A DNA stretch of 64,000 bases. Source: Sulfurovum sp. NBC37-1. GTDB lineage: Bacteria > Campylobacterota > Campylobacteria > Campylobacterales > Sulfurovaceae. The notes below the pieces were generated by a model. The model saw only the letters and a list, made by a program, of their open reading frames with translations. It was not told the DNA's origin and searched no databases. The position numbers and the translations under genes are program-made. The stretch's first letter is position 1. Each line of letters opens with the position of its first letter. Below, piece after piece: positions 1-64,000 of this stretch. Where the stretch lies: positions 434,001 to 498,000 of the forward strand of contig NC_009663.1 in assembly GCF_000010345.1 (NCBI RefSeq). The letters are read 5' to 3'.

Positions 1-720
1 TAACGTATGTGCCGTATCCTTTTGAATCCACTGCTGTATTTCTGAATAAAATTTATTTCTATTGGGTATATCGGTTAAAAAATCATAATGCGCTTGATAG
101 TCAAGTTTTCTTTTTTCCTCTTCGATATCTTTTGTTCTTGCTTTGACTCTTTCTTCCAGGTTTTTATTTGATTCTTCCAATAGAAATATAGTTCTAAGAA
201 ATTTTTTCTCAATCATCGCCACAAGTCCAACAGCAATAATCACAGGACTTATTTTTAAAAGAATAAATTCTAGAGAGTTATACCCTAAGATAGAATTCAT
301 CATTACTACGTAGGTAGAAAAAACAATGGTGATGAGTATACCCAGCCTTATATTGAGTACTAAAAAGGATGCTAAAATTTGGATAATTATCCATGCAGAG
401 ACAGGGTCCATAGTAGGGGAAAGATAGTAAGCATACATAGTGAGGAGTAAAAAGAAAACTGTCATCACGTAGACAAGTTTTGCGTAATTGTTTTTACCTA
501 CTTTTCTTGCAAGATAAAGAGAAATAAGTGTCAACAAGACGCCTGTACCATGTGCCATGGTATTAGTATAATCACCAAGTATATAATACATCAGTGTCAT
601 TATCATAAGGAAAACACTAATTATAGCTAGTGCTGCAGTGGTGAAAACATACCGTGTTTCTAACTCATATTCATCCGGAGTAAAGGTATAACCACAACGT
701 AGAAAGCTATTCAACTGCAT
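1..720 (-). CDS. Membrane-anchored diguanylate cyclase, 3' part cut by window edge
   Basis: 240 codons are visible on the minus strand from an ATG at 718-720; the frame runs off the left edge, so the C-terminal part is missing. The N-terminal 170 residues hold about six hydrophobic segments (roughly residues 26-47, 53-70, 80-99, 104-122, 125-141 and 150-168). A charged, coiled-coil-like linker follows (around LEERVKARTKDIEEEKRK). Next comes the typical opening of a GGDEF domain, HYDFLTDIPNRNKFY. The GGDEF signature itself would lie outside the window. The likely role is synthesis of cyclic di-GMP in response to a signal sensed in or at the membrane. The domain start is seen directly; catalytic activity cannot be judged from this fragment. 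Confidence 0.8.
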   Translation of the reverse strand, partial: MQLNSFLRCGYTFTPDEYELETRYVFTTAALAIISVFLMIMTLMYYILGDYTNTMAHGTGVLLTLISLYLARKVGKNNYAKLVYVMTVFFLLLTMYAYYLSPTMDPVSAWIIIQILASFLVLNIRLGILITIVFSTYVVMMNSILGYNSLEFILLKISPVIIAVGLVAMIEKKFLRTIFLLEESNKNLEERVKARTKDIEEEKRKLDYQAHYDFLTDIPNRNKFYSEIQQWIQKDTAHTL

Positions 721-916
721 GGGCCTTACTCCTTTTTTATAGCAATGGTACTATAAAACCTATTATAAATAGACATAATATATTTGTGTTCCTCTGGTTC
801 AGAATAATTCGATAGGCACCATTATTACTTCACCGACATTGTCACAGCATAATACTTATAAGGCACACAGGGAGAAAAAAACTTTTCTTCTTTGAAAGAT
901 ATTGGTTGATGATGAA

Positions 917-1894
917 TTATAGATACCCCTGTATCTTGATCAGTATACTGTAAAGCAGCACTTCCCTCTGGGTCGCAGGGGCTTTTTTCATCTCTATTTC
1001 ACTCTCCAAAAGGTGTTCGAAAATCTTGAGCAGGGAAGCGGACTTGACACGCAGGGCAAGCTGGGCTTTCTGATCTTCTATCTGTTTTGGAAGTTTGTAG
1101 CCTAGGATGGCTGCCGAATCTACATGCCCGTGAAGCTTGATGTAGGCATGGAAAAGAAAGATCTGGTTGACGAAGAATTGAGTCGATCGCAGCAGGTCGT
1201 TCTCGTTCTCTCCGAGGTCAAGCAGTTTGGTGATGGTGGCCGTGATGGGCTTTTTGTTGAAAAGGTCTATAAGCAGTTGTTCCGTAGCAAGCGGTGCAGT
1301 GGAGTAGACAAGTCTGTCAATGTCCTTGCTGGTGACAGGAGTGCGAAGAATGGCAAGCTTGTCCAGTTCGTTGGAGCAGAGTGCGATGTTGTTGTTGAGC
1401 AGCAGCATCAAGTGCTGGAGTGCATAGTGGTCGATGTCAAGCCCGATACGCTGGGCTTTCTGCTGCAGTATGGCCACGCCCTCACGTATGTTCGCTTCGA
1501 AAAGACGTACCCAGACACCGCCTTTTTTGTCGGTAAATGCCGACTGCATGCTTTTGGCATCTTTGGCCGTGCCGTCATAGAGATAAAGGAAATAGTTGTC
1601 ACTGTTCCTGTTTGCAAGAGCCACCAGGGCATCCAGCTCTTTTTTGGGGATCTTCTTGTCATGTTTGACCACGACCAGGTTGGTACCGCCAAAGAGCGAA
1701 GTCTGCGAAAGGAAGTTCTTCGCCTGTTCGAAATTCCATTCGTCATAATAGAGGTTCAGCGCACTCTCTTTGGCATCGAGCTTGGTTCTGTAGAGTTCGA
1801 CATAATGGTCCATCATATACTCATTTTCACCAAAGACAAGTACGGCTTTGGGGAGTCCCTGGTTGAGACGCTGGTCGAATTCTCTTTGGTACAT
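917..1894 (-). CDS. holA: DNA polymerase III subunit delta
   Basis: 325 residues. It fits the HolA clamp-loader delta subunit, with an N-terminal domain opening KAVLVFGENEYMMDHYVELY, a divergent AAA+-like fold without Walker motifs, and a helical C-terminal collar region. Delta opens the beta sliding clamp during loading at replication forks. Its ATG shares one base with the TAA of the upstream rnr gene, so the two are probably translationally coupled. The rnr-holA pair matches C. jejuni Cj0631c-Cj0630c as recalled. The protein is fast-evolving, so recognition rests on the N-terminal pattern, the length and the neighbour. Confidence 0.85.
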   Translation of the reverse strand: MYQREFDQRLNQGLPKAVLVFGENEYMMDHYVELYRTKLDAKESALNLYYDEWNFEQAKNFLSQTSLFGGTNLVVVKHDKKIPKKELDALVALANRNSDNYFLYLYDGTAKDAKSMQSAFTDKKGGVWVRLFEANIREGVAILQQKAQRIGLDIDHYALQHLMLLLNNNIALCSNELDKLAILRTPVTSKDIDRLVYSTAPLATEQLLIDLFNKKPITATITKLLDLGENENDLLRSTQFFVNQIFLFHAYIKLHGHVDSAAILGYKLPKQIEDQKAQLALRVKSASLLKIFEHLLESEIEMKKAPATQREVLLYSILIKIQGYL

Positions 1895-3861
1895 TACAGC
1901 TCCGTCTCCTCTTTGCTCAGCTTATTGACCAGTTCCGCCATAATGATGGCTTGAGGGATGTTCACTTCCGTGATCATGATGCGTATTTTGTCGAAGAGCA
2001 TGATGTTGTCGCCTCTGAGATGTACGATAACACCCTGAATATCTCCAAAGAGTCTGGCTTTGGCACTCTCTCCCGCTTCAATGACCTCGGCTTCGAAGAA
2101 GGCCCCGATCTGCGTTTTGGCCCATCTGGCAAATTTGCGGTCTCTGAAATCCCATTCGGCTTTGGTCGCTTCCCTCTCCAGGTCCGATACCCTCACGCAG
2201 AGTGGTTCGATGTTGCGCAGGAGATATTCTGCCTCTTCCTCGTTGTTAGTGAGCTGTGTTTTGATGAGACGGTGCAGTATGAGGTCGGCGTAGCGTCGTA
2301 TGGGTGAGGTGAAGTGGCTGTAATGGCTGAAGCCAAGACCGAAGTGGCCGACGTTATGAGATGAATAACTTGCCTGTCTGAGCGATTTGATGATCATTGC
2401 ATCCACTTCGGCGGAGAGTCCCATCTTCCCAGCCTCTTTCTGTATGGCCCTGATGAGCGAAGGGGAATCCTCATACTCTTCAACATAGAGCCCGATGGCT
2501 GCCAGTTCGGTGAGCAGCGCTTCTATCTTTTGAAGCTGCGGCAGTTCATGGATACGGAAAATGCTGTCCCCGTCCCCTTTAAATCGTTTGGCGGAAGCCT
2601 GGTTGGCCAGCAGCATACACTCTTCTATGAGAGAATGTGAAGGGGTACCTGTCTCTATCTGCGTACTGACGAGGAGCTGCTCTTCGTTGAGGGTCAGCTT
2701 GATCTCTTCGCTTCTGAAATCGAAGCCGTGTTTGAGGCGCTCTTTGCGCAGTCTTTGGGTGATCCTGTAGAGGGGAAGAAGATAGTGCAGGATTTCTTTG
2801 ACCTTTCCTGTCGCTTCTTTGCCGTTTGTGTCGATGATCCTGTCGACCGGTTCATAGTTGAAGCGGTGTCTGGAGTGGATAATGGCTTCGAAGAATTCTT
2901 CTTTGAGCGGTTTGAGAGAGTTTTGGTCCAGTGTGATCTTCGCAACGAAGGCAAGCCTGTCCACTTTGGGCTTGAGAGAACAGATGTTTTCACTCAGTTC
3001 ACGCGGAAGCATAGGGAAGGATTTGTGCGGCAGATAAGTCGTGAATCCACGTTTCTTCGCCTCCTTGTCTATCTCAGTGAAGTAGGGGACATAATGGCTG
3101 ACATCGGCGATGGCCACATAAAGCGTATATGTTTCGAGGTCAAAATAGACGGCATCGTCAAAATCTTTTGCCGTGACCGGGTCGATGGTGCAAAAGTCAA
3201 GATGGGTAAGGTCGATACGGTCGGTATGCTCCTCTTTGGTCACTTCCGATTCGATCTGTAGCGCCTCTTCCACGCATTGCGGTGGGAATTCGTCGTGACG
3301 ATTGTAGAGTGCAAGCGAGATCTTCTCATCCACCCTGGGGTCATCGAGATGCCCGAAGACTTGGAGGACCTTGTCATCGTCCGCATCCACCTTCATCACA
3401 GTACCCAGCTTGAAGGCTTTGAGGTCCATCCCTTCCATGACGGCATGGGTCGGTTCACCGGTCTTAATATTGAGTACCATAAAATTGCCTGCTTCATCCC
3501 TGTGCGTATAGGCAATGGTAAAAAGATGGGCTTTGGTAATGACCATGACCACTTTCCCGCTGGCGCGTCCGCGTCTTGCAATGATACGTTTGACCACTAC
3601 CGTATCGCCGTTCTTTGCATCTCCGAGATGATCGGGTTCGACCAGCAGGTCTTTCTGCTCTTTGAACTGCGATTCCACATAGCCTCTTCCGTCTTTGCCG
3701 ATGTAGAGTTCTCCTGCCCGGTAGAGAGAACCCAGTTTCCATAGTCCGTCGACTTCTTCAATCGCACCGATACGCTGCAGTTCCTCAAAAGCATTCTTGT
3801 CTTCAAGCTCGATATCCGAGGGGAGACATCCATTGGTGAGTTGTACGGCAAAAGCGGACAT
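1894..3861 (-). CDS. rnr: Ribonuclease R family 3'-5' exoribonuclease
   Basis: The protein has an N-terminal cold-shock/OB region, a central RNB catalytic domain with the acidic motif TIDPVTAKDFDDAV, and a short C-terminal S1-like region. Members degrade structured RNA processively and take part in RNA quality control. The frame is open to 3909, but I place the start at the ATG of MSAFAVQL (3859-3861) because AAGGAA lies about 8 bases upstream; this gives 655 residues. The stop overlaps the holA start by one base. The length fits the shorter campylobacterial RNase R rather than the 800-residue enterobacterial form. Confident for the family; the start is inferred. Confidence 0.92.
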   Translation of the reverse strand: MSAFAVQLTNGCLPSDIELEDKNAFEELQRIGAIEEVDGLWKLGSLYRAGELYIGKDGRGYVESQFKEQKDLLVEPDHLGDAKNGDTVVVKRIIARRGRASGKVVMVITKAHLFTIAYTHRDEAGNFMVLNIKTGEPTHAVMEGMDLKAFKLGTVMKVDADDDKVLQVFGHLDDPRVDEKISLALYNRHDEFPPQCVEEALQIESEVTKEEHTDRIDLTHLDFCTIDPVTAKDFDDAVYFDLETYTLYVAIADVSHYVPYFTEIDKEAKKRGFTTYLPHKSFPMLPRELSENICSLKPKVDRLAFVAKITLDQNSLKPLKEEFFEAIIHSRHRFNYEPVDRIIDTNGKEATGKVKEILHYLLPLYRITQRLRKERLKHGFDFRSEEIKLTLNEEQLLVSTQIETGTPSHSLIEECMLLANQASAKRFKGDGDSIFRIHELPQLQKIEALLTELAAIGLYVEEYEDSPSLIRAIQKEAGKMGLSAEVDAMIIKSLRQASYSSHNVGHFGLGFSHYSHFTSPIRRYADLILHRLIKTQLTNNEEEAEYLLRNIEPLCVRVSDLEREATKAEWDFRDRKFARWAKTQIGAFFEAEVIEAGESAKARLFGDIQGVIVHLRGDNIMLFDKIRIMITEVNIPQAIIMAELVNKLSKEETEL

Positions 3862-4023
3862 TAAAAATTCCTTCGGAAATTTTGACGGACGGGAGATAGC
3901 GGTACACATTGATTCGTACGGTTTTTATATCGGATGGTGTTTCTGCGACTCGTCATAGTATAAGGACCCGCCTGTAGTGAATTTCAATTCTTGTCATAAA
4001 TGAATTATAGCAAATTTTTTTGT

Positions 4024-5547
4024 TTAAAATGACCAGTGATCCCTTCTGTTTCTCCATGGGGAGTAGGGCTTGTCCCAGTAACTCGGAAGTTCGTGTCCGT
4101 CGTTGAGGTTCTGGAAGTATTTCTCTTCGTGTTCGTGTATTTCTGCACGGATCTGGGAGACATACTCGGCCTGGAGCTTCTGGTCTATCTGGCTTTGGGT
4201 CAGGTTTTCTTCAACCAGTTCGTGCTCGAACATCTCTTTGTTGAATGTCTTCCCCAGGAAATTGCAGAGGTTGATGACATCCCTTTTGGCATTGCCCAGG
4301 CAGCTGGTAGCTCCCGGAGAAGGTGTCATGTTGAAGATGATCCCTTCGCCGGTATTGATGGAAGCTTCTCCCAGCATCAGTTTGCGCTCTTTTTTGTTGA
4401 GTACTTGTGGACGGACCCCGCCGAAACCTTCGGCATAATGGATGTCGTCCACACTCAGGGAAGGAACGATCTTTCTGGCATCCTTGACAAAGAGTTTCTT
4501 GTTGAAGTAGGGTACTTCAAAAAGAAAATTCCTGAAGATGTAGTCCCTGATATCGCTGTCTTTGAGCAGGTCATAGAAGATGGTCACGATGTTGGTATCG
4601 AAGTTCAGTGTTTTCCAGAAGTCCATGTATGTCCCCGGCTTGAAACGTTCCAGCTTGGGAAGTACAAGCGCGGTGGGGCCGAAGCGTGTCAGGCCGTGTT
4701 CAAGGATATCCGGGTCACCGTGTAGCGCGGCAAAGGGAAGTTTGGGGTTCTGCACCATGTAGACCTTCCCGCTGAGCATCTTCTGGTTGGTCATGTAGAA
4801 GCTTCCTGCCATGGGGAGCGTGGCGAAATCCAGGCCGTAGCCCATTTTATGTGCGAGGAAAAGCGAGTGCGCACCGGCATTGACCACGACGGAATCAGCC
4901 GTGAAGGTCTCGTTTCCGGTCTCCACTTCATAGCCGCCGTCTGGCAGTTTGGTGATGTTTTTTACCTGTGTGTTGAGAAAAAGGTCCACCTCGGTATCCG
5001 GTTCCTTCTTCGCATTGTCAATGAGATTCTGTGTCATTTTCCCATAATCAACCGTGGTCCATTCTCCCTGGGACCCGATGCCTACGATGGTCTCTGATCG
5101 CTCTTTGCCATTCTCGTCAAAGACAAGTTTGGGCTCGATGGTCTTGAGATGTTCTTTGTCCCAGACCTGCAGGTTAGGAAAGAGATCCTTGAACTCCTCG
5201 TAACGCTCCAGCATGAATTCCACTTCCCTGTCCCCCACACCTAGGGCCATCTTCTGATGGGAGAAAATCACTTCATTCTCCAGTTTGTGCTGCAGACAGT
5301 ACTTCTCGACCATTTTGGCAGTCTTCTTGGTAATGGATGCTTTGGAGACGGTATAGTTCGTCTCGATATCCCCGAAGTGTATGGTCTGCGAATTCGCTTT
5401 TCCCTGTGAATTGAGTGGGGCTACTTTTTCGTATTTTTCCAGCACGGCAATGCTTTTTACATCGGTGTATCGTGCCAGTTCGTAAGCCAGCGCGGCACCG
5501 GAGATACCGGCACCTACAATAAGGACTTCATAGTGATTGTTGTTCAT
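4024..5547 (-). CDS. mqo: Malate:quinone oxidoreductase-like FAD enzyme
   Basis: 507 residues. A dinucleotide-binding motif GAGISG at residues 12-17 opens an FAD-binding Rossmann fold, followed by features of the Mqo family such as NSQTIHFGDIETNYT and GGVRPQVL. The enzyme would oxidise malate to oxaloacetate and pass electrons to the quinone pool at the inner membrane, replacing NAD-dependent malate dehydrogenase in the TCA cycle. It is a single gene with about 115 bases to rnr upstream of the latter. The campylobacterial Mqo proteins are distant from the E. coli type, and some relatives act as other 2-hydroxyacid dehydrogenases, so the substrate is inferred. pyk lies a few genes away, as in C. 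jejuni (Cj0392c/Cj0393c, recalled). Confidence 0.82.
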   Translation of the reverse strand: MNNNHYEVLIVGAGISGAALAYELARYTDVKSIAVLEKYEKVAPLNSQGKANSQTIHFGDIETNYTVSKASITKKTAKMVEKYCLQHKLENEVIFSHQKMALGVGDREVEFMLERYEEFKDLFPNLQVWDKEHLKTIEPKLVFDENGKERSETIVGIGSQGEWTTVDYGKMTQNLIDNAKKEPDTEVDLFLNTQVKNITKLPDGGYEVETGNETFTADSVVVNAGAHSLFLAHKMGYGLDFATLPMAGSFYMTNQKMLSGKVYMVQNPKLPFAALHGDPDILEHGLTRFGPTALVLPKLERFKPGTYMDFWKTLNFDTNIVTIFYDLLKDSDIRDYIFRNFLFEVPYFNKKLFVKDARKIVPSLSVDDIHYAEGFGGVRPQVLNKKERKLMLGEASINTGEGIIFNMTPSPGATSCLGNAKRDVINLCNFLGKTFNKEMFEHELVEENLTQSQIDQKLQAEYVSQIRAEIHEHEEKYFQNLNDGHELPSYWDKPYSPWRNRRDHWSF

Positions 5548-5637
5548 TTGTTTACCTGAGATTTTATCTGCAAAAGTATAGGGGAACTATCTGTAGAAGC
5601 CTCTGAAAGAGGCGGAAAAACTCTGGCAGAAAAAGCA

Positions 5638-6468
5638 TTACTTGAGTGCTTCGAGTCTTTCTATTCTCGCTTCGGTACTCGGGTGAGTGGAGAAAAGCTG
5701 TTTGAGTGATACATCTTTACCGCTAAAAGGATTGATAATGAACATATGCGCTGTCTGTGGATCGGCTTCTGGCAGAGTGATGCTTCTTGCATAGTTGTCC
5801 AGCTTGGTCAGAGCGCTCTGCAGCCATTCAGGGTGTCCCGTCATTCTGGCGGAACCTTCATCCGCCATGAATTCACGGTTACGGCTCACCGTCATCTGAA
5901 TGATGGATGCAGCCATCGGCATGATGAACATGAGTGCCAGCATGACAAAGATGTTCGGTCTGTCTCTGTCACCACTGCCGAAGAACATACCGAAGTTCGC
6001 CAGCATGGCAATAGCTCCGGCTATGGTCGCGGCCACGGTTCCTATGAGCATATCGTAGTGCTTGATATGGCTGAGTTCATGGGCGATGACCGCTTCTATT
6101 TCTTCATCGGTCATCAGGTCCAGCAGGCCTTCGGTCACGGCCACGGCAGCATGTTCATAGTTCCTTCCTGTAGCAAAGGCATTGGGCTGCTGCTCGGGAA
6201 TGATGTAGAGTGCGGGCATCGGCAGACCAGCTCTTCGTGTCAGTTTTTCAACGATCTGGTAAAGTCCGCTGGCATGCGCTCTGTCCACTGGCTCGGCATG
6301 GTAGTGGCTCAGCACCTGCTGATCGCTGTAATAATAGGCATAGAAATTCATTCCCGCGGCTACAAGAAAGGCGATGACCATCCCCGTCTGCCCGGCGATC
6401 ATCCCGCCAAACCAGATAAAAAGCAGGGTAAGCCCGGTCATCAGGGCATAGGTTTTGAATTGTTCCAT
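5638..6468 (-). CDS. htpX: Membrane zinc metalloprotease HtpX (M48)
   Basis: 276 residues. Two hydrophobic segments at about residues 8-45 precede the zinc-binding HELSH at 130-134. A third ligand region [11 protein letters not shown] follows near residue 200, and a second pair of membrane segments lies between them (about 145-190). HtpX degrades misfolded or damaged membrane proteins and works alongside FtsH. The length (about 280-290 in the family) and all catalytic motifs look complete. It stands alone, with about 90 bases to mqo on one side and 75 bases to the DUF1566 gene on the other. Confidence 0.93.
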
Positions 6469-6542
6469 AATGGTTTATCCTTTTTTTAATGTATATCTTA
6501 GTTCAAGAGTGTAAATAGAAGGTAAATATTTTTTCGGGGTAG

Positions 6543-6950
6543 TCATTGTATGTCTCGTACACAGCGGATATGGCGTTCATAGCTCTTGTAATTACTATAT
6601 TCGTAGCCCCGTTTAAAATTCATCATCCAGGCGAACTCTTCATTTGATTCATTTTCGGAAGAGGACCAGTAGTATCCGGAGCCACCCATATAGTTAAAGC
6701 CTTTTTTCATACCTCCGTCGCGTGGTTCTGTACTGAGTATATGTTTGAGTTCTTTAATGCTTGGAAGCCTCCAGTCATTGTGCCCGGCCAATCGTAACTG
6801 GCGGCAATATAACATGGCCCCATTCCAATCTTTTTGTATATATTTCGCGTCACTGTTGTCTTGCCACATAAGCCCCGTTTTACTATCAACAAAGACATCG
6901 GATGCCAAAGACAGGCTACCGGCTATAAACATCAAAAAGAGTATTCTCAT
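6543..6950 (-). CDS. Exported DUF1566 (Lcl-type) domain protein
   Basis: 135 residues. A signal peptide of about 17 residues (MRILFLMFIAGSLSLASD) is followed by one DUF1566/Lcl C-terminal domain, recognised by DSKTGLMWQDNS, AMLYCRQLRLAGHNDWRLPS and YYWSSSENE. The fold is related to C-type lectin and FGE-sulfatase-like domains. The function is unknown; such proteins are secreted or periplasmic and often occur as lineage-specific duplicates. It sits at the edge of an inserted region, next to an inverted-repeat element at 7061-7234. Confidence 0.8.
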   Translation of the reverse strand: MRILFLMFIAGSLSLASDVFVDSKTGLMWQDNSDAKYIQKDWNGAMLYCRQLRLAGHNDWRLPSIKELKHILSTEPRDGGMKKGFNYMGGSGYYWSSSENESNEEFAWMMNFKRGYEYSNYKSYERHIRCVRDIQ

Positions 6951-7060
6951 CTGTTTCTCCTGTTATTTTGTGTTTCCAAGTATACCAAAGTTGGAGACTC
7001 TTTTTGTATTTTATTGTTTTTGGTTGATTTTTCACAGGGGTCAGAAAACTATGTTACACT

Positions 7061-7234
7061 TTGAACCCGGATTATGCATTGGAGATTACAGAACGCTACG
7101 CAAACCATTGCACCGTGGGCACTTACGGAGAAACCATCGATGCACCTACGGGTGCACCTCAAGTTTTCCACAAATACTCACAGAGCAAGCGTTTGGCAGA
7201 TTTCAAGTAATTCTAATGCATAATCCGGGTTGAA
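7061..7234. repeat. 174-bp element with 20-bp inverted terminal repeats
   Basis: The end at 7061-7080 and the end at 7215-7234 are inverted copies that match at 19 of 20 positions; the first 17 inner bases match exactly. Between them lies the 3' end of a protein-coding frame. No clear target duplication is visible outside the ends. The size and structure resemble a non-autonomous miniature element or the collapsed ends of an insertion sequence. The origin is inferred. Confidence 0.6.
7064..7210 (+). pseudogene. 3' remnant of an unidentified gene
   Basis: A frame open from 7028 and ending in TAA at 7208-7210 reads like true protein from NPDYALEITERYANHC onward, through APQVFHKYSQSKRL to the stop, but has no start codon. 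I do not recognise the family. It lies wholly within the 7061-7234 element, apart from the few codons before the left repeat. That suggests the 3' end of a gene left behind by a deletion, or captured between the repeats. Coding origin is inferred from residue composition only. Confidence 0.4.
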
Positions 7235-7253
7235 AATGAAACAGGATTTTAGA

Positions 7254-7892
7254 ATGAAACATATTGTACTTGTTGTTGGACTTTTTTTTGGCAGTTCTGC
7301 CACTGCCGATTATCGGGCCCGTATCTCGAAGATCACCCCGCAGATCAAAGAACGGATGATTAAAGGAAACTCCTGGCGACAAGGTTGTCCCGTGTCCCTG
7401 AATGATCTTCGGTATCTTCGGATGACCTATCGGGATTTCAGCGGCAAAGACAGGCAGGGGGAGATGGTTGTAAACAGAACGGTCGCTACCGAAGTGACGC
7501 GGATATTCAGAGAACTGTATGAAGCGGACTACCCCATAAGAAAGATGAAGCTGGTGAGCGACTACAAAGGAAGTGATTGGCAGTCCATTGAAGCGGACAA
7601 TACTTCAGCCTTCAACTGCCGTAAAGCGACAGGTTCCAAAAACTGGTCCAGACATTCCTACGGCAAGGCGATCGATCTCAACTCCATAGAGAACCCGTAT
7701 ATCTCGCACTCGGGGCGCATTGCACATAAAGAATCACTTCAGTACAGAAAACGTGTCCACAAAAAGAGTACTCCGGCTGACAGAGCTGTATTACTTAGAA
7801 ATGACAGGGCTGTGAAGATCTTTAAAAAGTATGGCTGGAAGTGGGGCGGCGACTGGTCCGGAGTGAAAGATTACCAGCACTTTTCAAAATAA
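7254..7892 (+). CDS. Exported M15-family D,D- or L,D-peptidase
   Basis: The frame opens at a TTG at 7230, but the ATG at 7254 is preferred: CAGGA lies about 8 bases upstream, and the product then begins with a clean signal peptide, MKHIVLVVGLFFGSSATA. The mature part carries the M15 VanY-like zinc and catalytic pattern: SRHSYGKAIDLN near residues 135-146 and WSGVKDYQHF at the C-terminus. It probably trims stem peptides of peptidoglycan in the periplasm. Starting at 7254 places the whole gene just outside the inverted-repeat element, which then lies directly in its 5' region. A pyruvate kinase gene follows 15 bases downstream and may share its transcript. Confidence 0.75.
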   Translation: MKHIVLVVGLFFGSSATADYRARISKITPQIKERMIKGNSWRQGCPVSLNDLRYLRMTYRDFSGKDRQGEMVVNRTVATEVTRIFRELYEADYPIRKMKLVSDYKGSDWQSIEADNTSAFNCRKATGSKNWSRHSYGKAIDLNSIENPYISHSGRIAHKESLQYRKRVHKKSTPADRAVLLRNDRAVKIFKKYGWKWGGDWSGVKDYQHFSK

Positions 7893-7907
7893 CAGACAGG
7901 AGAGAAG

Positions 7908-9374
7908 ATGAAAAAAAGAACCAAGATTATAGCAACCATCGGGCCGGCGACGGATTCCTACGAGAAGATCAAAGCACTCATGTGTGCCGGGGTCAACCTT
8001 TTCCGGCTGAATTTCTCGCACGGTACGCACGAATACCATAGCGAAGTGCTTGGCCGGATCAGGAAGGCGATAGAAGAGACAGGGCTGATCACGGGTATTC
8101 TGCAGGATATCAGCGGCCCGAAGATCAGGGTAGGGATGCTGGAGGAGGACTTCATCCTCAAAAGCGGCGACATACTCGAATTCGTCAAAGAGGAGATCGT
8201 GGGATACAAAGTCAAAGAGGGGGTCTACCGTCTTTGCATCAACGAACCCGATATTCTTGACCAGCTGGAGGTGGGGGAATCCATCTATATGTATGACGGG
8301 ATCATCCGTGCAGTAGTCAAAGAGAAAAGTGCGGACATGGTAAAGGTCGAGATAGAGAATAACGGAATGCTCTCTTCGAGAAAGGGAGTCAATTTTCCCA
8401 ATACCCATCTGGGTATCAATGTACTTACGGAGAAAGACAAAAAAGATATCCTCTGGGGGATAAAACATGAAGTGGATTTCATGGCGATCTCTTTTGTCCA
8501 GCATCAAAAAGACATGACCGCGGCCAGAGAGGTGATCACTTCCAACGGCGGAAGCGTGCAGCTTCTGGCGAAGATAGAAAAGTTCGACGCCATCGAGAAT
8601 ATTGATGCCATTCTTGAAGCGAGTGACGGCATCATGGTTGCCAGAGGGGACCTTGGGATCGAAATTCCCTATTATGATGTGCCTTTGATCCAGAAAATGC
8701 TCATCAAACGGGCGAACAATATGAGCAAACCGGTGATCGTGGCGACACAGATGCTACTCTCCATGACCACCAAGGTGACTGCGTCCCGTGCCGAGATCAG
8801 CGATGTGGCCAATGCGGTGCTTGACGGGGCGGATGCCGTTATGCTCTCTGAAGAGAGTGCGATCGGGCATTACCCGATACGGGCTGTGGAGACCATGGTG
8901 CAGACCATTCAATCGGCAGAACGATATTATCCCTTTCAGAAATTTTCGCAGTTCGATATGCATGACAGAGGAGACAAGATAGATGAGGCTGCAGTACGGC
9001 TTTCCGGGAGTCTGAACTGTGCCGGGATCATCGCGATGACCTCCTCGGGAGGTACAGCCAAAAAAGCGGCACGCTACCGGCCGAGCCAGCCGATCTATGC
9101 CGTCACGCATGACAAACGGACAGCACAGTCCTTGACCCTTGTGTGGGGTGTAGTACCGGCATTCTTTGTAGCTAAAAGTGATCTGCGCAGCATGATAGTC
9201 GAAGTGATGGTGCAGGGATTGAAAAGAGGCATACTGGATCTGGACGATACCTATATACTCATTACCGGTGACCCTGTGGGCGTACCGGGATCGACAAACC
9301 TCATACGTGTAGTGACCCGCTACGAGATGGAATTCTTCTCTTCCCTCCGAAAAGAGAAAGAATGGATAGATTAG
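7908..9374 (+). CDS. pyk: Pyruvate kinase
   Basis: 488 residues, full length. The opening KKRTKIIATIGPATDSYEKI is followed by the barrel with NFSHGTHE, the catalytic lysine region LLAKIEKFDAIENI, and the metal and phosphate site MVARGDLGIEIP. A B-domain insertion and a C-terminal allosteric domain ending around VPGSTNLIRVV complete it. The enzyme converts phosphoenolpyruvate and ADP to pyruvate and ATP. A purine-rich ribosome site (GGAGAGAAG) precedes the ATG. It lies 15 bases after the M15 peptidase gene. Confidence 0.95.
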   Translation: MKKRTKIIATIGPATDSYEKIKALMCAGVNLFRLNFSHGTHEYHSEVLGRIRKAIEETGLITGILQDISGPKIRVGMLEEDFILKSGDILEFVKEEIVGYKVKEGVYRLCINEPDILDQLEVGESIYMYDGIIRAVVKEKSADMVKVEIENNGMLSSRKGVNFPNTHLGINVLTEKDKKDILWGIKHEVDFMAISFVQHQKDMTAAREVITSNGGSVQLLAKIEKFDAIENIDAILEASDGIMVARGDLGIEIPYYDVPLIQKMLIKRANNMSKPVIVATQMLLSMTTKVTASRAEISDVANAVLDGADAVMLSEESAIGHYPIRAVETMVQTIQSAERYYPFQKFSQFDMHDRGDKIDEAAVRLSGSLNCAGIIAMTSSGGTAKKAARYRPSQPIYAVTHDKRTAQSLTLVWGVVPAFFVAKSDLRSMIVEVMVQGLKRGILDLDDTYILITGDPVGVPGSTNLIRVVTRYEMEFFSSLRKEKEWID

Positions 9375-9380
9375 GCGTAC

Positions 9381-9444
9381 TATTTTAAAGATATCCCTCA
9401 GCATCCTTTAGATGATGAACCTGGAGTTTTGGCTTTTGAGATCT
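9381..9444 (-). pseudogene. Decayed fragment resembling the 3' end of the SPFH gene
   Basis: This stretch resembles part of the SPFH gene 3' end (about 14006-14093, same strand) in two blocks: CAGCATCC...GATG, then GGAGTTtTGGCTTTT-GAGATCT. About 20 bases present in the intact gene are missing between the blocks. It looks like a degraded copy left between pyk and the IS5-like element. The similarity was found by eye and is short. The rest of 9445-9591 is AT-rich with nothing I can name. Confidence 0.35.
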
Positions 9445-9597
9445 ATTCGGGTGAGGTGGGGTTGATGGTCTCTATTTTACCAGCTAATTGCTATCAATAC
9501 CAATATTATAATCTGAACAGATAGAATCATCTCCTCTTGCATGCAATCCAAAAATACTATAAATTATGAGAGCAGTTATTTTTTTTAAATGTAATTA

Positions 9598-11167
9598 GTT
9601 CCCCGTGAAAAACCCACAAAGCCCCACTGCAAGGGGTTTCAAAGCACTTTTATGCTACCCTAAATATACATAAAAGCACATAGCTACACTATAAAACCTT
9701 GCAGTTTTGGAGTATTTTATGATTCAGGAAAAACAAGAGAGAGTCACCTTGTTTGATCACTGCAAACAGCTGAGTGACATCATCGATGAAAATCATCCGC
9801 TTGTTAAATTGGCAAACTCTATCGATTGGAAAAGTATCGAAGAAGATCTCAGTAAAGCCTATCCTTCCACTACAGGCCATCCCAATAAACCTATCCGCCT
9901 GATGGTAGGGTTGCATTATCTGCGCTACATGTTTGATCTGAGTGATGAAAGTATCGTCTGGGCCTATATCGAGAATCCCTACTATCAGTACTTCTGCGGA
10001 GAGAAAGTGTTTCAACACACTTTTCCTATAGACAGAAGCTCTATGAGCAAATTTCGAGAGAGGCTCAAAAAGAAAAAACTCTACAAACTGCTGCAAGAGA
10101 CCATCAAAAGCGGTTTTCAAACAAAAGTAATCAAACCCAAAAGTATAGAGTACGCCGTGATTGACTCTACGGTACAGGAGAAAAACATTGCCTACCCCAC
10201 AGATGCCAAACTCTATTACAAAGGCATTGTTCTTCTTGCCAAACTGGCCAGGCGTCTGAATATCAGACTCCGACAAAGCTATATCAGAGCAGGAAAGAAA
10301 CTCCTGATCAAATACTCCCGCTACAACCATGCCAAACAGTTCAGACGCAAAGCTGCCACACTCAAGAAACTCAAAATAAGACTGGGAAGGGTCTTGAGAG
10401 AAATAGTACGAAAATCCGAAGAGGATGGGATCAGCCTGGACCTGGATGCCAGAATCCTTCTTGAACAGTGCCAAAAGCTCTTTGATCAAAAACGCAACTC
10501 CAAAAACAAACTCTACAGTTTTCATGAACCTCATACAGCCTGCATCTCAAAAGGCAAAGCACACAAGCGTTATGAGTTTGGCAACAAGTCCACTTTCATC
10601 ACTACCACCAGGGAGTGTTTCATTATTCACGCTGATGCGCATGAAGGCAATCCCTATGACGGACATACGCTGAAAGAGGCACTCGATAAAACAAATGAGA
10701 GTGTATCCGATCTATTCAATAAAAGTATTGATTACCTCTTTACCGATAAGGGGTACAGGGGTCACGGTTATCAAGGTGATACAACTGTACTGATCGAGAC
10801 ATCTGCAAACAAAAAAAGACACAAGAAGCTCAAACGGAGATCCTCCATAGAAACGGTATTCTCCCATACCAAACAGGATCACCGGATGGGAAGAAATTTC
10901 CTCATAGGAGAACATGGCAATCTGGTCAATACGATTATGGCAGCCTGTGGATACAATCTAAGGAAAATCTACAACAAGTTCAGGAAGGCATTCGTGAAAA
11001 TGCTTTCTGTCTTGTTTTTTATGCTCTTTAGGGAGCAATACAGGGTTCAGTTGGTTCCAAACAGGGCTTAAATCCCGAATAGCATTTTTAGAAATGGTAT
11101 AAGGATGTGTTTGGGGTATGATTCTTTTGGATAATTGGATCTGAAAATGGAGTTGTTCACGGGCAAC
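9598..11167 (+). mobile_element. IS5-family-like insertion sequence
   Basis: About 1.57 kb with one transposase gene. The left end reads GTTCCCCGTGAAAAAC; the reverse complement of the right end reads GTTGCCCGTGAACAAC, so the terminal repeats agree at 14 of 16 bases. Both outer flanks are TAATTA (9592-9597 and 11168-11173), a possible target duplication. Because TAATTA is itself palindromic, the exact ends could shift by a few bases. The element sits between pyk and the peroxide-stress operon. Confidence 0.8.
9719..11071 (+). CDS. IS5-family-like DDE transposase
   Basis: 450 residues from the ATG at 9719, which has GGAG 6 bases upstream and is preferred over the in-frame TTG at 9707. The N-terminal DUF772-type domain reads MVGLHYLRYMFDLSDE, with NPYYQYFCGE and FPIDRSSMSKFRERL. 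The DDE triad is likely D149 (VIDSTVQ), D343 (FTDKGYRG) and E378 (SSIETVFSHTK), followed by the YREK-like stretch QDHRMGRN. It catalyses cut-and-paste transposition of the surrounding element. No frameshift or stop is seen, so it may still be active. Confidence 0.88.
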   Translation: MIQEKQERVTLFDHCKQLSDIIDENHPLVKLANSIDWKSIEEDLSKAYPSTTGHPNKPIRLMVGLHYLRYMFDLSDESIVWAYIENPYYQYFCGEKVFQHTFPIDRSSMSKFRERLKKKKLYKLLQETIKSGFQTKVIKPKSIEYAVIDSTVQEKNIAYPTDAKLYYKGIVLLAKLARRLNIRLRQSYIRAGKKLLIKYSRYNHAKQFRRKAATLKKLKIRLGRVLREIVRKSEEDGISLDLDARILLEQCQKLFDQKRNSKNKLYSFHEPHTACISKGKAHKRYEFGNKSTFITTTRECFIIHADAHEGNPYDGHTLKEALDKTNESVSDLFNKSIDYLFTDKGYRGHGYQGDTTVLIETSANKKRHKKLKRRSSIETVFSHTKQDHRMGRNFLIGEHGNLVNTIMAACGYNLRKIYNKFRKAFVKMLSVLFFMLFREQYRVQLVPNRA

Positions 11168-11240
11168 TAATTAGGTATGGATGCAGATCATTAGTTAGTG
11201 AAGGTTTATTAAAACTTTACAGTGAAAAGATAGTAAATTC

Positions 11241-11278
11241 AAATAATAATAATTCTTAAATAAGAATAATTATTATTT
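11241..11278. promoter_or_regulatory. AT-rich palindrome, candidate Fur/PerR-type operator
   Basis: The arms at 11241-11257 and 11262-11278 are inverted copies with 16 of 17 positions matching, around a 4-base centre. The composition (runs of ATAATAATTCTT and its inverse) resembles Fur-family boxes, which are AT-rich dyads built on ATAAT. It lies 67 bases upstream of the desulforubrerythrin gene and just right of the IS5-like element. Control of the peroxide-stress operon by a PerR or Fur protein is inferred. A second small hairpin (AAGGATAA at 11304-11311, TTATCCTT at 11315-11322) lies between it and the gene. Confidence 0.5.
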
Positions 11279-11344
11279 AAGAATAAAGCAGGTACACTTT
11301 CTAAAGGATAAAAATTATCCTTAATAATATAAAAGGAATAAGAA

Positions 11345-12004
11345 ATGAGACAATACGAAATGTATAAATGTAACAAATGTGGTAACAAAATTGAGGTACA
11401 AGAGGTTGGTATTGGAACATTGAGCTGCTGTGGCGAAGATATGGTGTGTATTACTGAGAACTTAACAGCGGTAAATCTTATGAAGGCTTTTGCAGGTGAA
11501 TCACAGGCACGAAATAAGTATGAATTTTTTGCTGATGTGGCTTATGCGGAAGGACTACATAGAATCGCACGACATTTTCAAGAGGCTGCAGACAATGAGA
11601 AATACCATGCGATGGCTGAGTTTAAGGCTTACAATAAACTGGTAAATGACATAGAGTTAGATACGACCAAAAAGAACCTTGTCTATGCAGCGGATGGTGA
11701 ACGTTATGAGCATGAAGAGATGTATCCTAACTTTGAAGCCATTGCAAAAGAAGAGGGACTTAAAGATATTGCCAGACTCTTTAGAGCCATCGGTAAAGTT
11801 GAAGTGGAACATGAGAGAGAGTATTTGGCACTAAAAGAGGCACTTGAAGCAGAAGGTTTCTTTGACAGTGAAAACAATGAAGAGTATATCTGTGAAGTGT
11901 GTGGACACGTACATAGAGGTAAAAAAGCACCAAAAGCTTGTCCACTATGTAAGGCAGGGCAAGAGTACTTTAAAAAAGCATCTAAAGATATAACTGTAGG
12001 ATAA
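11345..12004 (+). CDS. Desulforubrerythrin (three-domain rubrerythrin)
   Basis: 219 residues. An N-terminal desulforedoxin-like iron site uses C9, C12, C28 and C29. A central four-helix diiron domain follows (ESQARNKYEF, EAADNEKYHA, KVEVEHEREY), then a C-terminal rubredoxin site (CEVCGHVH and CPLCKAG). This order is that of the C. jejuni Rrc desulforubrerythrin, which reduces hydrogen peroxide. AAAGGA precedes the ATG. It is the first gene of a likely operon with catalase (26-base gap) and bacterioferritin, all aimed at peroxide and iron stress. Confidence 0.93.
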   Translation: MRQYEMYKCNKCGNKIEVQEVGIGTLSCCGEDMVCITENLTAVNLMKAFAGESQARNKYEFFADVAYAEGLHRIARHFQEAADNEKYHAMAEFKAYNKLVNDIELDTTKKNLVYAADGERYEHEEMYPNFEAIAKEEGLKDIARLFRAIGKVEVEHEREYLALKEALEAEGFFDSENNEEYICEVCGHVHRGKKAPKACPLCKAGQEYFKKASKDITVG

Positions 12005-12030
12005 ATGATATATTTTAAAAGGAAAGTATA

Positions 12031-13473
12031 ATGAAAAAGATAGATTTGACAACGGCAAATGGAAGAAAAGTAGATAACAACCAAAATTCGTTAACAGCAG
12101 GTTCTCGCGGACCGGTGTTGATGCAAGATGTGTATCTTCAGGAAAAATTAGCACACTTTGACAGAGAAGAGATTCCTGAGAGAATCGTTCATGCCAAAGG
12201 TGCAGGTGCTCATGGTACTTTTACTGTAACAAAGGATATCACTGCTTATACTAAAGCTGATATCTTTTCTGAAGTAGGTAAACAGACAAGAACTTTTACA
12301 AGATTTTCAACAGTTGGGGGTGAACGCGGTTCGGCAGATACGGCTAGAGACCCCAGAGGTTTTGCCACGAAGTTTTATACCGCTGAGGGAAACTGGGATT
12401 TAGTAGGAAATAACACACCAGTCTTTTTCATACGAGACCCTTTAAAGTTTCCTGACTTTATCCATACACAAAAAAGAATGCCTGACAGCAACTTGAAATC
12501 AGATAATATGATGTGGGATTTCTGGTCAAAATCACCAGAGTCTTTGCATCAGATCACGACCCTCTTTTCTAATCGTGGAACACCGGATGGTTATCGTCAT
12601 ATGAATGGATACAGTTCGCATACTTATAGTTTCATCAATGCAAACAATGAACGATTCTGGGTGAAGTTTCATCTCAAAACGATGCAAGGCATAAAAAATC
12701 TTTCAGCAGACGAAGCGACAAAATTAGCAGGAACAAATCCTGACTATGCGACAGAAGACCTTTTTGTCTCAATTAAAAATGGTGAGTTCCCATCATGGAA
12801 AGTACATGTACAAATCATGCCTGAAGTTGAAGCTGAAAACTATGCTATAAATCCATTTGATGTGACCAAAGTCTGGCTGCATGCTGATTATCCGCTGATA
12901 GAGGTAGGTATTTTGGAGCTTAACAAAAACCCAAAAAACTATTTTAACGAAGTAGAACAAGCAGCCTTTTCACCGTCTAATAAAGTACCGGGTATCGGGC
13001 TTTCACCTGATAAGATGCTTCAGGGAAGATTGTTCTCATATCCAGATACACAAAGATACAGATTGGGTGTAAATTATAATGCCTTACCTATCAATAAACC
13101 GGATGTAGAAGTCAATAATGGCTTTAGAAATGGTGCCATGCGTTTTGATGACAATGGTGGAGATAGTTTAAACTATGAGCCAAGCCATTATACTGTACCG
13201 ACTGAGTCACCAGAACTTTCTGAACCACCATTGAAAATAAACGGAGATGCAGACCGTTACGCTTATGACAGTGATGAGAACAGTGACTTTGTGCAAGCGG
13301 GGAATCTTTATAGACTGTTGAGTAAAAGTGAGCAAAATGATCTGGTTACCAATATTGTGGGGTCACTTAGTAATGCTACATCAGAGATCCAAGCCTTGCA
13401 AATATCTCATTTTAAGAAGGCTGATCTAGGATATGGCGGAACTATAGAAAAGCAATTAAGGAGAAACAAATGA
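12031..13473 (+). CDS. katA: Monofunctional haem catalase
   Basis: 480 residues, typical of small-subunit (clade 3) catalases. The catalytic histidine is H54 in [12 protein letters not shown]. The haem pocket has [17 protein letters not shown] and [13 protein letters not shown], and the proximal haem tyrosine lies in [14 protein letters not shown]. It breaks hydrogen peroxide into water and oxygen. An AAAGGA ribosome site lies upstream. The last four bases overlap the start of the bacterioferritin gene (ATGA), indicating translational coupling. Confidence 0.95.
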
Positions 13474-13958
13474 AAGAGAAAAGCATAGACCTGCTCAACA
13501 ACGCTATAGGAGATGAACTGGCAGCAATCAACCAGTATATGTATTTTCACTTTCACTGTGACGATCAAGGATACGACCTTCTGGGTGCACTTTTCAAAAA
13601 AACAGCCATCGAAGAGATGCGTCACGTAGAGAGCATTGCTGACAGAATCCTCTTTTTGAAAGGTGATATCGTTATGGAGCCGTCACAAAAAGTCCATTAT
13701 ATATCTGATATTAAAGAGATGCTGGCCTTTGCCGCAGGAGAAGAAGAGAATGCGATCAGGATGTATAATGATTTTGCAAATCAGTGTGCCCAAAACCTCG
13801 ATAGTGTCACCAAACGGCTTTTTGAGGATATCGTTATAGATGAAGAGCGTCACTTTGAGCAGTTTGATAGCGAGATCGATAATCTTGACAGATTCGGAGA
13901 CCGCTACCTGGCGCTTCAGTCGATCGAAAGAAGCAAAACGCGTTCAGCCATGCCGTAA
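13470..13958 (+). CDS. bfr: Bacterioferritin
   Basis: 162 residues, one ferritin-like domain. Ferroxidase ligands can be placed at E16, E49, H52, about E92, E125 and H128. M50, in EEMRH, lies where bacterioferritins carry the methionine haem ligand, so haem binding at the dimer interface is possible. It oxidises and stores iron, using peroxide or oxygen, which fits its coupling to catalase (4-base overlap). A C-terminal tail of about 15 residues after the last helix ([10 protein letters not shown]) may be specific to this lineage. Confidence 0.88.
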
Positions 13959-13973
13959 CACGGATGAACAGGA

Positions 13974-13993
13974 GCCGGGAATTCACTCCCGGC
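13974..13993. terminator. Bidirectional terminator between bfr and the SPFH gene
   Basis: GCCGGGA at 13974-13980 pairs with TCCCGGC at 13987-13993 around a 6-base loop, with A/T-rich sequence after it. It lies between two convergent genes and can serve both. Confidence 0.7.
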
Positions 13994-14000
13994 AATAAAA

Positions 14001-14861
14001 TTACCGTTTAAACACATTCCCCAGCATCCCTTTGATGGCACCCTGCAGGTCTGCAGGGTAGATGACGAATTTGGAGTTCTGGCTTTTTGAGATCTGCTCA
14101 AGCGAATTGATGTAACGGTCTCCCAAAAGGAACATGGCCGGCAGCTCTTTGTCCTGGATGTTGTCGGAGATCAGGCGGATCGCTTCGGCGGATGCGTTGG
14201 CAAGTGCGACCTGCGCTTCCGCTTCTCTTTTGGCTGCTTCAAGTTTTCCGTCCGCTTCGAGAATAGCAGCGTTCTTGTTACCTTCTGCCGTGGTTTCGAT
14301 GGCACGTCTTTCTCTTTCCGCGGCTGCCTGTCTCTCCATGGAGTCCTGCATGGAAGCCGAAGGAGAGATGTCCTGTATTTCTACCGATTTGACGGTGACA
14401 CCCCAGTCAGCGACATCATCGATGATCTGGTCTTTGAGTTTGGTCTTGATGTGTTCACGGTTTGAAAGGGCTTCATCAAGCGACATTTCACCGAGGATGG
14501 AACGTAGGGTGGTCATAACGAGCTGCTGTATGGCCAGATAGAAATCCTCCACACCGTAAATGGCATCCTGCGGACGTGTGACACGTATGAATGTGACGGC
14601 ATTGGTCAGAATGACAGCATTGTCTCTGGTAATGACCTCCTGCTGCGGGATGTCAAGAATGATATCTCTGGTGGAGACCTTTTGGCGTACCGCATCGAGA
14701 TAGGGGATGATGATGTTGAGGCCCGGCTTGAGTGTCCGGCTGAACTTCCCCAGTCTCTCTACGACCCATTCTTCGCCCTGCGGAACGATATTGATCCCTT
14801 TGTAGATAGTGATGATGACCCCTGCGGCCAACAATAACATTATGACAAGTGTTTCCTGCAT
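14001..14861 (-). CDS. SPFH/stomatin-like membrane protein (QmcA/paraslipin type)
   Basis: 286 residues. One N-terminal membrane anchor (about residues 5-22) is followed by the SPFH/band 7 domain (VPQGEEWVVERLGKF, RTLKPGLNIIIPYLD, DNAVILTNAVTFIRV). An alanine- and glutamate-rich coiled coil comes next (ERERRAIETTAEGNKNAAIL), then a short C-terminal region. Such proteins form large oligomeric rings that organise membrane microdomains and control proteases. It lies 27 bases downstream of an nfeD gene; SPFH-NfeD pairs are a known, widely conserved partnership. Confidence 0.88.
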   Translation of the reverse strand: MQETLVIMLLLAAGVIITIYKGINIVPQGEEWVVERLGKFSRTLKPGLNIIIPYLDAVRQKVSTRDIILDIPQQEVITRDNAVILTNAVTFIRVTRPQDAIYGVEDFYLAIQQLVMTTLRSILGEMSLDEALSNREHIKTKLKDQIIDDVADWGVTVKSVEIQDISPSASMQDSMERQAAAERERRAIETTAEGNKNAAILEADGKLEAAKREAEAQVALANASAEAIRLISDNIQDKELPAMFLLGDRYINSLEQISKSQNSKFVIYPADLQGAIKGMLGNVFKR

Positions 14862-14888
14862 TTTCTCTTCCTTTTTAATTGATGATGA

Positions 14889-15350
14889 TTATTCTGAAAC
14901 TGGCACTACTTTGATGAGCTGCCCGTTCACTGCTTCTATCTTTACACGTTCACCCACATCCAGTGTCTGGTTTGCTGAGGCGTGCCAGACAGTATTGCCC
15001 AGCACGGGTTCGTCAAATCTTATTTTGCCTCTTCCATGCTGCTCGATCCTTTTGGTGACAGTTCCCAGTGTGTCAAGTCCCTGGTCGGACTGTCCTGTGT
15101 TGGAAACGGTAGGCTGCTTTTTGAAATATTTGAACAAAAAAGCGATGATGGCTACGGAGAGTATGAGCCAGAGTGTGACCTGTACCAGAAAGTTCATGCT
15201 GACCACAAGGTCCAGCAGGCCGACAATGATCGCTGCCACACCGAAGCCAAGTGTGATGAAAGTACCCGTCCCCATCTCTATAATAATGAAAAGTATACCC
15301 AGGATGATCCAGTGCCACCAGGTGATATACTGCGTTAAAAATTCGATCAA
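14889..15350 (-). CDS. NfeD-family membrane protein
   Basis: 153 residues. Hydrophobic segments at about residues 5-25, 28-48 and 52-72 are followed by a C-terminal OB-fold domain (GTVTKRIEQHGRGKIRFDEP through VGERVKIEAVNGQLIKVVP). This is the short NfeD form without the protease domain. It is the first gene of the nfeD-SPFH pair and probably acts as membrane partner of the SPFH ring. It is divergent from ilvC, with about 130 bases between them. Confidence 0.85.
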   Translation of the reverse strand: MIEFLTQYITWWHWIILGILFIIIEMGTGTFITLGFGVAAIIVGLLDLVVSMNFLVQVTLWLILSVAIIAFLFKYFKKQPTVSNTGQSDQGLDTLGTVTKRIEQHGRGKIRFDEPVLGNTVWHASANQTLDVGERVKIEAVNGQLIKVVPVSE

Positions 15351-15433
15351 AGAATCTCCTTAAATCTGTATTAAGAAAAATTATAGCATAAATTATTTTT
15401 ACGTTGATAAGACCGATAAAATCAAGACAATAA

Positions 15434-16507
<1,074 letters not shown>

Positions 16508-16655
16508 TCTTTTTGTTGATTTGCACTCATCTTTCTGGGATGGGTGCAGTCACTTACGAGCTGTAAGCTCCCTTACCCAAACCCATAAATCTAAGCACAA
16601 CTCAACCAAAATCTTTAGTTAGTCAATTTGTTGGCTTTTTCTAATTTCTAACTCC
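16508..16655. other. Intergenic stretch downstream of ilvC
   Basis: No gene is apparent. A weak hairpin-like run near 16536-16575 (GGGTGCAGTCACTTACGAG, then CTGTAAGCTCCC) could end ilvC transcription. The inverted repeat copy 1 begins at 16656. Confidence 0.4.
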
Positions 16656-16803
16656 ATTAGTATTCGGTTAAACTACTTGTTTTATAATTCCTTCATAAGA
16701 GCATCAGAAGGAACCAAATTTATTCTCCCCTGATAAAATTTCGGTCTCCCTTTTTCATAGATTTTTTTCCTCCTCCTTTTAAAACTTCTTGATGCTCTTT
16801 ATT
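16656..16803 (-). repeat. Copy 1 of a 150-bp stem-forming element
   Basis: Read on the minus strand, this 148-bp stretch matches 19470-19619 closely over its whole length. The middle is the least conserved part. Each copy opens with AAGAGCATC(N)AGAAG and, about 95 bases later, has CTTCTGATGCTCTT, so a 14-bp stem with one bulged base can form. Within the stem is AGGAGGAGG followed by an ATG and a short frame beginning MKKGD; here it reads MKKGDRNFIRGE and then stops. Confidence 0.75.
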
Positions 16804-16829
16804 AATCATCAACTTAACACTTACTTTGA

Positions 16830-16835
16830 TATAAT
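16830..16835 (+). promoter_or_regulatory. Probable -10 element of the yibQ-dprA transcript
   Basis: TATAAT directly precedes an in-frame ATG at 16836. A transcript starting 6-8 bases after this box would not contain that ATG, which supports the next in-frame ATG at 16863 as the true start. Confidence 0.5.
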
Positions 16836-16862
16836 ATGCAAAACAAAAATTATGTGGATAAC

Positions 16863-17927
16863 ATGGCCCCTAGACCTGGTAAGAACAGTAAAACTTCAGT
16901 AGCAAAAAAGCGAACAACTCCTAAAAAAACAACACCCAAAAAACAAACAACGAAAAAACGGACAGTAAGAAAAAAGAAGAAGCGTAGCAATTCGAAAAGA
17001 AGTGTGGTATTTATTTTTATACTCCTTGCAATGGTCTCCCTTGTAGCATTTGGGTATTACCTTGGTCAGCAGGGCAAAGCATCTTCTGCTGTAAAAAACA
17101 CTAAAACGGTTCCACACAAAAAAGTAGATCATCATAAAACTGCATCCAAGGTCTTTTCCAAGGTAGAGACAACGAAGCCTAAAAAAGTAAAAGCAGTAGT
17201 ACCTGTCAAAAAAGAACAACGGTCTAAAGTTCCGGTATCCAAAGAAAACGTGGTTTTAGCCTACCGCAGCAAAAAACCAAAACTGGTGATCATTATCGAT
17301 GATGTTTCCAATGCAGGACAGCTGAAGCGTATCAAAGCGCTTAATATGCCCATCACGCCTTCTATTTTCCCTCCATCTCATCTTTCGATGAAAAGCCATA
17401 CCCTTGCAAAAAGCCTGAAACACTATATGATACATTTACCGATGGAGTCTGGAAGCCGTCAGTTCAACAAACAGTACAAAACACTCAAAACTTCTTTTAC
17501 CAAATCTCAAATGGAAGCAAGGATCAGAGAGATACGTCAGCTCTTTCCCACAGCACGCTACATCAACAACCATACTGGTTCTGTATTCACGGACGATTAC
17601 AAAGCGATGCATACGCTTTACGGTATTATGAAAAAAGAGGGCTTCATCTTCATTGACAGTCGTACTATCGGTACGACAAAAGTAAGAAAGATCGCCTATA
17701 AATACGGAGATGCCTATGTGGCGAGAGATATCTTCATCGACAATACACAGAGTATACCCTATATACACAATCAGTTGAAGAAAGCGGTCAAGATCGCCAA
17801 AAAGAAAGGTTATGCCATTGCCATAGGCCATCCCCATAAAGTGACGATGCAGGCACTGGCTACTGTCGGAGATATTTTCAAAGATGTGGAACTGGTCTAT
17901 ATTGACCAGATCTTTCAAAAACAATAA
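16863..17927 (+). CDS. YibQ-type divergent polysaccharide deacetylase
   Basis: About 354 residues from the ATG at 16863. A strongly basic N-terminus, rich in lysine and threonine (KKTTPKKQTTKKR), precedes one membrane segment (VVFIFILLAMVSLVAFGYYL), a lysine-rich linker and the deacetylase-like domain. That domain opens KPKLVIIIDDVSN and carries MIHLPMES, NNHTGS, FIDSRT and AIGHPH. The family is related to NodB deacetylases, but its substrate is unknown; the domain should face the periplasm. It is followed by dprA, as in C. jejuni Cj0633-Cj0634 (recalled). Confidence 0.8.
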   Translation: MAPRPGKNSKTSVAKKRTTPKKTTPKKQTTKKRTVRKKKKRSNSKRSVVFIFILLAMVSLVAFGYYLGQQGKASSAVKNTKTVPHKKVDHHKTASKVFSKVETTKPKKVKAVVPVKKEQRSKVPVSKENVVLAYRSKKPKLVIIIDDVSNAGQLKRIKALNMPITPSIFPPSHLSMKSHTLAKSLKHYMIHLPMESGSRQFNKQYKTLKTSFTKSQMEARIREIRQLFPTARYINNHTGSVFTDDYKAMHTLYGIMKKEGFIFIDSRTIGTTKVRKIAYKYGDAYVARDIFIDNTQSIPYIHNQLKKAVKIAKKKGYAIAIGHPHKVTMQALATVGDIFKDVELVYIDQIFQKQ

Positions 17928-18007
17928 TTATCTCGGATTATCTGACAATTTGACATATTTTTGCATTCTTTTTCCTTGAGTTGTTATGATTGGAAAAAAG
18001 GAAATGT

Positions 18008-18784
18008 ATGAGTGCTTCAGTCCCTTTCCCCATCCCAGAACTCGAGAGTATGAAGAAGTATCCCCCGGAACTTTTTTACAAGGGTGACCTCTCTTTGCTC
18101 AAGCGTCCGAAAGTCTCCATTGTCGGGACCAGAATGCCCAGTAACTACACCAGAGAATATACCTATATGCTTGCGAAGGCTTTGACAAAAAGGGGCGTAT
18201 GTATCGTCAGTGGTGCTGCGATGGGTGTGGATGGCATTGCCCATGAGGGTGCAGGGTTTGAAAATACTATTGCCGTTGTCGGGAACGGTCTGGATATACG
18301 TTACCCTGTGGTACATGCAAAAATGATAGAGGCCATAGAGTCAAATGGTCTGATGCTAAGCCAGTTCAATGACGGTTTCAGGGCTACAGGATGGAGTTTT
18401 GTGGTGCGTAACGAACTTGTCGTGGCACTGGGTGATGTTCTAGTTGTCACGGAAGCTGACTTGAAAAGTGGTTCCATGCGTTCAGTAGAATTTGCTTTGA
18501 AAATGGGAAAAGAGATATTTGTCCTTCCCCACAGACTGGGCGAAAGCATGGGAACAAATGCATTGCTTCAGGAGGAAAAGGCAACGGCGATCATGGACAT
18601 AGAGGCATTTGCTTCACGTTTCGGAAGGGCGGTGGAAAGCGAAGTAGAAAAAGACGAGTTCTTTTATTTTTGCCAGAGTATGCCAACCTTCGACCAGACC
18701 GTGGAAAAGTTCGGTGAGCGTGTCTATGAAGCGGAACTGGATGGCATTATCAGTATAGAAAACGGGGTGGTGAGATTAAGTTAG
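18008..18784 (+). CDS. dprA: DNA-processing protein DprA
   Basis: About 258 residues from the ATG at 18008, which has AAAGGAAA upstream and is preferred over the in-frame TTG at 17990. The Rossmann-fold DprA core is clear: VSIVGTRMPSNY, VSGAAMGVDGIAHEGA, TIAVVGNGLDIRYP and SGSMRSVEFAL. DprA binds incoming single-stranded DNA and loads RecA during natural transformation. The C-terminal winged-helix region is short. It faces the tlpA-like gene across a hairpin. Confidence 0.92.
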   Translation: MSASVPFPIPELESMKKYPPELFYKGDLSLLKRPKVSIVGTRMPSNYTREYTYMLAKALTKRGVCIVSGAAMGVDGIAHEGAGFENTIAVVGNGLDIRYPVVHAKMIEAIESNGLMLSQFNDGFRATGWSFVVRNELVVALGDVLVVTEADLKSGSMRSVEFALKMGKEIFVLPHRLGESMGTNALLQEEKATAIMDIEAFASRFGRAVESEVEKDEFFYFCQSMPTFDQTVEKFGERVYEAELDGIISIENGVVRLS

Positions 18785-18791
18785 GGATTTT

Positions 18792-18852
18792 CGGAAGTGA
18801 AGCATAGATGCTCCACCCCAACGTTTTTGTGGGACTGAAGTCTCCGCTTCCG
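18792..18852. terminator. Structured convergent intergenic region
   Basis: CGGAAGTG at 18792-18799 pairs with CGCTTCCG at 18845-18852 (one G-T pair). An inner stem, CCCA...TGGG, surrounds a GTTTTT run. It lies between the convergent dprA and thioredoxin genes and probably ends both transcripts. Confidence 0.5.
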
Positions 18853-18858
18853 TATGTT

Positions 18859-19377
18859 TTATTTAATAGCGTCCAGTTGTTTGATGAGCTCTTCGAGAGA
18901 AGCTTCAGGAAGCATTCCTGCCTGTACGAACTGCACATTACCTTTTCTGTCCAATGCAACCATGAAAGGAATACTACCTCTCCACTGCGCTCTTTGCCCG
19001 ATATAGTTGGTGAAGTTACCTGCTTTTTCATCTGAAACGACAATATAGTTCATCCTTTTTTCTTTGGCGAACTGTTTAAGCTGTGCATTGTTCAATCCCT
19101 GTACTTCAACAGAGATAATGGCCAGTTTGTTTTTGTACTTTTTCTGCAGGTCGATCAGGTGCGGGATCGAAGCAAGACAGGGAGGACATCTGTGCCCGAA
19201 GAATTCTATAAAGACGATCTTCCCTTCGAGACCCTTGATATTCAAGCCTTGCTCAGTACCTGTGATCTGGTGTGTTACACCATTAATGTCGGTAATCTTC
19301 ATTAGCGGTTGGCTACTCGCCTGCGAAAACGTAGAGAATGACAACAGTATCAGTAGTGACAATAGTATTTTTTTCAT
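18859..19377 (-). CDS. Exported TlpA-like thioredoxin
   Basis: 172 residues. A signal peptide (MKKILLSLLILLSFSTFSQAS) precedes an AlkC/TSA-Redoxin-type thioredoxin fold with the CPPC motif at C64-C67 (GHRCPPCLAS). The cis-proline region reads IPFMVALD. It is probably a periplasmic thiol reductase used in cytochrome c maturation or oxidative protection; the substrate is not shown by the sequence. It is not in the recalled Campylobacter version of this block, so it looks inserted between dprA and ruvX, together with nagZ. Confidence 0.82.
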   Translation of the reverse strand: MKKILLSLLILLSFSTFSQASSQPLMKITDINGVTHQITGTEQGLNIKGLEGKIVFIEFFGHRCPPCLASIPHLIDLQKKYKNKLAIISVEVQGLNNAQLKQFAKEKRMNYIVVSDEKAGNFTNYIGQRAQWRGSIPFMVALDRKGNVQFVQAGMLPEASLEELIKQLDAIK

Positions 19378-19469
19378 GAAAAGCCTTTTTTGATTAATTT
19401 ATTTAATTATACACATTATACACTAATGAAGATGTAGAAATCGTGTAATGAAAAGAAATTTTTTGAATG

Positions 19470-19619
19470 AATAAAGAGCATCTAGAAGTTTTAAAAGGAG
19501 GAGGAAAAAAATCTATGAAAAAGGGAGACACAAATTCACGTCAAGGGAGAATGAAATGTGGTTCCTTCTGATGCTCTTATGGAGGAATTATAAAACAAGT
19601 AGTTTAACCGAACACTAAT
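19470..19619 (+). repeat. Copy 2 of the 150-bp stem-forming element
   Basis: This is an inverted copy of 16656-16803, here in plus orientation and ending about 50 bases before nagZ. Stem arms lie at 19474-19488 (with one bulged base) and 19565-19578. Inside are AGGAGGAGG and a short frame from the ATG at 19515: MKKGDTNSRQGRMKCGSF and stop. The two copies share their 5' parts, the ATG and MKKGD almost exactly and differ most in the middle. Confidence 0.75.
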
Positions 19620-19669
19620 AAGAGAATAGTAGAATATGAAAACCAAGAATTAGAAATTTAAGGATAATA

Positions 19670-20755
19670 ATGAAAAAAATATTTTTAATGGTCGCAGTTA
19701 TGGCTGTAACATCACTTTGGGCCGGGGTTTCCCTCGATCAGAAGATAGGACAGATGCTTATGGTTGGCTTTCACGGAACTTCTGCACCCAAGAACAGCCG
19801 GATCTGTCAGGATATCCGAAAATATCACATCGGTGCGGTCATACTGTTTGACTACAATCCTGTCGACAAAAGTAAACCCAAAAATATTGCAAGCAGAAAA
19901 CAGTTGAAAAAACTGACGGCACAACTGCAGAAATGTTCCTATGACGGAAAGCTCCTGATCGCCGTGGACCAGGAAGGGGGAAAGGTACAGCGTCTCAAAA
20001 GAAAGTACGGATTTTATGGGAATTTTCCTAAAGCTTCCGATGTTACCAGGATGGACAAGAAACAGATAAAAAAAACATATAGAAAAATGGCTAAAGAACT
20101 TAAATCTGTGGGGATCAACTATGATCTCGCCCCGGTGGTCGACCTGGATATTAACCCGAAGAACCATGTGATCCACGGGCTCGGACGTTCTTTCGGGAAA
20201 GACCCAAAAACAGTTGCGGCTTATGCAAGTACCTTCATCGATGCAATGCACCATTACGGTGTATTGACCTCACTGAAACATTTCCCCGGACACGGCTCTT
20301 CTGTAGGCGATACGCACAAAGGGTTCGTGGATGTCACGAATCTTTGGAAGCGTGTGGAGCTCGAACCCTACAGGCTTTTGAACAGAAAAGCCGACACAGT
20401 CATGGTCGCGCATGTCTTCAACAAAAAACTCGACGCCAGATATCCGGCAAGCTTTTCGAACAGAACGGTGAATGGAATACTGCGCAAACAACTCGGTTTT
20501 AACGGTGTGGTGATTACGGATGATCTGCAGATGGGAGCCATCAGCAAAAAATACGGTTTGAAAAATACGCTTAAACTGGCGATCAACGCAGGAGACGACA
20601 TACTGCTTTTTGGTAATCAGCTCGATCCGCGAAAAACGGTCAGTACCAAAAAGCTTGTTGAAACGATCAAGTCGCTACTGAAGCGCGGCGAGGTGAATCC
20701 AAAGAGTATCGACTATGCCTATATACGCATCCAGAATTTGAAGCGAAAACTGTAA
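19670..20755 (+). CDS. nagZ: Exported beta-N-acetylhexosaminidase, GH3 (NagZ-like)
   Basis: 361 residues. A signal peptide (MKKIFLMVAVMAVTSLWAG) is followed by a GH3 barrel (DQKIGQMLMVGFHG, AVDQEGGKVQRL). The catalytic histidine-containing loop is KHFPGHGSSVGDTH, and the nucleophile aspartate lies in VVITDDLQMGAI. It would remove N-acetylglucosamine from muropeptides or other glycans. Classical NagZ is cytoplasmic; the signal peptide points to the periplasm or outside, as in several other GH3 homologues. A copy of the 150-bp repeat lies just upstream. Confidence 0.88.
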   Translation: MKKIFLMVAVMAVTSLWAGVSLDQKIGQMLMVGFHGTSAPKNSRICQDIRKYHIGAVILFDYNPVDKSKPKNIASRKQLKKLTAQLQKCSYDGKLLIAVDQEGGKVQRLKRKYGFYGNFPKASDVTRMDKKQIKKTYRKMAKELKSVGINYDLAPVVDLDINPKNHVIHGLGRSFGKDPKTVAAYASTFIDAMHHYGVLTSLKHFPGHGSSVGDTHKGFVDVTNLWKRVELEPYRLLNRKADTVMVAHVFNKKLDARYPASFSNRTVNGILRKQLGFNGVVITDDLQMGAISKKYGLKNTLKLAINAGDDILLFGNQLDPRKTVSTKKLVETIKSLLKRGEVNPKSIDYAYIRIQNLKRKL

Positions 20756-20781
20756 CCTTATTTATGAAGCATTTCTAAAAA

Positions 20782-21168
20782 TCAAAGCGACAGATGGCGT
20801 TCCAGAATGATCTTGGCGGCAATGGAGTCAATCTTGCCGTCTTTCTTGTGCCGGAACTGTCCCTGTGTCATCTCTTTGGCTTCAAAGCTGCTGCCCTGTT
20901 CATCCTGGTAGACCACGGGAATGTCCAGCTCAAGAAGAGAGACAAAGTGTTGGATGCGCCGTTCCATCTCTTCCGAGCTGGACCCGCCTTTGGGAAGACC
21001 GACAACCAGTTTCTCTATTTCCCATTCCTCCAGAAAAGAAACAACGTCATGTGCCGCCTGATTGCGGTTCTTGCGCAATATAGCATTTTGGGGCATCACG
21101 ATCCTGCCGTCAAGACAGATCGCTGTACCGATACGTTTGAGTCCTACGTCTATAGCTGCTAATTTCAT
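20782..21168 (-). CDS. ruvX: Pre-16S rRNA nuclease / YqgF resolvase-like protein
   Basis: 128 residues with an RNase H-like fold. The first strand holds the acidic residue in AAIDVGLKRIGTAI; LVVGLPKGG and the C-terminal acidic part of KIDSIAAKIILE follow. The family matures the 5' end of 16S rRNA. The stop of the upstream NlpC/P60 gene directly abuts its start. In C. jejuni the gene follows dprA (Cj0634-Cj0635, recalled), so block A resumes here. Confidence 0.9.
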   Translation of the reverse strand: MKLAAIDVGLKRIGTAICLDGRIVMPQNAILRKNRNQAAHDVVSFLEEWEIEKLVVGLPKGGSSSEEMERRIQHFVSLLELDIPVVYQDEQGSSFEAKEMTQGQFRHKKDGKIDSIAAKIILERHLSL

Positions 21169-22062
21169 CTACAGGATCTCCGCGATGAATGCGCCGGGTT
21201 CTATCTCTTTTTTGACCTTTGGCAATATGCTAAGCGCTGTTGCCTTATATTTGTACGGTCCTATGAGCAGTTTGGATATCTGCTTTCCGTTGCGTGGGAA
21301 CTGGATGAGTTTATAGGTGTATCCCAATCTTGTGATTTTATAAAGCAGGGCACTTTTGGGTTTGCCGCTGAAAGATCCTACCTGTACATAGAAAGATCCT
21401 GTTTGGTTGCTGTTGTTGATGACCGGCCGTCTGGGTGTTGGTTTCTGTGCGATCCTGGTATCGGTTCTCTGTTTGAGCTCTTTAAAGGCTTTGGCTTTCC
21501 ATGGCGTAGTTTGTCCTGAAGCCTGAGCCAGAGTTGTATGCTTTTCTGCAGGCAGGTAACGTCTGCAGATGCGTAAACGCTTTTTGTAGTAGGGTGAAGT
21601 ACGCAGATTGGAGTAGACCACTTCATTTTTAGTTGTACTGGCATGTGTGAACCATCCGTCACCAAGATACATCCCGACGTGCGTGATCTTTCCGTTGCGT
21701 CTTTTGGTCGTATCGAAGAAGATCAGGTCACCGTATTTGAGTTCGGAGGGTTTGATGTACTTACCGACTTTTGCCTGTTCTCTGGCGGTTCTTGGCAGGT
21801 CGATCCCCATACTGCCGTACATATAATAGGTGTAGCCTGAACAGTCGAATTGGTTCGGGCCTTCCTCCGCCCAGACATAGGGGCTTCCTTTGAGTTCTTT
21901 AACCATTTTTTCAAGGCTTTTTTTACGGGCAGGGTATTTTACTTTGGGCTTTTCGATCTCGTAGTGCGGATGTTTGGGATGGGGTGAGGGTTTGCAGGCT
22001 GTCAGCAACAACAGTGAAATCAGGGAGAATAATACAATGAGTGTTCTTCGGGATATCAGCAT
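21169..22062 (-). CDS. NlpC/P60 peptidoglycan hydrolase lipoprotein with SPOR domain
   Basis: About 297 residues from the ATG at 22062 (MLISRRTLIVLF), which has GGCAGATGG upstream and starts a lipoprotein signal with the lipobox LLLTAC. The NlpC/P60 domain has the catalytic cysteine in NQFDCSGYTYY and the histidine in ITHVGMYLGDGWF. The C-terminal 75 residues are a SPOR domain (SFYVQVGSFSGKPKSALL), which binds denuded glycan at division septa. It probably cuts stem peptides, near the septum. A paralogue lies just upstream. Confidence 0.87.
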   Translation of the reverse strand: MLISRRTLIVLFSLISLLLLTACKPSPHPKHPHYEIEKPKVKYPARKKSLEKMVKELKGSPYVWAEEGPNQFDCSGYTYYMYGSMGIDLPRTAREQAKVGKYIKPSELKYGDLIFFDTTKRRNGKITHVGMYLGDGWFTHASTTKNEVVYSNLRTSPYYKKRLRICRRYLPAEKHTTLAQASGQTTPWKAKAFKELKQRTDTRIAQKPTPRRPVINNSNQTGSFYVQVGSFSGKPKSALLYKITRLGYTYKLIQFPRNGKQISKLLIGPYKYKATALSILPKVKKEIEPGAFIAEIL

Positions 22063-22125
22063 TCCATCTGCCTTTGCTAAATTTTTACTAAAATGCATTA
22101 TAGAGTAAAGGCTTTAAAACAGCCT

Positions 22126-22767
22126 TTATCTTCTTGACGGTACTGCCTTTTTGGGGATCGTCATTCCCGGCTGCCATGGAGTGGTATCGTAGGTACTCGA
22201 GATCTCCATTTTTTTCAACGGTGCGCTGCAGTTCATATAAAAGGCTCTTTCATCTTTGCTCATATATCGCTTGCAGATTTTGACACGCTTCCTGTACCGC
22301 GGTTCTTTCTCAAAGCTGCTGATCACTACTTTTCGGTGCTTGCTGCTGGCTTGTGCGAACCATCCGCCACCCAGGTACATACCCACATGGTTGATGCGTT
22401 TGCTCCGTTTGTTTGTTGAGCCGAAGAAGATGAGGTCGCCGTATGTAAGATCTTTGAATGCGACGGTCTTTCCCACTTTTGCCTGTTCACAGGCGGTTCT
22501 TGGCAACTGTACCCCCATTGATCCGTAAATATTGTAGGTCAGACCGGAGCAGTCGAAGGCGTAAGGCCCTTCCTCTGCCCAGATATAGGGTTTTCCCAGA
22601 TACTGGTTAAGAAGTTTCTGAATGTTCTCCCTGTTGGGTTGACATACTTTTTCAGGTTTGATAATGTCATAGTTTGGATAGCTGTAGGGTTTGGGGGAAC
22701 ATCCGCTGAAGAGAAATGCCAAAATGATCAGAAAAGAAAAATAATATAGGTAAGCTGCTGTTTTCAT
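22126..22767 (-). CDS. NlpC/P60 lipoprotein, paralogue without SPOR domain
   Basis: About 213 residues from the ATG at 22767 (MKTAAYLYYFSF), which has a strong AAAGGAG site; the frame extends 37 codons upstream into queA without support. The lipobox is LFSGC. The catalytic cysteine lies in YAFDCSGLTYN and the histidine in INHVGMYLGGGWF. It closely resembles the downstream NlpC/P60 gene in order and wording (PYIWAEEGP, LPRTA.EQAKVGK) but ends in a short basic tail instead of SPOR. The two probably arose by tandem duplication and split in localisation. Confidence 0.85.
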   Translation of the reverse strand: MKTAAYLYYFSFLIILAFLFSGCSPKPYSYPNYDIIKPEKVCQPNRENIQKLLNQYLGKPYIWAEEGPYAFDCSGLTYNIYGSMGVQLPRTACEQAKVGKTVAFKDLTYGDLIFFGSTNKRSKRINHVGMYLGGGWFAQASSKHRKVVISSFEKEPRYRKRVKICKRYMSKDERAFYMNCSAPLKKMEISSTYDTTPWQPGMTIPKKAVPSRR

Positions 22768-22777
22768 TGAAACTCCT

Positions 22778-23830
22778 TTAGAGTATGAGCATCGCATCCC
22801 CGTACGAGAAAAAACGATAGTTCTTTTCGATAGCCTCTTTATATAATTGTAACGTTTTTTCTCTTCCGATGAAAGCACTTACGAGCATAATAAGCGTACT
22901 TTTGGGCAGATGGAAATTGGTGAGTAGATGGGTGACTCTTTGAGGCGGATTGTGCGGGTTGAGAAAAAGGTCGCACTCTCCCTCTGTTTTCCCGGTCCGG
23001 ACATAATACTCTATGGTCCTTGTCACAGTGGTGCCGATGGCGAGGATCTCTGTGTCACTGTCAAGTACTTTTGCCGCTTCTGGTGGAATATCGAAGTACT
23101 CTGAGTGCATCGGATGGTCCAGTATCTTCTCTGCTTCAACGGGTTTGAAAGTGCCCGCACCTACATGCAGTGTGACCTTGTGCGTTTTGTGCCTCTGCTG
23201 CAGTGTTTCAAAGAGTTCAGGGGTAAAATGCAGGGAGGCGGTAGGCGCGGCGACCGCTCCGGCATTTTTGGCAAAGAGGGTCTGATAGTCTTTTTCATCT
23301 TCGGCTTTGTCCTCTCGCTGCATATAGGGAGGCAGGGGAATATGACCGATCTCATCGAGTATTTGTACCAGTTCTTCGAAGCGTATCTCTTTGCCGTGGC
23401 GGGTGAAAGTGACGATACGTGAGCCATCTTTGTTGAGGGTTGTGACCGTTGCCATCAGGCTGTCGTCGAAAAGCAGTTGGGTCCCTGTTTTAACCTTGCC
23501 GCGTATCAAAACCAGATAGTGGTGGGCATCCAGAGGCTTGTTAAAGAGCAGTTCGACTTTGCCTCCCCCCTGACCATCTGTAGAGAGCTTGTGTCCGAAG
23601 ATGCGTGCTTTGATGACACGTGTATCATTGAGAAAGATATCGCATGTTTGGGGAAGAAAATCGAGCAGGTGCCTGAAAGTAGTGTGGGTGACCGTGTCGT
23701 TCCTCCTGTCATATACCAGTAGTTTGGCTTCGTCTCTGGGGTGCACGGGTTCTGTAGCTATGAACCCCTCCGGGAGTTCATAATCGTAGTTTTTTGTCAG
23801 CAGTTCTGCCGAGAGTTCATTGGGGGACAT
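22778..23830 (-). CDS. queA: tRNA preQ1(34) S-adenosylmethionine ribosyltransferase-isomerase
   Basis: 350 residues, full length. The signature stretches are DYELPEGFIATEP, RDEAKLLV, GHIPLPPYM, PTASLHFTPELFE, LHVGAGTFKPV, HSEYFDIP and TNFHLPKSTLIMLVSAF. The enzyme transfers and rearranges the ribosyl group of SAM onto preQ1 in tRNA, giving epoxyqueuosine. The start abuts the tatC stop. The order queA-tatC-tatB-hemW matches C. jejuni Cj0577c-Cj0580c, as recalled. Confidence 0.95.
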   Translation of the reverse strand: MSPNELSAELLTKNYDYELPEGFIATEPVHPRDEAKLLVYDRRNDTVTHTTFRHLLDFLPQTCDIFLNDTRVIKARIFGHKLSTDGQGGGKVELLFNKPLDAHHYLVLIRGKVKTGTQLLFDDSLMATVTTLNKDGSRIVTFTRHGKEIRFEELVQILDEIGHIPLPPYMQREDKAEDEKDYQTLFAKNAGAVAAPTASLHFTPELFETLQQRHKTHKVTLHVGAGTFKPVEAEKILDHPMHSEYFDIPPEAAKVLDSDTEILAIGTTVTRTIEYYVRTGKTEGECDLFLNPHNPPQRVTHLLTNFHLPKSTLIMLVSAFIGREKTLQLYKEAIEKNYRFFSYGDAMLIL

Positions 23831-24874
23831 TTACGGTTTGTCTAACTCATCGGGAAGCAACTTTTCGGATGCTGTCTCTTTGCTTTCTGTTTCTTCTTCA
23901 TCCTCTCCGTCGTCTTCGCTTTTCTCCGGATTGACCATACGAACGATGAGAATGGAGATACCGTAAAGGATGACAAGCGGTGCGGCCATTAACAGCTGTG
24001 TCAGGATATCCGGAGGTGTCAGGAGCGCGGCAAGCACAAAGATGATGACGATGGCATACTTGAAGAAATCGATCAGTGTACGATCCGTTACCAGCCCAAG
24101 CAGGGCAAGGAAATAGGCGAATACCGGCAGTTCGAACGCTACACCGAAGCCCAGCATGATCTTGGTAAAGAAGCCTACATAATCCTCGATGTTGATGAAT
24201 GGGGTATAGAGGAAAGACCCGAAGGTGATAAGGAACTGAAAACCGAACGGTGTAACAATATAATAGGCAAACATAACCCCGATGAAGAACATGACCGAAC
24301 CGCCGACCACAAAGGGGATAACCATTTTTTTCTCATTGCTGTAGAGCCCCGGAGCGACAAAGAGCCAGAGTTGGTAGAGAATGAAAGGCATGGCACCCAG
24401 AAGCCCGGCAAAGAAAGACACTTTCAGGGCAACGAAGAAGGCACCGCCGACCTGGTGGGTTGTGATCTTTCCTTCAAAATTATGCTGGTTCGGGCGTGCT
24501 GATTCAACATCACGTTTTGTGATGATCTTATCGAGTGATTCGGCTGCATCGGCTGCATTCTTGAGCAGGGGAGCCAGTTTCGGGTCGGCCACTTTGGCTG
24601 CTTCATACAGGTTGTCTTTCAGTTTATCGGCTGCCTGTACGGCCGGCGTTTTCGTTACATTGACTTCATCGGATTTCATGGTCCAGGTCGCTTTTTCCTG
24701 AGACTCGATGATACGGCCCACTTCGACCAGGGCATTATTCAGGGGTTGTGTGATCCAGGAAAGTATCTGGTTGTGGAAAGTAAAAGCAATAATGAATGCG
24801 ATAAAAACGGAAAGTACAGAGAGTCCGAGCCTTTTTCTAAGCTCGACCAGGTGGGGACGGAGATCATCAAACAT
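23831..24874 (-). CDS. tatC: Twin-arginine translocase subunit TatC, with enlarged first loop
   Basis: 347 residues against about 250 in most TatC. The opening LRPHLVELRKRL and the later helices (FILYQLWLFVAPGLY, TPFGFQFLITF, FELPVFAYFLALLG, LTPPDILTQLLMA) are typical and give six membrane segments. The extra length lies in the first periplasmic loop (about residues 41-142, alanine- and lysine-rich and predicted helical) and in an acidic C-terminal tail (EDDGEDEEETESKE). TatC recognises the twin-arginine signal. It overlaps the tatB stop by one base. No tatA is seen in the window. Confidence 0.93.
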   Translation of the reverse strand: MFDDLRPHLVELRKRLGLSVLSVFIAFIIAFTFHNQILSWITQPLNNALVEVGRIIESQEKATWTMKSDEVNVTKTPAVQAADKLKDNLYEAAKVADPKLAPLLKNAADAAESLDKIITKRDVESARPNQHNFEGKITTHQVGGAFFVALKVSFFAGLLGAMPFILYQLWLFVAPGLYSNEKKMVIPFVVGGSVMFFIGVMFAYYIVTPFGFQFLITFGSFLYTPFINIEDYVGFFTKIMLGFGVAFELPVFAYFLALLGLVTDRTLIDFFKYAIVIIFVLAALLTPPDILTQLLMAAPLVILYGISILIVRMVNPEKSEDDGEDEEETESKETASEKLLPDELDKP

Positions 24875-25362
24875 CAGGCTTTGTCCTCACTTTTCTTGTC
24901 TTTATTCTTTTTTGCAACTTTTGTTTTTCCTGCCGTATCGTTCTCTTCAGCAGGTTTTTTCTTTTTCTTGGATTTTTTCTTGAAGGTCACAGTATCATTG
25001 GGGGCTTCTACGGGGGTAACGGGTGTTTCGTTCGCAGTGGAAGAGTCTTTGGCAGGTTTGTTCGTCTCTTTGGTATCGGTATCGCCGAGAAGATCATCCA
25101 TGTCGTCCAGGCCAATGTTCTTGAAGCTTTTGAGCTCGTCGGTTGCAGAGTCAAGCTGTTGTTTGTAATTGAGCGCTTCATCTTTCAGGTCGGCAATGCG
25201 CATCTCTTCGTCGAGCGCACTTTTTGCGTCACCAACAGTCTTTTTGACCCCCTTGATGAATTTTGCTATCTGAACCATTGTTTCAGGAAGTTTGTCCGGT
25301 CCCAAAAAGAGGATCGCAATGATAGAGATGAGAAGTATTTCGGTAAAACCTATGCCAAACAT
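24874..25362 (-). CDS. tatB: Sec-independent translocase subunit TatB
   Basis: 162 residues. One N-terminal membrane helix with a short hinge (FGIGFTEILLISIIAILFLG, then PDKLPE) is followed by an amphipathic helix and a long charged tail that becomes strongly lysine-rich (KKKSKKKKKP). TatB works with TatC in substrate recognition. The EILLI start with a glutamate at residue 8 and the one-base overlap with tatC favour TatB over TatA. The basic tail is longer than I would expect for the family core. Confidence 0.88.
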   Translation of the reverse strand: MFGIGFTEILLISIIAILFLGPDKLPETMVQIAKFIKGVKKTVGDAKSALDEEMRIADLKDEALNYKQQLDSATDELKSFKNIGLDDMDDLLGDTDTKETNKPAKDSSTANETPVTPVEAPNDTVTFKKKSKKKKKPAEENDTAGKTKVAKKNKDKKSEDKA

Positions 25363-25405
25363 CGAATGCCTTTAAATTGATTGGGTGTATTTTAGCAAAT
25401 TATTG

Positions 25406-26467
25406 TTAGAGGTTCCCTAAAATATAGAGCGCCAGCTCGTCACTGAGGAAAAAATCCTTATTGTAGTAGCGGCTTCCATCATGTTCAAGTTTTTTTTCTC
25501 CATAAAGCAGCTCCGCTCTTTTTTTCATCTCTGAAGTCAGGATCGATCTTTCAATACCGATAGTGCTACGCAGACCCAAAAATATTTTTTCGGTCAACAA
25601 CTCTTCCTGACTGAGATGTTCTTCGGTAATCTGCAGGGGATTCTGGATGTAGCTGTCGATATCTGTTTGCGGGTAATAGCGGGTATCTTTGAGAAAACCG
25701 ACGGCACCCGCTCCGGCACCAATGTAATTTTTCAAGTTCCAGTATCCTTTATTGTGCCGACTCTGGTAGGTACCGAAATTGGATATCTCGTATTGGATAA
25801 ATCCCCGCTTTTTGATCTCGTTCGCAACAAAAAATGCCAGCTTTTCATCCTCCTGTCTCACTTCCGGGGAAGAAGAGAATCTGGTCCCGTCCTCAATGGT
25901 GAGTTCATAGGCAGAGATATGGTCGACAGGCAGTTCAAATGCCTGTCGGATATCGTCCGATAACAGTTCTTTCGTATCTCCCTGATAATTATAGATAAGG
26001 TCAAGCGATATGTGTTCAAAACCAAGCTCTTTGGCAGCAAGTACGACTTTTTTTGCCTGTTTCGGAGTATGAGCACGGTTGAGTGCTTTGAGTTTGTCGG
26101 TATTGAAGCTCTGTACACCGAAACTTATACGGTTGACACCAAGGGTTTTCATACCTTGAAGCCATGAGTTGCTTGCCGAATTGGGGTTGGCTTCGGTAGT
26201 AATCTCCGCATCTTTTTGCAGATAGGGATCAAGCAGATCGAAGATCGGCTCGTAGAGTTCCGGTGAGACCGTCGAAGGTGTTCCTCCTCCGATAAAAAGG
26301 GTTTCGATACTCTCTTTTTGAGTATGAAAACGTTCCAGTTCAAATGAGAGCTGACGGTAGAGTGCCTGCATGTACTCACTGCGTGTGTCGAACTTGTCAA
26401 CATAGGAGTTGAAGCTGCAGTAGTGACATTTGGAATCGCAGTAGGGGATGTGGATATATGCTAACAA
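25406..26467 (-). CDS. hemW: HemW-like radical SAM haem chaperone
   Basis: 353 residues. The radical SAM cluster motif uses C10, C14 and C17 (YCDSKCHYC). Further family features are LFIGGGTPSTV, TTEANPNS, NRISFGVQSFN and LDLIYNYQGDT. HemW-type proteins were long called coproporphyrinogen III oxidases, but several bind haem and pass it to target proteins. The N-terminal cluster lacks the extra cysteine typical of true HemN. It is first in the minus-strand run toward queA and divergent from rppH. Confidence 0.88.
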   Translation of the reverse strand: MLAYIHIPYCDSKCHYCSFNSYVDKFDTRSEYMQALYRQLSFELERFHTQKESIETLFIGGGTPSTVSPELYEPIFDLLDPYLQKDAEITTEANPNSASNSWLQGMKTLGVNRISFGVQSFNTDKLKALNRAHTPKQAKKVVLAAKELGFEHISLDLIYNYQGDTKELLSDDIRQAFELPVDHISAYELTIEDGTRFSSSPEVRQEDEKLAFFVANEIKKRGFIQYEISNFGTYQSRHNKGYWNLKNYIGAGAGAVGFLKDTRYYPQTDIDSYIQNPLQITEEHLSQEELLTEKIFLGLRSTIGIERSILTSEMKKRAELLYGEKKLEHDGSRYYNKDFFLSDELALYILGNL

Positions 26468-26605
26468 TTTTTACTCTTTTCAAAAGGCTATAACCGAATT
26501 TTAGATAGAATCATATCAGAAATTTGGGAGTTTATCTCTAAATTGTCGAAGTCATGTTCGAAGTGGCTTCAATTTTAAAATTTTATCGAAGATGAGTAAT
26601 TTAGT

Positions 26606-27079
26606 ATGCAAAATAAAAAGAGCTATAGGCCTAATGTTGCAGCCGTCATACTCTCTTCTAAATATCCGGAAAAGTGTGAATTTTTTGTCGCACACCGAAC
26701 TGATATCAGAAATGCCTGGCAGTTCCCACAGGGCGGCATCGATGAGGGTGAAACGCCTGAAGATGCACTCTACAGGGAACTGCTTGAGGAAATAGGATGC
26801 AATAATGTTGAGATACTGGGGGAATTCCCGGAGTGGATCACATACGATTTTCCTAAAACAGCAAGGGGGAAAGTGTACCCTTTTGACGGCCAGACACAGA
26901 AATATTTTCTGGTCCGCCTCAAAGAGGAGGCACAGATAAACCTGCAGGCATTTGAGATCCCGGAGTTTAAAGAGTATACGTTTGTCAAGTATGATGAGCT
27001 GTTCCAAAAGGTGACCTATTTTAAACGTAAAGTGTATCGCAGGGTAATAGATCACTTCATTAAAGAGGGTTTGATCTAA
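26606..27079 (+). CDS. rppH: RNA pyrophosphohydrolase (Nudix)
   Basis: 157 residues with a complete Nudix box (GETPEDALYRELLEEIG, preceded by FPQGGID). The family features PNVAAVI and AWQFPQGGIDEGE, and the tyrosine-rich C-terminus, fit RppH. The enzyme removes pyrophosphate from RNA 5' ends and so starts decay, or hydrolyses dinucleoside polyphosphates. It is followed by lysC, as in C. jejuni Cj0581-Cj0582 (recalled). Confidence 0.9.
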   Translation: MQNKKSYRPNVAAVILSSKYPEKCEFFVAHRTDIRNAWQFPQGGIDEGETPEDALYRELLEEIGCNNVEILGEFPEWITYDFPKTARGKVYPFDGQTQKYFLVRLKEEAQINLQAFEIPEFKEYTFVKYDELFQKVTYFKRKVYRRVIDHFIKEGLI

Positions 27080-27133
27080 AGACGTAGAGTACTGTTCTAA
27101 AACAGTATAAATTTGTAGTAAGGAAATATTTTT

Positions 27134-28339
27134 ATGTTGATCGTACAGAAGTATGGTGGTACAAGCGTAGGTGGACTGGACCGCATTGAGAATGTAGCGA
27201 ACCGTGTGGCCAAAGCTCGGGATGAGGGGCATGACCTGGTCATTGTCGTTTCAGCCATGAGCGGTGAGACGAACAAGCTGATAGAGTATGCGGAACATTT
27301 CAGCAAGAATCCTGCAAAGAAAGAGATGGATATGCTGTTGAGTTCTGGTGAGAGGATCACTGCAGCACTGCTTGCCATTGCGCTGCAGGCCAAAGGCTAT
27401 GATGCCCAGGCCATGACAGGGCGCCAGGCAGGGATCGTTACAGATGATACCCATACCTATGCACGGATCGAATCGATCGATCCCAAAGCGATGCAGAATG
27501 CCATCAAAGAGGGAAAGATCATAGTCGTAGCAGGCTTTCAGGGGATCAACAAGAACGGTTCGGTCACAACGCTGGGCCGTGGAGGTTCGGACCTCTCCGC
27601 TGTTGCCCTGGCTGCTGCACTCAAGGCAGACCAGTGTGAGATCTATTCGGATGTGGATGGTATTTATACGACCGATCCGCGTATCGAGCCCCATGCCAAA
27701 AAACTCGATACCATATCTTATGACGAAATGCTTGAACTCTCCTCGCTGGGAGCCAAAGTATTGCAGAACCGTTCGGTTGAACTGGCGAAGAAGTTGAATG
27801 TGAAACTCTATGCAAAAAGCAGTTTCAGTGATGATAAAGGTACATTGATAACGAAGGAGAATGAGAATATGGAAGCAGTCATGGTCAGCGGTGTAGTGCT
27901 GGATAAAAATCAGGCAAGGGTAACACTCAGGGGTGTTGTGGACAGACCGGGGATCGCGGCAGAGATCTTCTCTGCGCTGGCGGACGCGAACATCAATGTC
28001 GATATGATCATCCAGAATGTCGGAACGGACGGTTTGACCAACCTTGGATTTACCGTACCCCAGAGCGAACTGGAGAATGCCAAAAAGCTGGTAGAGACAT
28101 TCAACCATGAGATACAGGGAGCGGACTTTGACGAACATGTCTGCAAGGTTTCCGTGGTCGGTGTAGGTATGAAATCACATTCTGGTGTGGCAGCTACAGC
28201 GTTTACTGTGTTGGCGAACAGCAACATCAACATTCAGATGATCTCCACTTCAGAGATCAAGATCTCTATGATCATCGATGAGAAGTACGGTGAACTTGCG
28301 ATCCGTGCGCTCCATGAAGCCTATGGGCTGGACAAATAA
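27134..28339 (+). CDS. lysC: Aspartate kinase
   Basis: 401 residues. The kinase domain opens VQKYGGTSVGGLDRIE and includes SSGERITAALLA, FQGINKNGSVTTLGRGGSD and CEIYSDVDGIYTTDPR. Two ACT domains for allosteric feedback follow (from about residue 265). It phosphorylates aspartate as the first step to lysine, threonine, methionine and diaminopimelate, linking to dapE at 62.1 kb. AAGGAAATATTTTT precedes the ATG. It is the first gene of a run with hobA and holB. Confidence 0.95.
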   Translation: MLIVQKYGGTSVGGLDRIENVANRVAKARDEGHDLVIVVSAMSGETNKLIEYAEHFSKNPAKKEMDMLLSSGERITAALLAIALQAKGYDAQAMTGRQAGIVTDDTHTYARIESIDPKAMQNAIKEGKIIVVAGFQGINKNGSVTTLGRGGSDLSAVALAAALKADQCEIYSDVDGIYTTDPRIEPHAKKLDTISYDEMLELSSLGAKVLQNRSVELAKKLNVKLYAKSSFSDDKGTLITKENENMEAVMVSGVVLDKNQARVTLRGVVDRPGIAAEIFSALADANINVDMIIQNVGTDGLTNLGFTVPQSELENAKKLVETFNHEIQGADFDEHVCKVSVVGVGMKSHSGVAATAFTVLANSNINIQMISTSEIKISMIIDEKYGELAIRALHEAYGLDK

Positions 28340-28345
28340 TTCCAG

Positions 28346-28891
28346 ATGATGAAAGAACTGCTGAGCTGGACGCTTGAAGCGATACGGAATGAGGAGTCTG
28401 ACTTCTCATGGATGGAAGAGTATCGCTATGAATGGGCACCTCTGGTCAAATCAGCTGTTTCTCAAATGCTGGAAGGCAAGACTGTACTGGTCGTGACGGA
28501 CGAACATCATAAATGGTTCGGCCAATATATCATCAACAGTGTCAATGATCTACGCAAGAACAGGCCGTTGCTTCCAGTCTATAATCTGAGTAAATGTTTT
28601 CCCAATCTCAAGTCCGTGAAATCCACAGAAAACATACAGCTGCTTGAAGATATGTTCGAGATCTCCTATCCGAACGGCTACTTCATATGGTACATTGGTA
28701 AAGGTGACCATCCCTATACGAAGATCGCATACAGAAATGAAGACAGTTTTCTATGGATCATGGATGAGGAGGTTCAGAACAGTTTCGCTTTCCGTTCCTC
28801 CGATCCGCTGCTGGACATCAAACTGCTGCAGCTCTACAAGCTTTTCGATGCGACACTCTCGGCAGCACTTTTCGGAGATCTGGAACTCTGA
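28346..28891 (+). CDS. hobA: DnaA-interacting replication initiation factor HobA
   Basis: 181 residues; H. pylori HobA is about the same length. The SIS-like fold is consistent with MLEGKTVLVVTDEHHKWFG and YFIWYIGKGDHPYTKIAY. HobA is known only from Campylobacterota, where it binds DnaA and promotes orderly assembly at oriC, like DiaA in E. coli. Its place between lysC and holB is the same as in Helicobacter and Campylobacter, and it is strong taxonomic evidence for this window. Confidence 0.92.
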   Translation: MMKELLSWTLEAIRNEESDFSWMEEYRYEWAPLVKSAVSQMLEGKTVLVVTDEHHKWFGQYIINSVNDLRKNRPLLPVYNLSKCFPNLKSVKSTENIQLLEDMFEISYPNGYFIWYIGKGDHPYTKIAYRNEDSFLWIMDEEVQNSFAFRSSDPLLDIKLLQLYKLFDATLSAALFGDLEL

Positions 28892-28893
28892 AT

Positions 28894-29511
28894 ATGAGAT
28901 TGATCAGCCAGGTACTCATCACCAACGATATCGAAGGTACGATATCTGCACTTGAATCCGCCGCAACGACAGAGCGTATCGTCAAGATACTGGAAGGCGA
29001 AAAAGCTTTTTCTGTCGATGATGCCAGGCTGGCCATCGAAAAAGCCTATATGGCGAGCGAAGAGACAACAGTCATCATCCTTGCAGCCAAGATATTCACG
29101 ACTATCGTACAGAATAAACTGCTTAAGGTCATCGAAGAGCCTCCCACCAAAAAAGAGTTCATTCTTATTACGCCAAGCAAAGCAACCATTCTTTCTACCA
29201 TCCGTTCCCGTCTGCCTATTGTCATTCTCAATGAAGAAAAAATAGAGACAGATCTGGGACTGGACCTGCCGCAGCTCAGTCTGGCAACGGCTTATGAATT
29301 CATTCAGTCCCATAAACGTACCGATGCCAAAGCGATGAAGCTCCTGATAGAGAACATTTCCAAAGAGGCGATACGGTCACAGCAGTATGATCTGGATGAA
29401 AAGACACTGGCACTTTTTTCCAATGCTTTTGTAGCGTTGGATGTAGGGTCGCCTCCGCAGTTCGTTTTGACGACATTGCTGTTGAAACTTCTGGCAAGAA
29501 AAAAACGGTAA
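28894..29511 (+). CDS. holB: Short DNA polymerase III subunit delta'
   Basis: 205 residues, well below the roughly 330 of E. coli delta'. It retains the stretch KLLKVIEEPPTKKEFILITPS typical of delta'/tau sensor regions, and RSRLPIVILN. The zinc module and the C-terminal collar domain appear reduced. It would form part of the clamp loader with HolA (0.9 kb) and DnaX. It starts 2 bases after hobA. The short form is usual in this phylum as recalled, so it is not read as truncation. Confidence 0.85.
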   Translation: MRLISQVLITNDIEGTISALESAATTERIVKILEGEKAFSVDDARLAIEKAYMASEETTVIILAAKIFTTIVQNKLLKVIEEPPTKKEFILITPSKATILSTIRSRLPIVILNEEKIETDLGLDLPQLSLATAYEFIQSHKRTDAKAMKLLIENISKEAIRSQQYDLDEKTLALFSNAFVALDVGSPPQFVLTTLLLKLLARKKR

Positions 29512-29606
29512 AATAATTATATTTGTTTTTTTGTATTTCCTTTTATTTGACTTGAGGCGTTGTTTCTCTCTTCATTTTTTTTAGAAAAAAACGAAGCAAA
29601 AAAATC

Positions 29607-29652
29607 GTCATCCCTCTCGAATCGCTTCGCTTACAATGGCGTTCGGGATGAC
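29607..29652. repeat. GTCATCCC...GGGATGAC hairpin
   Basis: GTCATCCC at 29607-29614 is inverted at 29645-29652, with further partial pairing inside (TCGAA and TTCG). It lies in the gap between holB and folP, just upstream of the folP ribosome site. It may be a dispersed repeat or a transcript-end signal for holB. Confidence 0.5.
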
Positions 29653-29695
29653 AAGAGGCACGCATTCGCGTGATTTACATGGAGGAGTTGTCTAT

Positions 29696-30835
29696 ATGCA
29701 TATTTATAAACTTGGTACGATTTCCGATAAAAAGAAAGCCTTAAAAACACTTGGTGTGGAGAGCGGCGGCATTGCCATTATGGCAAAGAAGATGGAGCTT
29801 TTCTATTTCTATATCAAGGACCTCAAAACCCCGGCAGCGAACATTCTCAAGCAGGATGCTTTGAGCATTGGTGCGGAGCTGGCGGTGCCGGGCGGGGTCA
29901 TTACCTGTGAGAAACCGCTGCATGACTGCATACTCATCGGTACGAAAAAGCATATGGAGACTCTTTCGCGAAAAGAGCTGGCACAGCCTTTCGGGCTGAA
30001 AACACTGGCACATCAGCTGAAGGCATTCCTCTCCCTGCCCTCATTCCCGACAAAGATCATGGGTGTTATCAATGCCAATGACGACAGTTTTTTTGCGGGC
30101 AGCAGGTTTCAGAATGATGAAGCCGTAGCACGTATTGAAAGTATGATAGAAGAGGGTGCAGAACTCATCGATATCGGGGCGGTCTCTTCCCGTCCCGGGG
30201 CGCAAACGGTGAGTACAGGTGAGGAGATGGCACGCATCAAGCCGATCTGTGATGCCGTAGGGCAGAGCGGCTTGGCGGACAAAGCGGTCTTTTCCATTGA
30301 CAGCTATACTCCTGAAGTGGTGGAGTATGCCCTGCAGAACGGTTTCTCCCTTGTCAACGACATTACCGGAGCAGCAGATGAAAAGATCATCTCGCTGGCA
30401 GTTGAATACGGTGCAAGACTCTGCATTATGCATATGCAGGGAACACCACAGACCATGCAAAAGAGTCCGAAATATGAGGATGTGATGGTCGAGGTGGATG
30501 CTTTCTTTGCCGAGCGTATTGCCAAATGTGAAACGATGGGAATGAAGCGGGAAAACATCATTCTCGATGTAGGTATCGGTTTTGGCAAAACCCTGGAGCA
30601 TAATCTGACTCTTTTGAAGAACCTGGGGCATTTCAGCCATTTTGGCTGCGAAGTGCTTATCGGTGCCAGTCGAAAATCAATGATAGACAAGATCATACCT
30701 GCAAGTACGGAAGAAAGGTTGCCCGGTACACTGGTCTTGCATCTCAAAGCGGTGGAGAACGGGGCATCCATCGTCCGCTGTCATGATGTCAAAGAGCACC
30801 GGCAGGCACTGGCTGTACTTCAGGCACTGCTTTAA
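29696..30835 (+). CDS. folP: Dihydropteroate synthase with N-terminal extension
   Basis: About 379 residues from the ATG at 29696, which has GGAGGAG upstream; the 20 codons before it run through a hairpin repeat and are unlikely to be coding. The first 120 residues are an extra domain known in campylobacterial FolP. The TIM barrel starts at KIMGVINANDDSF and includes IDIGAVSSRPGA, LVNDITG, CIMHMQGTP, LDVGIGFGKTLEHN and GASRKSM. It joins p-aminobenzoate to dihydropterin pyrophosphate in folate synthesis and is the sulfonamide target. Confidence 0.93.
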   Translation: MHIYKLGTISDKKKALKTLGVESGGIAIMAKKMELFYFYIKDLKTPAANILKQDALSIGAELAVPGGVITCEKPLHDCILIGTKKHMETLSRKELAQPFGLKTLAHQLKAFLSLPSFPTKIMGVINANDDSFFAGSRFQNDEAVARIESMIEEGAELIDIGAVSSRPGAQTVSTGEEMARIKPICDAVGQSGLADKAVFSIDSYTPEVVEYALQNGFSLVNDITGAADEKIISLAVEYGARLCIMHMQGTPQTMQKSPKYEDVMVEVDAFFAERIAKCETMGMKRENIILDVGIGFGKTLEHNLTLLKNLGHFSHFGCEVLIGASRKSMIDKIIPASTEERLPGTLVLHLKAVENGASIVRCHDVKEHRQALAVLQALL

Positions 30836-30838
30836 GCA

Positions 30839-34139
<3,301 letters not shown>

Positions 34140-34157
34140 GGTGCGTAACCACGCACC
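34140..34157. repeat. Hairpin of the GTAGGGTGCGT family, copy 1
   Basis: GGTGCGT at 34140-34146 and ACGCACC at 34151-34157 form a perfect 7-bp stem with loop AACC, right after the tlyA stop. The same GTAGGGTGCGTAA(C/T)CACGCACC unit occurs at 56526-56546, and a related one at 39340-39366. Confidence 0.75.
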
Positions 34158-34171
34158 AAGAGGGGAACAAT

Positions 34172-34993
34172 TTGAAAATACAAAACAATATCAGATCTAT
34201 CGCTATCGGTTCTTTCGACGGTATGCACGTGGCACACATGAAAGTCGTTGAAGCTGTGGATGCCATTGTGGTCATAGAGCGTAACGGTGGGTATCTTACA
34301 CCGGGGTACAAACGATCCCTCTATACAGACAAGATGTGCTGTTTCTACTTTTTTGATACGATAAAATCGTTGAGCCCGGAAGATTTTGTCGAAAAACTAA
34401 ATGAGGATTTTCCCCGACTGGAGCGTATCGTAGTAGGGTATGATTTCGCTTTTGGGAAGAACAAGGCCGGCAGTGCCACAACACTGAGGGAACTTTTTGA
34501 CAAAGAGGTTGTCATTGTCGATGAGATATGCCTTGAAGGTATTCCTGTACACTCAAGGACCATCAAAGCCTATCTTCGTGAAGGAAATATTTACATGGCC
34601 AACAAGTTGCTTGGCAGACACTATAGTATCAAGGGAAGAGTGATTCCCGGACAGGGATTGGGTAAAAAAGCACTGGTTCCTACACTGAACCTGAAGGTAG
34701 AACACTATCAGCTTCCTCTGGAAGGGGTATATGCGACACAAACAAAGATAGGATCATCCTGGTACCATTCTGTCAGCTTTCTGGGACACCGTGTAAGCAC
34801 GGATGGTTCCTTTGCGGTGGAAACACATATTATTGATAAAGATATTGGCATGGTGGAAGGGGAGATCATATTGGAATTCAGGGCTTTGATACGAAAGAAC
34901 AGAAAATTCGATACGCTTGATATGCTGAAAGGGCAGATAGAAAAAGATATAGAAAGGGCAACAGCATTACTGAATGAGTCTTCCTCAGGCTAA
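34172..34993 (+). CDS. ribF: Bifunctional riboflavin kinase / FAD synthetase
   Basis: About 273 residues. No ATG fits the family start; the TTG at 34172 with GAGGGGAA upstream gives LKIQNNIRSIAIGSFDGMHVAHM, where GSFDGMHVAH is the nucleotidyltransferase motif. The C-terminal flavokinase domain includes GKKALVPTLNL and LEGVYATQT. It phosphorylates riboflavin to FMN and adenylates FMN to FAD. It follows tlyA as in C. jejuni Cj0588-Cj0589 (recalled). Its 3' end overlaps the convergent response-regulator gene by 9 bases. Confidence 0.88.
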   Translation: MKIQNNIRSIAIGSFDGMHVAHMKVVEAVDAIVVIERNGGYLTPGYKRSLYTDKMCCFYFFDTIKSLSPEDFVEKLNEDFPRLERIVVGYDFAFGKNKAGSATTLRELFDKEVVIVDEICLEGIPVHSRTIKAYLREGNIYMANKLLGRHYSIKGRVIPGQGLGKKALVPTLNLKVEHYQLPLEGVYATQTKIGSSWYHSVSFLGHRVSTDGSFAVETHIIDKDIGMVEGEIILEFRALIRKNRKFDTLDMLKGQIEKDIERATALLNESSSG

Positions 34994-36808
34994 AGCGTAG
35001 GTATTGTTACAGACAAGATTTTCATAACTCCCAAAGAATGAGATACTGTTCTTCCCCTCTTTTTTGGCTTCATACATAGCCTGATCAGCTACGCTGAGAA
35101 TCTCTTCCGATGTCCGGGCATCATTGGGGTAGACAGCAGCACCGATACTGATGCCCACATTCAGTTCGATACCGTTGATCGTGAAGCTTTGATTGGTAAG
35201 TGTACGGATCTTGTCAAGGATGGTCTCAAGACTTTCAAACTCTTTCAACTCTTCTATCAGGATCACGAATTCATCTCCGCCGTAACGGCAGATAGTATCG
35301 TTCTTCCTTAATGTCGATTTCATGATATCGGCAATATGTTTGAGTACTTTATCACCAACGGAATGTCCATAGGTATCATTGATGGGCTTGAAGTTGTCAA
35401 GATCACAGAAGATCAGTGCAAAACACTTGTCAAAACGTTTGGCGTGTTCGATGGCATGTTCCAGACGGTCATTGAGTACCAGCCTGTTTGAAAGTCCCGT
35501 TAACGGGTCATGTGTGGCCAGGTAAGCCTGGTCATGCGCATCTTTGCGCTGATGGGTAACATCGGAGAAGATACCTATGTACTGCTCGATATTCTCCTCG
35601 GCATCCCTGATCGTATTGATAGTGAGCCATTCAATATAGATCTCACCGTTCTTCTTACGGTTTGTGATCTCTCCCTGCCAGTATCCGCTGTCAGTGATCC
35701 TTCGCCACATTTCATCATAGAAGTGCTTGGTATGGTTTCCTGATTTCAGGAGTTTTGGGTCTTTTCCTATCACTTCGGAAGGCTGATAACCGGTGATATC
35801 TGTAAAAGCGGAGTTGACATGTACGATACGATTGTCTGCATTGGTGATAAGTACCCCGTCCATCGTATGTTTGAATACCAGAGAAGACATTTCAAGTGAC
35901 TGGATATTGCGTTTGTTGTTGATGGCTGACCCGATGATGGAAGAGACGGTACTGAGCATTTCAATATCTGAATTCTTGAGAGGCTGATCGGCATTGCTTC
36001 CTATGCCCAGAAATCCCCACCATTCATGATTTACAAAGATCGGGAGGATCAGAAGACATTCTATCTTGAAAGCTGAAAGCAGTTTCTGTTTTGAACGGTC
36101 ATAGACATTGATACTGCCATTGACCGAATGACCGCGTTCCAGTGCCTTTTTCCAGCGCATAAGATGGTTCTTTTTGTAGTGTATACGTTTTCTGGCTCTT
36201 GCTTTTTTGTTGTCATTGATCGCCAAAAGTTGTGAGGCATAGAGAGGATCTTCTTTGTCATCCGCCTCATTTTTATAGATGAAAACGGCAGATGTCTCCG
36301 AAGCGATCTTGAGGTTATGCATCTCTACATACAGTGCGGTCATCCAGTCGGTCTGCTGAAGGAAATTGTGTGACATCTGATTGATGGCATGCAGTATGTT
36401 CTGCTGACGTGTCAATTCTGCCTGTATGCGCCGTTTCTCCATGACTTCATCGACAAGGTGCTGCAGGACCTGGGCAAAAAGTTTGGCTTCGAACGGTTTG
36501 GAAAAGAACTGGTTCACACCATACTGTATGGCTTTGAGGAGGATATCGCGGTTCTCGAAGTTCGTAAAGATGGCGATCTTGACATGCTCGTCGATTGCCC
36601 GTATTTCCCGGACCATCTCAAGTCCGCCCATGCGGGGCATATTGATGTCGGAGAGGACGATCTCTGGACGGTGTTCCATGAAGAGTCGAAGTCCCTCTTC
36701 ACCGTCAGCGGCGATGAGGACCTTGTCGGCATAGTTTTCCAGCATATGGCTGAGTATGGCGGTTGATACTCTATCATCATCAACGACAAGAACGGTTAAC
36801 TGCTGCAT
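34985..36808 (-). CDS. Response regulator with GAF-like, PAS and GGDEF domains
   Basis: About 607 residues from the ATG at 36808 (AGG lies 5 bases upstream); the frame also allows a GTG two codons earlier. An N-terminal receiver (VLVVDDDRVS, phospho-aspartate in IVLSDINMPRMGG) is followed by a GAF-like region (about 140-300), a PAS domain (GVLITNADNRIVHVN, ITGYQPSEVIG) and a GGDEF domain with the intact active site RYGGDEFVI. RKND, five residues before it, fits the inhibitory c-di-GMP site. It should make cyclic di-GMP when phosphorylated. It is inserted between ribF and cmoA compared with the recalled Campylobacter order. Confidence 0.92.
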   Translation of the reverse strand: MQQLTVLVVDDDRVSTAILSHMLENYADKVLIAADGEEGLRLFMEHRPEIVLSDINMPRMGGLEMVREIRAIDEHVKIAIFTNFENRDILLKAIQYGVNQFFSKPFEAKLFAQVLQHLVDEVMEKRRIQAELTRQQNILHAINQMSHNFLQQTDWMTALYVEMHNLKIASETSAVFIYKNEADDKEDPLYASQLLAINDNKKARARKRIHYKKNHLMRWKKALERGHSVNGSINVYDRSKQKLLSAFKIECLLILPIFVNHEWWGFLGIGSNADQPLKNSDIEMLSTVSSIIGSAINNKRNIQSLEMSSLVFKHTMDGVLITNADNRIVHVNSAFTDITGYQPSEVIGKDPKLLKSGNHTKHFYDEMWRRITDSGYWQGEITNRKKNGEIYIEWLTINTIRDAEENIEQYIGIFSDVTHQRKDAHDQAYLATHDPLTGLSNRLVLNDRLEHAIEHAKRFDKCFALIFCDLDNFKPINDTYGHSVGDKVLKHIADIMKSTLRKNDTICRYGGDEFVILIEELKEFESLETILDKIRTLTNQSFTINGIELNVGISIGAAVYPNDARTSEEILSVADQAMYEAKKEGKNSISFFGSYENLVCNNTYALA

Positions 36809-36982
36809 CTCCACCTACCCATTTATAAATAATGTATGTACATTATAAAGTTTTTTTCTTAGTGTAAACGTAAAAAATATAAAATTTATACTATTTGTTA
36901 TTAAAATATAATAAAATAATTTATTGGACTTATGAAAACTATAAGAATGTAACTTGAGGGCAGCTTGTGTTAAAATGGCGTT

Positions 36983-37690
36983 ATGAAAGATAAAGTATTT
37001 GAAAAACCCATAGAAAAGAAATTTGAATTCGATCAGGCGGTCGCCTCTGTCTTTGACGATATGCTCAGCCGTTCGGTTCCTTTTTACGATGAGGTAAGAC
37101 ATCTGGTGATCTCACTGATCCTTGCAGAACAGCGGGAGGGTATGAAGGTGCTTGATCTGGGAGCCTCGACGGCGAAATTCCTGCTGGACCTGCACAGCAA
37201 GATGGAGGCCGGAATGCAGCTCAAAGGCATAGACAATTCACCTGCCATGCTTGAGCGGGCAGAACAGAAATGTCAGGCATTCGGGGCAAGTATCGATCTG
37301 GCGTTGGCGGATATGATGGAATACAGCTATGAAGAAGAAGATATCATCGTGGCGAACTACACGCTGCAGTTTATCCGTCCCATGCAGCGCATCGAACTGG
37401 TAAAACGTCTTTATGAGAGCTTGAACGAGGGCGGGATGTTCATCTTTTCGGAAAAAGTGGTCTTTGAGGACAAACGTCTGGATAAAGAGATGATCGACAT
37501 TTATTATGATTACAAGAAGACTCAGGGCTACAGCGAATATGAGATCGCACAGAAGCGTGAAGCCTTGGAAAATGTACTGATCCCGTTCACGATCGAAGAG
37601 AATATCCGTATGTGCCGGGATGCCGGATTTAGAAATATCAGCACGATCTTTCAGTGGGCGAACTTCGTAACATTTGTTGCCAAAAAGTAA
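36983..37690 (+). CDS. cmoA: Carboxy-S-adenosylmethionine synthase
   Basis: 235 residues. The class I methyltransferase fold has [13 protein letters not shown] and GIDNSPAML, with the CmoA-type opening [20 protein letters not shown] and the segment [11 protein letters not shown]. CmoA makes carboxy-SAM from SAM and prephenate for tRNA wobble uridine modification by CmoB. No cmoB is seen nearby in the window. The prephenate need links it loosely to the aro genes that follow. Confidence 0.9.
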
Positions 37691-37716
37691 CACTTTTGTG
37701 GTACAGCCCTGAAATG

Positions 37717-37860
37717 CGGGTTTCATTAATTAATATCAGTTGTTCACAGTTTATTCACCATGTGAAAAGATAAAAAATTTGAATAATTTTATTCCTCCCC
37801 TGCTCATCGGGTTTCATTAATTAATATCAGTTGTTCACAGCTTATTCACTGAGTGAAAAG
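37717..37860. repeat. Two direct 53-bp repeats with palindromic operator-like ends
   Basis: Units at 37717-37769 and 37808-37860 (period 91) are nearly identical. Each contains CATTAATTAATATC, then TTGTTCACAG, then a perfect dyad: TTCACCATGTGAA in the first and TTCACTGAGTGAA in the second. The differences between the units are one C/T change and the three bases in the dyad centre, so both half-sites are intact in both. They lie 86 bases or more upstream of the aroG -10 box. They look like paired binding sites for a regulator of aroG; DnaA-box resemblance (TTATTCAC) is an alternative. Confidence 0.65.
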
Positions 37861-37945
37861 TACATTTTTTTTATAAATCCAAAGTATTATTTAAGATATT
37901 TTCAGCAATGTCTCCATATCCATATAATTTTCATCGTTTTTCAGA

Positions 37946-37951
37946 TATAAT
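37946..37951 (+). promoter_or_regulatory. aroG promoter -10 element
   Basis: TATAAT lies 29 bases before the aroG ATG at 37981, followed by the ribosome site AAGGAA at 37969-37974. The in-frame ATG-like extension before 37981 would lie in the untranscribed or leader part. Confidence 0.6.
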
Positions 37952-37980
37952 CTTTGCAATTTATTTTCAAGGAACTTATT

Positions 37981-39330
37981 ATGAGTTGGACACCAGGCAG
38001 TTGGAGAGATTTCCCCATTAAGCAACAACCAACCTATCAGGATCAGGAAACACTTCAAAAAGTCGAAGCGGAATTGAGCTCTTACCCACCGCTTATTTTT
38101 GCAGGTGAAGCAAGAAACCTCAAGCGCAAGCTTGCTGCAGCCGGACGCGGAGAGGCCTTCCTTTTGCAGGGTGGTGACTGTGCCGAGAGCTTTGCAGATT
38201 TCAATGCTGAGACCATCAAGAACCTTTTTAAACTGATGCTCCAGATGAATATGGTCCTCATGTACTCTACGGGCAAACCGGTTGTAAAGGTAGGGCGTAT
38301 TGCGGGACAGTTCGCCAAGCCGAGGTCTTCCGATTTTGAAGAGGTCGATGGTGTCAAACTTCCAAGTTACCGTGGAGACATCATCAACGGTATTGAGTTC
38401 ACTGAAGAGGCAAGAATACCGAACCCGCATAACATGATCCGTGCCTACAACCAGTCGGCAGCCACACTGAACCTTGTACGTGCCTTCTCAAGAGGCGGTC
38501 TGGCAGACCTGAACAAAGTACATCAGTGGAACCTCGACTTTATCAAGGATAACCCGCTGGGTAAACGCTATGACGAGCTAAGTGACAAGATAGACCATGC
38601 GATGAAGTTTATGTCAGCCTGCGGCCTGACCAGCGAAACGATGCCACAGCTGCACCAAACGACACTCTATACATCACATGAAGCACTGCTTCTGAATTAT
38701 GAAGAGGCATTGACACGTTTGGATACGGAGACAGGTGAATGGTATGACTGTTCAGCGCATATGCTCTGGATCGGTGACAGAACGAGAGACCTGAACGAGG
38801 CGCATATCGAGTACTTTAGGGGGATCAAAAATCCTATTGGATGTAAAGTGGGACCGAGTATGGGTGAAGATGAACTCATCGAGCTCATTGATGCGCTCAA
38901 CCCGGACAATGAAGAGGGGAGATTGAACCTGATCGTCCGTATGGGAGCGGAGAAGATCGCAGAATTCTTCCCCCCTCTTCTAAAAAAAGTACGTGATGCA
39001 GGGAAGAACGTCGTCTGGACGATAGATCCGATGCATGGGAATGTCGAGAAGTCTTCCAGCGGTTTCAAAACCAGAGATTTCGACAATATTCTCTCGGAAG
39101 TAAAGCAGTTCTTCTCTATTCATAAAGAGATGGGTACAGTTGCTGCAGGTATTCACCTGGAGATGACGGGGAACGATGTGACAGAGTGTACGGGAAGTAC
39201 ATCCTGCGCGATTACTGCGGAAGGGCTTGCAAGCCGTTACCACACGCAGTGCGACCCAAGACTTAACGCTTCCCAGGCACTTGAGCTTGCTTTCATGCTC
39301 TCCGATACAATCAGCGGAGCAGATCAGTAA
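37981..39330 (+). CDS. aroG: 3-Deoxy-7-phosphoheptulonate synthase, class II
   Basis: About 449 residues from the ATG at 37981. It is the plant-type class II form: [26 protein letters not shown]-like [30 protein letters not shown], and the C-terminal metal and substrate region ([26 protein letters not shown]). It condenses phosphoenolpyruvate and erythrose 4-phosphate, the entry to aromatic amino acids; aroE and trpE lie 3-6 kb away on the other strand. Two near-identical operator-like repeats lie upstream. Confidence 0.95.
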
Positions 39331-39343
39331 ATAAATCGCGTAG

Positions 39344-39366
39344 GGTGTCCGTCCCCCGACGGCACC
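39344..39366. terminator. Convergent hairpin, GTAGGGTG-family variant
   Basis: GGTGTCCGTC at 39344-39353 pairs with GACGGCACC at 39358-39366 (one bulged T) around CCCC. The outer ATAAAT and ATTTAT runs extend the symmetry. It lies between convergent aroG and the sensor kinase gene and probably ends both. Confidence 0.65.
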
Positions 39367-39368
39367 AT

Positions 39369-40559
39369 TTATTTCACCGTAAAGATATTATTTCCCTCTT
39401 CATACCTGTAGTCCAGTTCCATATGATGGATATCCAGAATACTTTTTACAATGTAGATCCCCAGTCCCAATCCGCCTTTTGACGTATGGAAAGGTTTGAA
39501 GTAGTTTTCCAGAGGTTCCGGAAGTGCTGCAGATTTGTTGATGATTTCTACATGATCCTTCTCTATCCTGACAGTGACATGTTTATCCGTGCTGTATTTG
39601 ATGGCATTGTCAAGCAGGTTCTTCATGGCCAGTGTGAAGAGCTCGAAATCCACTTTGACGATGTAGTCTTTTTTGACTTCGATACTCACAAGCCGTTCAG
39701 GGTTTTCTATCATCAGAATATCGATGCTTGCCTCAGTAAGGTCAGACATTTTGTAGGGTTTGATATGCAGTTCGAAATTCCTTGAAGTGATCTTCTCTAT
39801 TTTTGCGAATTCATCGATGAGCAGATTGAGACGCTCGAAGATACTGTGCATACGCGCCTTGCTCTTTTCATCCGGTAGCATTTCACTCATCAGACGTCCC
39901 TTGGCAATAGGGGTTTTGAGCTCATGCATGATAGCGCGCAGAAAAAGCTGTCTTGACTGCAGAAGTTCACGTATCATCTTCACCGCATGGTCGAACTCGT
40001 TGGCGACCTCTGCGATCTCATCGTCTTTGTCACTGGCACAGGAGATATCGAGATTGCCCTCCGAAAAGGTTTTGATCTTGTTCTTGAGTTCGGAAAGGGG
40101 TTTGAGACTTCTAACGATCCAGAGGTAAAGGAAAAGAATGAACATGAGTACGATCGAGAATACAATGATACGTTTGACCGGATATCTTGGTTTGTTTCTG
40201 TTCTTCAGAAAGAGTTTGAATCGGTCGTTGTTGATCAGTATGATACGTTGAAGGTGAAAGGTATCGACAGCATACTTTTTATATTTACCTTTCTCCTTGA
40301 AGTAGCGCTCTATCTGTACCTCCTGTCCCTTGTCTGTGATGAGAGAAACATTCTGCGATTCGAGGTAGGCTTCGTCGATCTTTCCGGTTTTGAGGTAATA
40401 GTCGTAGAGATAATGGGCAATCGCTCTCTCCTGAAGGGCATTGTGCTCTTCAAATTTGGCATGGTCGTACTTTACTGACGCGATGAACAGCGAGGCGAGT
40501 AGGACCAGCGTAATAGAGAAAACAAGATTGATCTTGTTTCGCAGGGAGTCTTTAAACAA
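39369..40559 (-). CDS. ArsS-like sensor histidine kinase
   Basis: 396 residues. A membrane segment at about 11-29, a periplasmic domain of about 100 residues, a second membrane segment (132-149) and a HAMP linker (SLKPLSELKNKIKTF) precede a dimerisation domain with H212 in FLRAIMHELKTPIAKGR. The ATPase N-box is LLDNAIKYS and a G-box is GGLGLGIYIV. It resembles ArsS of Helicobacter, which senses acid; the stimulus here is unknown. It overlaps the response regulator gene by 8 bases, so the two form one unit. Confidence 0.87.
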   Translation of the reverse strand: MFKDSLRNKINLVFSITLVLLASLFIASVKYDHAKFEEHNALQERAIAHYLYDYYLKTGKIDEAYLESQNVSLITDKGQEVQIERYFKEKGKYKKYAVDTFHLQRIILINNDRFKLFLKNRNKPRYPVKRIIVFSIVLMFILFLYLWIVRSLKPLSELKNKIKTFSEGNLDISCASDKDDEIAEVANEFDHAVKMIRELLQSRQLFLRAIMHELKTPIAKGRLMSEMLPDEKSKARMHSIFERLNLLIDEFAKIEKITSRNFELHIKPYKMSDLTEASIDILMIENPERLVSIEVKKDYIVKVDFELFTLAMKNLLDNAIKYSTDKHVTVRIEKDHVEIINKSAALPEPLENYFKPFHTSKGGLGLGIYIVKSILDIHHMELDYRYEEGNNIFTVK

Positions 40560-41205
40560 GTTTATACCCTACGCCGCGGACGGCCTGTATGCGTTTGTTG
40601 TCTCCGAGTTTGCTGCGGATCTTTGAGATGATGACATCGAGGCTTTTCCCCTGGGAGTCGATACTCATCGTTCCCGAAGTATTGATGATCTGTTCTCTGG
40701 ACTGTGTGATACCCTGGTGTTTGACCAGCAGTGAGAGAACTTCGAATTCTGCAGGGGTGAGCGAGAGTGCCTGTCCCTTGAAATAGATCGTATCCCCTTT
40801 GATCTCAAAATCACTTTTGGGGAGGGTGCTCTGGCTTCCCTTGTCTTTGTTCACACGGTTGAGAATGGACATGATGCGCGCATACATCTCTTTGGGATCA
40901 TAAGGTTTTGGCAGGTAATCGTAGGCGCCCAGTTCAAAACTTTTGACCTTGTCACTGATGTCGCTTCTCGCTGAAGAGATAATGACAGGCAGGTCATACT
41001 TTCTGACAAGCTCTTCACAGACTTCAAGCCCGTCCATACCCGGCAGGGTCAGGTCAAGGATGACCAGATCGAATTTCTTTACGCCTGCGCTCAGCCCCAG
41101 GAACGGATCCTCGTAATTGGTGATCTTGATGTCGAACTGTAAAAGATATTCGCTGAGCAGTTCTGCGAATTCCGGATCGTCTTCGATCATGAGAATGTTG
41201 ATCAT
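40552..41205 (-). CDS. OmpR/PhoB-family response regulator (ArsR-like)
   Basis: 217 residues. The receiver has the phosphorylated D51 in LVILDLTLPGMDG and a conserved lysine in YLPKPYDPKE. The C-terminal winged helix (LTPAEFEVLSLLVKHQGITQSREQ, VRGVGYKLV) binds DNA. Partner of the downstream kinase. The resemblance to H. pylori ArsR is from general family features. About 75 bases separate it from the cytochrome gene upstream. Confidence 0.88.
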   Translation of the reverse strand: MINILMIEDDPEFAELLSEYLLQFDIKITNYEDPFLGLSAGVKKFDLVILDLTLPGMDGLEVCEELVRKYDLPVIISSARSDISDKVKSFELGAYDYLPKPYDPKEMYARIMSILNRVNKDKGSQSTLPKSDFEIKGDTIYFKGQALSLTPAEFEVLSLLVKHQGITQSREQIINTSGTMSIDSQGKSLDVIISKIRSKLGDNKRIQAVRGVGYKLV

Positions 41206-41281
41206 AGAAAAGACTCCTTCTTATAATGATTTATGTGTACTATAAATCTATTATAGTACCAAAAGGTTAATTGAAATCAAA

Positions 41282-42610
41282 TCACTTTATAGGTGGAGAC
41301 TCAAGTTTCTGCCATTCCAGATTTCCCCATTTTTTCAGATCATCCTGCAGTGAGTCCAGTGTCCTGTCTTTATGACAGGCAAAACAGGCGTTGGTCTCTG
41401 CTGGCATACCGTACGCTTTTGTCTCTGCTGGGTAGGTGAATGCAAAACGGTGTGAACGTACGGTCAGTGGAGATTTACCCGTATGTTTCCCTGTTCTTGG
41501 CATATGGCATTCGATGCAGAGCGATCCTTTGGAGTCCGCCTTGTGATGTGTGTGCTGTTCGATGGTATCCTGGTGCGGTCCGATGACCGATCCTAAGGAA
41601 TGGCACTTCATACAGGCCTTGTTTCCTTCGGGTTTTTTGGCCGTATTGGTCAGCTTGTGCGGATTGTGGCAGTTGATACAGGTGATCCCATGCTTATACA
41701 TCCTGTCATGGATATATTCGTTCCCCTGTGTACGGTTCTTTTTTGCCGCACCGTTTGGCCAGAATTCTTTGGTCGCTTTTCCCGGTGCGAACGGTGCGGG
41801 GAGTTTGTGGTTGATCAGCGGTTTGCCCGCTTCGTAGCCTTTAGGGTAGTCCATAGCGCTCATCCAGAGGTCTTTAGCCGAGGCCTGCTCCGTCTCCATG
41901 CGCTTGTCGCGGTTCCGCATATGGCATTGCAGGCAGACCTCGTTGGTCCTGATGGGGTCTGCCAGACTGGCTTTGAAGACAGGGGAGTTGGGGTCTTCTG
42001 CGTGTTTGCTTCCCGGTCCATGACAGCTTTCGCAGGCGATGGCGGGTTCGACACGTTTACCTGTAGACATATAGCCCGTGAAGTGACAGCCGTCGCATGT
42101 CGTGGAAGTGGGGAACTGTTTGTTGTCATGCGGGTAGGAATCGTGGTACCAGTACTTATAGGGTTTGAAGTGCTGCCACTTCCCGGTCTGCGTATTCCAC
42201 TGGTAGTTCCCCAGGCGGTAATCCTCTTTGCCGTTGATGGTCGCAGGGATCATATAGCGCTGTTTGAACTTGCTTCCGATAGTGTAGATAGCATTTTTGA
42301 GCGTGAAGTCCGCATCGTCAGGCAGTTTGGAGAAGTCCGCCACGACCACGGAACCGTCCTTTCGGATATCCTGTATCATTTTCGAGTGCATGGAGGCTTT
42401 CCAGTCATGATAATGTTCTTTGTGGCACTCTTTGCATTTTTCCGATCCGACGAAATGGGCTTTTTTCTGTGCTTCTGGCTGCAGGTCGAGGTTCATCCCG
42501 ACACGGGCTTTGGTCAGCTGTGTGTAGTAGGGTGTGATCTTGGGCAGGTTGAACCATGCCACTGCGGCGATCAGCACTAGTCCGAGTAGGGCGAAAACGA
42601 TCTTTTTCAT
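41282..42610 (-). CDS. Octahaem c-type cytochrome, membrane-anchored
   Basis: 442 residues. An N-terminal membrane anchor or uncleaved signal (about 4-20) is followed by eight CXXCH haem-binding motifs: CKECH, CDGCH, CESCH, CLQCH, CINCH, CMKCH, CIECH and CFACH. The spacing and HGPG context (CESCHGPGSKH) recall cytochrome c554 and octahaem reductase families. The substrate cannot be read from the sequence: it could be a respiratory electron carrier or a reductase of a nitrogen or sulfur compound. Its ATG overlaps the aroE stop (ATGA), so it is translationally coupled to a shikimate-pathway gene, an odd pairing. Confidence 0.82.
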   Translation of the reverse strand: MKKIVFALLGLVLIAAVAWFNLPKITPYYTQLTKARVGMNLDLQPEAQKKAHFVGSEKCKECHKEHYHDWKASMHSKMIQDIRKDGSVVVADFSKLPDDADFTLKNAIYTIGSKFKQRYMIPATINGKEDYRLGNYQWNTQTGKWQHFKPYKYWYHDSYPHDNKQFPTSTTCDGCHFTGYMSTGKRVEPAIACESCHGPGSKHAEDPNSPVFKASLADPIRTNEVCLQCHMRNRDKRMETEQASAKDLWMSAMDYPKGYEAGKPLINHKLPAPFAPGKATKEFWPNGAAKKNRTQGNEYIHDRMYKHGITCINCHNPHKLTNTAKKPEGNKACMKCHSLGSVIGPHQDTIEQHTHHKADSKGSLCIECHMPRTGKHTGKSPLTVRSHRFAFTYPAETKAYGMPAETNACFACHKDRTLDSLQDDLKKWGNLEWQKLESPPIK

Positions 42611-43404
42611 AGTGTAAACGCTTTTTCCATATGGGCTTTGATCTCATCAAAGGTGTAACGATGGTCTGTAAAATGTTCAAATGCGATGATACCCTGATAG
42701 AGCAGCATGTTAGAGCCGTCTTTGGTTGGTTTTCTCAAAGATTTTGCCAGTTTTAAAAAAGGGGTCTCCTTGCCGTAAATGACATCAACGCAGGCTTTGG
42801 CAGAAGGGATGACGGCATCGAGCAGTTCCTTTGGAGCGGGAAGTGCATCATCTTCAAGCCCTGCGGAGGTCATATTAATGACAAGGTCGTAGCTTTCGGG
42901 TGTGAAGGTCTCAAAGGTAGCCGTTTTAAAGCCCTCCTGCGCGAATCTCTCCAGCCGTCCGGCGCTTCGGTTGAGCAGGGTGACCTCATACCCTTCATCC
43001 CTGAGTATGGCGGAAGTGGACTGTGCCGTACCGCCGGCACCCAGAAAGAGGACCTTTTTGACATTCTCAAATTCTGAGATCGCTTTGAGGAAGCCGGGAG
43101 CATCCGTATTGTAGCCGTAGAGTATTCCTTTTTTTTCGACGATGGTATTGACCGCTCCTACCTTCCGGGCAAATGGGTCCAGTTCGTCGCAGGCGGCGTA
43201 AGCATGCTCCTTGTGCGGCACGGTAATGTTGATACCCCTGAGCCCCAAAGCAAAAAAGGTTTCTTTGAGTTTTGTACCGTCTTCGAGTCTGTAGCGGTTG
43301 TAGCATCCCTCAAATCCCAGTCCTTTGAAAGCGAGGTTGTGCATGAGAGGAGATTTTGAATGTGAAACGGGGTTGCCGAAGATGGCAAAGAGTTGTCCTG
43401 TCAT
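42607..43404 (-). CDS. aroE: Shikimate dehydrogenase
   Basis: 265 residues. The shikimate site NPVSHSKSPLMHN, the catalytic lysine in ITVPHKEHAYAAC, and the NADPH-binding FLGAGGTAQSTSAIL are all present. It reduces 3-dehydroshikimate to shikimate. It lies 3 bases after trpE and overlaps the octahaem cytochrome gene by 4 bases. In C. jejuni aroE follows the SPOR gene (Cj0404-Cj0405, recalled). Confidence 0.94.
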   Translation of the reverse strand: MTGQLFAIFGNPVSHSKSPLMHNLAFKGLGFEGCYNRYRLEDGTKLKETFFALGLRGINITVPHKEHAYAACDELDPFARKVGAVNTIVEKKGILYGYNTDAPGFLKAISEFENVKKVLFLGAGGTAQSTSAILRDEGYEVTLLNRSAGRLERFAQEGFKTATFETFTPESYDLVINMTSAGLEDDALPAPKELLDAVIPSAKACVDVIYGKETPFLKLAKSLRKPTKDGSNMLLYQGIIAFEHFTDHRYTFDEIKAHMEKAFTL

Positions 43405-43407
43405 CTT

Positions 43408-44814
43408 CTAAAGCGTTTCCATCTCTTTAAGGGTTGCCAGCAGGGCACCGAGTTTGTTCTTCACTTCTAAGTACTCCAGCTCAGGGACAGAGTCCGCAAC
43501 TATACCGGCACCTGCCTGAAGGGTAATGGAGTCCGGCTTGATGAGAGAGGTCCGTATGGCGATGGCGGAGTCCATATTGCCGTTCAAGGAGAAGTAGCCG
43601 ACCGATCCGGAGTAGAATCCTCTTTTGAGGCCCTCGAACTTGGCGATGAGCTCCATTGCCTTGATCTTTGGTGCTCCGGTCATAGTACCTGCGGTGAATG
43701 TTGCGGCAAAAAGGTCGAACATATCCTTGTCATCCCGGATGACCGCTTCGACATCGGAGACCATATGCATCACGTGAGAGTACTTCTCTACACGCATCAT
43801 GTCGGTCACTTCTACAGTACCTGTCTTTGCGACACGTCCCACATCGTTACGGCCGAGGTCAATGAGCATGAGGTGCTCGGCACACTCTTTGGGGTCGTTC
43901 AGCATTTCAAGCTCAAGCTCTTTGTCCCTTGCATGTGTTTTCCCTCGTTTACGTGTACCGGCGATAGGGCGAAGCAGTATCTCCCCGTCTGTGAGCCGTA
44001 CCATCACTTCCGGGCTGGAACCACAGATGGAAAAATCCTCATAGTCGAGCAGGAAGAGGTAGGGAGAGGGGTTCTTCGAACGCAACACACGGTAGAAACT
44101 CAGCGGATCGATCTTCCCTTTTTGCGTATAGCGGTTGGCAAGCAGTATCTGGAAGATATCTCCCGAACGGATGTGTTCTTTGGATTCAACGACCAGTGCC
44201 TTGAAACGTTCTTCGTCAATACTGAAAGTGCCTTCTCCTTCGAGTTCGACCGCTTTGATTTCCATCGGTGTAAAGGTCTCATGCAGCATCTCTTCGATCT
44301 GCCCGAACCCTTCTTGCATGCGCGCATCATTGAGGATCAGTGTGAGCTTTGCACTTTTATGGGAGTAGGCGATGATGATCTTTGGGCGTACGAGGTCCAG
44401 GTCGGGTGTGTCGAGTGGATCGAGAAGGTTGTCCATACTTTCAGAGAGTACAGGTTCGAAGACTTTGACCATATCGTAAGCGATAAAACCGATGAATCCG
44501 TCTACGAAAGAGAAGCCTGCTTCCAGCGCTCTCTCTTTGTACTTCTCCTGATCGACACGGGCATAGTAGGATTTCATGAAGGTGAAAGGATCTTCATCGA
44601 GAACTTTTTCCGTGCCGGAAGTATCTGTATAGTGTGTTGTCTTGTCCTTGTAGCGCAGGCGTTCCTGTGCTCCTATGGTGATGAAAGAAAAGTTCCCGTC
44701 ACTGGTATTGACCACACTTTCGAAGAGCATAGTGATTTCACCGGGAAAGAGGGTTTTGATCTTTCCATAGAGTGCCACAGGGGTCAATTGGTCAAAAAGA
44801 ACTGTTTTCATCAT
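43408..44814 (-). CDS. trpE: Anthranilate synthase component I
   Basis: 468 residues. The chorismate-binding domain has SGDIFQILLANRY, RPIAGTRKRGKT, ENLMLIDLGRNDVGR-like MLIDLGRNDVGR, and TFTAGTMTGAPKIKAM. PIAGT, rather than the PIKGT of aminodeoxychorismate synthase, favours TrpE. MLFESVV near residue 30 matches the tryptophan feedback motif LLES in position. With a glutamine amidotransferase (TrpG, not seen here) it makes anthranilate from chorismate. It lies between a SPOR gene and aroE, so two aromatic genes share the operon. Confidence 0.88.
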   Translation of the reverse strand: MMKTVLFDQLTPVALYGKIKTLFPGEITMLFESVVNTSDGNFSFITIGAQERLRYKDKTTHYTDTSGTEKVLDEDPFTFMKSYYARVDQEKYKERALEAGFSFVDGFIGFIAYDMVKVFEPVLSESMDNLLDPLDTPDLDLVRPKIIIAYSHKSAKLTLILNDARMQEGFGQIEEMLHETFTPMEIKAVELEGEGTFSIDEERFKALVVESKEHIRSGDIFQILLANRYTQKGKIDPLSFYRVLRSKNPSPYLFLLDYEDFSICGSSPEVMVRLTDGEILLRPIAGTRKRGKTHARDKELELEMLNDPKECAEHLMLIDLGRNDVGRVAKTGTVEVTDMMRVEKYSHVMHMVSDVEAVIRDDKDMFDLFAATFTAGTMTGAPKIKAMELIAKFEGLKRGFYSGSVGYFSLNGNMDSAIAIRTSLIKPDSITLQAGAGIVADSVPELEYLEVKNKLGALLATLKEMETL

Positions 44815-44817
44815 GGC

Positions 44818-45579
44818 TTATTTCTTTACGATGAACGCACCCTTGTTGATGCGGTCCCTGACTCTTACCAGTGCATTGTCTGCATCGGTTCTGCTTGGGT
44901 ATGGTCCGATGAGCAGTTTTTTGGCACCATTGGCAGTCGGTGCTGTGATCTTGTAGGCGAAACCGTGTTTCTTGATGGTGTTCAGGAATCGTGTGCTTGG
45001 TGTCTGCGAGAACGATCCGACCTGTATATAGTACTTCACGCCGGAAGTGGTATGGTTTTTTTTGGGAACGGCCACTTTTTTCGGTGCAGTCGGCTTTACG
45101 GGTACAACGATCTTTTCTGTTTCTACAGGCTTGGCAGGTTCTTTTTTCACTTCAGTTTTTTTCTCTACGACTTTTGGAACAGGTGTCTTTTCGGCAGGTT
45201 CGGGTACCACTGCCGCTACAACAGGTTTTTTCTCAACAGCGACCTCTTCATCGATCTCCACCGTCTCTTTTTTGATCTCTTCGGTTTTCTTTGGGGGTGT
45301 AAGTTTTTCTTCTATCATGGAAGAGAGTTTGGTCTCACCCTTGGGTGCCTTGACCTTAGGGGTGCTCTGAAGGGTAAGCTCCGGACTGATCATATCGGTC
45401 ATGTTCTCCTCAAGGGCGATCTCTGTATTCTTTGGCTCACTGAGTATGGTCTTGGTAAATACGATCGCCACGATCAGAACAACGATGATCAATGCAACGA
45501 TCGTTAAAAAACTTTTTGATTTGTTATTTTTGGGCTCAATATTATCGATGATAAGATCATCTAAATTGTGGTCATTCAT
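44818..45579 (-). CDS. Membrane-anchored SPOR-domain protein
   Basis: 253 residues. An N-terminal cytoplasmic stretch of about 22 residues, one membrane segment (FLTIVALIIVVLIVAIVFT), a long lysine-, proline- and valine-rich periplasmic linker, and a C-terminal SPOR domain (KYYIQVGSFSQTPSTRFL, KLLIGPYPSRTDADNAL) are visible. SPOR domains bind septal peptidoglycan lacking stem peptides, so a division role is likely. It fits C. jejuni Cj0404 by position (recalled) and opens the trpE-aroE-cytochrome run. Confidence 0.85.
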   Translation of the reverse strand: MNDHNLDDLIIDNIEPKNNKSKSFLTIVALIIVVLIVAIVFTKTILSEPKNTEIALEENMTDMISPELTLQSTPKVKAPKGETKLSSMIEEKLTPPKKTEEIKKETVEIDEEVAVEKKPVVAAVVPEPAEKTPVPKVVEKKTEVKKEPAKPVETEKIVVPVKPTAPKKVAVPKKNHTTSGVKYYIQVGSFSQTPSTRFLNTIKKHGFAYKITAPTANGAKKLLIGPYPSRTDADNALVRVRDRINKGAFIVKK

Positions 45580-45679
45580 TAGGGGAGGTCTCCAGATATA
45601 ATTTTAGGCTAATTATACCCTATGATTTGTATATAAAAGTTTAGGATTTTAAGAATGCCGGACGGAACGGTCATCCTCC

Positions 45680-48600
45680 CTACATTCCAAGCTTTTTCTG
45701 ATTGAGTATCGTATAGAGTGCCGGTAGGTAGAGAAGGTTCAGTACTGTTCCCCAGGCAAGCCCGAATGCCAGAGAAATCGCCATAGGCTGGAAGATGGCT
45801 GCCTGCCCTGTAGGGAAAAACACCAGTGAAGCCAGACCAATAAGCGTGGTGACCGATGTAAGGATGATCGGCCTGAAACGCTTGGACGCGTAGTAGTATA
45901 TCCCCTCAAGGTCCTTTGCTCTCTTTAGATTCATCAGCATAATAATCCCGTCATTGATAACCACCCCTGAAAGCCCCAGCATGCCGATGATGGAGGGCAT
46001 GGAGAGGTTCAGGCCCATGACGAAATGCCCTATGAGCACGCCAAGGAAGGCAAAGGGAATTACTGTCATGATCATGAACGTCTCTCTGAAGGAATTGAAG
46101 AGGTAGAGCAGGGAGAGCATGATGAGCAGCATGGCCATAGCAGAGGCAAGCATCATATCGTGTTTGAGCTCCTTCTTCTTCTCTTCTTCTCCTTTGAAAA
46201 TGATCTTGATACCCTCTTTTTTCGCCTTTTCAAGTATGGGCTTGATGGCATCGATCGCTTCAGTGGCGGTCAGTACCTTGCTGTTGACGTTGGCATAGAT
46301 GTAGAAGTTGGTCAGCCCGTTGTCCTTGATGACCTTTTCAAATGAACGTATGATGTGGAAATCCGCAACATCTTCAAGTGAGACCGAACTTCCATTATCG
46401 AGTCGTATCTGAAACTGTTTGAGTGCTTCAAGCGAATCTTTCTGGCTGCTTCGTACTTTGAGTTCGAGCAGGTCGGAACTGTCAAAAGCAAAACCGATGC
46501 GTTTTTCCAGATAGAAATTCGAGAGCAGGGCACCGAGTTTTTTCTCGTTGAGCCCCAGTGATTCCCCATAACTGTTGACCTTGAGTTTTATCTCGTCCAC
46601 ACCGTAATGCATGGCATCATTCACGGAGACGATCCCTTTGAGTGAAGAGAGTTTCTCTTCGATCTTTTTGGCATACTTCATGATCTTTTGGCTGTCATCC
46701 GAGACCAAACCGATTTTTAGGTCCGACTTTATAGGACCGACCTTTCTTTCGACGATGGCAAGATCGCTCAGACCGAAACGCTTTTTGTAATGCTGCTGTT
46801 TCAGGAAAGCCCTGAGCTTTTCGGAAATGACCGCAGATTTCTCCTTTCTGGTGCGTCCTTCACTGTCATAGTAAAAGCTGAGTGTAGGGGTGATGAACCT
46901 GTCAACGAGATTTTGTGCCTTGAGCTTTTGAAGTTCAATGTCGATGTTCCCCACATAGGGGTAGCTCTCCGAATTCCCCGCACTGTCCCTTCTCCAGCCC
47001 GCTACCGAGCCGATATGTTCTATGTAGAATTCATCTTTGTGTGCATAGAGGTCTTTTTCTATCGCTTTCAGTGCGCGCATGGTCTCTTCGGTCGAAGTGT
47101 TGACATTGGCTTTGAGTGTGATGCGTATGGTGCTCGCATCAAACTTGGGGAACATCTGGAATTTACTGCTTTTGACACCGATGACGATCAGCAGAGGTAC
47201 CAGTATGAGAAAGAGTGTCAGAAACGTTTTCCTGTAATACATCAGCTTATGGATCAGTTTGCTGTAGATCCGGTTGGCACGCTCCCAGGAAGTGGTCTTT
47301 TCATTTTTGTTAAGCAGATGGGCCGCGTGTATGGGAAGAAAAAGGAAGGACTCGATGAGCGAAGCCAGGACCAGCACGGAGACGGCGATGGGAATGAGTT
47401 TGATAACCTCTCCCATATTGCCGCTCATCATCAGGGCGGGAATGAACGCGAAGAGGGTGGTAAGGGAGGCGATGGTGACAGGCTTGAACATCTCTTTGGC
47501 TCCCTGTATGGCCGCTTCTTTGGGTTCCAGCCCCTCCTCAATGTGCTGCTGAATATTCTCGCTGACCACGATAGCATCGTCCACGATGATCCCCAGGGCA
47601 ATGAGCACTCCGACCAGTGAGATCATATTGATCGTATAGCCTGCCAGATAAAGATAGATCACTCCCATGACAAAAGAGGTAGGGATACCCAGGGTGATGA
47701 CTAAAGACATACGCCAGTTTATCAGAATGCCTACGAGCAGTGAGATCAGGATCAGCCCCAGCAGTATGTTGGAGATGACGATGTTGAGGCGGTCTTTGAT
47801 CTTTTCGGAACGGTCATTATGGATCGTGAAGTATATGCCCTTGCTGTTCTGGTTCATGCGGGCGACAATCTCTCTGATCTGTTCAGCCAGTTTCAGGGCA
47901 TTCCCCTCACTGCTCTGCTTGATGCTCACATCCACGGCATTTTTCCCGTCGATGGAGTAAATCGTAGCCGCATCCTCATAGCGCTTTGAAACGGTTGCAA
48001 TGTCTTTGAGGTAAAGCGTTTTGCCCCCAATGTCCAGCTGGCTCTGAAGCATTTTCTGGGCATCTTTGGGGCCGTTGTAGGTGGAGAGGTAGAAGTGCTT
48101 GGCATCGCTCTCTTCTATCATCCCAACGGGGAAGATATAGGAGAGCCCGGTAAGCGCGGCAACGACGGTACTTTCATCCAGCCCGTAGGCCCGTATCTTC
48201 TGTGTATCGAGATGGATATCGTAGTATTTGTCCGAGTCGCCGAAGATCTTGACCTCGGAAATGTTCTTCAGGGCAGATACTTTGTCTTTGAGTCTGTCTG
48301 CAGCTTCGATGAGTGCCGAGTGGGGCGCCTTCTGCGAGGAGATAGCCACACGCATCAGGTCGCGCTTCACTTCCAGGACATTGACCACCGGTTCGTCCAT
48401 ATCGGAGGGGAGGTACTGTTTTGTCAGGGCGATGGCATTCTTGACCTTCTCGGCAGTATTATATTTGTCAACCCGTTTTTCAAGCTCAAGGATGATGTTG
48501 AACTTCCCTGCCGAGATAATGGTCGCCATCTTATCTATACCGTCGATGTTCTTGAGTTCCTGTTCTATCTCCTTGACGGCCATCTTGTTGAGCATATCGA

Positions 48601-48772
48601 TGGAAGCCCCGGCATAGTGTCCGTTCACAGAGACCATGTCCAGTTCAAAAGAAGGGAAGATCTCTTTTGGGGTTTTCGTGTAAAGCACCGCGCCTGTCAG
48701 AAAGATGAGAATGAAGAGAAAGTAGTTGAGCCGGCTGTTCTCAACAAAGAAACGCAGAAGTTTTTCGAACAT
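45680..48772 (-). CDS. RND-family efflux permease
   Basis: 1030 residues. The AcrB layout is present: an N-terminal membrane helix, a large periplasmic loop (about 35-330), six helices including the proton-relay pair in GIIVDDAIVVSENIQ, a second periplasmic loop (about 540-840) and a final helix bundle (MPSIIGMLGLSGVVINDGIIM). It belongs to the HAE-type exporters. No membrane fusion protein or outer membrane channel is encoded next to it, which is unusual. It separates the SPOR gene from the cassette-like region and has no counterpart in the recalled Campylobacter order. Confidence 0.9.
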   Translation of the reverse strand: MFEKLLRFFVENSRLNYFLFILIFLTGAVLYTKTPKEIFPSFELDMVSVNGHYAGASIDMLNKMAVKEIEQELKNIDGIDKMATIISAGKFNIILELEKRVDKYNTAEKVKNAIALTKQYLPSDMDEPVVNVLEVKRDLMRVAISSQKAPHSALIEAADRLKDKVSALKNISEVKIFGDSDKYYDIHLDTQKIRAYGLDESTVVAALTGLSYIFPVGMIEESDAKHFYLSTYNGPKDAQKMLQSQLDIGGKTLYLKDIATVSKRYEDAATIYSIDGKNAVDVSIKQSSEGNALKLAEQIREIVARMNQNSKGIYFTIHNDRSEKIKDRLNIVISNILLGLILISLLVGILINWRMSLVITLGIPTSFVMGVIYLYLAGYTINMISLVGVLIALGIIVDDAIVVSENIQQHIEEGLEPKEAAIQGAKEMFKPVTIASLTTLFAFIPALMMSGNMGEVIKLIPIAVSVLVLASLIESFLFLPIHAAHLLNKNEKTTSWERANRIYSKLIHKLMYYRKTFLTLFLILVPLLIVIGVKSSKFQMFPKFDASTIRITLKANVNTSTEETMRALKAIEKDLYAHKDEFYIEHIGSVAGWRRDSAGNSESYPYVGNIDIELQKLKAQNLVDRFITPTLSFYYDSEGRTRKEKSAVISEKLRAFLKQQHYKKRFGLSDLAIVERKVGPIKSDLKIGLVSDDSQKIMKYAKKIEEKLSSLKGIVSVNDAMHYGVDEIKLKVNSYGESLGLNEKKLGALLSNFYLEKRIGFAFDSSDLLELKVRSSQKDSLEALKQFQIRLDNGSSVSLEDVADFHIIRSFEKVIKDNGLTNFYIYANVNSKVLTATEAIDAIKPILEKAKKEGIKIIFKGEEEKKKELKHDMMLASAMAMLLIMLSLLYLFNSFRETFMIMTVIPFAFLGVLIGHFVMGLNLSMPSIIGMLGLSGVVINDGIIMLMNLKRAKDLEGIYYYASKRFRPIILTSVTTLIGLASLVFFPTGQAAIFQPMAISLAFGLAWGTVLNLLYLPALYTILNQKKLGM

Positions 48773-49082
48773 CGATATCCATTACTTTTTTGTCATTGTA
48801 GCGTATATTTTATAGCAGATACTGACATGTCATGAAGAGCTCGCTATGGGTAGTGCTCCTTTGGTACTTTTCCTTATAAAACATGCCAATATAGTACATT
48901 TTATAACGTTTTCTATGGGAGGGTAAATATTTATGGGCTACAAACGTCGTTATAGCGAATAACCTTATAAAATATGTTAGATTATAAGGTTTTGAATTAT
49001 CGAATATATCTCATCTCTATTTAGTTCAAAATTTAATAAGAAAAGGTGTATAGTATTCCTTACAATAAAAGGATAAAAAGAA
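48773..49082. other. Intergenic stretch left of the cassette-like array
   Basis: AT-rich, no gene. It holds a weak palindrome (CCTTATAAAA at 48872-48881 against TTTTATAACG at 48899-48908) and the perfect palindrome 48961-48991. Leader sequence with an AAAGGAT ribosome site precedes the ATG at 49083. Confidence 0.5.
48961..48991. repeat. AACCTTATAA palindrome, array unit 1
   Basis: AACCTTATAA at 48961-48970 is perfectly inverted at 48982-48991, with an 11-base centre. The right half, ATGTTAGATTATAAGGTTTT at 48974-48993, recurs exactly at 49865-49884. Confidence 0.8.
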
Positions 49083-49784
49083 ATGGGTAAACCTCAAAAA
49101 GATGCACTTGATAAAGCACGAGAAGCTTTTCGCTTAGGTAATTATGTAGATGCTCTTGAAAACTACGATTATTTCTTTGAACATGCTCTAGATGATGATC
49201 CTGCTTCTTCGTATGGAGTACGACTTTCATACTGTTTATCTGAGTGGGTAAAACTTGGAGAGAAATATCCGGAGGCTCTCATTAGACTAAAGTCAAAAAG
49301 GGATGAAGCTCTAGACTTGCTCTTAAAAACAAAAGAACCAGAACGATTTCATGATTATGTTGCTATTTGTGAATATTTAAAAAGTTCTGAGTTGCCAGTC
49401 AATGAATTTATCAAACTACATGATGAAGAGTCTACACTTTCTCAAGATATTGTTAGATTTATTTGGGATAAACTTATCAAAAAAGAAAAATGGAAAATTT
49501 GTAATGCATATCTACCTAATCCTGAAGAAAAATACAAGGAAGCACTTACAAGCTTTAATATTGCCATGAAATATTGCAAATCAAACCCCGAATATGATAT
49601 AGAAAGGCAGATGATAGGTAGTTATGTAATGGAAATATACAATATACTTTTAGTTTTAATGAAAAACAATCGGATAGATGCTGCCAAATCAGTACGCAAA
49701 CAAGTAATTGAAGACTTTAATTCAAGAGGCTACACCGGGCTTATGGAAAAAATTGATAAAGAAATTGGTCTTGAAGAAGCATAG
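49083..49784 (+). CDS. Hypothetical TPR-like protein in cassette-like region
   Basis: 233 residues, not recognised. The first 40 residues (AREAFRLGNYVDALENYDYFFEHAL) read like a tetratricopeptide unit, and KEALTSFNIAMKYCKSNPEY could be another, so an all-helical scaffold is likely. No signal peptide or membrane segment. The codon use is AT-rich compared with the flanking genes. AAAGGAT lies about 10 bases before the ATG. It is bounded on both sides by the AACCTTATAA palindromes, which suggests it moved as a unit. Confidence 0.6.
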   Translation: MGKPQKDALDKAREAFRLGNYVDALENYDYFFEHALDDDPASSYGVRLSYCLSEWVKLGEKYPEALIRLKSKRDEALDLLLKTKEPERFHDYVAICEYLKSSELPVNEFIKLHDEESTLSQDIVRFIWDKLIKKEKWKICNAYLPNPEEKYKEALTSFNIAMKYCKSNPEYDIERQMIGSYVMEIYNILLVLMKNNRIDAAKSVRKQVIEDFNSRGYTGLMEKIDKEIGLEEA

Positions 49785-49815
49785 ACTTTCGGGAACTAAA
49801 TATAACACATTGAAG

Positions 49816-49881
49816 ACCTTATAAAATATATAACTTTATGAGGATTTTTTGCCCGTTATATTCTATGTTAGATTATAAGGT
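49816..49881. repeat. AACCTTATAA palindrome, array unit 2 (with inner stem)
   Basis: ACCTTATAA at 49816-49824 is inverted at 49873-49881. Between them ATATAAC at 49828-49834 pairs with GTTATAT at 49855-49861, giving a nested stem. The right arm is part of the 20-base exact repeat of unit 1. This unit separates the TPR-like gene from the 72-residue gene. Confidence 0.7.
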
Positions 49882-49924
49882 TTTCATATTAAATATGTAT
49901 AATTATCTTAATAAAGGTATTAGT

Positions 49925-50143
49925 ATGAATAAATTTGAGTTGGCTGATAAACTATATAAAGTCGGTTATGAACATAAAGATGTTAAATCTATATGGGCAT
50001 ATGCTTGGGATGAACAGCATATAGGTCAATCAGGTAAAAAAAGAAAACCTTGGCAATTAAAAGCACTTGAAGAAGTCTCAGTGAAAATTGAAGATATTGA
50101 ATTTGACAGTAATGATACTTCTCATTTGTTTAGAGTTCTTTAG
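49925..50143 (+). CDS. Small hypothetical protein in cassette-like region
   Basis: 72 residues from the ATG at 49925 (MNKFELADKLYKVGYEHKDV), which has AAAGG 8 bases upstream. The frame is open to 49838, but the earlier part runs through palindrome unit 2 and is hydrophobic without supporting signals. The product is soluble and mixed helical (WAYAWDEQHIGQSGKKRKPW); I do not recognise it. It is very AT-rich compared with the neighbouring core genes. Confidence 0.5.
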   Translation: MNKFELADKLYKVGYEHKDVKSIWAYAWDEQHIGQSGKKRKPWQLKALEEVSVKIEDIEFDSNDTSHLFRVL

Positions 50144-50167
50144 ATGGTTGAGCTAAGTATGGAATAA

Positions 50168-50476
50168 ATGAAAATATTACTTTCAAGCATTATCATTGTT
50201 TTTATCTTAACGTATGGAGTGGTATGGTTTGATACACAACAAGATAGAGAAAACATATTAAGAGTCAAAAAAGATTCTATAGCTTTTGAAGATTGGAAAT
50301 GTGGATATCTATGTAATACACCAATATTCAAAGTTTATGACGGTGAAAAATACAATGTATTACGCATTAGATATGGTAAAGGTTTCATGGCATTTAAAAT
50401 TAAATCAAAAAACGGATTAACTGGTTGGACTATATTGGATGGACAATATGAAATTACTAAGTTAGAGCATAATTAA
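50168..50476 (+). CDS. Small membrane-anchored hypothetical protein
   Basis: 102 residues. One N-terminal hydrophobic segment (MKILLSSIIIVFILTYGVVWF) anchors or exports a domain of about 80 residues with two cysteines (WKCGYLCNTP). No family is recognised. It follows the 72-residue gene by 24 bases and ends 22 bases before palindrome unit 3, so the two small genes may form one cassette-like unit. Confidence 0.5.
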   Translation: MKILLSSIIIVFILTYGVVWFDTQQDRENILRVKKDSIAFEDWKCGYLCNTPIFKVYDGEKYNVLRIRYGKGFMAFKIKSKNGLTGWTILDGQYEITKLEHN

Positions 50477-50498
50477 CAATTGAAAGAGACAAATTTTC

Positions 50499-50533
50499 AA
50501 AACCTTATAAAATACATAAATTTATAAGGTTTT
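50499..50533. repeat. AACCTTATAA palindrome, array unit 3
   Basis: A perfect 13-bp inverted repeat: AAAACCTTATAAA at 50499-50511 and TTTATAAGGTTTT at 50521-50533, with a 9-base centre. It closes the array on the right; the conserved DUF1882-like gene ends 39 bases further on. Confidence 0.8.
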
Positions 50534-50571
50534 GGAGCAAGAATGTTTTTGGATAATATGAGAGCGTTAAC

Positions 50572-51069
50572 TTAAATCTCTTTATGGGGCAGTGTAACGA
50601 TATTATATGCTTCAGGGAGGGAAGCCGAAGGGAGTGTCTTCCATTTCTTTCCCAGTTTCTCTTTGAGTGTGTCCGAGATCTTCTGCAGTGCTTGATCTGC
50701 CTCTTCGAGTGTCAACGGTTTGACCTCAATGAAGACCTGAATGGTCTCTTCATGTTTGCCTTGATAGATATGGTAATCTTCAATACTGAGTGTTCTGAAA
50801 AGCTGTTTGACAAGGTAGTAGAAACGCTGGTGCTCATCGCCCCTGTACTCGAGTACAAGATAGTTGGTCAGCCCCCCTTCGTTCAGAAGCGGTGCGGCGA
50901 TGGTATACTGTCTGTTGAGGTGCTGGGTAAGCAGAAGCGGGGTGAGGGACTCTTCTATGAGCTCGAACTTGGCATAGAAGGTCCGGTTATCGAAATGGAT
51001 CTTTTCGACAATCGTCTTGCGTTTGATGTAGTAGTGACCGTCGTTGAGCTCTAAGTCAAAAACTTTTAT
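50572..51069 (-). CDS. DUF1882-like protein with apparent ATA start
   Basis: A minus-strand frame of 165 residues ends at the TAA at 50572-50574. It reads as a well-formed protein: LELNDGHYYIKRKTIVEKI, TFYAKFELIEESLTP, NYLVLEYRGDEHQRFYYL, and TLEEADQALQKISDTLKEKL. The in-frame stop before it is the glyA TAA itself (51079-51081). Between that stop and the conserved region there is no ATG, GTG or TTG. The best start is ATA at 51067-51069, with AAGGTG 5 bases upstream. By position directly after glyA it corresponds to C. jejuni Cj0403 (DUF1882, recalled). The function is unknown. A sequencing error near the start remains possible. Confidence 0.65.
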   Translation of the reverse strand: MKVFDLELNDGHYYIKRKTIVEKIHFDNRTFYAKFELIEESLTPLLLTQHLNRQYTIAAPLLNEGGLTNYLVLEYRGDEHQRFYYLVKQLFRTLSIEDYHIYQGKHEETIQVFIEVKPLTLEEADQALQKISDTLKEKLGKKWKTLPSASLPEAYNIVTLPHKEI

Positions 51070-51078
51070 GGCTGCACC

Positions 51079-52329
51079 TTAATATATCGGCTTATCGTAG
51101 ATCACGAAGTTGGAAGCAAGTTCCTTCATTTCCTCTTTGATCTTTGCATGCAGTTCGCTGTCGTTGACATTGTCGAGTACATCAGCGATCTTGTTGGCGA
51201 TGATCTCAAACTCTATCTCTTTCATGCCGCGGCTTGTCAATGCAGGCGAACCGATACGGATACCTGAAGTCACGAACGGGCTTCTTGTCTCTCCTGGAAC
51301 CGTGTTCTTGTTCACGGTGATACCGGCGGCACCCAGTGCCGCATCGGCATCTTTCCCTGAGAATTCTTTATCGAGGAAGGAGACAAGAACGAGGTGGTTG
51401 TCTGTTCCGCCGGAGACCACGTCGTAGCCTCTCTTGATGAGCACGTCTGCAAGTATGGAAGCATTGGCTTTCACCTGTTTTGCATAGACTTTCCATTCAT
51501 CAGAGAGGTTGTGTTTGAAACCGACTGCCTTGGCAGCAATTACATGAACAAGCGGCCCGCCTTGAAGACCCGGGAAGATGGCAGAGTTGATCTTCTTGGC
51601 AATGTCTTCATCGTTGGTCATGATCATACCGCCACGAGGTCCTGCAAGTGTTTTGTGTGTCGTTGTTGTGACCACATCGGCATACGGGAACGGGCTTGGA
51701 TGTTCACCGGCACAGACCAGACCTGCAATGTGTGCGATGTCCGCAAAGAGGATCGCGCCGACTTCATCGGCGATCTCCCTGAACTTCTTGAAATCGATCT
51801 CTCTGGCATAGGCAGAGGCACCGCAGACGATGATCTTCGGTTGTACGATCTTTGCAATCTCCATGACTCTGTCATAGTTGATGCGCCCGTCAAGCTCGAC
51901 ACCGTAGGTAAAGCTGTGGTAGTTTTTGCCGGAAAAACTGGGTTTTGAGCCGTGAGTGAGGTGACCGCCGTGGCTGAGGTCCATACCAAGTATTTTGTCC
52001 CCGGCTTTGATCAGCGCCGCATAGACGGCACCGTTCGCCTGTGAGCCGGAGTGGGGCTGTACATTTGCATAGTTGCAGTCAAAGAGTTCGCAGGCCCTGT
52101 CGATAGCAAGCTGTTCTACCACATCGGCGTATTCGCATCCGCCATAGTATCTCTTGTGCGGATATCCTTCGGCATATTTGTTGGTAAAGACCGAACCCAT
52201 CGCCTCCATGACGGCAGGGATAGTGAAGTTTTCGGATGCGATCATCTCGAGGTGGTTCGTCTGTCTCTCTCTTTCATTTTCAATTGCCTGGAATATCTCC
52301 GGGTCAAACGTTTCTATGGCATATGACAT
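51079..52329 (-). CDS. glyA: Serine hydroxymethyltransferase
   Basis: 416 residues. [44 protein letters not shown], the PLP-lysine motif [14 protein letters not shown], and [11 protein letters not shown] are all typical. It converts serine and tetrahydrofolate to glycine and methylene-tetrahydrofolate. It is followed by the DUF1882-like gene with a very short gap. In C. jejuni glyA directly follows lysS; here an IS, an antiporter and a lytic transglycosylase lie between. Confidence 0.96.
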
Positions 52330-52493
52330 TGTGTTCCTTTAGGAATAATTTAAACGTATTTATAGCAAAATTCCTCTAAGGACTTTATTATTTTTATTAG
52401 AGGTGCACATAAAGTTACAGTTGTTCTATAAGAAGGTGGATTTCAAAATAGTACCGTAATACCCAACTCCGAATGAGTTCTGTTATAATACCC

Positions 52494-54165
52494 ATTATCC
52501 CAAATCCGTAAATAGAAAATAACCATAAAAGAAGAAGTATCGTAAAATAGGGGAAAAGAAAGACAAAAGCGACACTAAACACTTTCACCCATTTGGTGAA
52601 GCTTTTGCCAAGGAGTAAAAGTATGCCACAAGGTGTGTTAAATTTTTCTGTAGAGGGAACTAAAGAGTCACTTACTTCCAATGCCGGAACCATATTATTC
52701 GGTGAATATCTAAAAGCAACTAAAATCGATCAATTCTGTAATGCCTATCTACCTTTACCTCAAAGTAATCGAGGTTATATGCCATTTGAACACATGCAAC
52801 CATTACTTCTTATGCTTCATAGCGGAGGAAGGGTCCTGGATGACTTACGTATGATTCATAAAGATAAAGCCATCAAAGAGACGTTGAAGATTAAACATAT
52901 ACCTGTATCAGAGAGTGTAGGAAAATGGATCACACGTCACGGACTACATGGTATCTATGGTATTGAATCCATCAATCGTAAACTGTTGCGAAGACATTTA
53001 AAAACGATAGATGAGCCTTTAGTACTTGATATTGATGCTTCGGTAATATTTTCACAAAAAAGTACAGCAGTGACAACTTATAAAATGCAAAGCGGATATA
53101 TACCTATGATTGGTCATATCAATGGCGGATATGTGATTCACAGTGAATTTCGTTCAGGCAATATTGCGCCCGCAGATAATAATCTGACGTTTCTAAAAAG
53201 ATGTCGGGAACAATTACCCAAAGCAAAATCACTCTCTTTTTTTAGAGCAGATTCTGCTTCTTATCAGGCTGAACTTTTTAACCACTGCAATAATCATCAT
53301 ATCACCTATACCGTGGGCGCTAACTTAGATCATTCCGTCTACGCCAATATCAAAGAAATTAAAGAGTGGCAATCATTCCAAACCAAAGAAGGTACAGCAC
53401 ATCACCTTAAAGAAGAAGTAGCTGAGTTTATACATACCATGCAGCACACAGACCATGCCTTTAGACTGATTGTTGTCAAAAAGACAGTGACACCGGTACT
53501 TCCGGAGATCTGGGATATGTTGAGTATAGACGAAAAACTTGATCTTGCCAGAGAGCATTATTATGTCATCGCTACCAATGCAGATGAAAGCATGTCTGCT
53601 CAGGATGTTGTTAGGTTTTATCGCAAGCGTGGAGATACAAGCGAGAACCGGATCAAAGAACTTAAAAATGGTTTCAATCTCAATTATCTTCCTTCATCAA
53701 ATTTTATCTCCAATGCATTTTTACTTTCAGATAGGTGTACTGGCTTATAATCTCTTCATTCTTTTTAAACAAATACTGCAAAATAGCTGGCAAAAACATA
53801 CGGTTGCCACGATACGCTATAAGTTTTATCGTTTAGCAGGAAAGGTAGTGAAACACAGTAGGCAGACTATCTTGAAAGTTCAAAAAGAGTTTGTAGAAAT
53901 ATTTCACTCCATAAGAGAATGCATCTATAGGGTTTCACTGGAATGATACCCGTATAAAGTCACCAAAAACATCAATACGATAGAAACTTCAAACACTAGA
54001 ATAGTGCCTAAAAAAACAGCATTTTTAGCATAAACATGTCGGTGTGCTAAAAACAACAAGGTAATACGCAAATTTATGATGCATCTAATCTTTTAGCATA
54101 ATATCTCTCGTTGATTTTAGTTCAATTTATGATTACTTTGGGGCTATTTACGGATTTGGGATTAT
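52494..54165 (+). mobile_element. IS1380-like insertion sequence with frameshifted transposase
   Basis: About 1.67 kb. The ends at 52494-52515 and 54144-54165 are inverted copies matching at 21 of 22 positions (core CCCAAATCCGTAAATAG). One transposase gene lies inside, broken by a one-base shift. The right end overlaps the first two bases of the start codon of the following antiporter gene. I found no convincing target duplication. The 53947-54143 stretch inside the right end holds no gene; TATGAT near 54129 could act as an outward -10 box. Confidence 0.75.
52623..53946 (+). pseudogene. IS1380-family-like transposase, frameshifted
   Basis: The first frame (52623-53750) starts at an ATG with AAGGAG upstream and gives 375 residues. 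The DDE-type acidic residues are D136 and D138 (VLDIDAS), D210 (FFRADSASYQ) and a glutamate in SENRIKELKNGF. At the T5 run 53718-53722 the frame is lost. Continuing in another frame gives YFQIGVLAYNLFILFKQ, the expected conserved next segment, and then a tail to 53946. One T too many explains the break. It is either inactivated, a sequencing error, or expressed by slippage on the T run. Confidence 0.8.
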
Positions 54166-55363
54166 GCAGGCACATGACTTTTTTCTCATTTTATTGTTAA
54201 TATTGGTAGGTGCGCGCATTTTTGCAGAACTCTTTGGGCGTATCGGTCTTCCGCCCGTACTGGGCGAACTGGCTGCTGGTCTGTTTCTGGGACCGAGCAT
54301 TTTGGGCTGGGTAAGCCTGAATGACACCATCAAGATGCTTGCCGAAATAGGGATCATACTGCTGCTCTTCGATGTAGGGTTGGAGACAGACCTTCGCAAG
54401 CTCAAGGAAAGCGGATGGAGCGCTACGCTCGTGGCCATAGGCGGTTTTGTTTTTCCTCTGATCCTGGGTGCGGCACTCTCTTTTTATCTTTTCGATCTCA
54501 ATCTGATTACCTCTCTTTTCGTAGGGGGAACGATCACGGCTACGAGTATTGGTATCACTGTGCGTGTGCTCAAAGACTTGAAAAAGAATCAGAGCAAAGA
54601 GGGCGAGATCATATTGGGTGCTGCAGTCCTCGATGATGTTTTCGGTGTGGTCCTGCTTGCGATCCTTTATGACTTTTCTCAAAGCGGTGAAGTGAACCTG
54701 TTCGATACCGGGCGGGTCCTTCTCTTTATCACAGCCTTTTTCATCATTGCACCTGTGGCTGCGAAACTTATGGCGGTACTGATACAGAAGTATGATACCC
54801 GGACGAATTACCCCGGGCTTATCCCTACGGCGATCATCTCTCTGGTCCTCTTTTTTGCCTGGATGGCACATCAGATGGGCGCGCCGGAGATCATAGGTGG
54901 GTTCGCTGCCGGACTGGCACTCTCAAGACGTTTCTTTCTGCCCTTTGGCGCGATGATAGGTGAGGACAGGCACTTTGCTGACAAGATAGAGAGGCAGATG
55001 CGTCCCATCGTGCTGCTTTTCACTCCGATCTTCTTTGTAACGGTAGGGCTCTCCATCAACCTGCAGAAAATCGATTGGAGTGAATCTCATATCTGGTTTT
55101 TTGGCGGATCGATCCTGCTTGTTTCTGTCATAGGGAAGATGCTGTTTCCTCTGTTGCTGAAAAGTCTGAGCGTTAGAAAGAGGATGATCATCGGTCTTTC
55201 CATGGTGCCTCGCGGTGAAGTAGGGCTGATCTTCTCAGAGATAGGCCGTGCCAGCGGGATTTTTGAGAATGAGATATATACAGCACTCATTGTGGTAATC
55301 GTGTTGACCACGATGCTGCCGCCACTGCTGATCAAAGCTGCCTACGGCAAGACACCGGAGTAA
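54164..55363 (+). CDS. Kef-type cation:proton antiporter (CPA2), membrane domain only
   Basis: 399 residues, about twelve membrane segments. The CPA2 signature segments are GLPPVLGELAAGLFLGPSI, LLFDVGLETDLRKL, TATSIGITVRVL, and VLDDVFGVVLLA with the ion-binding DD pair. No C-terminal RCK/TrkA domain follows. It exchanges potassium or sodium for protons across the inner membrane. The start codon overlaps the IS right end by two bases, so its 5' region is now IS sequence; the N-terminus still looks complete against the family. Confidence 0.88.
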   Translation: MQAHDFFLILLLILVGARIFAELFGRIGLPPVLGELAAGLFLGPSILGWVSLNDTIKMLAEIGIILLLFDVGLETDLRKLKESGWSATLVAIGGFVFPLILGAALSFYLFDLNLITSLFVGGTITATSIGITVRVLKDLKKNQSKEGEIILGAAVLDDVFGVVLLAILYDFSQSGEVNLFDTGRVLLFITAFFIIAPVAAKLMAVLIQKYDTRTNYPGLIPTAIISLVLFFAWMAHQMGAPEIIGGFAAGLALSRRFFLPFGAMIGEDRHFADKIERQMRPIVLLFTPIFFVTVGLSINLQKIDWSESHIWFFGGSILLVSVIGKMLFPLLLKSLSVRKRMIIGLSMVPRGEVGLIFSEIGRASGIFENEIYTALIVVIVLTTMLPPLLIKAAYGKTPE

Positions 55364-55452
55364 ACGTTGCCTTCAAGCTTTTTGGAAGTGACGTGTTTAC
55401 ACTTGATTGATAATTAGCTGTTATGATAGCCTCATCATAAATGGAGGATAGA

Positions 55453-56478
55453 ATGCAAATGAAACAAATAACTTTTGTACTGTTTTCTGTTCTCCTGTTC
55501 AGTACAGCAGGTTGGTCGAAAGACTATACGAAAAAACGTGAAGTCCGTGTCTTCATAGACCGGATGGTCAAACATTATCACTTCAACCGTAGCTATCTGA
55601 ACAATCTTTTTTCCCATGTGAAGTTCCAGAGAAGGGCGCTTGCCATCTATGTACCGAAATACAGAAAGAAGTGGAAACCACCCAAAAGAAGAAAGAAGCA
55701 GGGCCCGTGGGACCGCTATGAAGAGATATTTTTAAAGCCTTCCAAGACCGATCTGGGTATAAAATATATGCACAAATACAGAAAAACCTTTCTGCGGGCC
55801 TATAAAAAATACGGAGTACAGCCCGAATATATTGCTGCGATCATCGGTATAGAGAGCCATTTTGGAAAAAATACGGGTAAATTCCCTGTGCTGGATACCC
55901 TGACGACACTGGCATTCGAAAAGAACAGACGGCAGAGGTTCTACCGTTACGAACTCAAAGAGTTCCTTCTGATGACACGCAGGGAAAAGGTCAACCCGCA
56001 AAATGTCAAAGGCTCTTTTGCCGGAGCGATAGGGCTTGGACAGTTTATGCCGAGTAACTACAGAACGTTCGTAGTAGATTTCAACAAAGATGGCAAAAAA
56101 AGAATGAACAGCCCTGAAGATGCCATAGGAAGTGTCGCCTACTACTTTAAAAGTCACGGGTGGCGAAGGGGGCAGCCGGTTGCCGTAAGGGTTTCTTACC
56201 CCGGAAAACGTTTTACAGGGAAAAGGACAGGGTACAAATACAAATATTCCCGTGCCTCACTTAAAAACATCTCTCCAAAATGGCAGTTTAACTACCACGG
56301 TAAAGTACACTTGATCAAGTTAAAACGTTACGGTTTTGACGAGCTTTGGTACGGTGCACACAACTTCTACGTGATCACACGCTACAACCATAGCGCCTAT
56401 TATGCGATGGCGGTCTATCAGCTGGCGGAAAAATTAAAAAAGGGATACAAGAAGAAGTACGGAAGCTATCTCAGGTAA
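55453..56478 (+). CDS. mltB: Lytic murein transglycosylase B-like
   Basis: About 341 residues from the ATG at 55453, where GGAGGATAGA gives good spacing; an earlier in-frame ATG at 55441 overlaps this site. A signal peptide (MKQITFVLFSVLLFSTAGWS) precedes the MltB fold: the catalytic glutamate in AAIIGIESHFGKNTGKFPVLDTL (given as IGIESHFGKN), then GSFAGAIGLGQFMPSNY and DAIGSVAYYFKSHGW. It cuts glycan strands with formation of anhydro-muramic ends. No lipobox is seen, so it is probably soluble in the periplasm. Confidence 0.9.
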   Translation: MQMKQITFVLFSVLLFSTAGWSKDYTKKREVRVFIDRMVKHYHFNRSYLNNLFSHVKFQRRALAIYVPKYRKKWKPPKRRKKQGPWDRYEEIFLKPSKTDLGIKYMHKYRKTFLRAYKKYGVQPEYIAAIIGIESHFGKNTGKFPVLDTLTTLAFEKNRRQRFYRYELKEFLLMTRREKVNPQNVKGSFAGAIGLGQFMPSNYRTFVVDFNKDGKKRMNSPEDAIGSVAYYFKSHGWRRGQPVAVRVSYPGKRFTGKRTGYKYKYSRASLKNISPKWQFNYHGKVHLIKLKRYGFDELWYGAHNFYVITRYNHSAYYAMAVYQLAEKLKKGYKKKYGSYLR

Positions 56479-56493
56479 AAGGCCTGTGTAAAT

Positions 56494-56546
56494 GGTGGAT
56501 AAATCCACCCTACATAAAAACCGCGTAGGGTGCGTAATCACGCACC
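56494..56546. repeat. Double hairpin including GTAGGGTGCGT family copy 2
   Basis: GGTGGAT...ATCCACC (56494-56509) is followed by GGTGCGT at 56529-56535 and ACGCACC at 56540-56546 with loop AATC. CCCTAC at 56508-56513 and GTAGGG at 56525-56530 can also pair. It lies between convergent mltB and lysS and probably ends both transcripts. The second hairpin nearly repeats the one after tlyA. Confidence 0.75.
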
Positions 56547-56552
56547 GAAAAA

Positions 56553-58196
56553 TCAGGCCTTCTTCTCCTGTGCTCTCTTATTGCAGGCAGCCGCATCTTT
56601 ACAGAAGAACCCTTTGCCTTTCTTGGCAGGTTTGAGCTCCTCTTCATTGGTATTGCCGCACTTTTTGCAGGCGATCTCCGCTTTGGCCTCTTCAAGTTTT
56701 GCTTCTGGCTTCATGGCCGGGAAGAGGATGACGTCACGGATGGAGTGGTTGTCGGTCAGCATCATTACCAGGCGGTCGATACCGATACCCTCTCCAGCAG
56801 TCGGTGTCATACCGTGTCCCAGAGCCCGGATGAAGTCGAGGTCCATATGCATGGTCTCTTCATCACCGGTCGCCTCTTTGGCGTCTGCCTGTGCCTTGAA
56901 ACGTTCGAACTGGTCGATTGGGTCGTTGAGCTCGTTGAAGCCGTTGGCGATCTCCTTGCCTGCCATGAAAAGCTCGAAGCGTTCGGCGATCTCGGGATTG
57001 TCATCACTTCTTCTTGAAAGCGGTGAAATATCGATAGGGTAGTCCGTAATGAACGTCGGGTTGATCAGCTTGCCTTCGACGAACTCGTCGAAAAGTTCTG
57101 CTTGCAGATAGCCCAGTGTGAGATTAGGGTTGACCTCTACACCATGCTCTTTGAGGTAGGCGATCGCTTTCTCTCTGCCTGTGGCAACCTCTGCGGGTAC
57201 CTCGCCGATGCTGGTCAGTGCTTCCACGAAGGGTACTTTGGCGAACGGTGTTGAACAGTCAATCTCATACTCGCCGTAGGTGATGGTTTTGTCCATCTGC
57301 AGCTGGGCAAAGATATATTCGAAGAGCTCCTCCGTCAGCCTCATCAGGTCAAGATAGTTGTGATAAGCCCAGTAGAACTCGATGGAGGTGAATTCGGGAT
57401 TGTGTGTCTGGTCCATCCCCTCGTTACGGAAGTTACGGTTGATCTCGAAGACCGCTTCCATACCGCCGACCGTCAGACGCTTGAGGTAAAGCTCCGGCGC
57501 GATTCTAAGATATCTGTCCACGCCCAGTGCATTGTGATGGGTCACGAACGGCTTTGCATTCGCGCCGCCGGGGATGGGGTGCATCATCGGTGTTTCGACT
57601 TCGAGGAAGCTGTGGTCCTCAAAGAAGCGTCTGATGAGTGAAACGATCTTGGAGCGCATGATGAAGGTCTCTTTGACCTCCGGGTTCATGATCATGTCGA
57701 GGTAACGCTGTCGGTAGCGGATCTCATGGTCGGTCAGGCCGTGGAACTTTTCCGGAAGCGGCATGATCGCTTTGGAAACGATCTTGAGGTCCTTGCAGTG
57801 CAGGGTAAGTTCGCCTGTCTGTGTCACGAAAGGGTAGCCGGTCGCTTCAATAATATCGCCCACTTCGAAAAGTTTCTTCGCTACAGTGTTGTAGTAGCCT
57901 TCGGGAAGGTCGTCACGGTTGTAATAGATCTGTACAAGGCCGTCAGTGTCTTCTATCTTGGCAAAAGCGGCTTTTCCCATGATACGTATGAACTTGATCC
58001 GTCCTGTCAGGGTAACGGTCTGCCCCTCATCTTTTTTCTCATCTGTCGTCTGCTCTTTTACGTAGGCATAGTGCTCAAAGAAGTCCGAAGAGGGCATACC
58101 TTTTGTAATGTTCGCCGGATAGGGATTCATCCCCTCTTCTCTCAGTTTTTCAGTTTTTTTGATTCGTTCCTGAATATATTGATTATCAAATATCAA
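56553..58196 (-). CDS. lysS: Lysyl-tRNA synthetase, class II, with C-terminal cysteine-rich tail
   Basis: 547 residues. An N-terminal OB-fold anticodon domain precedes the class II core with motif 1 near [15 protein letters not shown], motif 2 around [14 protein letters not shown] and NRNFRNEG, and motif 3 [14 protein letters not shown]. The enzyme ends about residue 500 in most species; here about 45 residues follow, holding C510, C513, C532 and C538 spaced like a small zinc ribbon (CKKCGN and CKDAAAC). Its role is unknown. It follows fur as in C. jejuni Cj0400-Cj0401 (recalled). Confidence 0.94.
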
Positions 58197-58341
58197 GGTT
58201 TCTCCTGTGTTGATGTTCTTGTATTATGTTATGGCTTGCAGGGAAGTGAAGACTTTAGTCTCACATACAAGATACAGCTCTATTATAATGAGTTACTGTA
58301 TTTTTGGTGAGGCTGAAACACCCACTTCCGGACTTCTTTTC

Positions 58342-58788
58342 TTATTGCTTTTTTTGGCACTTTTCGCAAAGACCGATGATCTTCATGGTATGATCGGTCA
58401 TTTTAAAGTGATATTTCTCAGCGATCTTCTCCTGCTGTCTTTCTATGGTATCATCGAAGAACTCGATGATCTTTCCACAGGAGGTACAGATGAGATGGTC
58501 ATGATGTTTTTTAAGGCCCAACTCATATTTTTTCCCCTGTGTCCCAAAAGAGATGGAACTGGCTATCCCCTCATTTTCAAGCAGTGTCAAAGTTCTGTAG
58601 ACGGTCGCGATCCCAATGTTGACATCGGGATACTCTTTTTTGATGAGCATATAGATATCTTCCGGAGTGAAGTGACCTTCATTCTCATAAAGGAACTTCA
58701 GTATCAGTTCTCTCTGTTTGGTGAACTTCAGTGAGTTGTTTTTCAAAAGCCCCTTGAATTTATCCAGAAGAAGCGGGTAGGTGATCAT
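58342..58788 (-). CDS. fur: Ferric uptake regulator family protein
   Basis: 148 residues. The N-terminal winged helix (FTKQRELILKFLYENEGHFTPED, VNIGIATVYRTLTLLE) is followed by the metal region HHDHLICTSCGKIIEFFDD and a second cysteine pair, CEKC, near the end. The position between cvpA and lysS matches C. jejuni fur (recalled), which favours Fur itself over PerR. It represses iron-uptake genes with ferrous iron; it is also a candidate to bind the palindrome upstream of the desulforubrerythrin gene. Confidence 0.9.
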   Translation of the reverse strand: MITYPLLLDKFKGLLKNNSLKFTKQRELILKFLYENEGHFTPEDIYMLIKKEYPDVNIGIATVYRTLTLLENEGIASSISFGTQGKKYELGLKKHHDHLICTSCGKIIEFFDDTIERQQEKIAEKYHFKMTDHTMKIIGLCEKCQKKQ

Positions 58789-58800
58789 GATTGTATCCCT

Positions 58801-59421
58801 TTAATGTGCTGCTGTAGAAGCATTGCTTTCTGTCGAACCATTGTTTTCTTTGCTTTCTTTGAGATTCGCAACCTCTTTGAACATTTCAGTCTTGGATGCA
58901 TCTCCCAGCCCCAGAGAGGCAGGATTAAGATGAATGATCTTTGACCCCACTTCTATAAGATGGGGATAGAGAACGGAATTATTAACATATTTCCCTAGAT
59001 TTTCTTTGACCAGTGTGACATTGGAGAGTGCTGTCACAATCAGTGCAAAGATGATGAAATATTTCCCGCCGCCTGCAATAAAACCGAAAAGCCGGTTGAT
59101 GAAACCGAGCCCGCTGGCACTGGTCAGTTTGGAGAGGATGGAACCTAGCAGCGTTGCACTCAGCCAGACAATGATAAGTATAGCGAGAAATCCGAGAAGT
59201 TTGAGCAGGGTAGGGTTCTGCATCTGTAGAAAATTGTTACTAATGAAAGCGGCTGACGTATCGGCAAAGCGTGATCCGAAGTAGACTCCTGCCACCAATC
59301 CCGCAAGGCCAAAGATCTCTTTGATGAAACCGTTCATAAAACCTTTGATACCCAAGAGGAGGACGATTGCACTGATGGTCACATCAAAATAGTTGAAATC
59401 AACCATTGTAAAATTTTCCAT
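58801..59421 (-). CDS. CvpA-family membrane protein
   Basis: 206 residues. Four hydrophobic segments (about 10-28, 32-50, 68-90, 105-130) follow the CvpA pattern (FDVTISAIVLLLGIKGFMNGF and FGLAGLVAGVYFGSRFA, given in parts). The tail is rich in serine, asparagine and glutamate. The E. coli member is needed for colicin V production and affects envelope stress; the true function is open. Twelve bases separate it from fur, as in C. jejuni Cj0399-Cj0400 (recalled). Confidence 0.83.
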   Translation of the reverse strand: MENFTMVDFNYFDVTISAIVLLLGIKGFMNGFIKEIFGLAGLVAGVYFGSRFADTSAAFISNNFLQMQNPTLLKLLGFLAILIIVWLSATLLGSILSKLTSASGLGFINRLFGFIAGGGKYFIIFALIVTALSNVTLVKENLGKYVNNSVLYPHLIEVGSKIIHLNPASLGLGDASKTEMFKEVANLKESKENNGSTESNASTAAH

Positions 59422-59475
59422 TATTTTGTATTCCTATTTATCATTAGAATTTTTGTATTGTACCCTGTCAAACTG

Positions 59476-60534
59476 TTAGAGGGCTTTAGTAAGCTCTTCG
59501 GGTTTGTTGGCGAACTGTATCGCTGTCTCACGACTGATCTTTCCGTCCCTGATAAACTTGAGAAGTGCCTGGCTCTGGGTCTGCATGCCTGTACCTTCCT
59601 GCCCGAGCTGCATCTGCGAATAGATCTGGTGTACTTTGTCTTCACGGATCAGGTTGGAGATCGCATGGTTTGTCACAAGAATTTCATGTGAAGCAACACG
59701 CCCTCCACCGAGTTTGGGTAGAAGCGACTGCGCAATGACGGCAACGAGCGAGGTGGAGATCATAGCTCTGATTTGTGGCTGTTCATCACCGGTGAAAACA
59801 TCGATGATACGGTTGATGGTCCCGGGTGCAGAAGAAGTGTGTAGGGTACCGAATACAAGGTGTCCTGTCTCTGCCGCAGTCAGTGCCGCTTCAATCGTCT
59901 CTTTGTCCCTCATTTCCCCGATCAGGATGATATCGGGATCCTGACGCATAGCAAACTTGAGGGCTGCGGAAAAACTTTTGGTATCTTCTCCAACCCCTCT
60001 GTGGGAGAAGACACACTTTTTGTTTGTGTGAATGAATTCCACAGGATCTTCCACTGTTATGATGTGTTTCTGCTCATAAAGGTTGATCTCATTCAGGAGA
60101 GCAGCCAATGTGGTCGACTTACCTGAACCTGTAGGCCCGGTCACGAGGATGAGTCCTTTTTCCCGCTTGATCAGCTTTTTAAAGATCGATGGTGCTCCAA
60201 GATCGTCGAGAGAAGGGATCTCAATGGGAATAACCCTGAAAGCAGCTGCGACATTGCCCAGTGTACGATAGTAGTTCGCTCTGAAACGGCCGATCCCCGG
60301 TAGATAAAGGGCGAAATCAAGTTCATCATACTCTTCAAAATGCTGTTTTTGTTTTTCTGTGATCATTGAATAACACATCTCTTCAATATCTTCGCCGGTC
60401 AGCTTTGGAAGGTTAACAGGTTTGAGTGCGCCGTCAAGCCTTATCTGCGGTTCCGCATCTGAGACCAGGTGGAGGTCTGAAGCACCGTGTTTTACAACAC
60501 TTTGTAAGAGTTTTTTGATATCGAAATCGGCCAT
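59476..60534 (-). CDS. pilT: PilT-like type IV pilus retraction ATPase
   Basis: 352 residues. The GSPII/PilT ATPase has Walker A TGPTGSGKSTTLAAL, the Asp and His boxes (ITVEDPVEFIH, HRGVGEDTKSF), Walker B DIILIGEMRD and the late AIRNLIRE-type segment (AISNLIREDK). It pulls back type IV pili, driving twitching and DNA uptake, which fits dprA elsewhere in the window. No other pilus genes lie nearby. It sits between gatC/arsC-like and cvpA. Confidence 0.93.
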   Translation of the reverse strand: MADFDIKKLLQSVVKHGASDLHLVSDAEPQIRLDGALKPVNLPKLTGEDIEEMCYSMITEKQKQHFEEYDELDFALYLPGIGRFRANYYRTLGNVAAAFRVIPIEIPSLDDLGAPSIFKKLIKREKGLILVTGPTGSGKSTTLAALLNEINLYEQKHIITVEDPVEFIHTNKKCVFSHRGVGEDTKSFSAALKFAMRQDPDIILIGEMRDKETIEAALTAAETGHLVFGTLHTSSAPGTINRIIDVFTGDEQPQIRAMISTSLVAVIAQSLLPKLGGGRVASHEILVTNHAISNLIREDKVHQIYSQMQLGQEGTGMQTQSQALLKFIRDGKISRETAIQFANKPEELTKAL

Positions 60535-60553
60535 GAAAATCCTTCTTAATTCT

Positions 60554-60895
60554 TTAGATTAGTAAATTTTGATACTGTAACTCATTATATCCAATTATCA
60601 CATTCTTTTCAAATGATATAACAGGCCTTTTGATCAGCATATTTTCTTTGGCCAGCCATTGGCGTTTCTCATCGTCGGAAAGGTTTTGGTCTTTCAGTTT
60701 GAGGGTTCTGTATGTCGTGCCTCTGGTGTTGAAGAGTGTGTTGATATCACTTTCCTTCAGCCAGGTATCGATAGTTCCCTGTGTAACGGATGTTTCGCGA
60801 AAATCGATGAATTCATAAGAGATCCCATGCGCTTTGAGGAATTTCACTGCCTTGCGGACACTGTCACAATTCTTGATACCGTATACTTTGATCAT
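60554..60895 (-). CDS. ArsC/Spx/YffB-family protein
   Basis: 113 residues, thioredoxin-like fold. MIKVYGIKNCDSVRKAVKFL has a single cysteine (C10) in the usual NCDS position, followed by YEFIDFRE and ENMLIKRPVI. With CDSVRK rather than CXXC it fits the YffB/Spx-like ArsC group, whose true substrate is not firmly known; arsenate reductase is possible but not supported by neighbours. It lies 5 bases after gatC. Confidence 0.82.
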   Translation of the reverse strand: MIKVYGIKNCDSVRKAVKFLKAHGISYEFIDFRETSVTQGTIDTWLKESDINTLFNTRGTTYRTLKLKDQNLSDDEKRQWLAKENMLIKRPVISFEKNVIIGYNELQYQNLLI

Positions 60896-60900
60896 GGGCT

Positions 60901-61191
60901 TTATTCGATAATCGCAGGTACAATGAAAAAGTCATCTTTGCTTTCAGGTGCACGGGAGAGAATGTCCCTGGCAATGTTATTCTCTGTTCTTGGGATGTCC
61001 TCTCTCAAGGGTGTTCCTCCCTTCAGTGTCGAAAAGGCTGCATCGAGATGATCCGTATTGAGTTCGTTGAGATTATCGATGTAGCCGAGTATTTCACTCA
61101 GCTGACCCATCACTTCCTCTTTTTTTGAATCATCGATACGAAGATGGGAGAGTTTTTCGAGTTTTTCCAAAACAGTGTTGTCTATCTGCAC
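60901..61191 (-). CDS. gatC: Glutamyl-tRNA(Gln)/aspartyl-tRNA(Asn) amidotransferase subunit C
   Basis: 96 residues, complete. VLEKLEKLSHLRID, MGQLSEILGYIDNLNEL, and the late GGTPLREDIPR are typical GatC features. It stabilises GatA-GatB, which convert misacylated glutamyl- or aspartyl-tRNA. gatA and gatB are not in the window. It is first in the run toward cvpA and fur, as in C. jejuni Cj0398 (recalled). Confidence 0.93.
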   Translation of the reverse strand: MQIDNTVLEKLEKLSHLRIDDSKKEEVMGQLSEILGYIDNLNELNTDHLDAAFSTLKGGTPLREDIPRTENNIARDILSRAPESKDDFFIVPAIIE

Positions 61192-61293
61192 AGTTTCCCT
61201 TTTTATCTTTATATTATAACTGTATCATTATATATTAATTTGGTTTAAGATATAACTATAATTATAAGTATAGCAAGTATAAAGGATTGAAAT

Positions 61294-61638
61294 ATGATGC
61301 AGCAACTGGATATGAGTTCCCCCGAGTTTTTGGCAGAACTGGAAAAAACAAAAAAGTTCACAGATAAGGTATGCAAGCAGTTCGGATGGGAATACCATCC
61401 GATGCATGATGTCAATGAAGGTGTACAGCTCGGTCTGGCCAGACATAAAATGCTTTACGGAAAAAGATTCTGTCCCTGCTACATGGTAGAGCCTGATCAG
61501 TCCAAACCTGGAAAATTCAAAAGTTCGGATGACCGTATCTGTCCCTGTCCCCAGGCGATCAACGATGAGGTCCCCAATGAGGGGAAATGCCACTGCGGTA
61601 TCTTCTGTACGCCTGAATATGTGGCTGAGAACAGTTAG
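61294..61638 (+). CDS. Ferredoxin-thioredoxin reductase catalytic subunit-like
   Basis: 114 residues. Seven cysteines fit the family: C27, then C60-P-C62, C83-P-C85, and C99-H-C101 with C105 in CHCGIFC. They hold a 4Fe-4S cluster beside the redox-active disulfide. In plants and cyanobacteria the enzyme passes electrons from ferredoxin to thioredoxin; the variable subunit is not seen here, as in other non-photosynthetic bacteria. A rhodanese gene follows by 90 bases, suggesting a sulfur or thiol role. Confidence 0.88.
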   Translation: MMQQLDMSSPEFLAELEKTKKFTDKVCKQFGWEYHPMHDVNEGVQLGLARHKMLYGKRFCPCYMVEPDQSKPGKFKSSDDRICPCPQAINDEVPNEGKCHCGIFCTPEYVAENS

Positions 61639-61728
61639 TGCAGGAAGTAACGTTAAATAAGATAGGGTACAATACGCGATCATTTTAACATCAGGAGTGA
61701 AAAAAATCCTGAGACTACGGAGAGTATT

Positions 61729-62073
61729 ATGCAAGAACTTCTTGAAAAAAACCATGTCAGTTCCTCGGAACTTGAAACCCTGTTGAAAGCCAGAGAAGAA
61801 GGAAAAGTAGATTTTTTGCTTATCGATGTACGGGAAGATATGGAGTACAACATGGGCCACATCAAAGGTGTGGATATGTTAAGGCCAACGTCCACGTTCC
61901 AGCAGTGGGCCCAGGAAATTTTTGATTCATACAAAGATAAAACTATTATATTTACCTGTCGGACAGATAACCGAAGCGGGCAGGTGCAGCATGTCTTCGC
62001 ACAGAACGGCCACAGTAAAATATTGAACCACATCGGCGGGATCGTATCGTATCGCGGTGAAATAGAAAAATAA
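61729..62073 (+). CDS. Single-domain rhodanese
   Basis: 114 residues. LLIDVREDMEYNMGHIKGV and the active-site loop FTCRTDNRSG with C77 are complete. It moves sulfane sulfur onto a thiol acceptor and is cytoplasmic (no signal). The GAGAG-type purine run before the ATG serves as ribosome site. It lies between the FTR-like gene and dapE, so the three may share a transcript. Confidence 0.88.
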   Translation: MQELLEKNHVSSSELETLLKAREEGKVDFLLIDVREDMEYNMGHIKGVDMLRPTSTFQQWAQEIFDSYKDKTIIFTCRTDNRSGQVQHVFAQNGHSKILNHIGGIVSYRGEIEK

Positions 62074-62084
62074 AAAGAGCAAAA

Positions 62085-63188
62085 ATGAATGTCGTCGACC
62101 TTTTAATGAAGCTGTTGAGCTTCAAATCCGTTACACCCGATGATGCAGGTTCCCTGGCATTCATAGAATCTTATCTTAAAGGGTACGAAGCAACATATGT
62201 GAACAAAGAGGGAGTAAAGAATCTCTTTTTGACCAAAAAATTCTCCGAGGGACCCCATCTCTGCTTTGCCGGTCATGTCGATGTCGTTCCTGCCGGTGAC
62301 GGTTGGCATACCAATCCCTTCGTTCCCGTGATCAAAGAGGGAAAGATCTATGCCCGCGGTACACAGGATATGAAGAGCGGTGTGGCTGCTTTTGTGCAGG
62401 CGGTCAAAGAGTGTGAAGACTTTTCGGGCAGGCTCTCCATTCTGCTTACTTCAGATGAAGAAGGCGATGCCACCTACGGCACCCAGATCATGCTTCAGCA
62501 CCTTAAAGAGATTGACCTGCTCCCTGATGCCTGCATCGTGGCGGAACCGACCTGTGAAACGGCTTTTGGAGATGCGATCAAAGTGGGACGGAGAGGTTCC
62601 GTCAACGGCGTGATAGAAAAACACGGCATACAGGGACATGCAGCCTACCCGGAGAAAGCAAAGAATCCCATTCACAAGGTGGCGCAGGTGCTTCCAATGA
62701 TGGCGGGAGTGAACCTTGATGAGGGCGACGAATTTTTTGGCCCAAGTCAGTTCGTTATCACCGACCTGCGTGCCGGTATGGAAGTTACCAATGTTACACC
62801 GGGAAAACTTAAAATGATGTTCAATGTCCGCAACTCGACTGAAACGACTTTGGAAGATGTGGAGAAATTTGTGCACACCTATTTCAACGGAATGGATTAT
62901 GACTTGACACTCAAACAGTCTGCCACACCTTTTTTGACGGATCCCGACCGGCCGATCGTACATGCCCTGGATGAAAGCATTCAGAAAGTCTGCGGCATCA
63001 CGCCAAAACATTCTACGGCAGGCGGGACCAGTGATGCAAGATTCATCGCGGCCGACAACATAGATGTCATTGAATTCGGTGTGATCAACGATACGATCCA
63101 TGCACCCAATGAGAGAACCTCGATCGAAGAAGTTGAAAAACTGTATGAAGTTTTCAAAGAAACGATCAAGTATTTCACCCAAGGATAA
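62085..63188 (+). CDS. dapE: Succinyl-diaminopimelate desuccinylase
   Basis: 367 residues, M20 metallopeptidase family. The metal ligands lie in CFAGHVDVVPAGDGWH, the catalytic glutamate in LTSDEEGDAT, and STAGGTSDARF and NDTIHAPNE are the late DapE signatures. It makes L,L-diaminopimelate for lysine and peptidoglycan, downstream of lysC in the same pathway. It begins 11 bases after the rhodanese gene. Confidence 0.94.
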   Translation: MNVVDLLMKLLSFKSVTPDDAGSLAFIESYLKGYEATYVNKEGVKNLFLTKKFSEGPHLCFAGHVDVVPAGDGWHTNPFVPVIKEGKIYARGTQDMKSGVAAFVQAVKECEDFSGRLSILLTSDEEGDATYGTQIMLQHLKEIDLLPDACIVAEPTCETAFGDAIKVGRRGSVNGVIEKHGIQGHAAYPEKAKNPIHKVAQVLPMMAGVNLDEGDEFFGPSQFVITDLRAGMEVTNVTPGKLKMMFNVRNSTETTLEDVEKFVHTYFNGMDYDLTLKQSATPFLTDPDRPIVHALDESIQKVCGITPKHSTAGGTSDARFIAADNIDVIEFGVINDTIHAPNERTSIEEVEKLYEVFKETIKYFTQG

Positions 63189-63192
63189 TACC

Positions 63193-63597
63193 ATGAAAAA
63201 AATCTTACTTTTCTCTATTCTCATGATGTTCACACAGCTCTTTGCCGATATCGACTGGCAGAAAGACCTCTCATCTGCTTTTGCAAAAGCGGCCAAAGAG
63301 CATAAGGTCGTCATGGTCATGGTGGAAGGAGAACACTGCAAATGGTGCAAAAAAATGCGCTATCGTACACTGGGTGACGAAGGTGTGGAAAAGAAGCTTT
63401 CCAACTATGTGACTGTCCGTGTTATGGAGGAAGATGAGAAAGCAGTGAAAACACTGCCTGAGATCGACGGCGTACCGACCATCTTCTTTATGAATGCAGA
63501 CAAAGAGGTGATCCAGAAACTGGTCGGATATTATGATGTGGATGACTTCCTCAGCTTTATCACTACTGTGGAAGAGAAAAGAGCTGCACAGAAGTGA
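63193..63597 (+). CDS. Exported thioredoxin-like protein
   Basis: 134 residues from the ATG at 63193, which has AAGGATAATACC upstream; the longer frame from 63100 overlaps dapE and is not supported. A signal peptide (MKKILLFSILMMFTQLFA) precedes a thioredoxin fold with CKWC at C49-C52 and the cis-proline region DGVPTIFFMN. It is probably a periplasmic thiol oxidoreductase related to DUF255/thioredoxin_7 proteins. It follows dapE by 4 bases. Confidence 0.85.
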   Translation: MKKILLFSILMMFTQLFADIDWQKDLSSAFAKAAKEHKVVMVMVEGEHCKWCKKMRYRTLGDEGVEKKLSNYVTVRVMEEDEKAVKTLPEIDGVPTIFFMNADKEVIQKLVGYYDVDDFLSFITTVEEKRAAQK

Positions 63598-63612
63598 TCT
63601 CCCCGGGAGATC
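63596..63612 (+). terminator. Hairpin after the thioredoxin gene
   Basis: GATCTCCCCGGGAGATC is a near-perfect palindrome overlapping the stop codon region and followed by GGGTTTT. It may end the dapE-thioredoxin transcript before the next gene, whose own ribosome site is strong. Confidence 0.5.
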
Positions 63613-63660
63613 GGGTTTTCCCTGTCTGTTTCAGGTAGTTCTTAAAGGAGGAGGAAACAA

Positions 63661-64000
63661 GTGTTCAGTAAACCGAAATTTACCGAATATGTCATGGCCA
63701 GACTGGTGACACTCGGCGTATTCCTTTTTATCCTCTTTTCTGTCCTCATCGTAGTCGTTATGCAGGAACGGGAGGATATACTCCTTTCCATCGTTTTGCT
63801 TGGCATCGCTTTCGCTATTTTTATCTTCTCCATTTTCCGTGGTGCCAAACGTATGCAGAACGAGCTTGAAGTGATCAACAAATATCTCAAGAATCTTGAT
63901 GAGATAGAAAAGATCGATTACGAGACATGCTTCTTTACGCGTGAATTCGAAGAGATCAACGAGAATCTGATCCGTGTACTCAAAAATGCCAAAAAACGTG
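63661..64000 (+). CDS. Probable sensor histidine kinase, N-terminal part cut by window edge
   Basis: 113 codons from a GTG at 63661, preceded by AAAGGAGGAGGAAACAA. Two membrane segments (about 11-36 and 43-61) are followed by a charged, helical region (NELEVINKYLKNLDEIEKI, EFEEINENLIRVLKNAKK) resembling the HAMP-like linker before a dimerisation domain. The kinase core would lie outside the window, so the assignment rests on topology and wording; a chemotaxis or other membrane signalling protein is the main alternative. Confidence 0.5.
   Translation, partial: MFSKPKFTEYVMARLVTLGVFLFILFSVLIVVVMQEREDILLSIVLLGIAFAIFIFSIFRGAKRMQNELEVINKYLKNLDEIEKIDYETCFFTREFEEINENLIRVLKNAKKR

Follow-up and report, generated by a model that had tools for sequence, protein, structure and literature searches.

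A probable gene-cassette array in Sulfurovum sp. NBC37-1, bracketed by palindromes and linked to a small tyrosine recombinase

Between an RND gene and a DUF gene of the deep-sea bacterium Sulfurovum sp. NBC37-1 lies a block of small genes punctuated by palindromes, which raises the question of what these palindromes are and how the genes between them came to be there. The block was analyzed within a 64,000-nucleotide stretch (the window), positions 434001-498000 of the single-contig 2,562,277-bp chromosome, and the rest of the genome was examined through pattern searches and specified stretches. As set out below, this is probably an array of two cassettes belonging to a chromosomal cassette system, in which an element termed LE provides the docking site and a small tyrosine recombinase exchanges the cassettes.

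Palindromes of the window and their relatives

A first-pass annotation of this DNA had pointed to a shared 20-mer and to inverted arms, and both are placed exactly as it described. The 20-mer ATGTTAGATTATAAGGTTTT occurs at 48974-48993 and at 49865-49884, a spacing of 891 bp, and the paired arms ACCTTATAA...TTATAAGGT occur at 48962-48990 and 50502-50530. Neither was seen in 100 dinucleotide shuffles (0 occurrences of each), and the 20-mer and the AACCTTATAA arms are not expected by chance. Across the whole genome the 20-mer was counted three times, and the inverted-arm pattern ACCTTATAA-n-TTATAAGGT was found at 9 places, compared with 0 in a reversed control. The block was also correctly described as AT-rich, with a GC content over 1,665 bp of 29.6% against 45.3% for the window, below all 312 windows of equal length.

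The annotation had listed four palindromes as separators. They are not equivalent but are three parts of one dispersed element, namely LE, a composite internal site and RE: two palindromes, P1 and P2, form one end, the one at 49815-49884 is internal, and the one at 50499-50535 forms the other end. P1, which had been reported at 48872-48908 as a weak palindrome, is indeed degenerate, but it is real and more than a stray weak one, since the same 122-bp unit of P1, spacer and P2 recurs elsewhere at ~90% identity. The features are as follows.

48845-48871, minus strand: putative remnant, now decayed, of a recombinase gene start (first ~9 codons), reading AGGAAAAGTACCAAAGGAGCACTACCC; an inference for this single copy
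48871-48993: LE (left end), the 122-bp unit made of P1, a conserved 50-bp spacer and P2
48871-48910, plus strand: P1, outer palindrome of LE, defined by alignment of LE copies, with an inner TTCTATATAGGAGG motif
48911-48960, plus strand: LE spacer, with the core AAACGTCGTTATAGCGAATAAC at 48942-48963
48961-48993, plus strand: P2, inner palindrome of LE and proposed docking site; cassettes begin beside it
48994-49814, plus strand: cassette 1, with a gene at 49083-49784 (233 aa, weakly TPR-like)
49815-49884, plus strand: composite internal site, made of an RE-type palindrome, ~20 bp, and the right half of P2 (TATGTTAGATTATAAGGTTTT)
49885-50498, plus strand: cassette 2, with two small genes taken from the ORF list
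49924-50143, plus strand: first gene of cassette 2, 72 aa if read from the likely ATG (the ORF as listed begins at 49838)
50168-50476, plus strand: second gene of cassette 2, 102 aa
50499-50535, plus strand: RE, terminal palindrome and chromosome border, a single palindrome AAAACCTTATAAAATATATAATTTTATAAGGTTTT; RE and the chromosomal flank are alike in genome G002

The core of the 50-bp spacer is also given as AAACGTCGYTAYAGCGAATAAC. RE folds with a z of -7.2. The description of the cassette 1 gene as TPR-like is only weakly supported, every Pfam match being under its curated cut-off, and for the two genes of cassette 2 neither Pfam nor PADLOC gave a confident family. A transposase-like ORF (385 aa, identified by eye) lies ~2 kb from the element, at window positions 52593-53750, and no link to the palindromes was seen.

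Within this genome the LE core is found in five LEs and at no other place; the elements are A (231099-232246), B (the one in the window), C, E and F, and some ends occur in isolation. The core also occurs in LEs of relatives, and its only exact match among other genome contigs is in the Sulfurovum MAG NORP77. A scan of viral contigs for the core gave no match. A search with the 122-bp LE at E 0.01 matched 38 of 78 genus genomes, and a stricter search for the LE family at E 1e-15 retained 27 of the 78 plus one genome of another genus; five genomes (G027, G028, G035, G075 and G076) hold ~15 LE matches each, partial matches counted. Downstream of LE there is at least one palindromic border in 38 of 57 copies, with up to six in a row at locus L058; several of the remaining copies are cut by contig ends. 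Arrays thus delimited hold 1-6 cassettes with borders mostly 0.4-4 kb apart and genes in both orientations. At L018 a half RE (AACCTTATAAAATA, 6249-6262) is cut off beside an apparent insertion sequence with transposase-like ORFs (6460-7821), which perhaps inserted into a palindrome.

Exchange of cargo at the borders

The core proposal of the first-pass annotation, a unit-wise capture system or a dispersed element that brackets cargo, is supported by the very checks that it had suggested: further copies of the repeat exist in the same genome, and 27 of the 78 genus genomes have it; from one species to another the genes flanked at the same borders differ; one relative lacks the bracketed block altogether; and an integrase-type gene lies beside the repeat in other genomes. 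At the B locus, G002 shares LE and RE with the window and has flanks of 82-93% identity, but the cargo enclosed is entirely different, namely genes for an AAA ATPase (501 aa, similar to PADLOC NsnB) and a 291-aa protein, together with a transposase-like ORF. In G023 the block is missing, and only 12 bp separate the RND gene from the DUF gene. Locus A, where LE follows a formate-dehydrogenase-like gene, is common to G000, G002, G023, G074, G035, G027 and G017, and these seven genomes carry seven different cargoes with no cassette in common. The cargo of G002 at this locus includes a SIR2-domain protein with a ThsA-like N terminus, and the swapped cassettes are likely to include phage-defence genes.

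Single cassettes also recur in new company. A ~407-bp cassette is found at eight loci with differing neighbours, and at its 3' end the copies cease to match at the palindrome centre, the right arm varying with the neighbour. The third cassette of L079 and the first of L117 are 96% identical at different sites, and the first two cassettes of L072 match the second and third of L074 at 91-94% identity. Between L058 (in G075) and L065 (in G076) the flanks are 99.7-99.8% identical, all cassettes are different, and a recombinase-bearing segment is inverted with the sequence switching inside a palindrome; this exchange is apparently recent. The comparisons at the B locus, at locus A, of the recurring cassettes and of L058 with L065 together show, at the level of sequence, that modules are exchanged and that the borders are respected in the process. 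Many cassettes, among them some at L058, L072 and L079, have TATCNAAAATGTCTTGTTNTC immediately within their right border; it looks like a conserved promoter of genes oriented towards LE, and cassettes thus seem to carry their own promoters.

Two types of border separate the cassettes. Most are simple palindromes of ~31 bp without GTTRRRY, and eleven are homologous composite sites (90% mean column identity) with a 64-bp core, in which GTTAGAT fits GTTRRRY and ATATAAC has one mismatch to RYYYAAC. For the motif in the window the first-pass annotation had found no matching partner site; such sites do exist. No inner-stem covariation above controls was detected in the composite sites, leaving a functional inner stem unsupported. 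A new cassette would enter at P2 and leave the right half of P2 in front of the previously first cassette, following an integron-like logic with a crossover near TATG/TTAGA, and a second point of exchange may lie in the AATATATAA centre, as the simple borders indicate. Entry at P2 fits the near-invariance of P2 among the 57 LE copies, whichever cassette comes next, and the composite borders between some cassettes. The polarity, with new cassettes entering next to LE, is inferred from the 11 composite sites.

A small tyrosine recombinase beside LE

At three loci (L058, L065 and L071) a small tyrosine recombinase gene abuts LE on the P1 side and runs away from it, with its ribosome-binding site, TATAGGAGG in P1 of other LE copies, lying within P1. 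The listed ORF is 196 aa long; the likely start (MKTIKES) gives 188 aa comprising the catalytic domain only, and at L058 the likely start codon reads ATT. The protein matches PF00589 with 57 bits, over the cut-off, and no NCBIfam subfamily over its cut-off. All six catalytic residues (R, K, H, R, H, Y) are kept in eleven homologues. The predicted structure has a pLDDT of 89.8 with XerA closest in a PDB comparison, and on this model the tyrosine-recombinase fold is assigned with confidence. The intact gene is known from these three copies in two genomes, G075 and G076, and is missing from NBC37-1 and from most LE-bearing genomes.

Traces of the gene are more widespread. Over 57 LEs, three of which are the intact copies, the bases just outside P1 match the recombinase start at a mean of 13.9 of 27 positions, against 7.2 (sd 2.4) in control flanking DNA, and at least 17 of the 27 are kept in 15 of the 57, against 0.018% in controls. 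Next to the LE of the window, 16 of 27 bases match the recombinase 5' end of L065, and longer relics remain at L062 (22 residues) and L107 (36 residues). These decayed first codons outside P1 at many LEs argue that LE is in origin the 5' region of the recombinase gene itself.

In other families of the order, homologues with 38-51% identity mostly stand directly behind palindromes with similar arms, which are of the AACCTTATAA type (twice) in G413 and variants in G463, four related genomes and G253; in G398 there is none, and one homologue, at L139, has no clear palindrome upstream. At L105 (contig C45 of G005) a 44% identical recombinase follows a palindrome-like stretch, AACCTTATAATCT; the contig is probably a plasmid, as it also has genes that look, by eye, ParA-, ParB- and Rep-like. 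Two Arcobacter plasmids carry a homologue (43%), and there were no plasmid matches outside Arcobacter. A viral origin was rejected, the single viral-contig match being distant (27%). We infer, without binding data, that this recombinase family binds at AACCTTATAA-type arms, and plasmids are a plausible, likewise inferred, source of the enzyme in trans.

In the mechanism that we propose, LE would serve as the docking end, and RE and the internal palindromes as cassette borders. The recombinase, encoded divergently from LE with its start beside P1, would bind the AACCTTATAA arms and exchange strands in the ~11-bp centre, so that, much as happens in integrons or dif modules, cassettes may be inserted, deleted, inverted and transferred from one docking site to another. 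Comparative genomics by itself establishes the sites, the swapping of cargo at borders, the same cassettes at different sites, the inverted recombinase segment and the derivation of many LEs from the recombinase start. That the small recombinase performs the exchange is inferred, there being no biochemical evidence, as is its action in trans or subsequent loss where no intact copy exists; in G027, G028, G035, G000 and G002 the exchange must be older, or be due to a transient source or to another enzyme. The palindrome centres, at 9-20 bp against the 6-8 bp usual for tyrosine recombinases, count against the proposal.

Alternative explanations and known systems

The palindromes might be ordinary bidirectional transcription terminators without any role in gene exchange, as the AAAA-stem-TTTT layout of the well-folding RE would allow. 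This can practically be discounted: the stems have only two G-C pairs, the 122-bp LE is conserved across species, and the same cassettes have switched neighbours while different cargo lies between the same ends, which contradicts the refuting outcome envisaged in the first-pass annotation, a terminator without cargo variation. A transposon whose ends are LE and RE, mobilized in trans by an unidentified transposase and with cargo replaced by homologous recombination, would account for the similar terminal palindromes of LE and RE, for LE-RE units at many loci and for isolated ends. We consider it highly improbable, as no transposase with such ends was found, and as both the exchange of individual internal cassettes and the switching of sequence within palindromes speak for site-specific recombination. 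There is no transposase within the LE-RE ends of the window, and no target duplication was recognised, the only block-free relative being diverged at the junction. A reading of LE as the start of an IS3-family transposase, based on a spacer that reads MTRKRRYSE-stop in some copies, was rejected; element C has lost the start codon and the reading is missing in NORP77.

Movement of cassettes by the host XerC/XerD at dif-like sites, like the dif modules of Acinetobacter, is also very unlikely, even though cargo is laid out between inverted palindromic sites and XerC/XerD, present in all genomes, would explain swapping without the small recombinase. In Acinetobacter, palindromic tyrosine-recombinase sites bracket units of varied adaptive cargo that are shuffled between loci (PMC6449649). 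The published dif of NBC37-1 is TTTTAATAGAATTTATATTATGTTAATC (PMC2731167), which lacks the AACCTTATAA arms, and host dif was rejected as the site on this difference. Nor are there 28-bp dif-like flanking sites, the centre being ~11 bp and not the 6 bp of the 11-6-11 layout, and a different recombinase is tied to LE; host XerCD as the enzyme is not excluded. The remaining alternative, lineage-specific classical attC/attI sites whose true IntI has since been lost from many genomes, is unlikely. It draws on the motifs of the composite sites, whose core falls in the size range of attC (a palindrome between RYYYAAC and GTTRRRY, 57-141 bp; PMC3053210), on IntI genes in 23 of 78 genus genomes and on elements C, E and F, whose attC-like sites abut the LE spacer at GTTATTC. 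Against it, IntI and LE coincide in 5 genomes where 8 are expected (Fisher p = 0.19, odds 0.42), the LE-richest genomes have no IntI, most borders lack GTTRRRY, the inner stem does not covary, and LE derives from the gene start of another recombinase. No IntI-type integrase (TIGR02249) over the cut-off was found in the NBC37-1 genome, the LE-linked recombinase scores 28 bits against that model (cut-off 265), and IntI was rejected as the enzyme for want of association with LE. The analogy with integrons drawn in the first-pass annotation holds for the layout and for GTTAGAT at P2 and at composite junctions, but not for a classical integron, since IntI does not track with LE and most borders have no attC-like site.

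C, E and F look like integrase-less classical integron arrays inside LE-RE brackets. Their cargo contains attC-like sites identified by eye (L014:2636-5230, L016:5260-7161 and L017:5566-7623), lying behind a shared ~240-bp leader that ends in GTTA beside RE; in E the last attC-like site joins the LE spacer at G|TTATTC.

The preferred reading, cassette exchange by the small recombinase at LE-led arrays, shares features with several known systems. Like an integron, the system has a docking site beside which a tyrosine recombinase is divergently encoded, arrays of small, mutually unrelated cassettes that survive loss of the recombinase, and GTTAGAT at some junctions; it differs in its 188-aa non-IntI recombinase, its mostly simple AT-rich palindromic borders, and the presence in each genome of many short arrays, whose genes lie in both orientations and apparently have their own promoters. 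An attC at each cassette is not seen, nor are one-orientation cassettes behind a common promoter (L058, for example, has both orientations), and LE, abutting the recombinase in three copies, is only an analogue of attI and does not resemble it in sequence. As in dif modules, bracketed units are shuffled between loci and a module recurs in different contexts with the same bordering sites, but the arms and centre differ, the docking end is associated with a recombinase family of its own, and the arrays are chromosomal and led by the 122-bp LE. With defining features of both systems failing, the array was assigned to neither. XerA and other Xer proteins, the closest structures, share the catalytic-domain fold and residues, but the small recombinase has no N-terminal core-binding domain and the sites differ. 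FimB/FimE-type small tyrosine recombinases, of ~200 aa, invert DNA between inverted sites; unlike theirs, the sites described here bracket many gene cassettes and not one promoter switch.

We found no published description of such a system, and nothing relevant on Sulfurovum integrons, recombinases or mobile elements, in the open-licence literature. We lean towards an independently evolved capture system of the Campylobacterota, parallel to integrons, in which a plasmid-related mini recombinase and its LE gave rise to dispersed docking stations whose arrays outlast decay of the recombinase. Among bacterial devices that gather single genes into arrays by means of a dedicated recombinase, integrons are the best known. 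If our reading is correct, this would be another of the kind, with a far smaller recombinase and less complex sites, and gene-cassette capture would have evolved more than once. It would offer a compact recombinase-site pair and account for the variable loci of Sulfurovum, where likely defence genes and many uncharacterised small genes are found.
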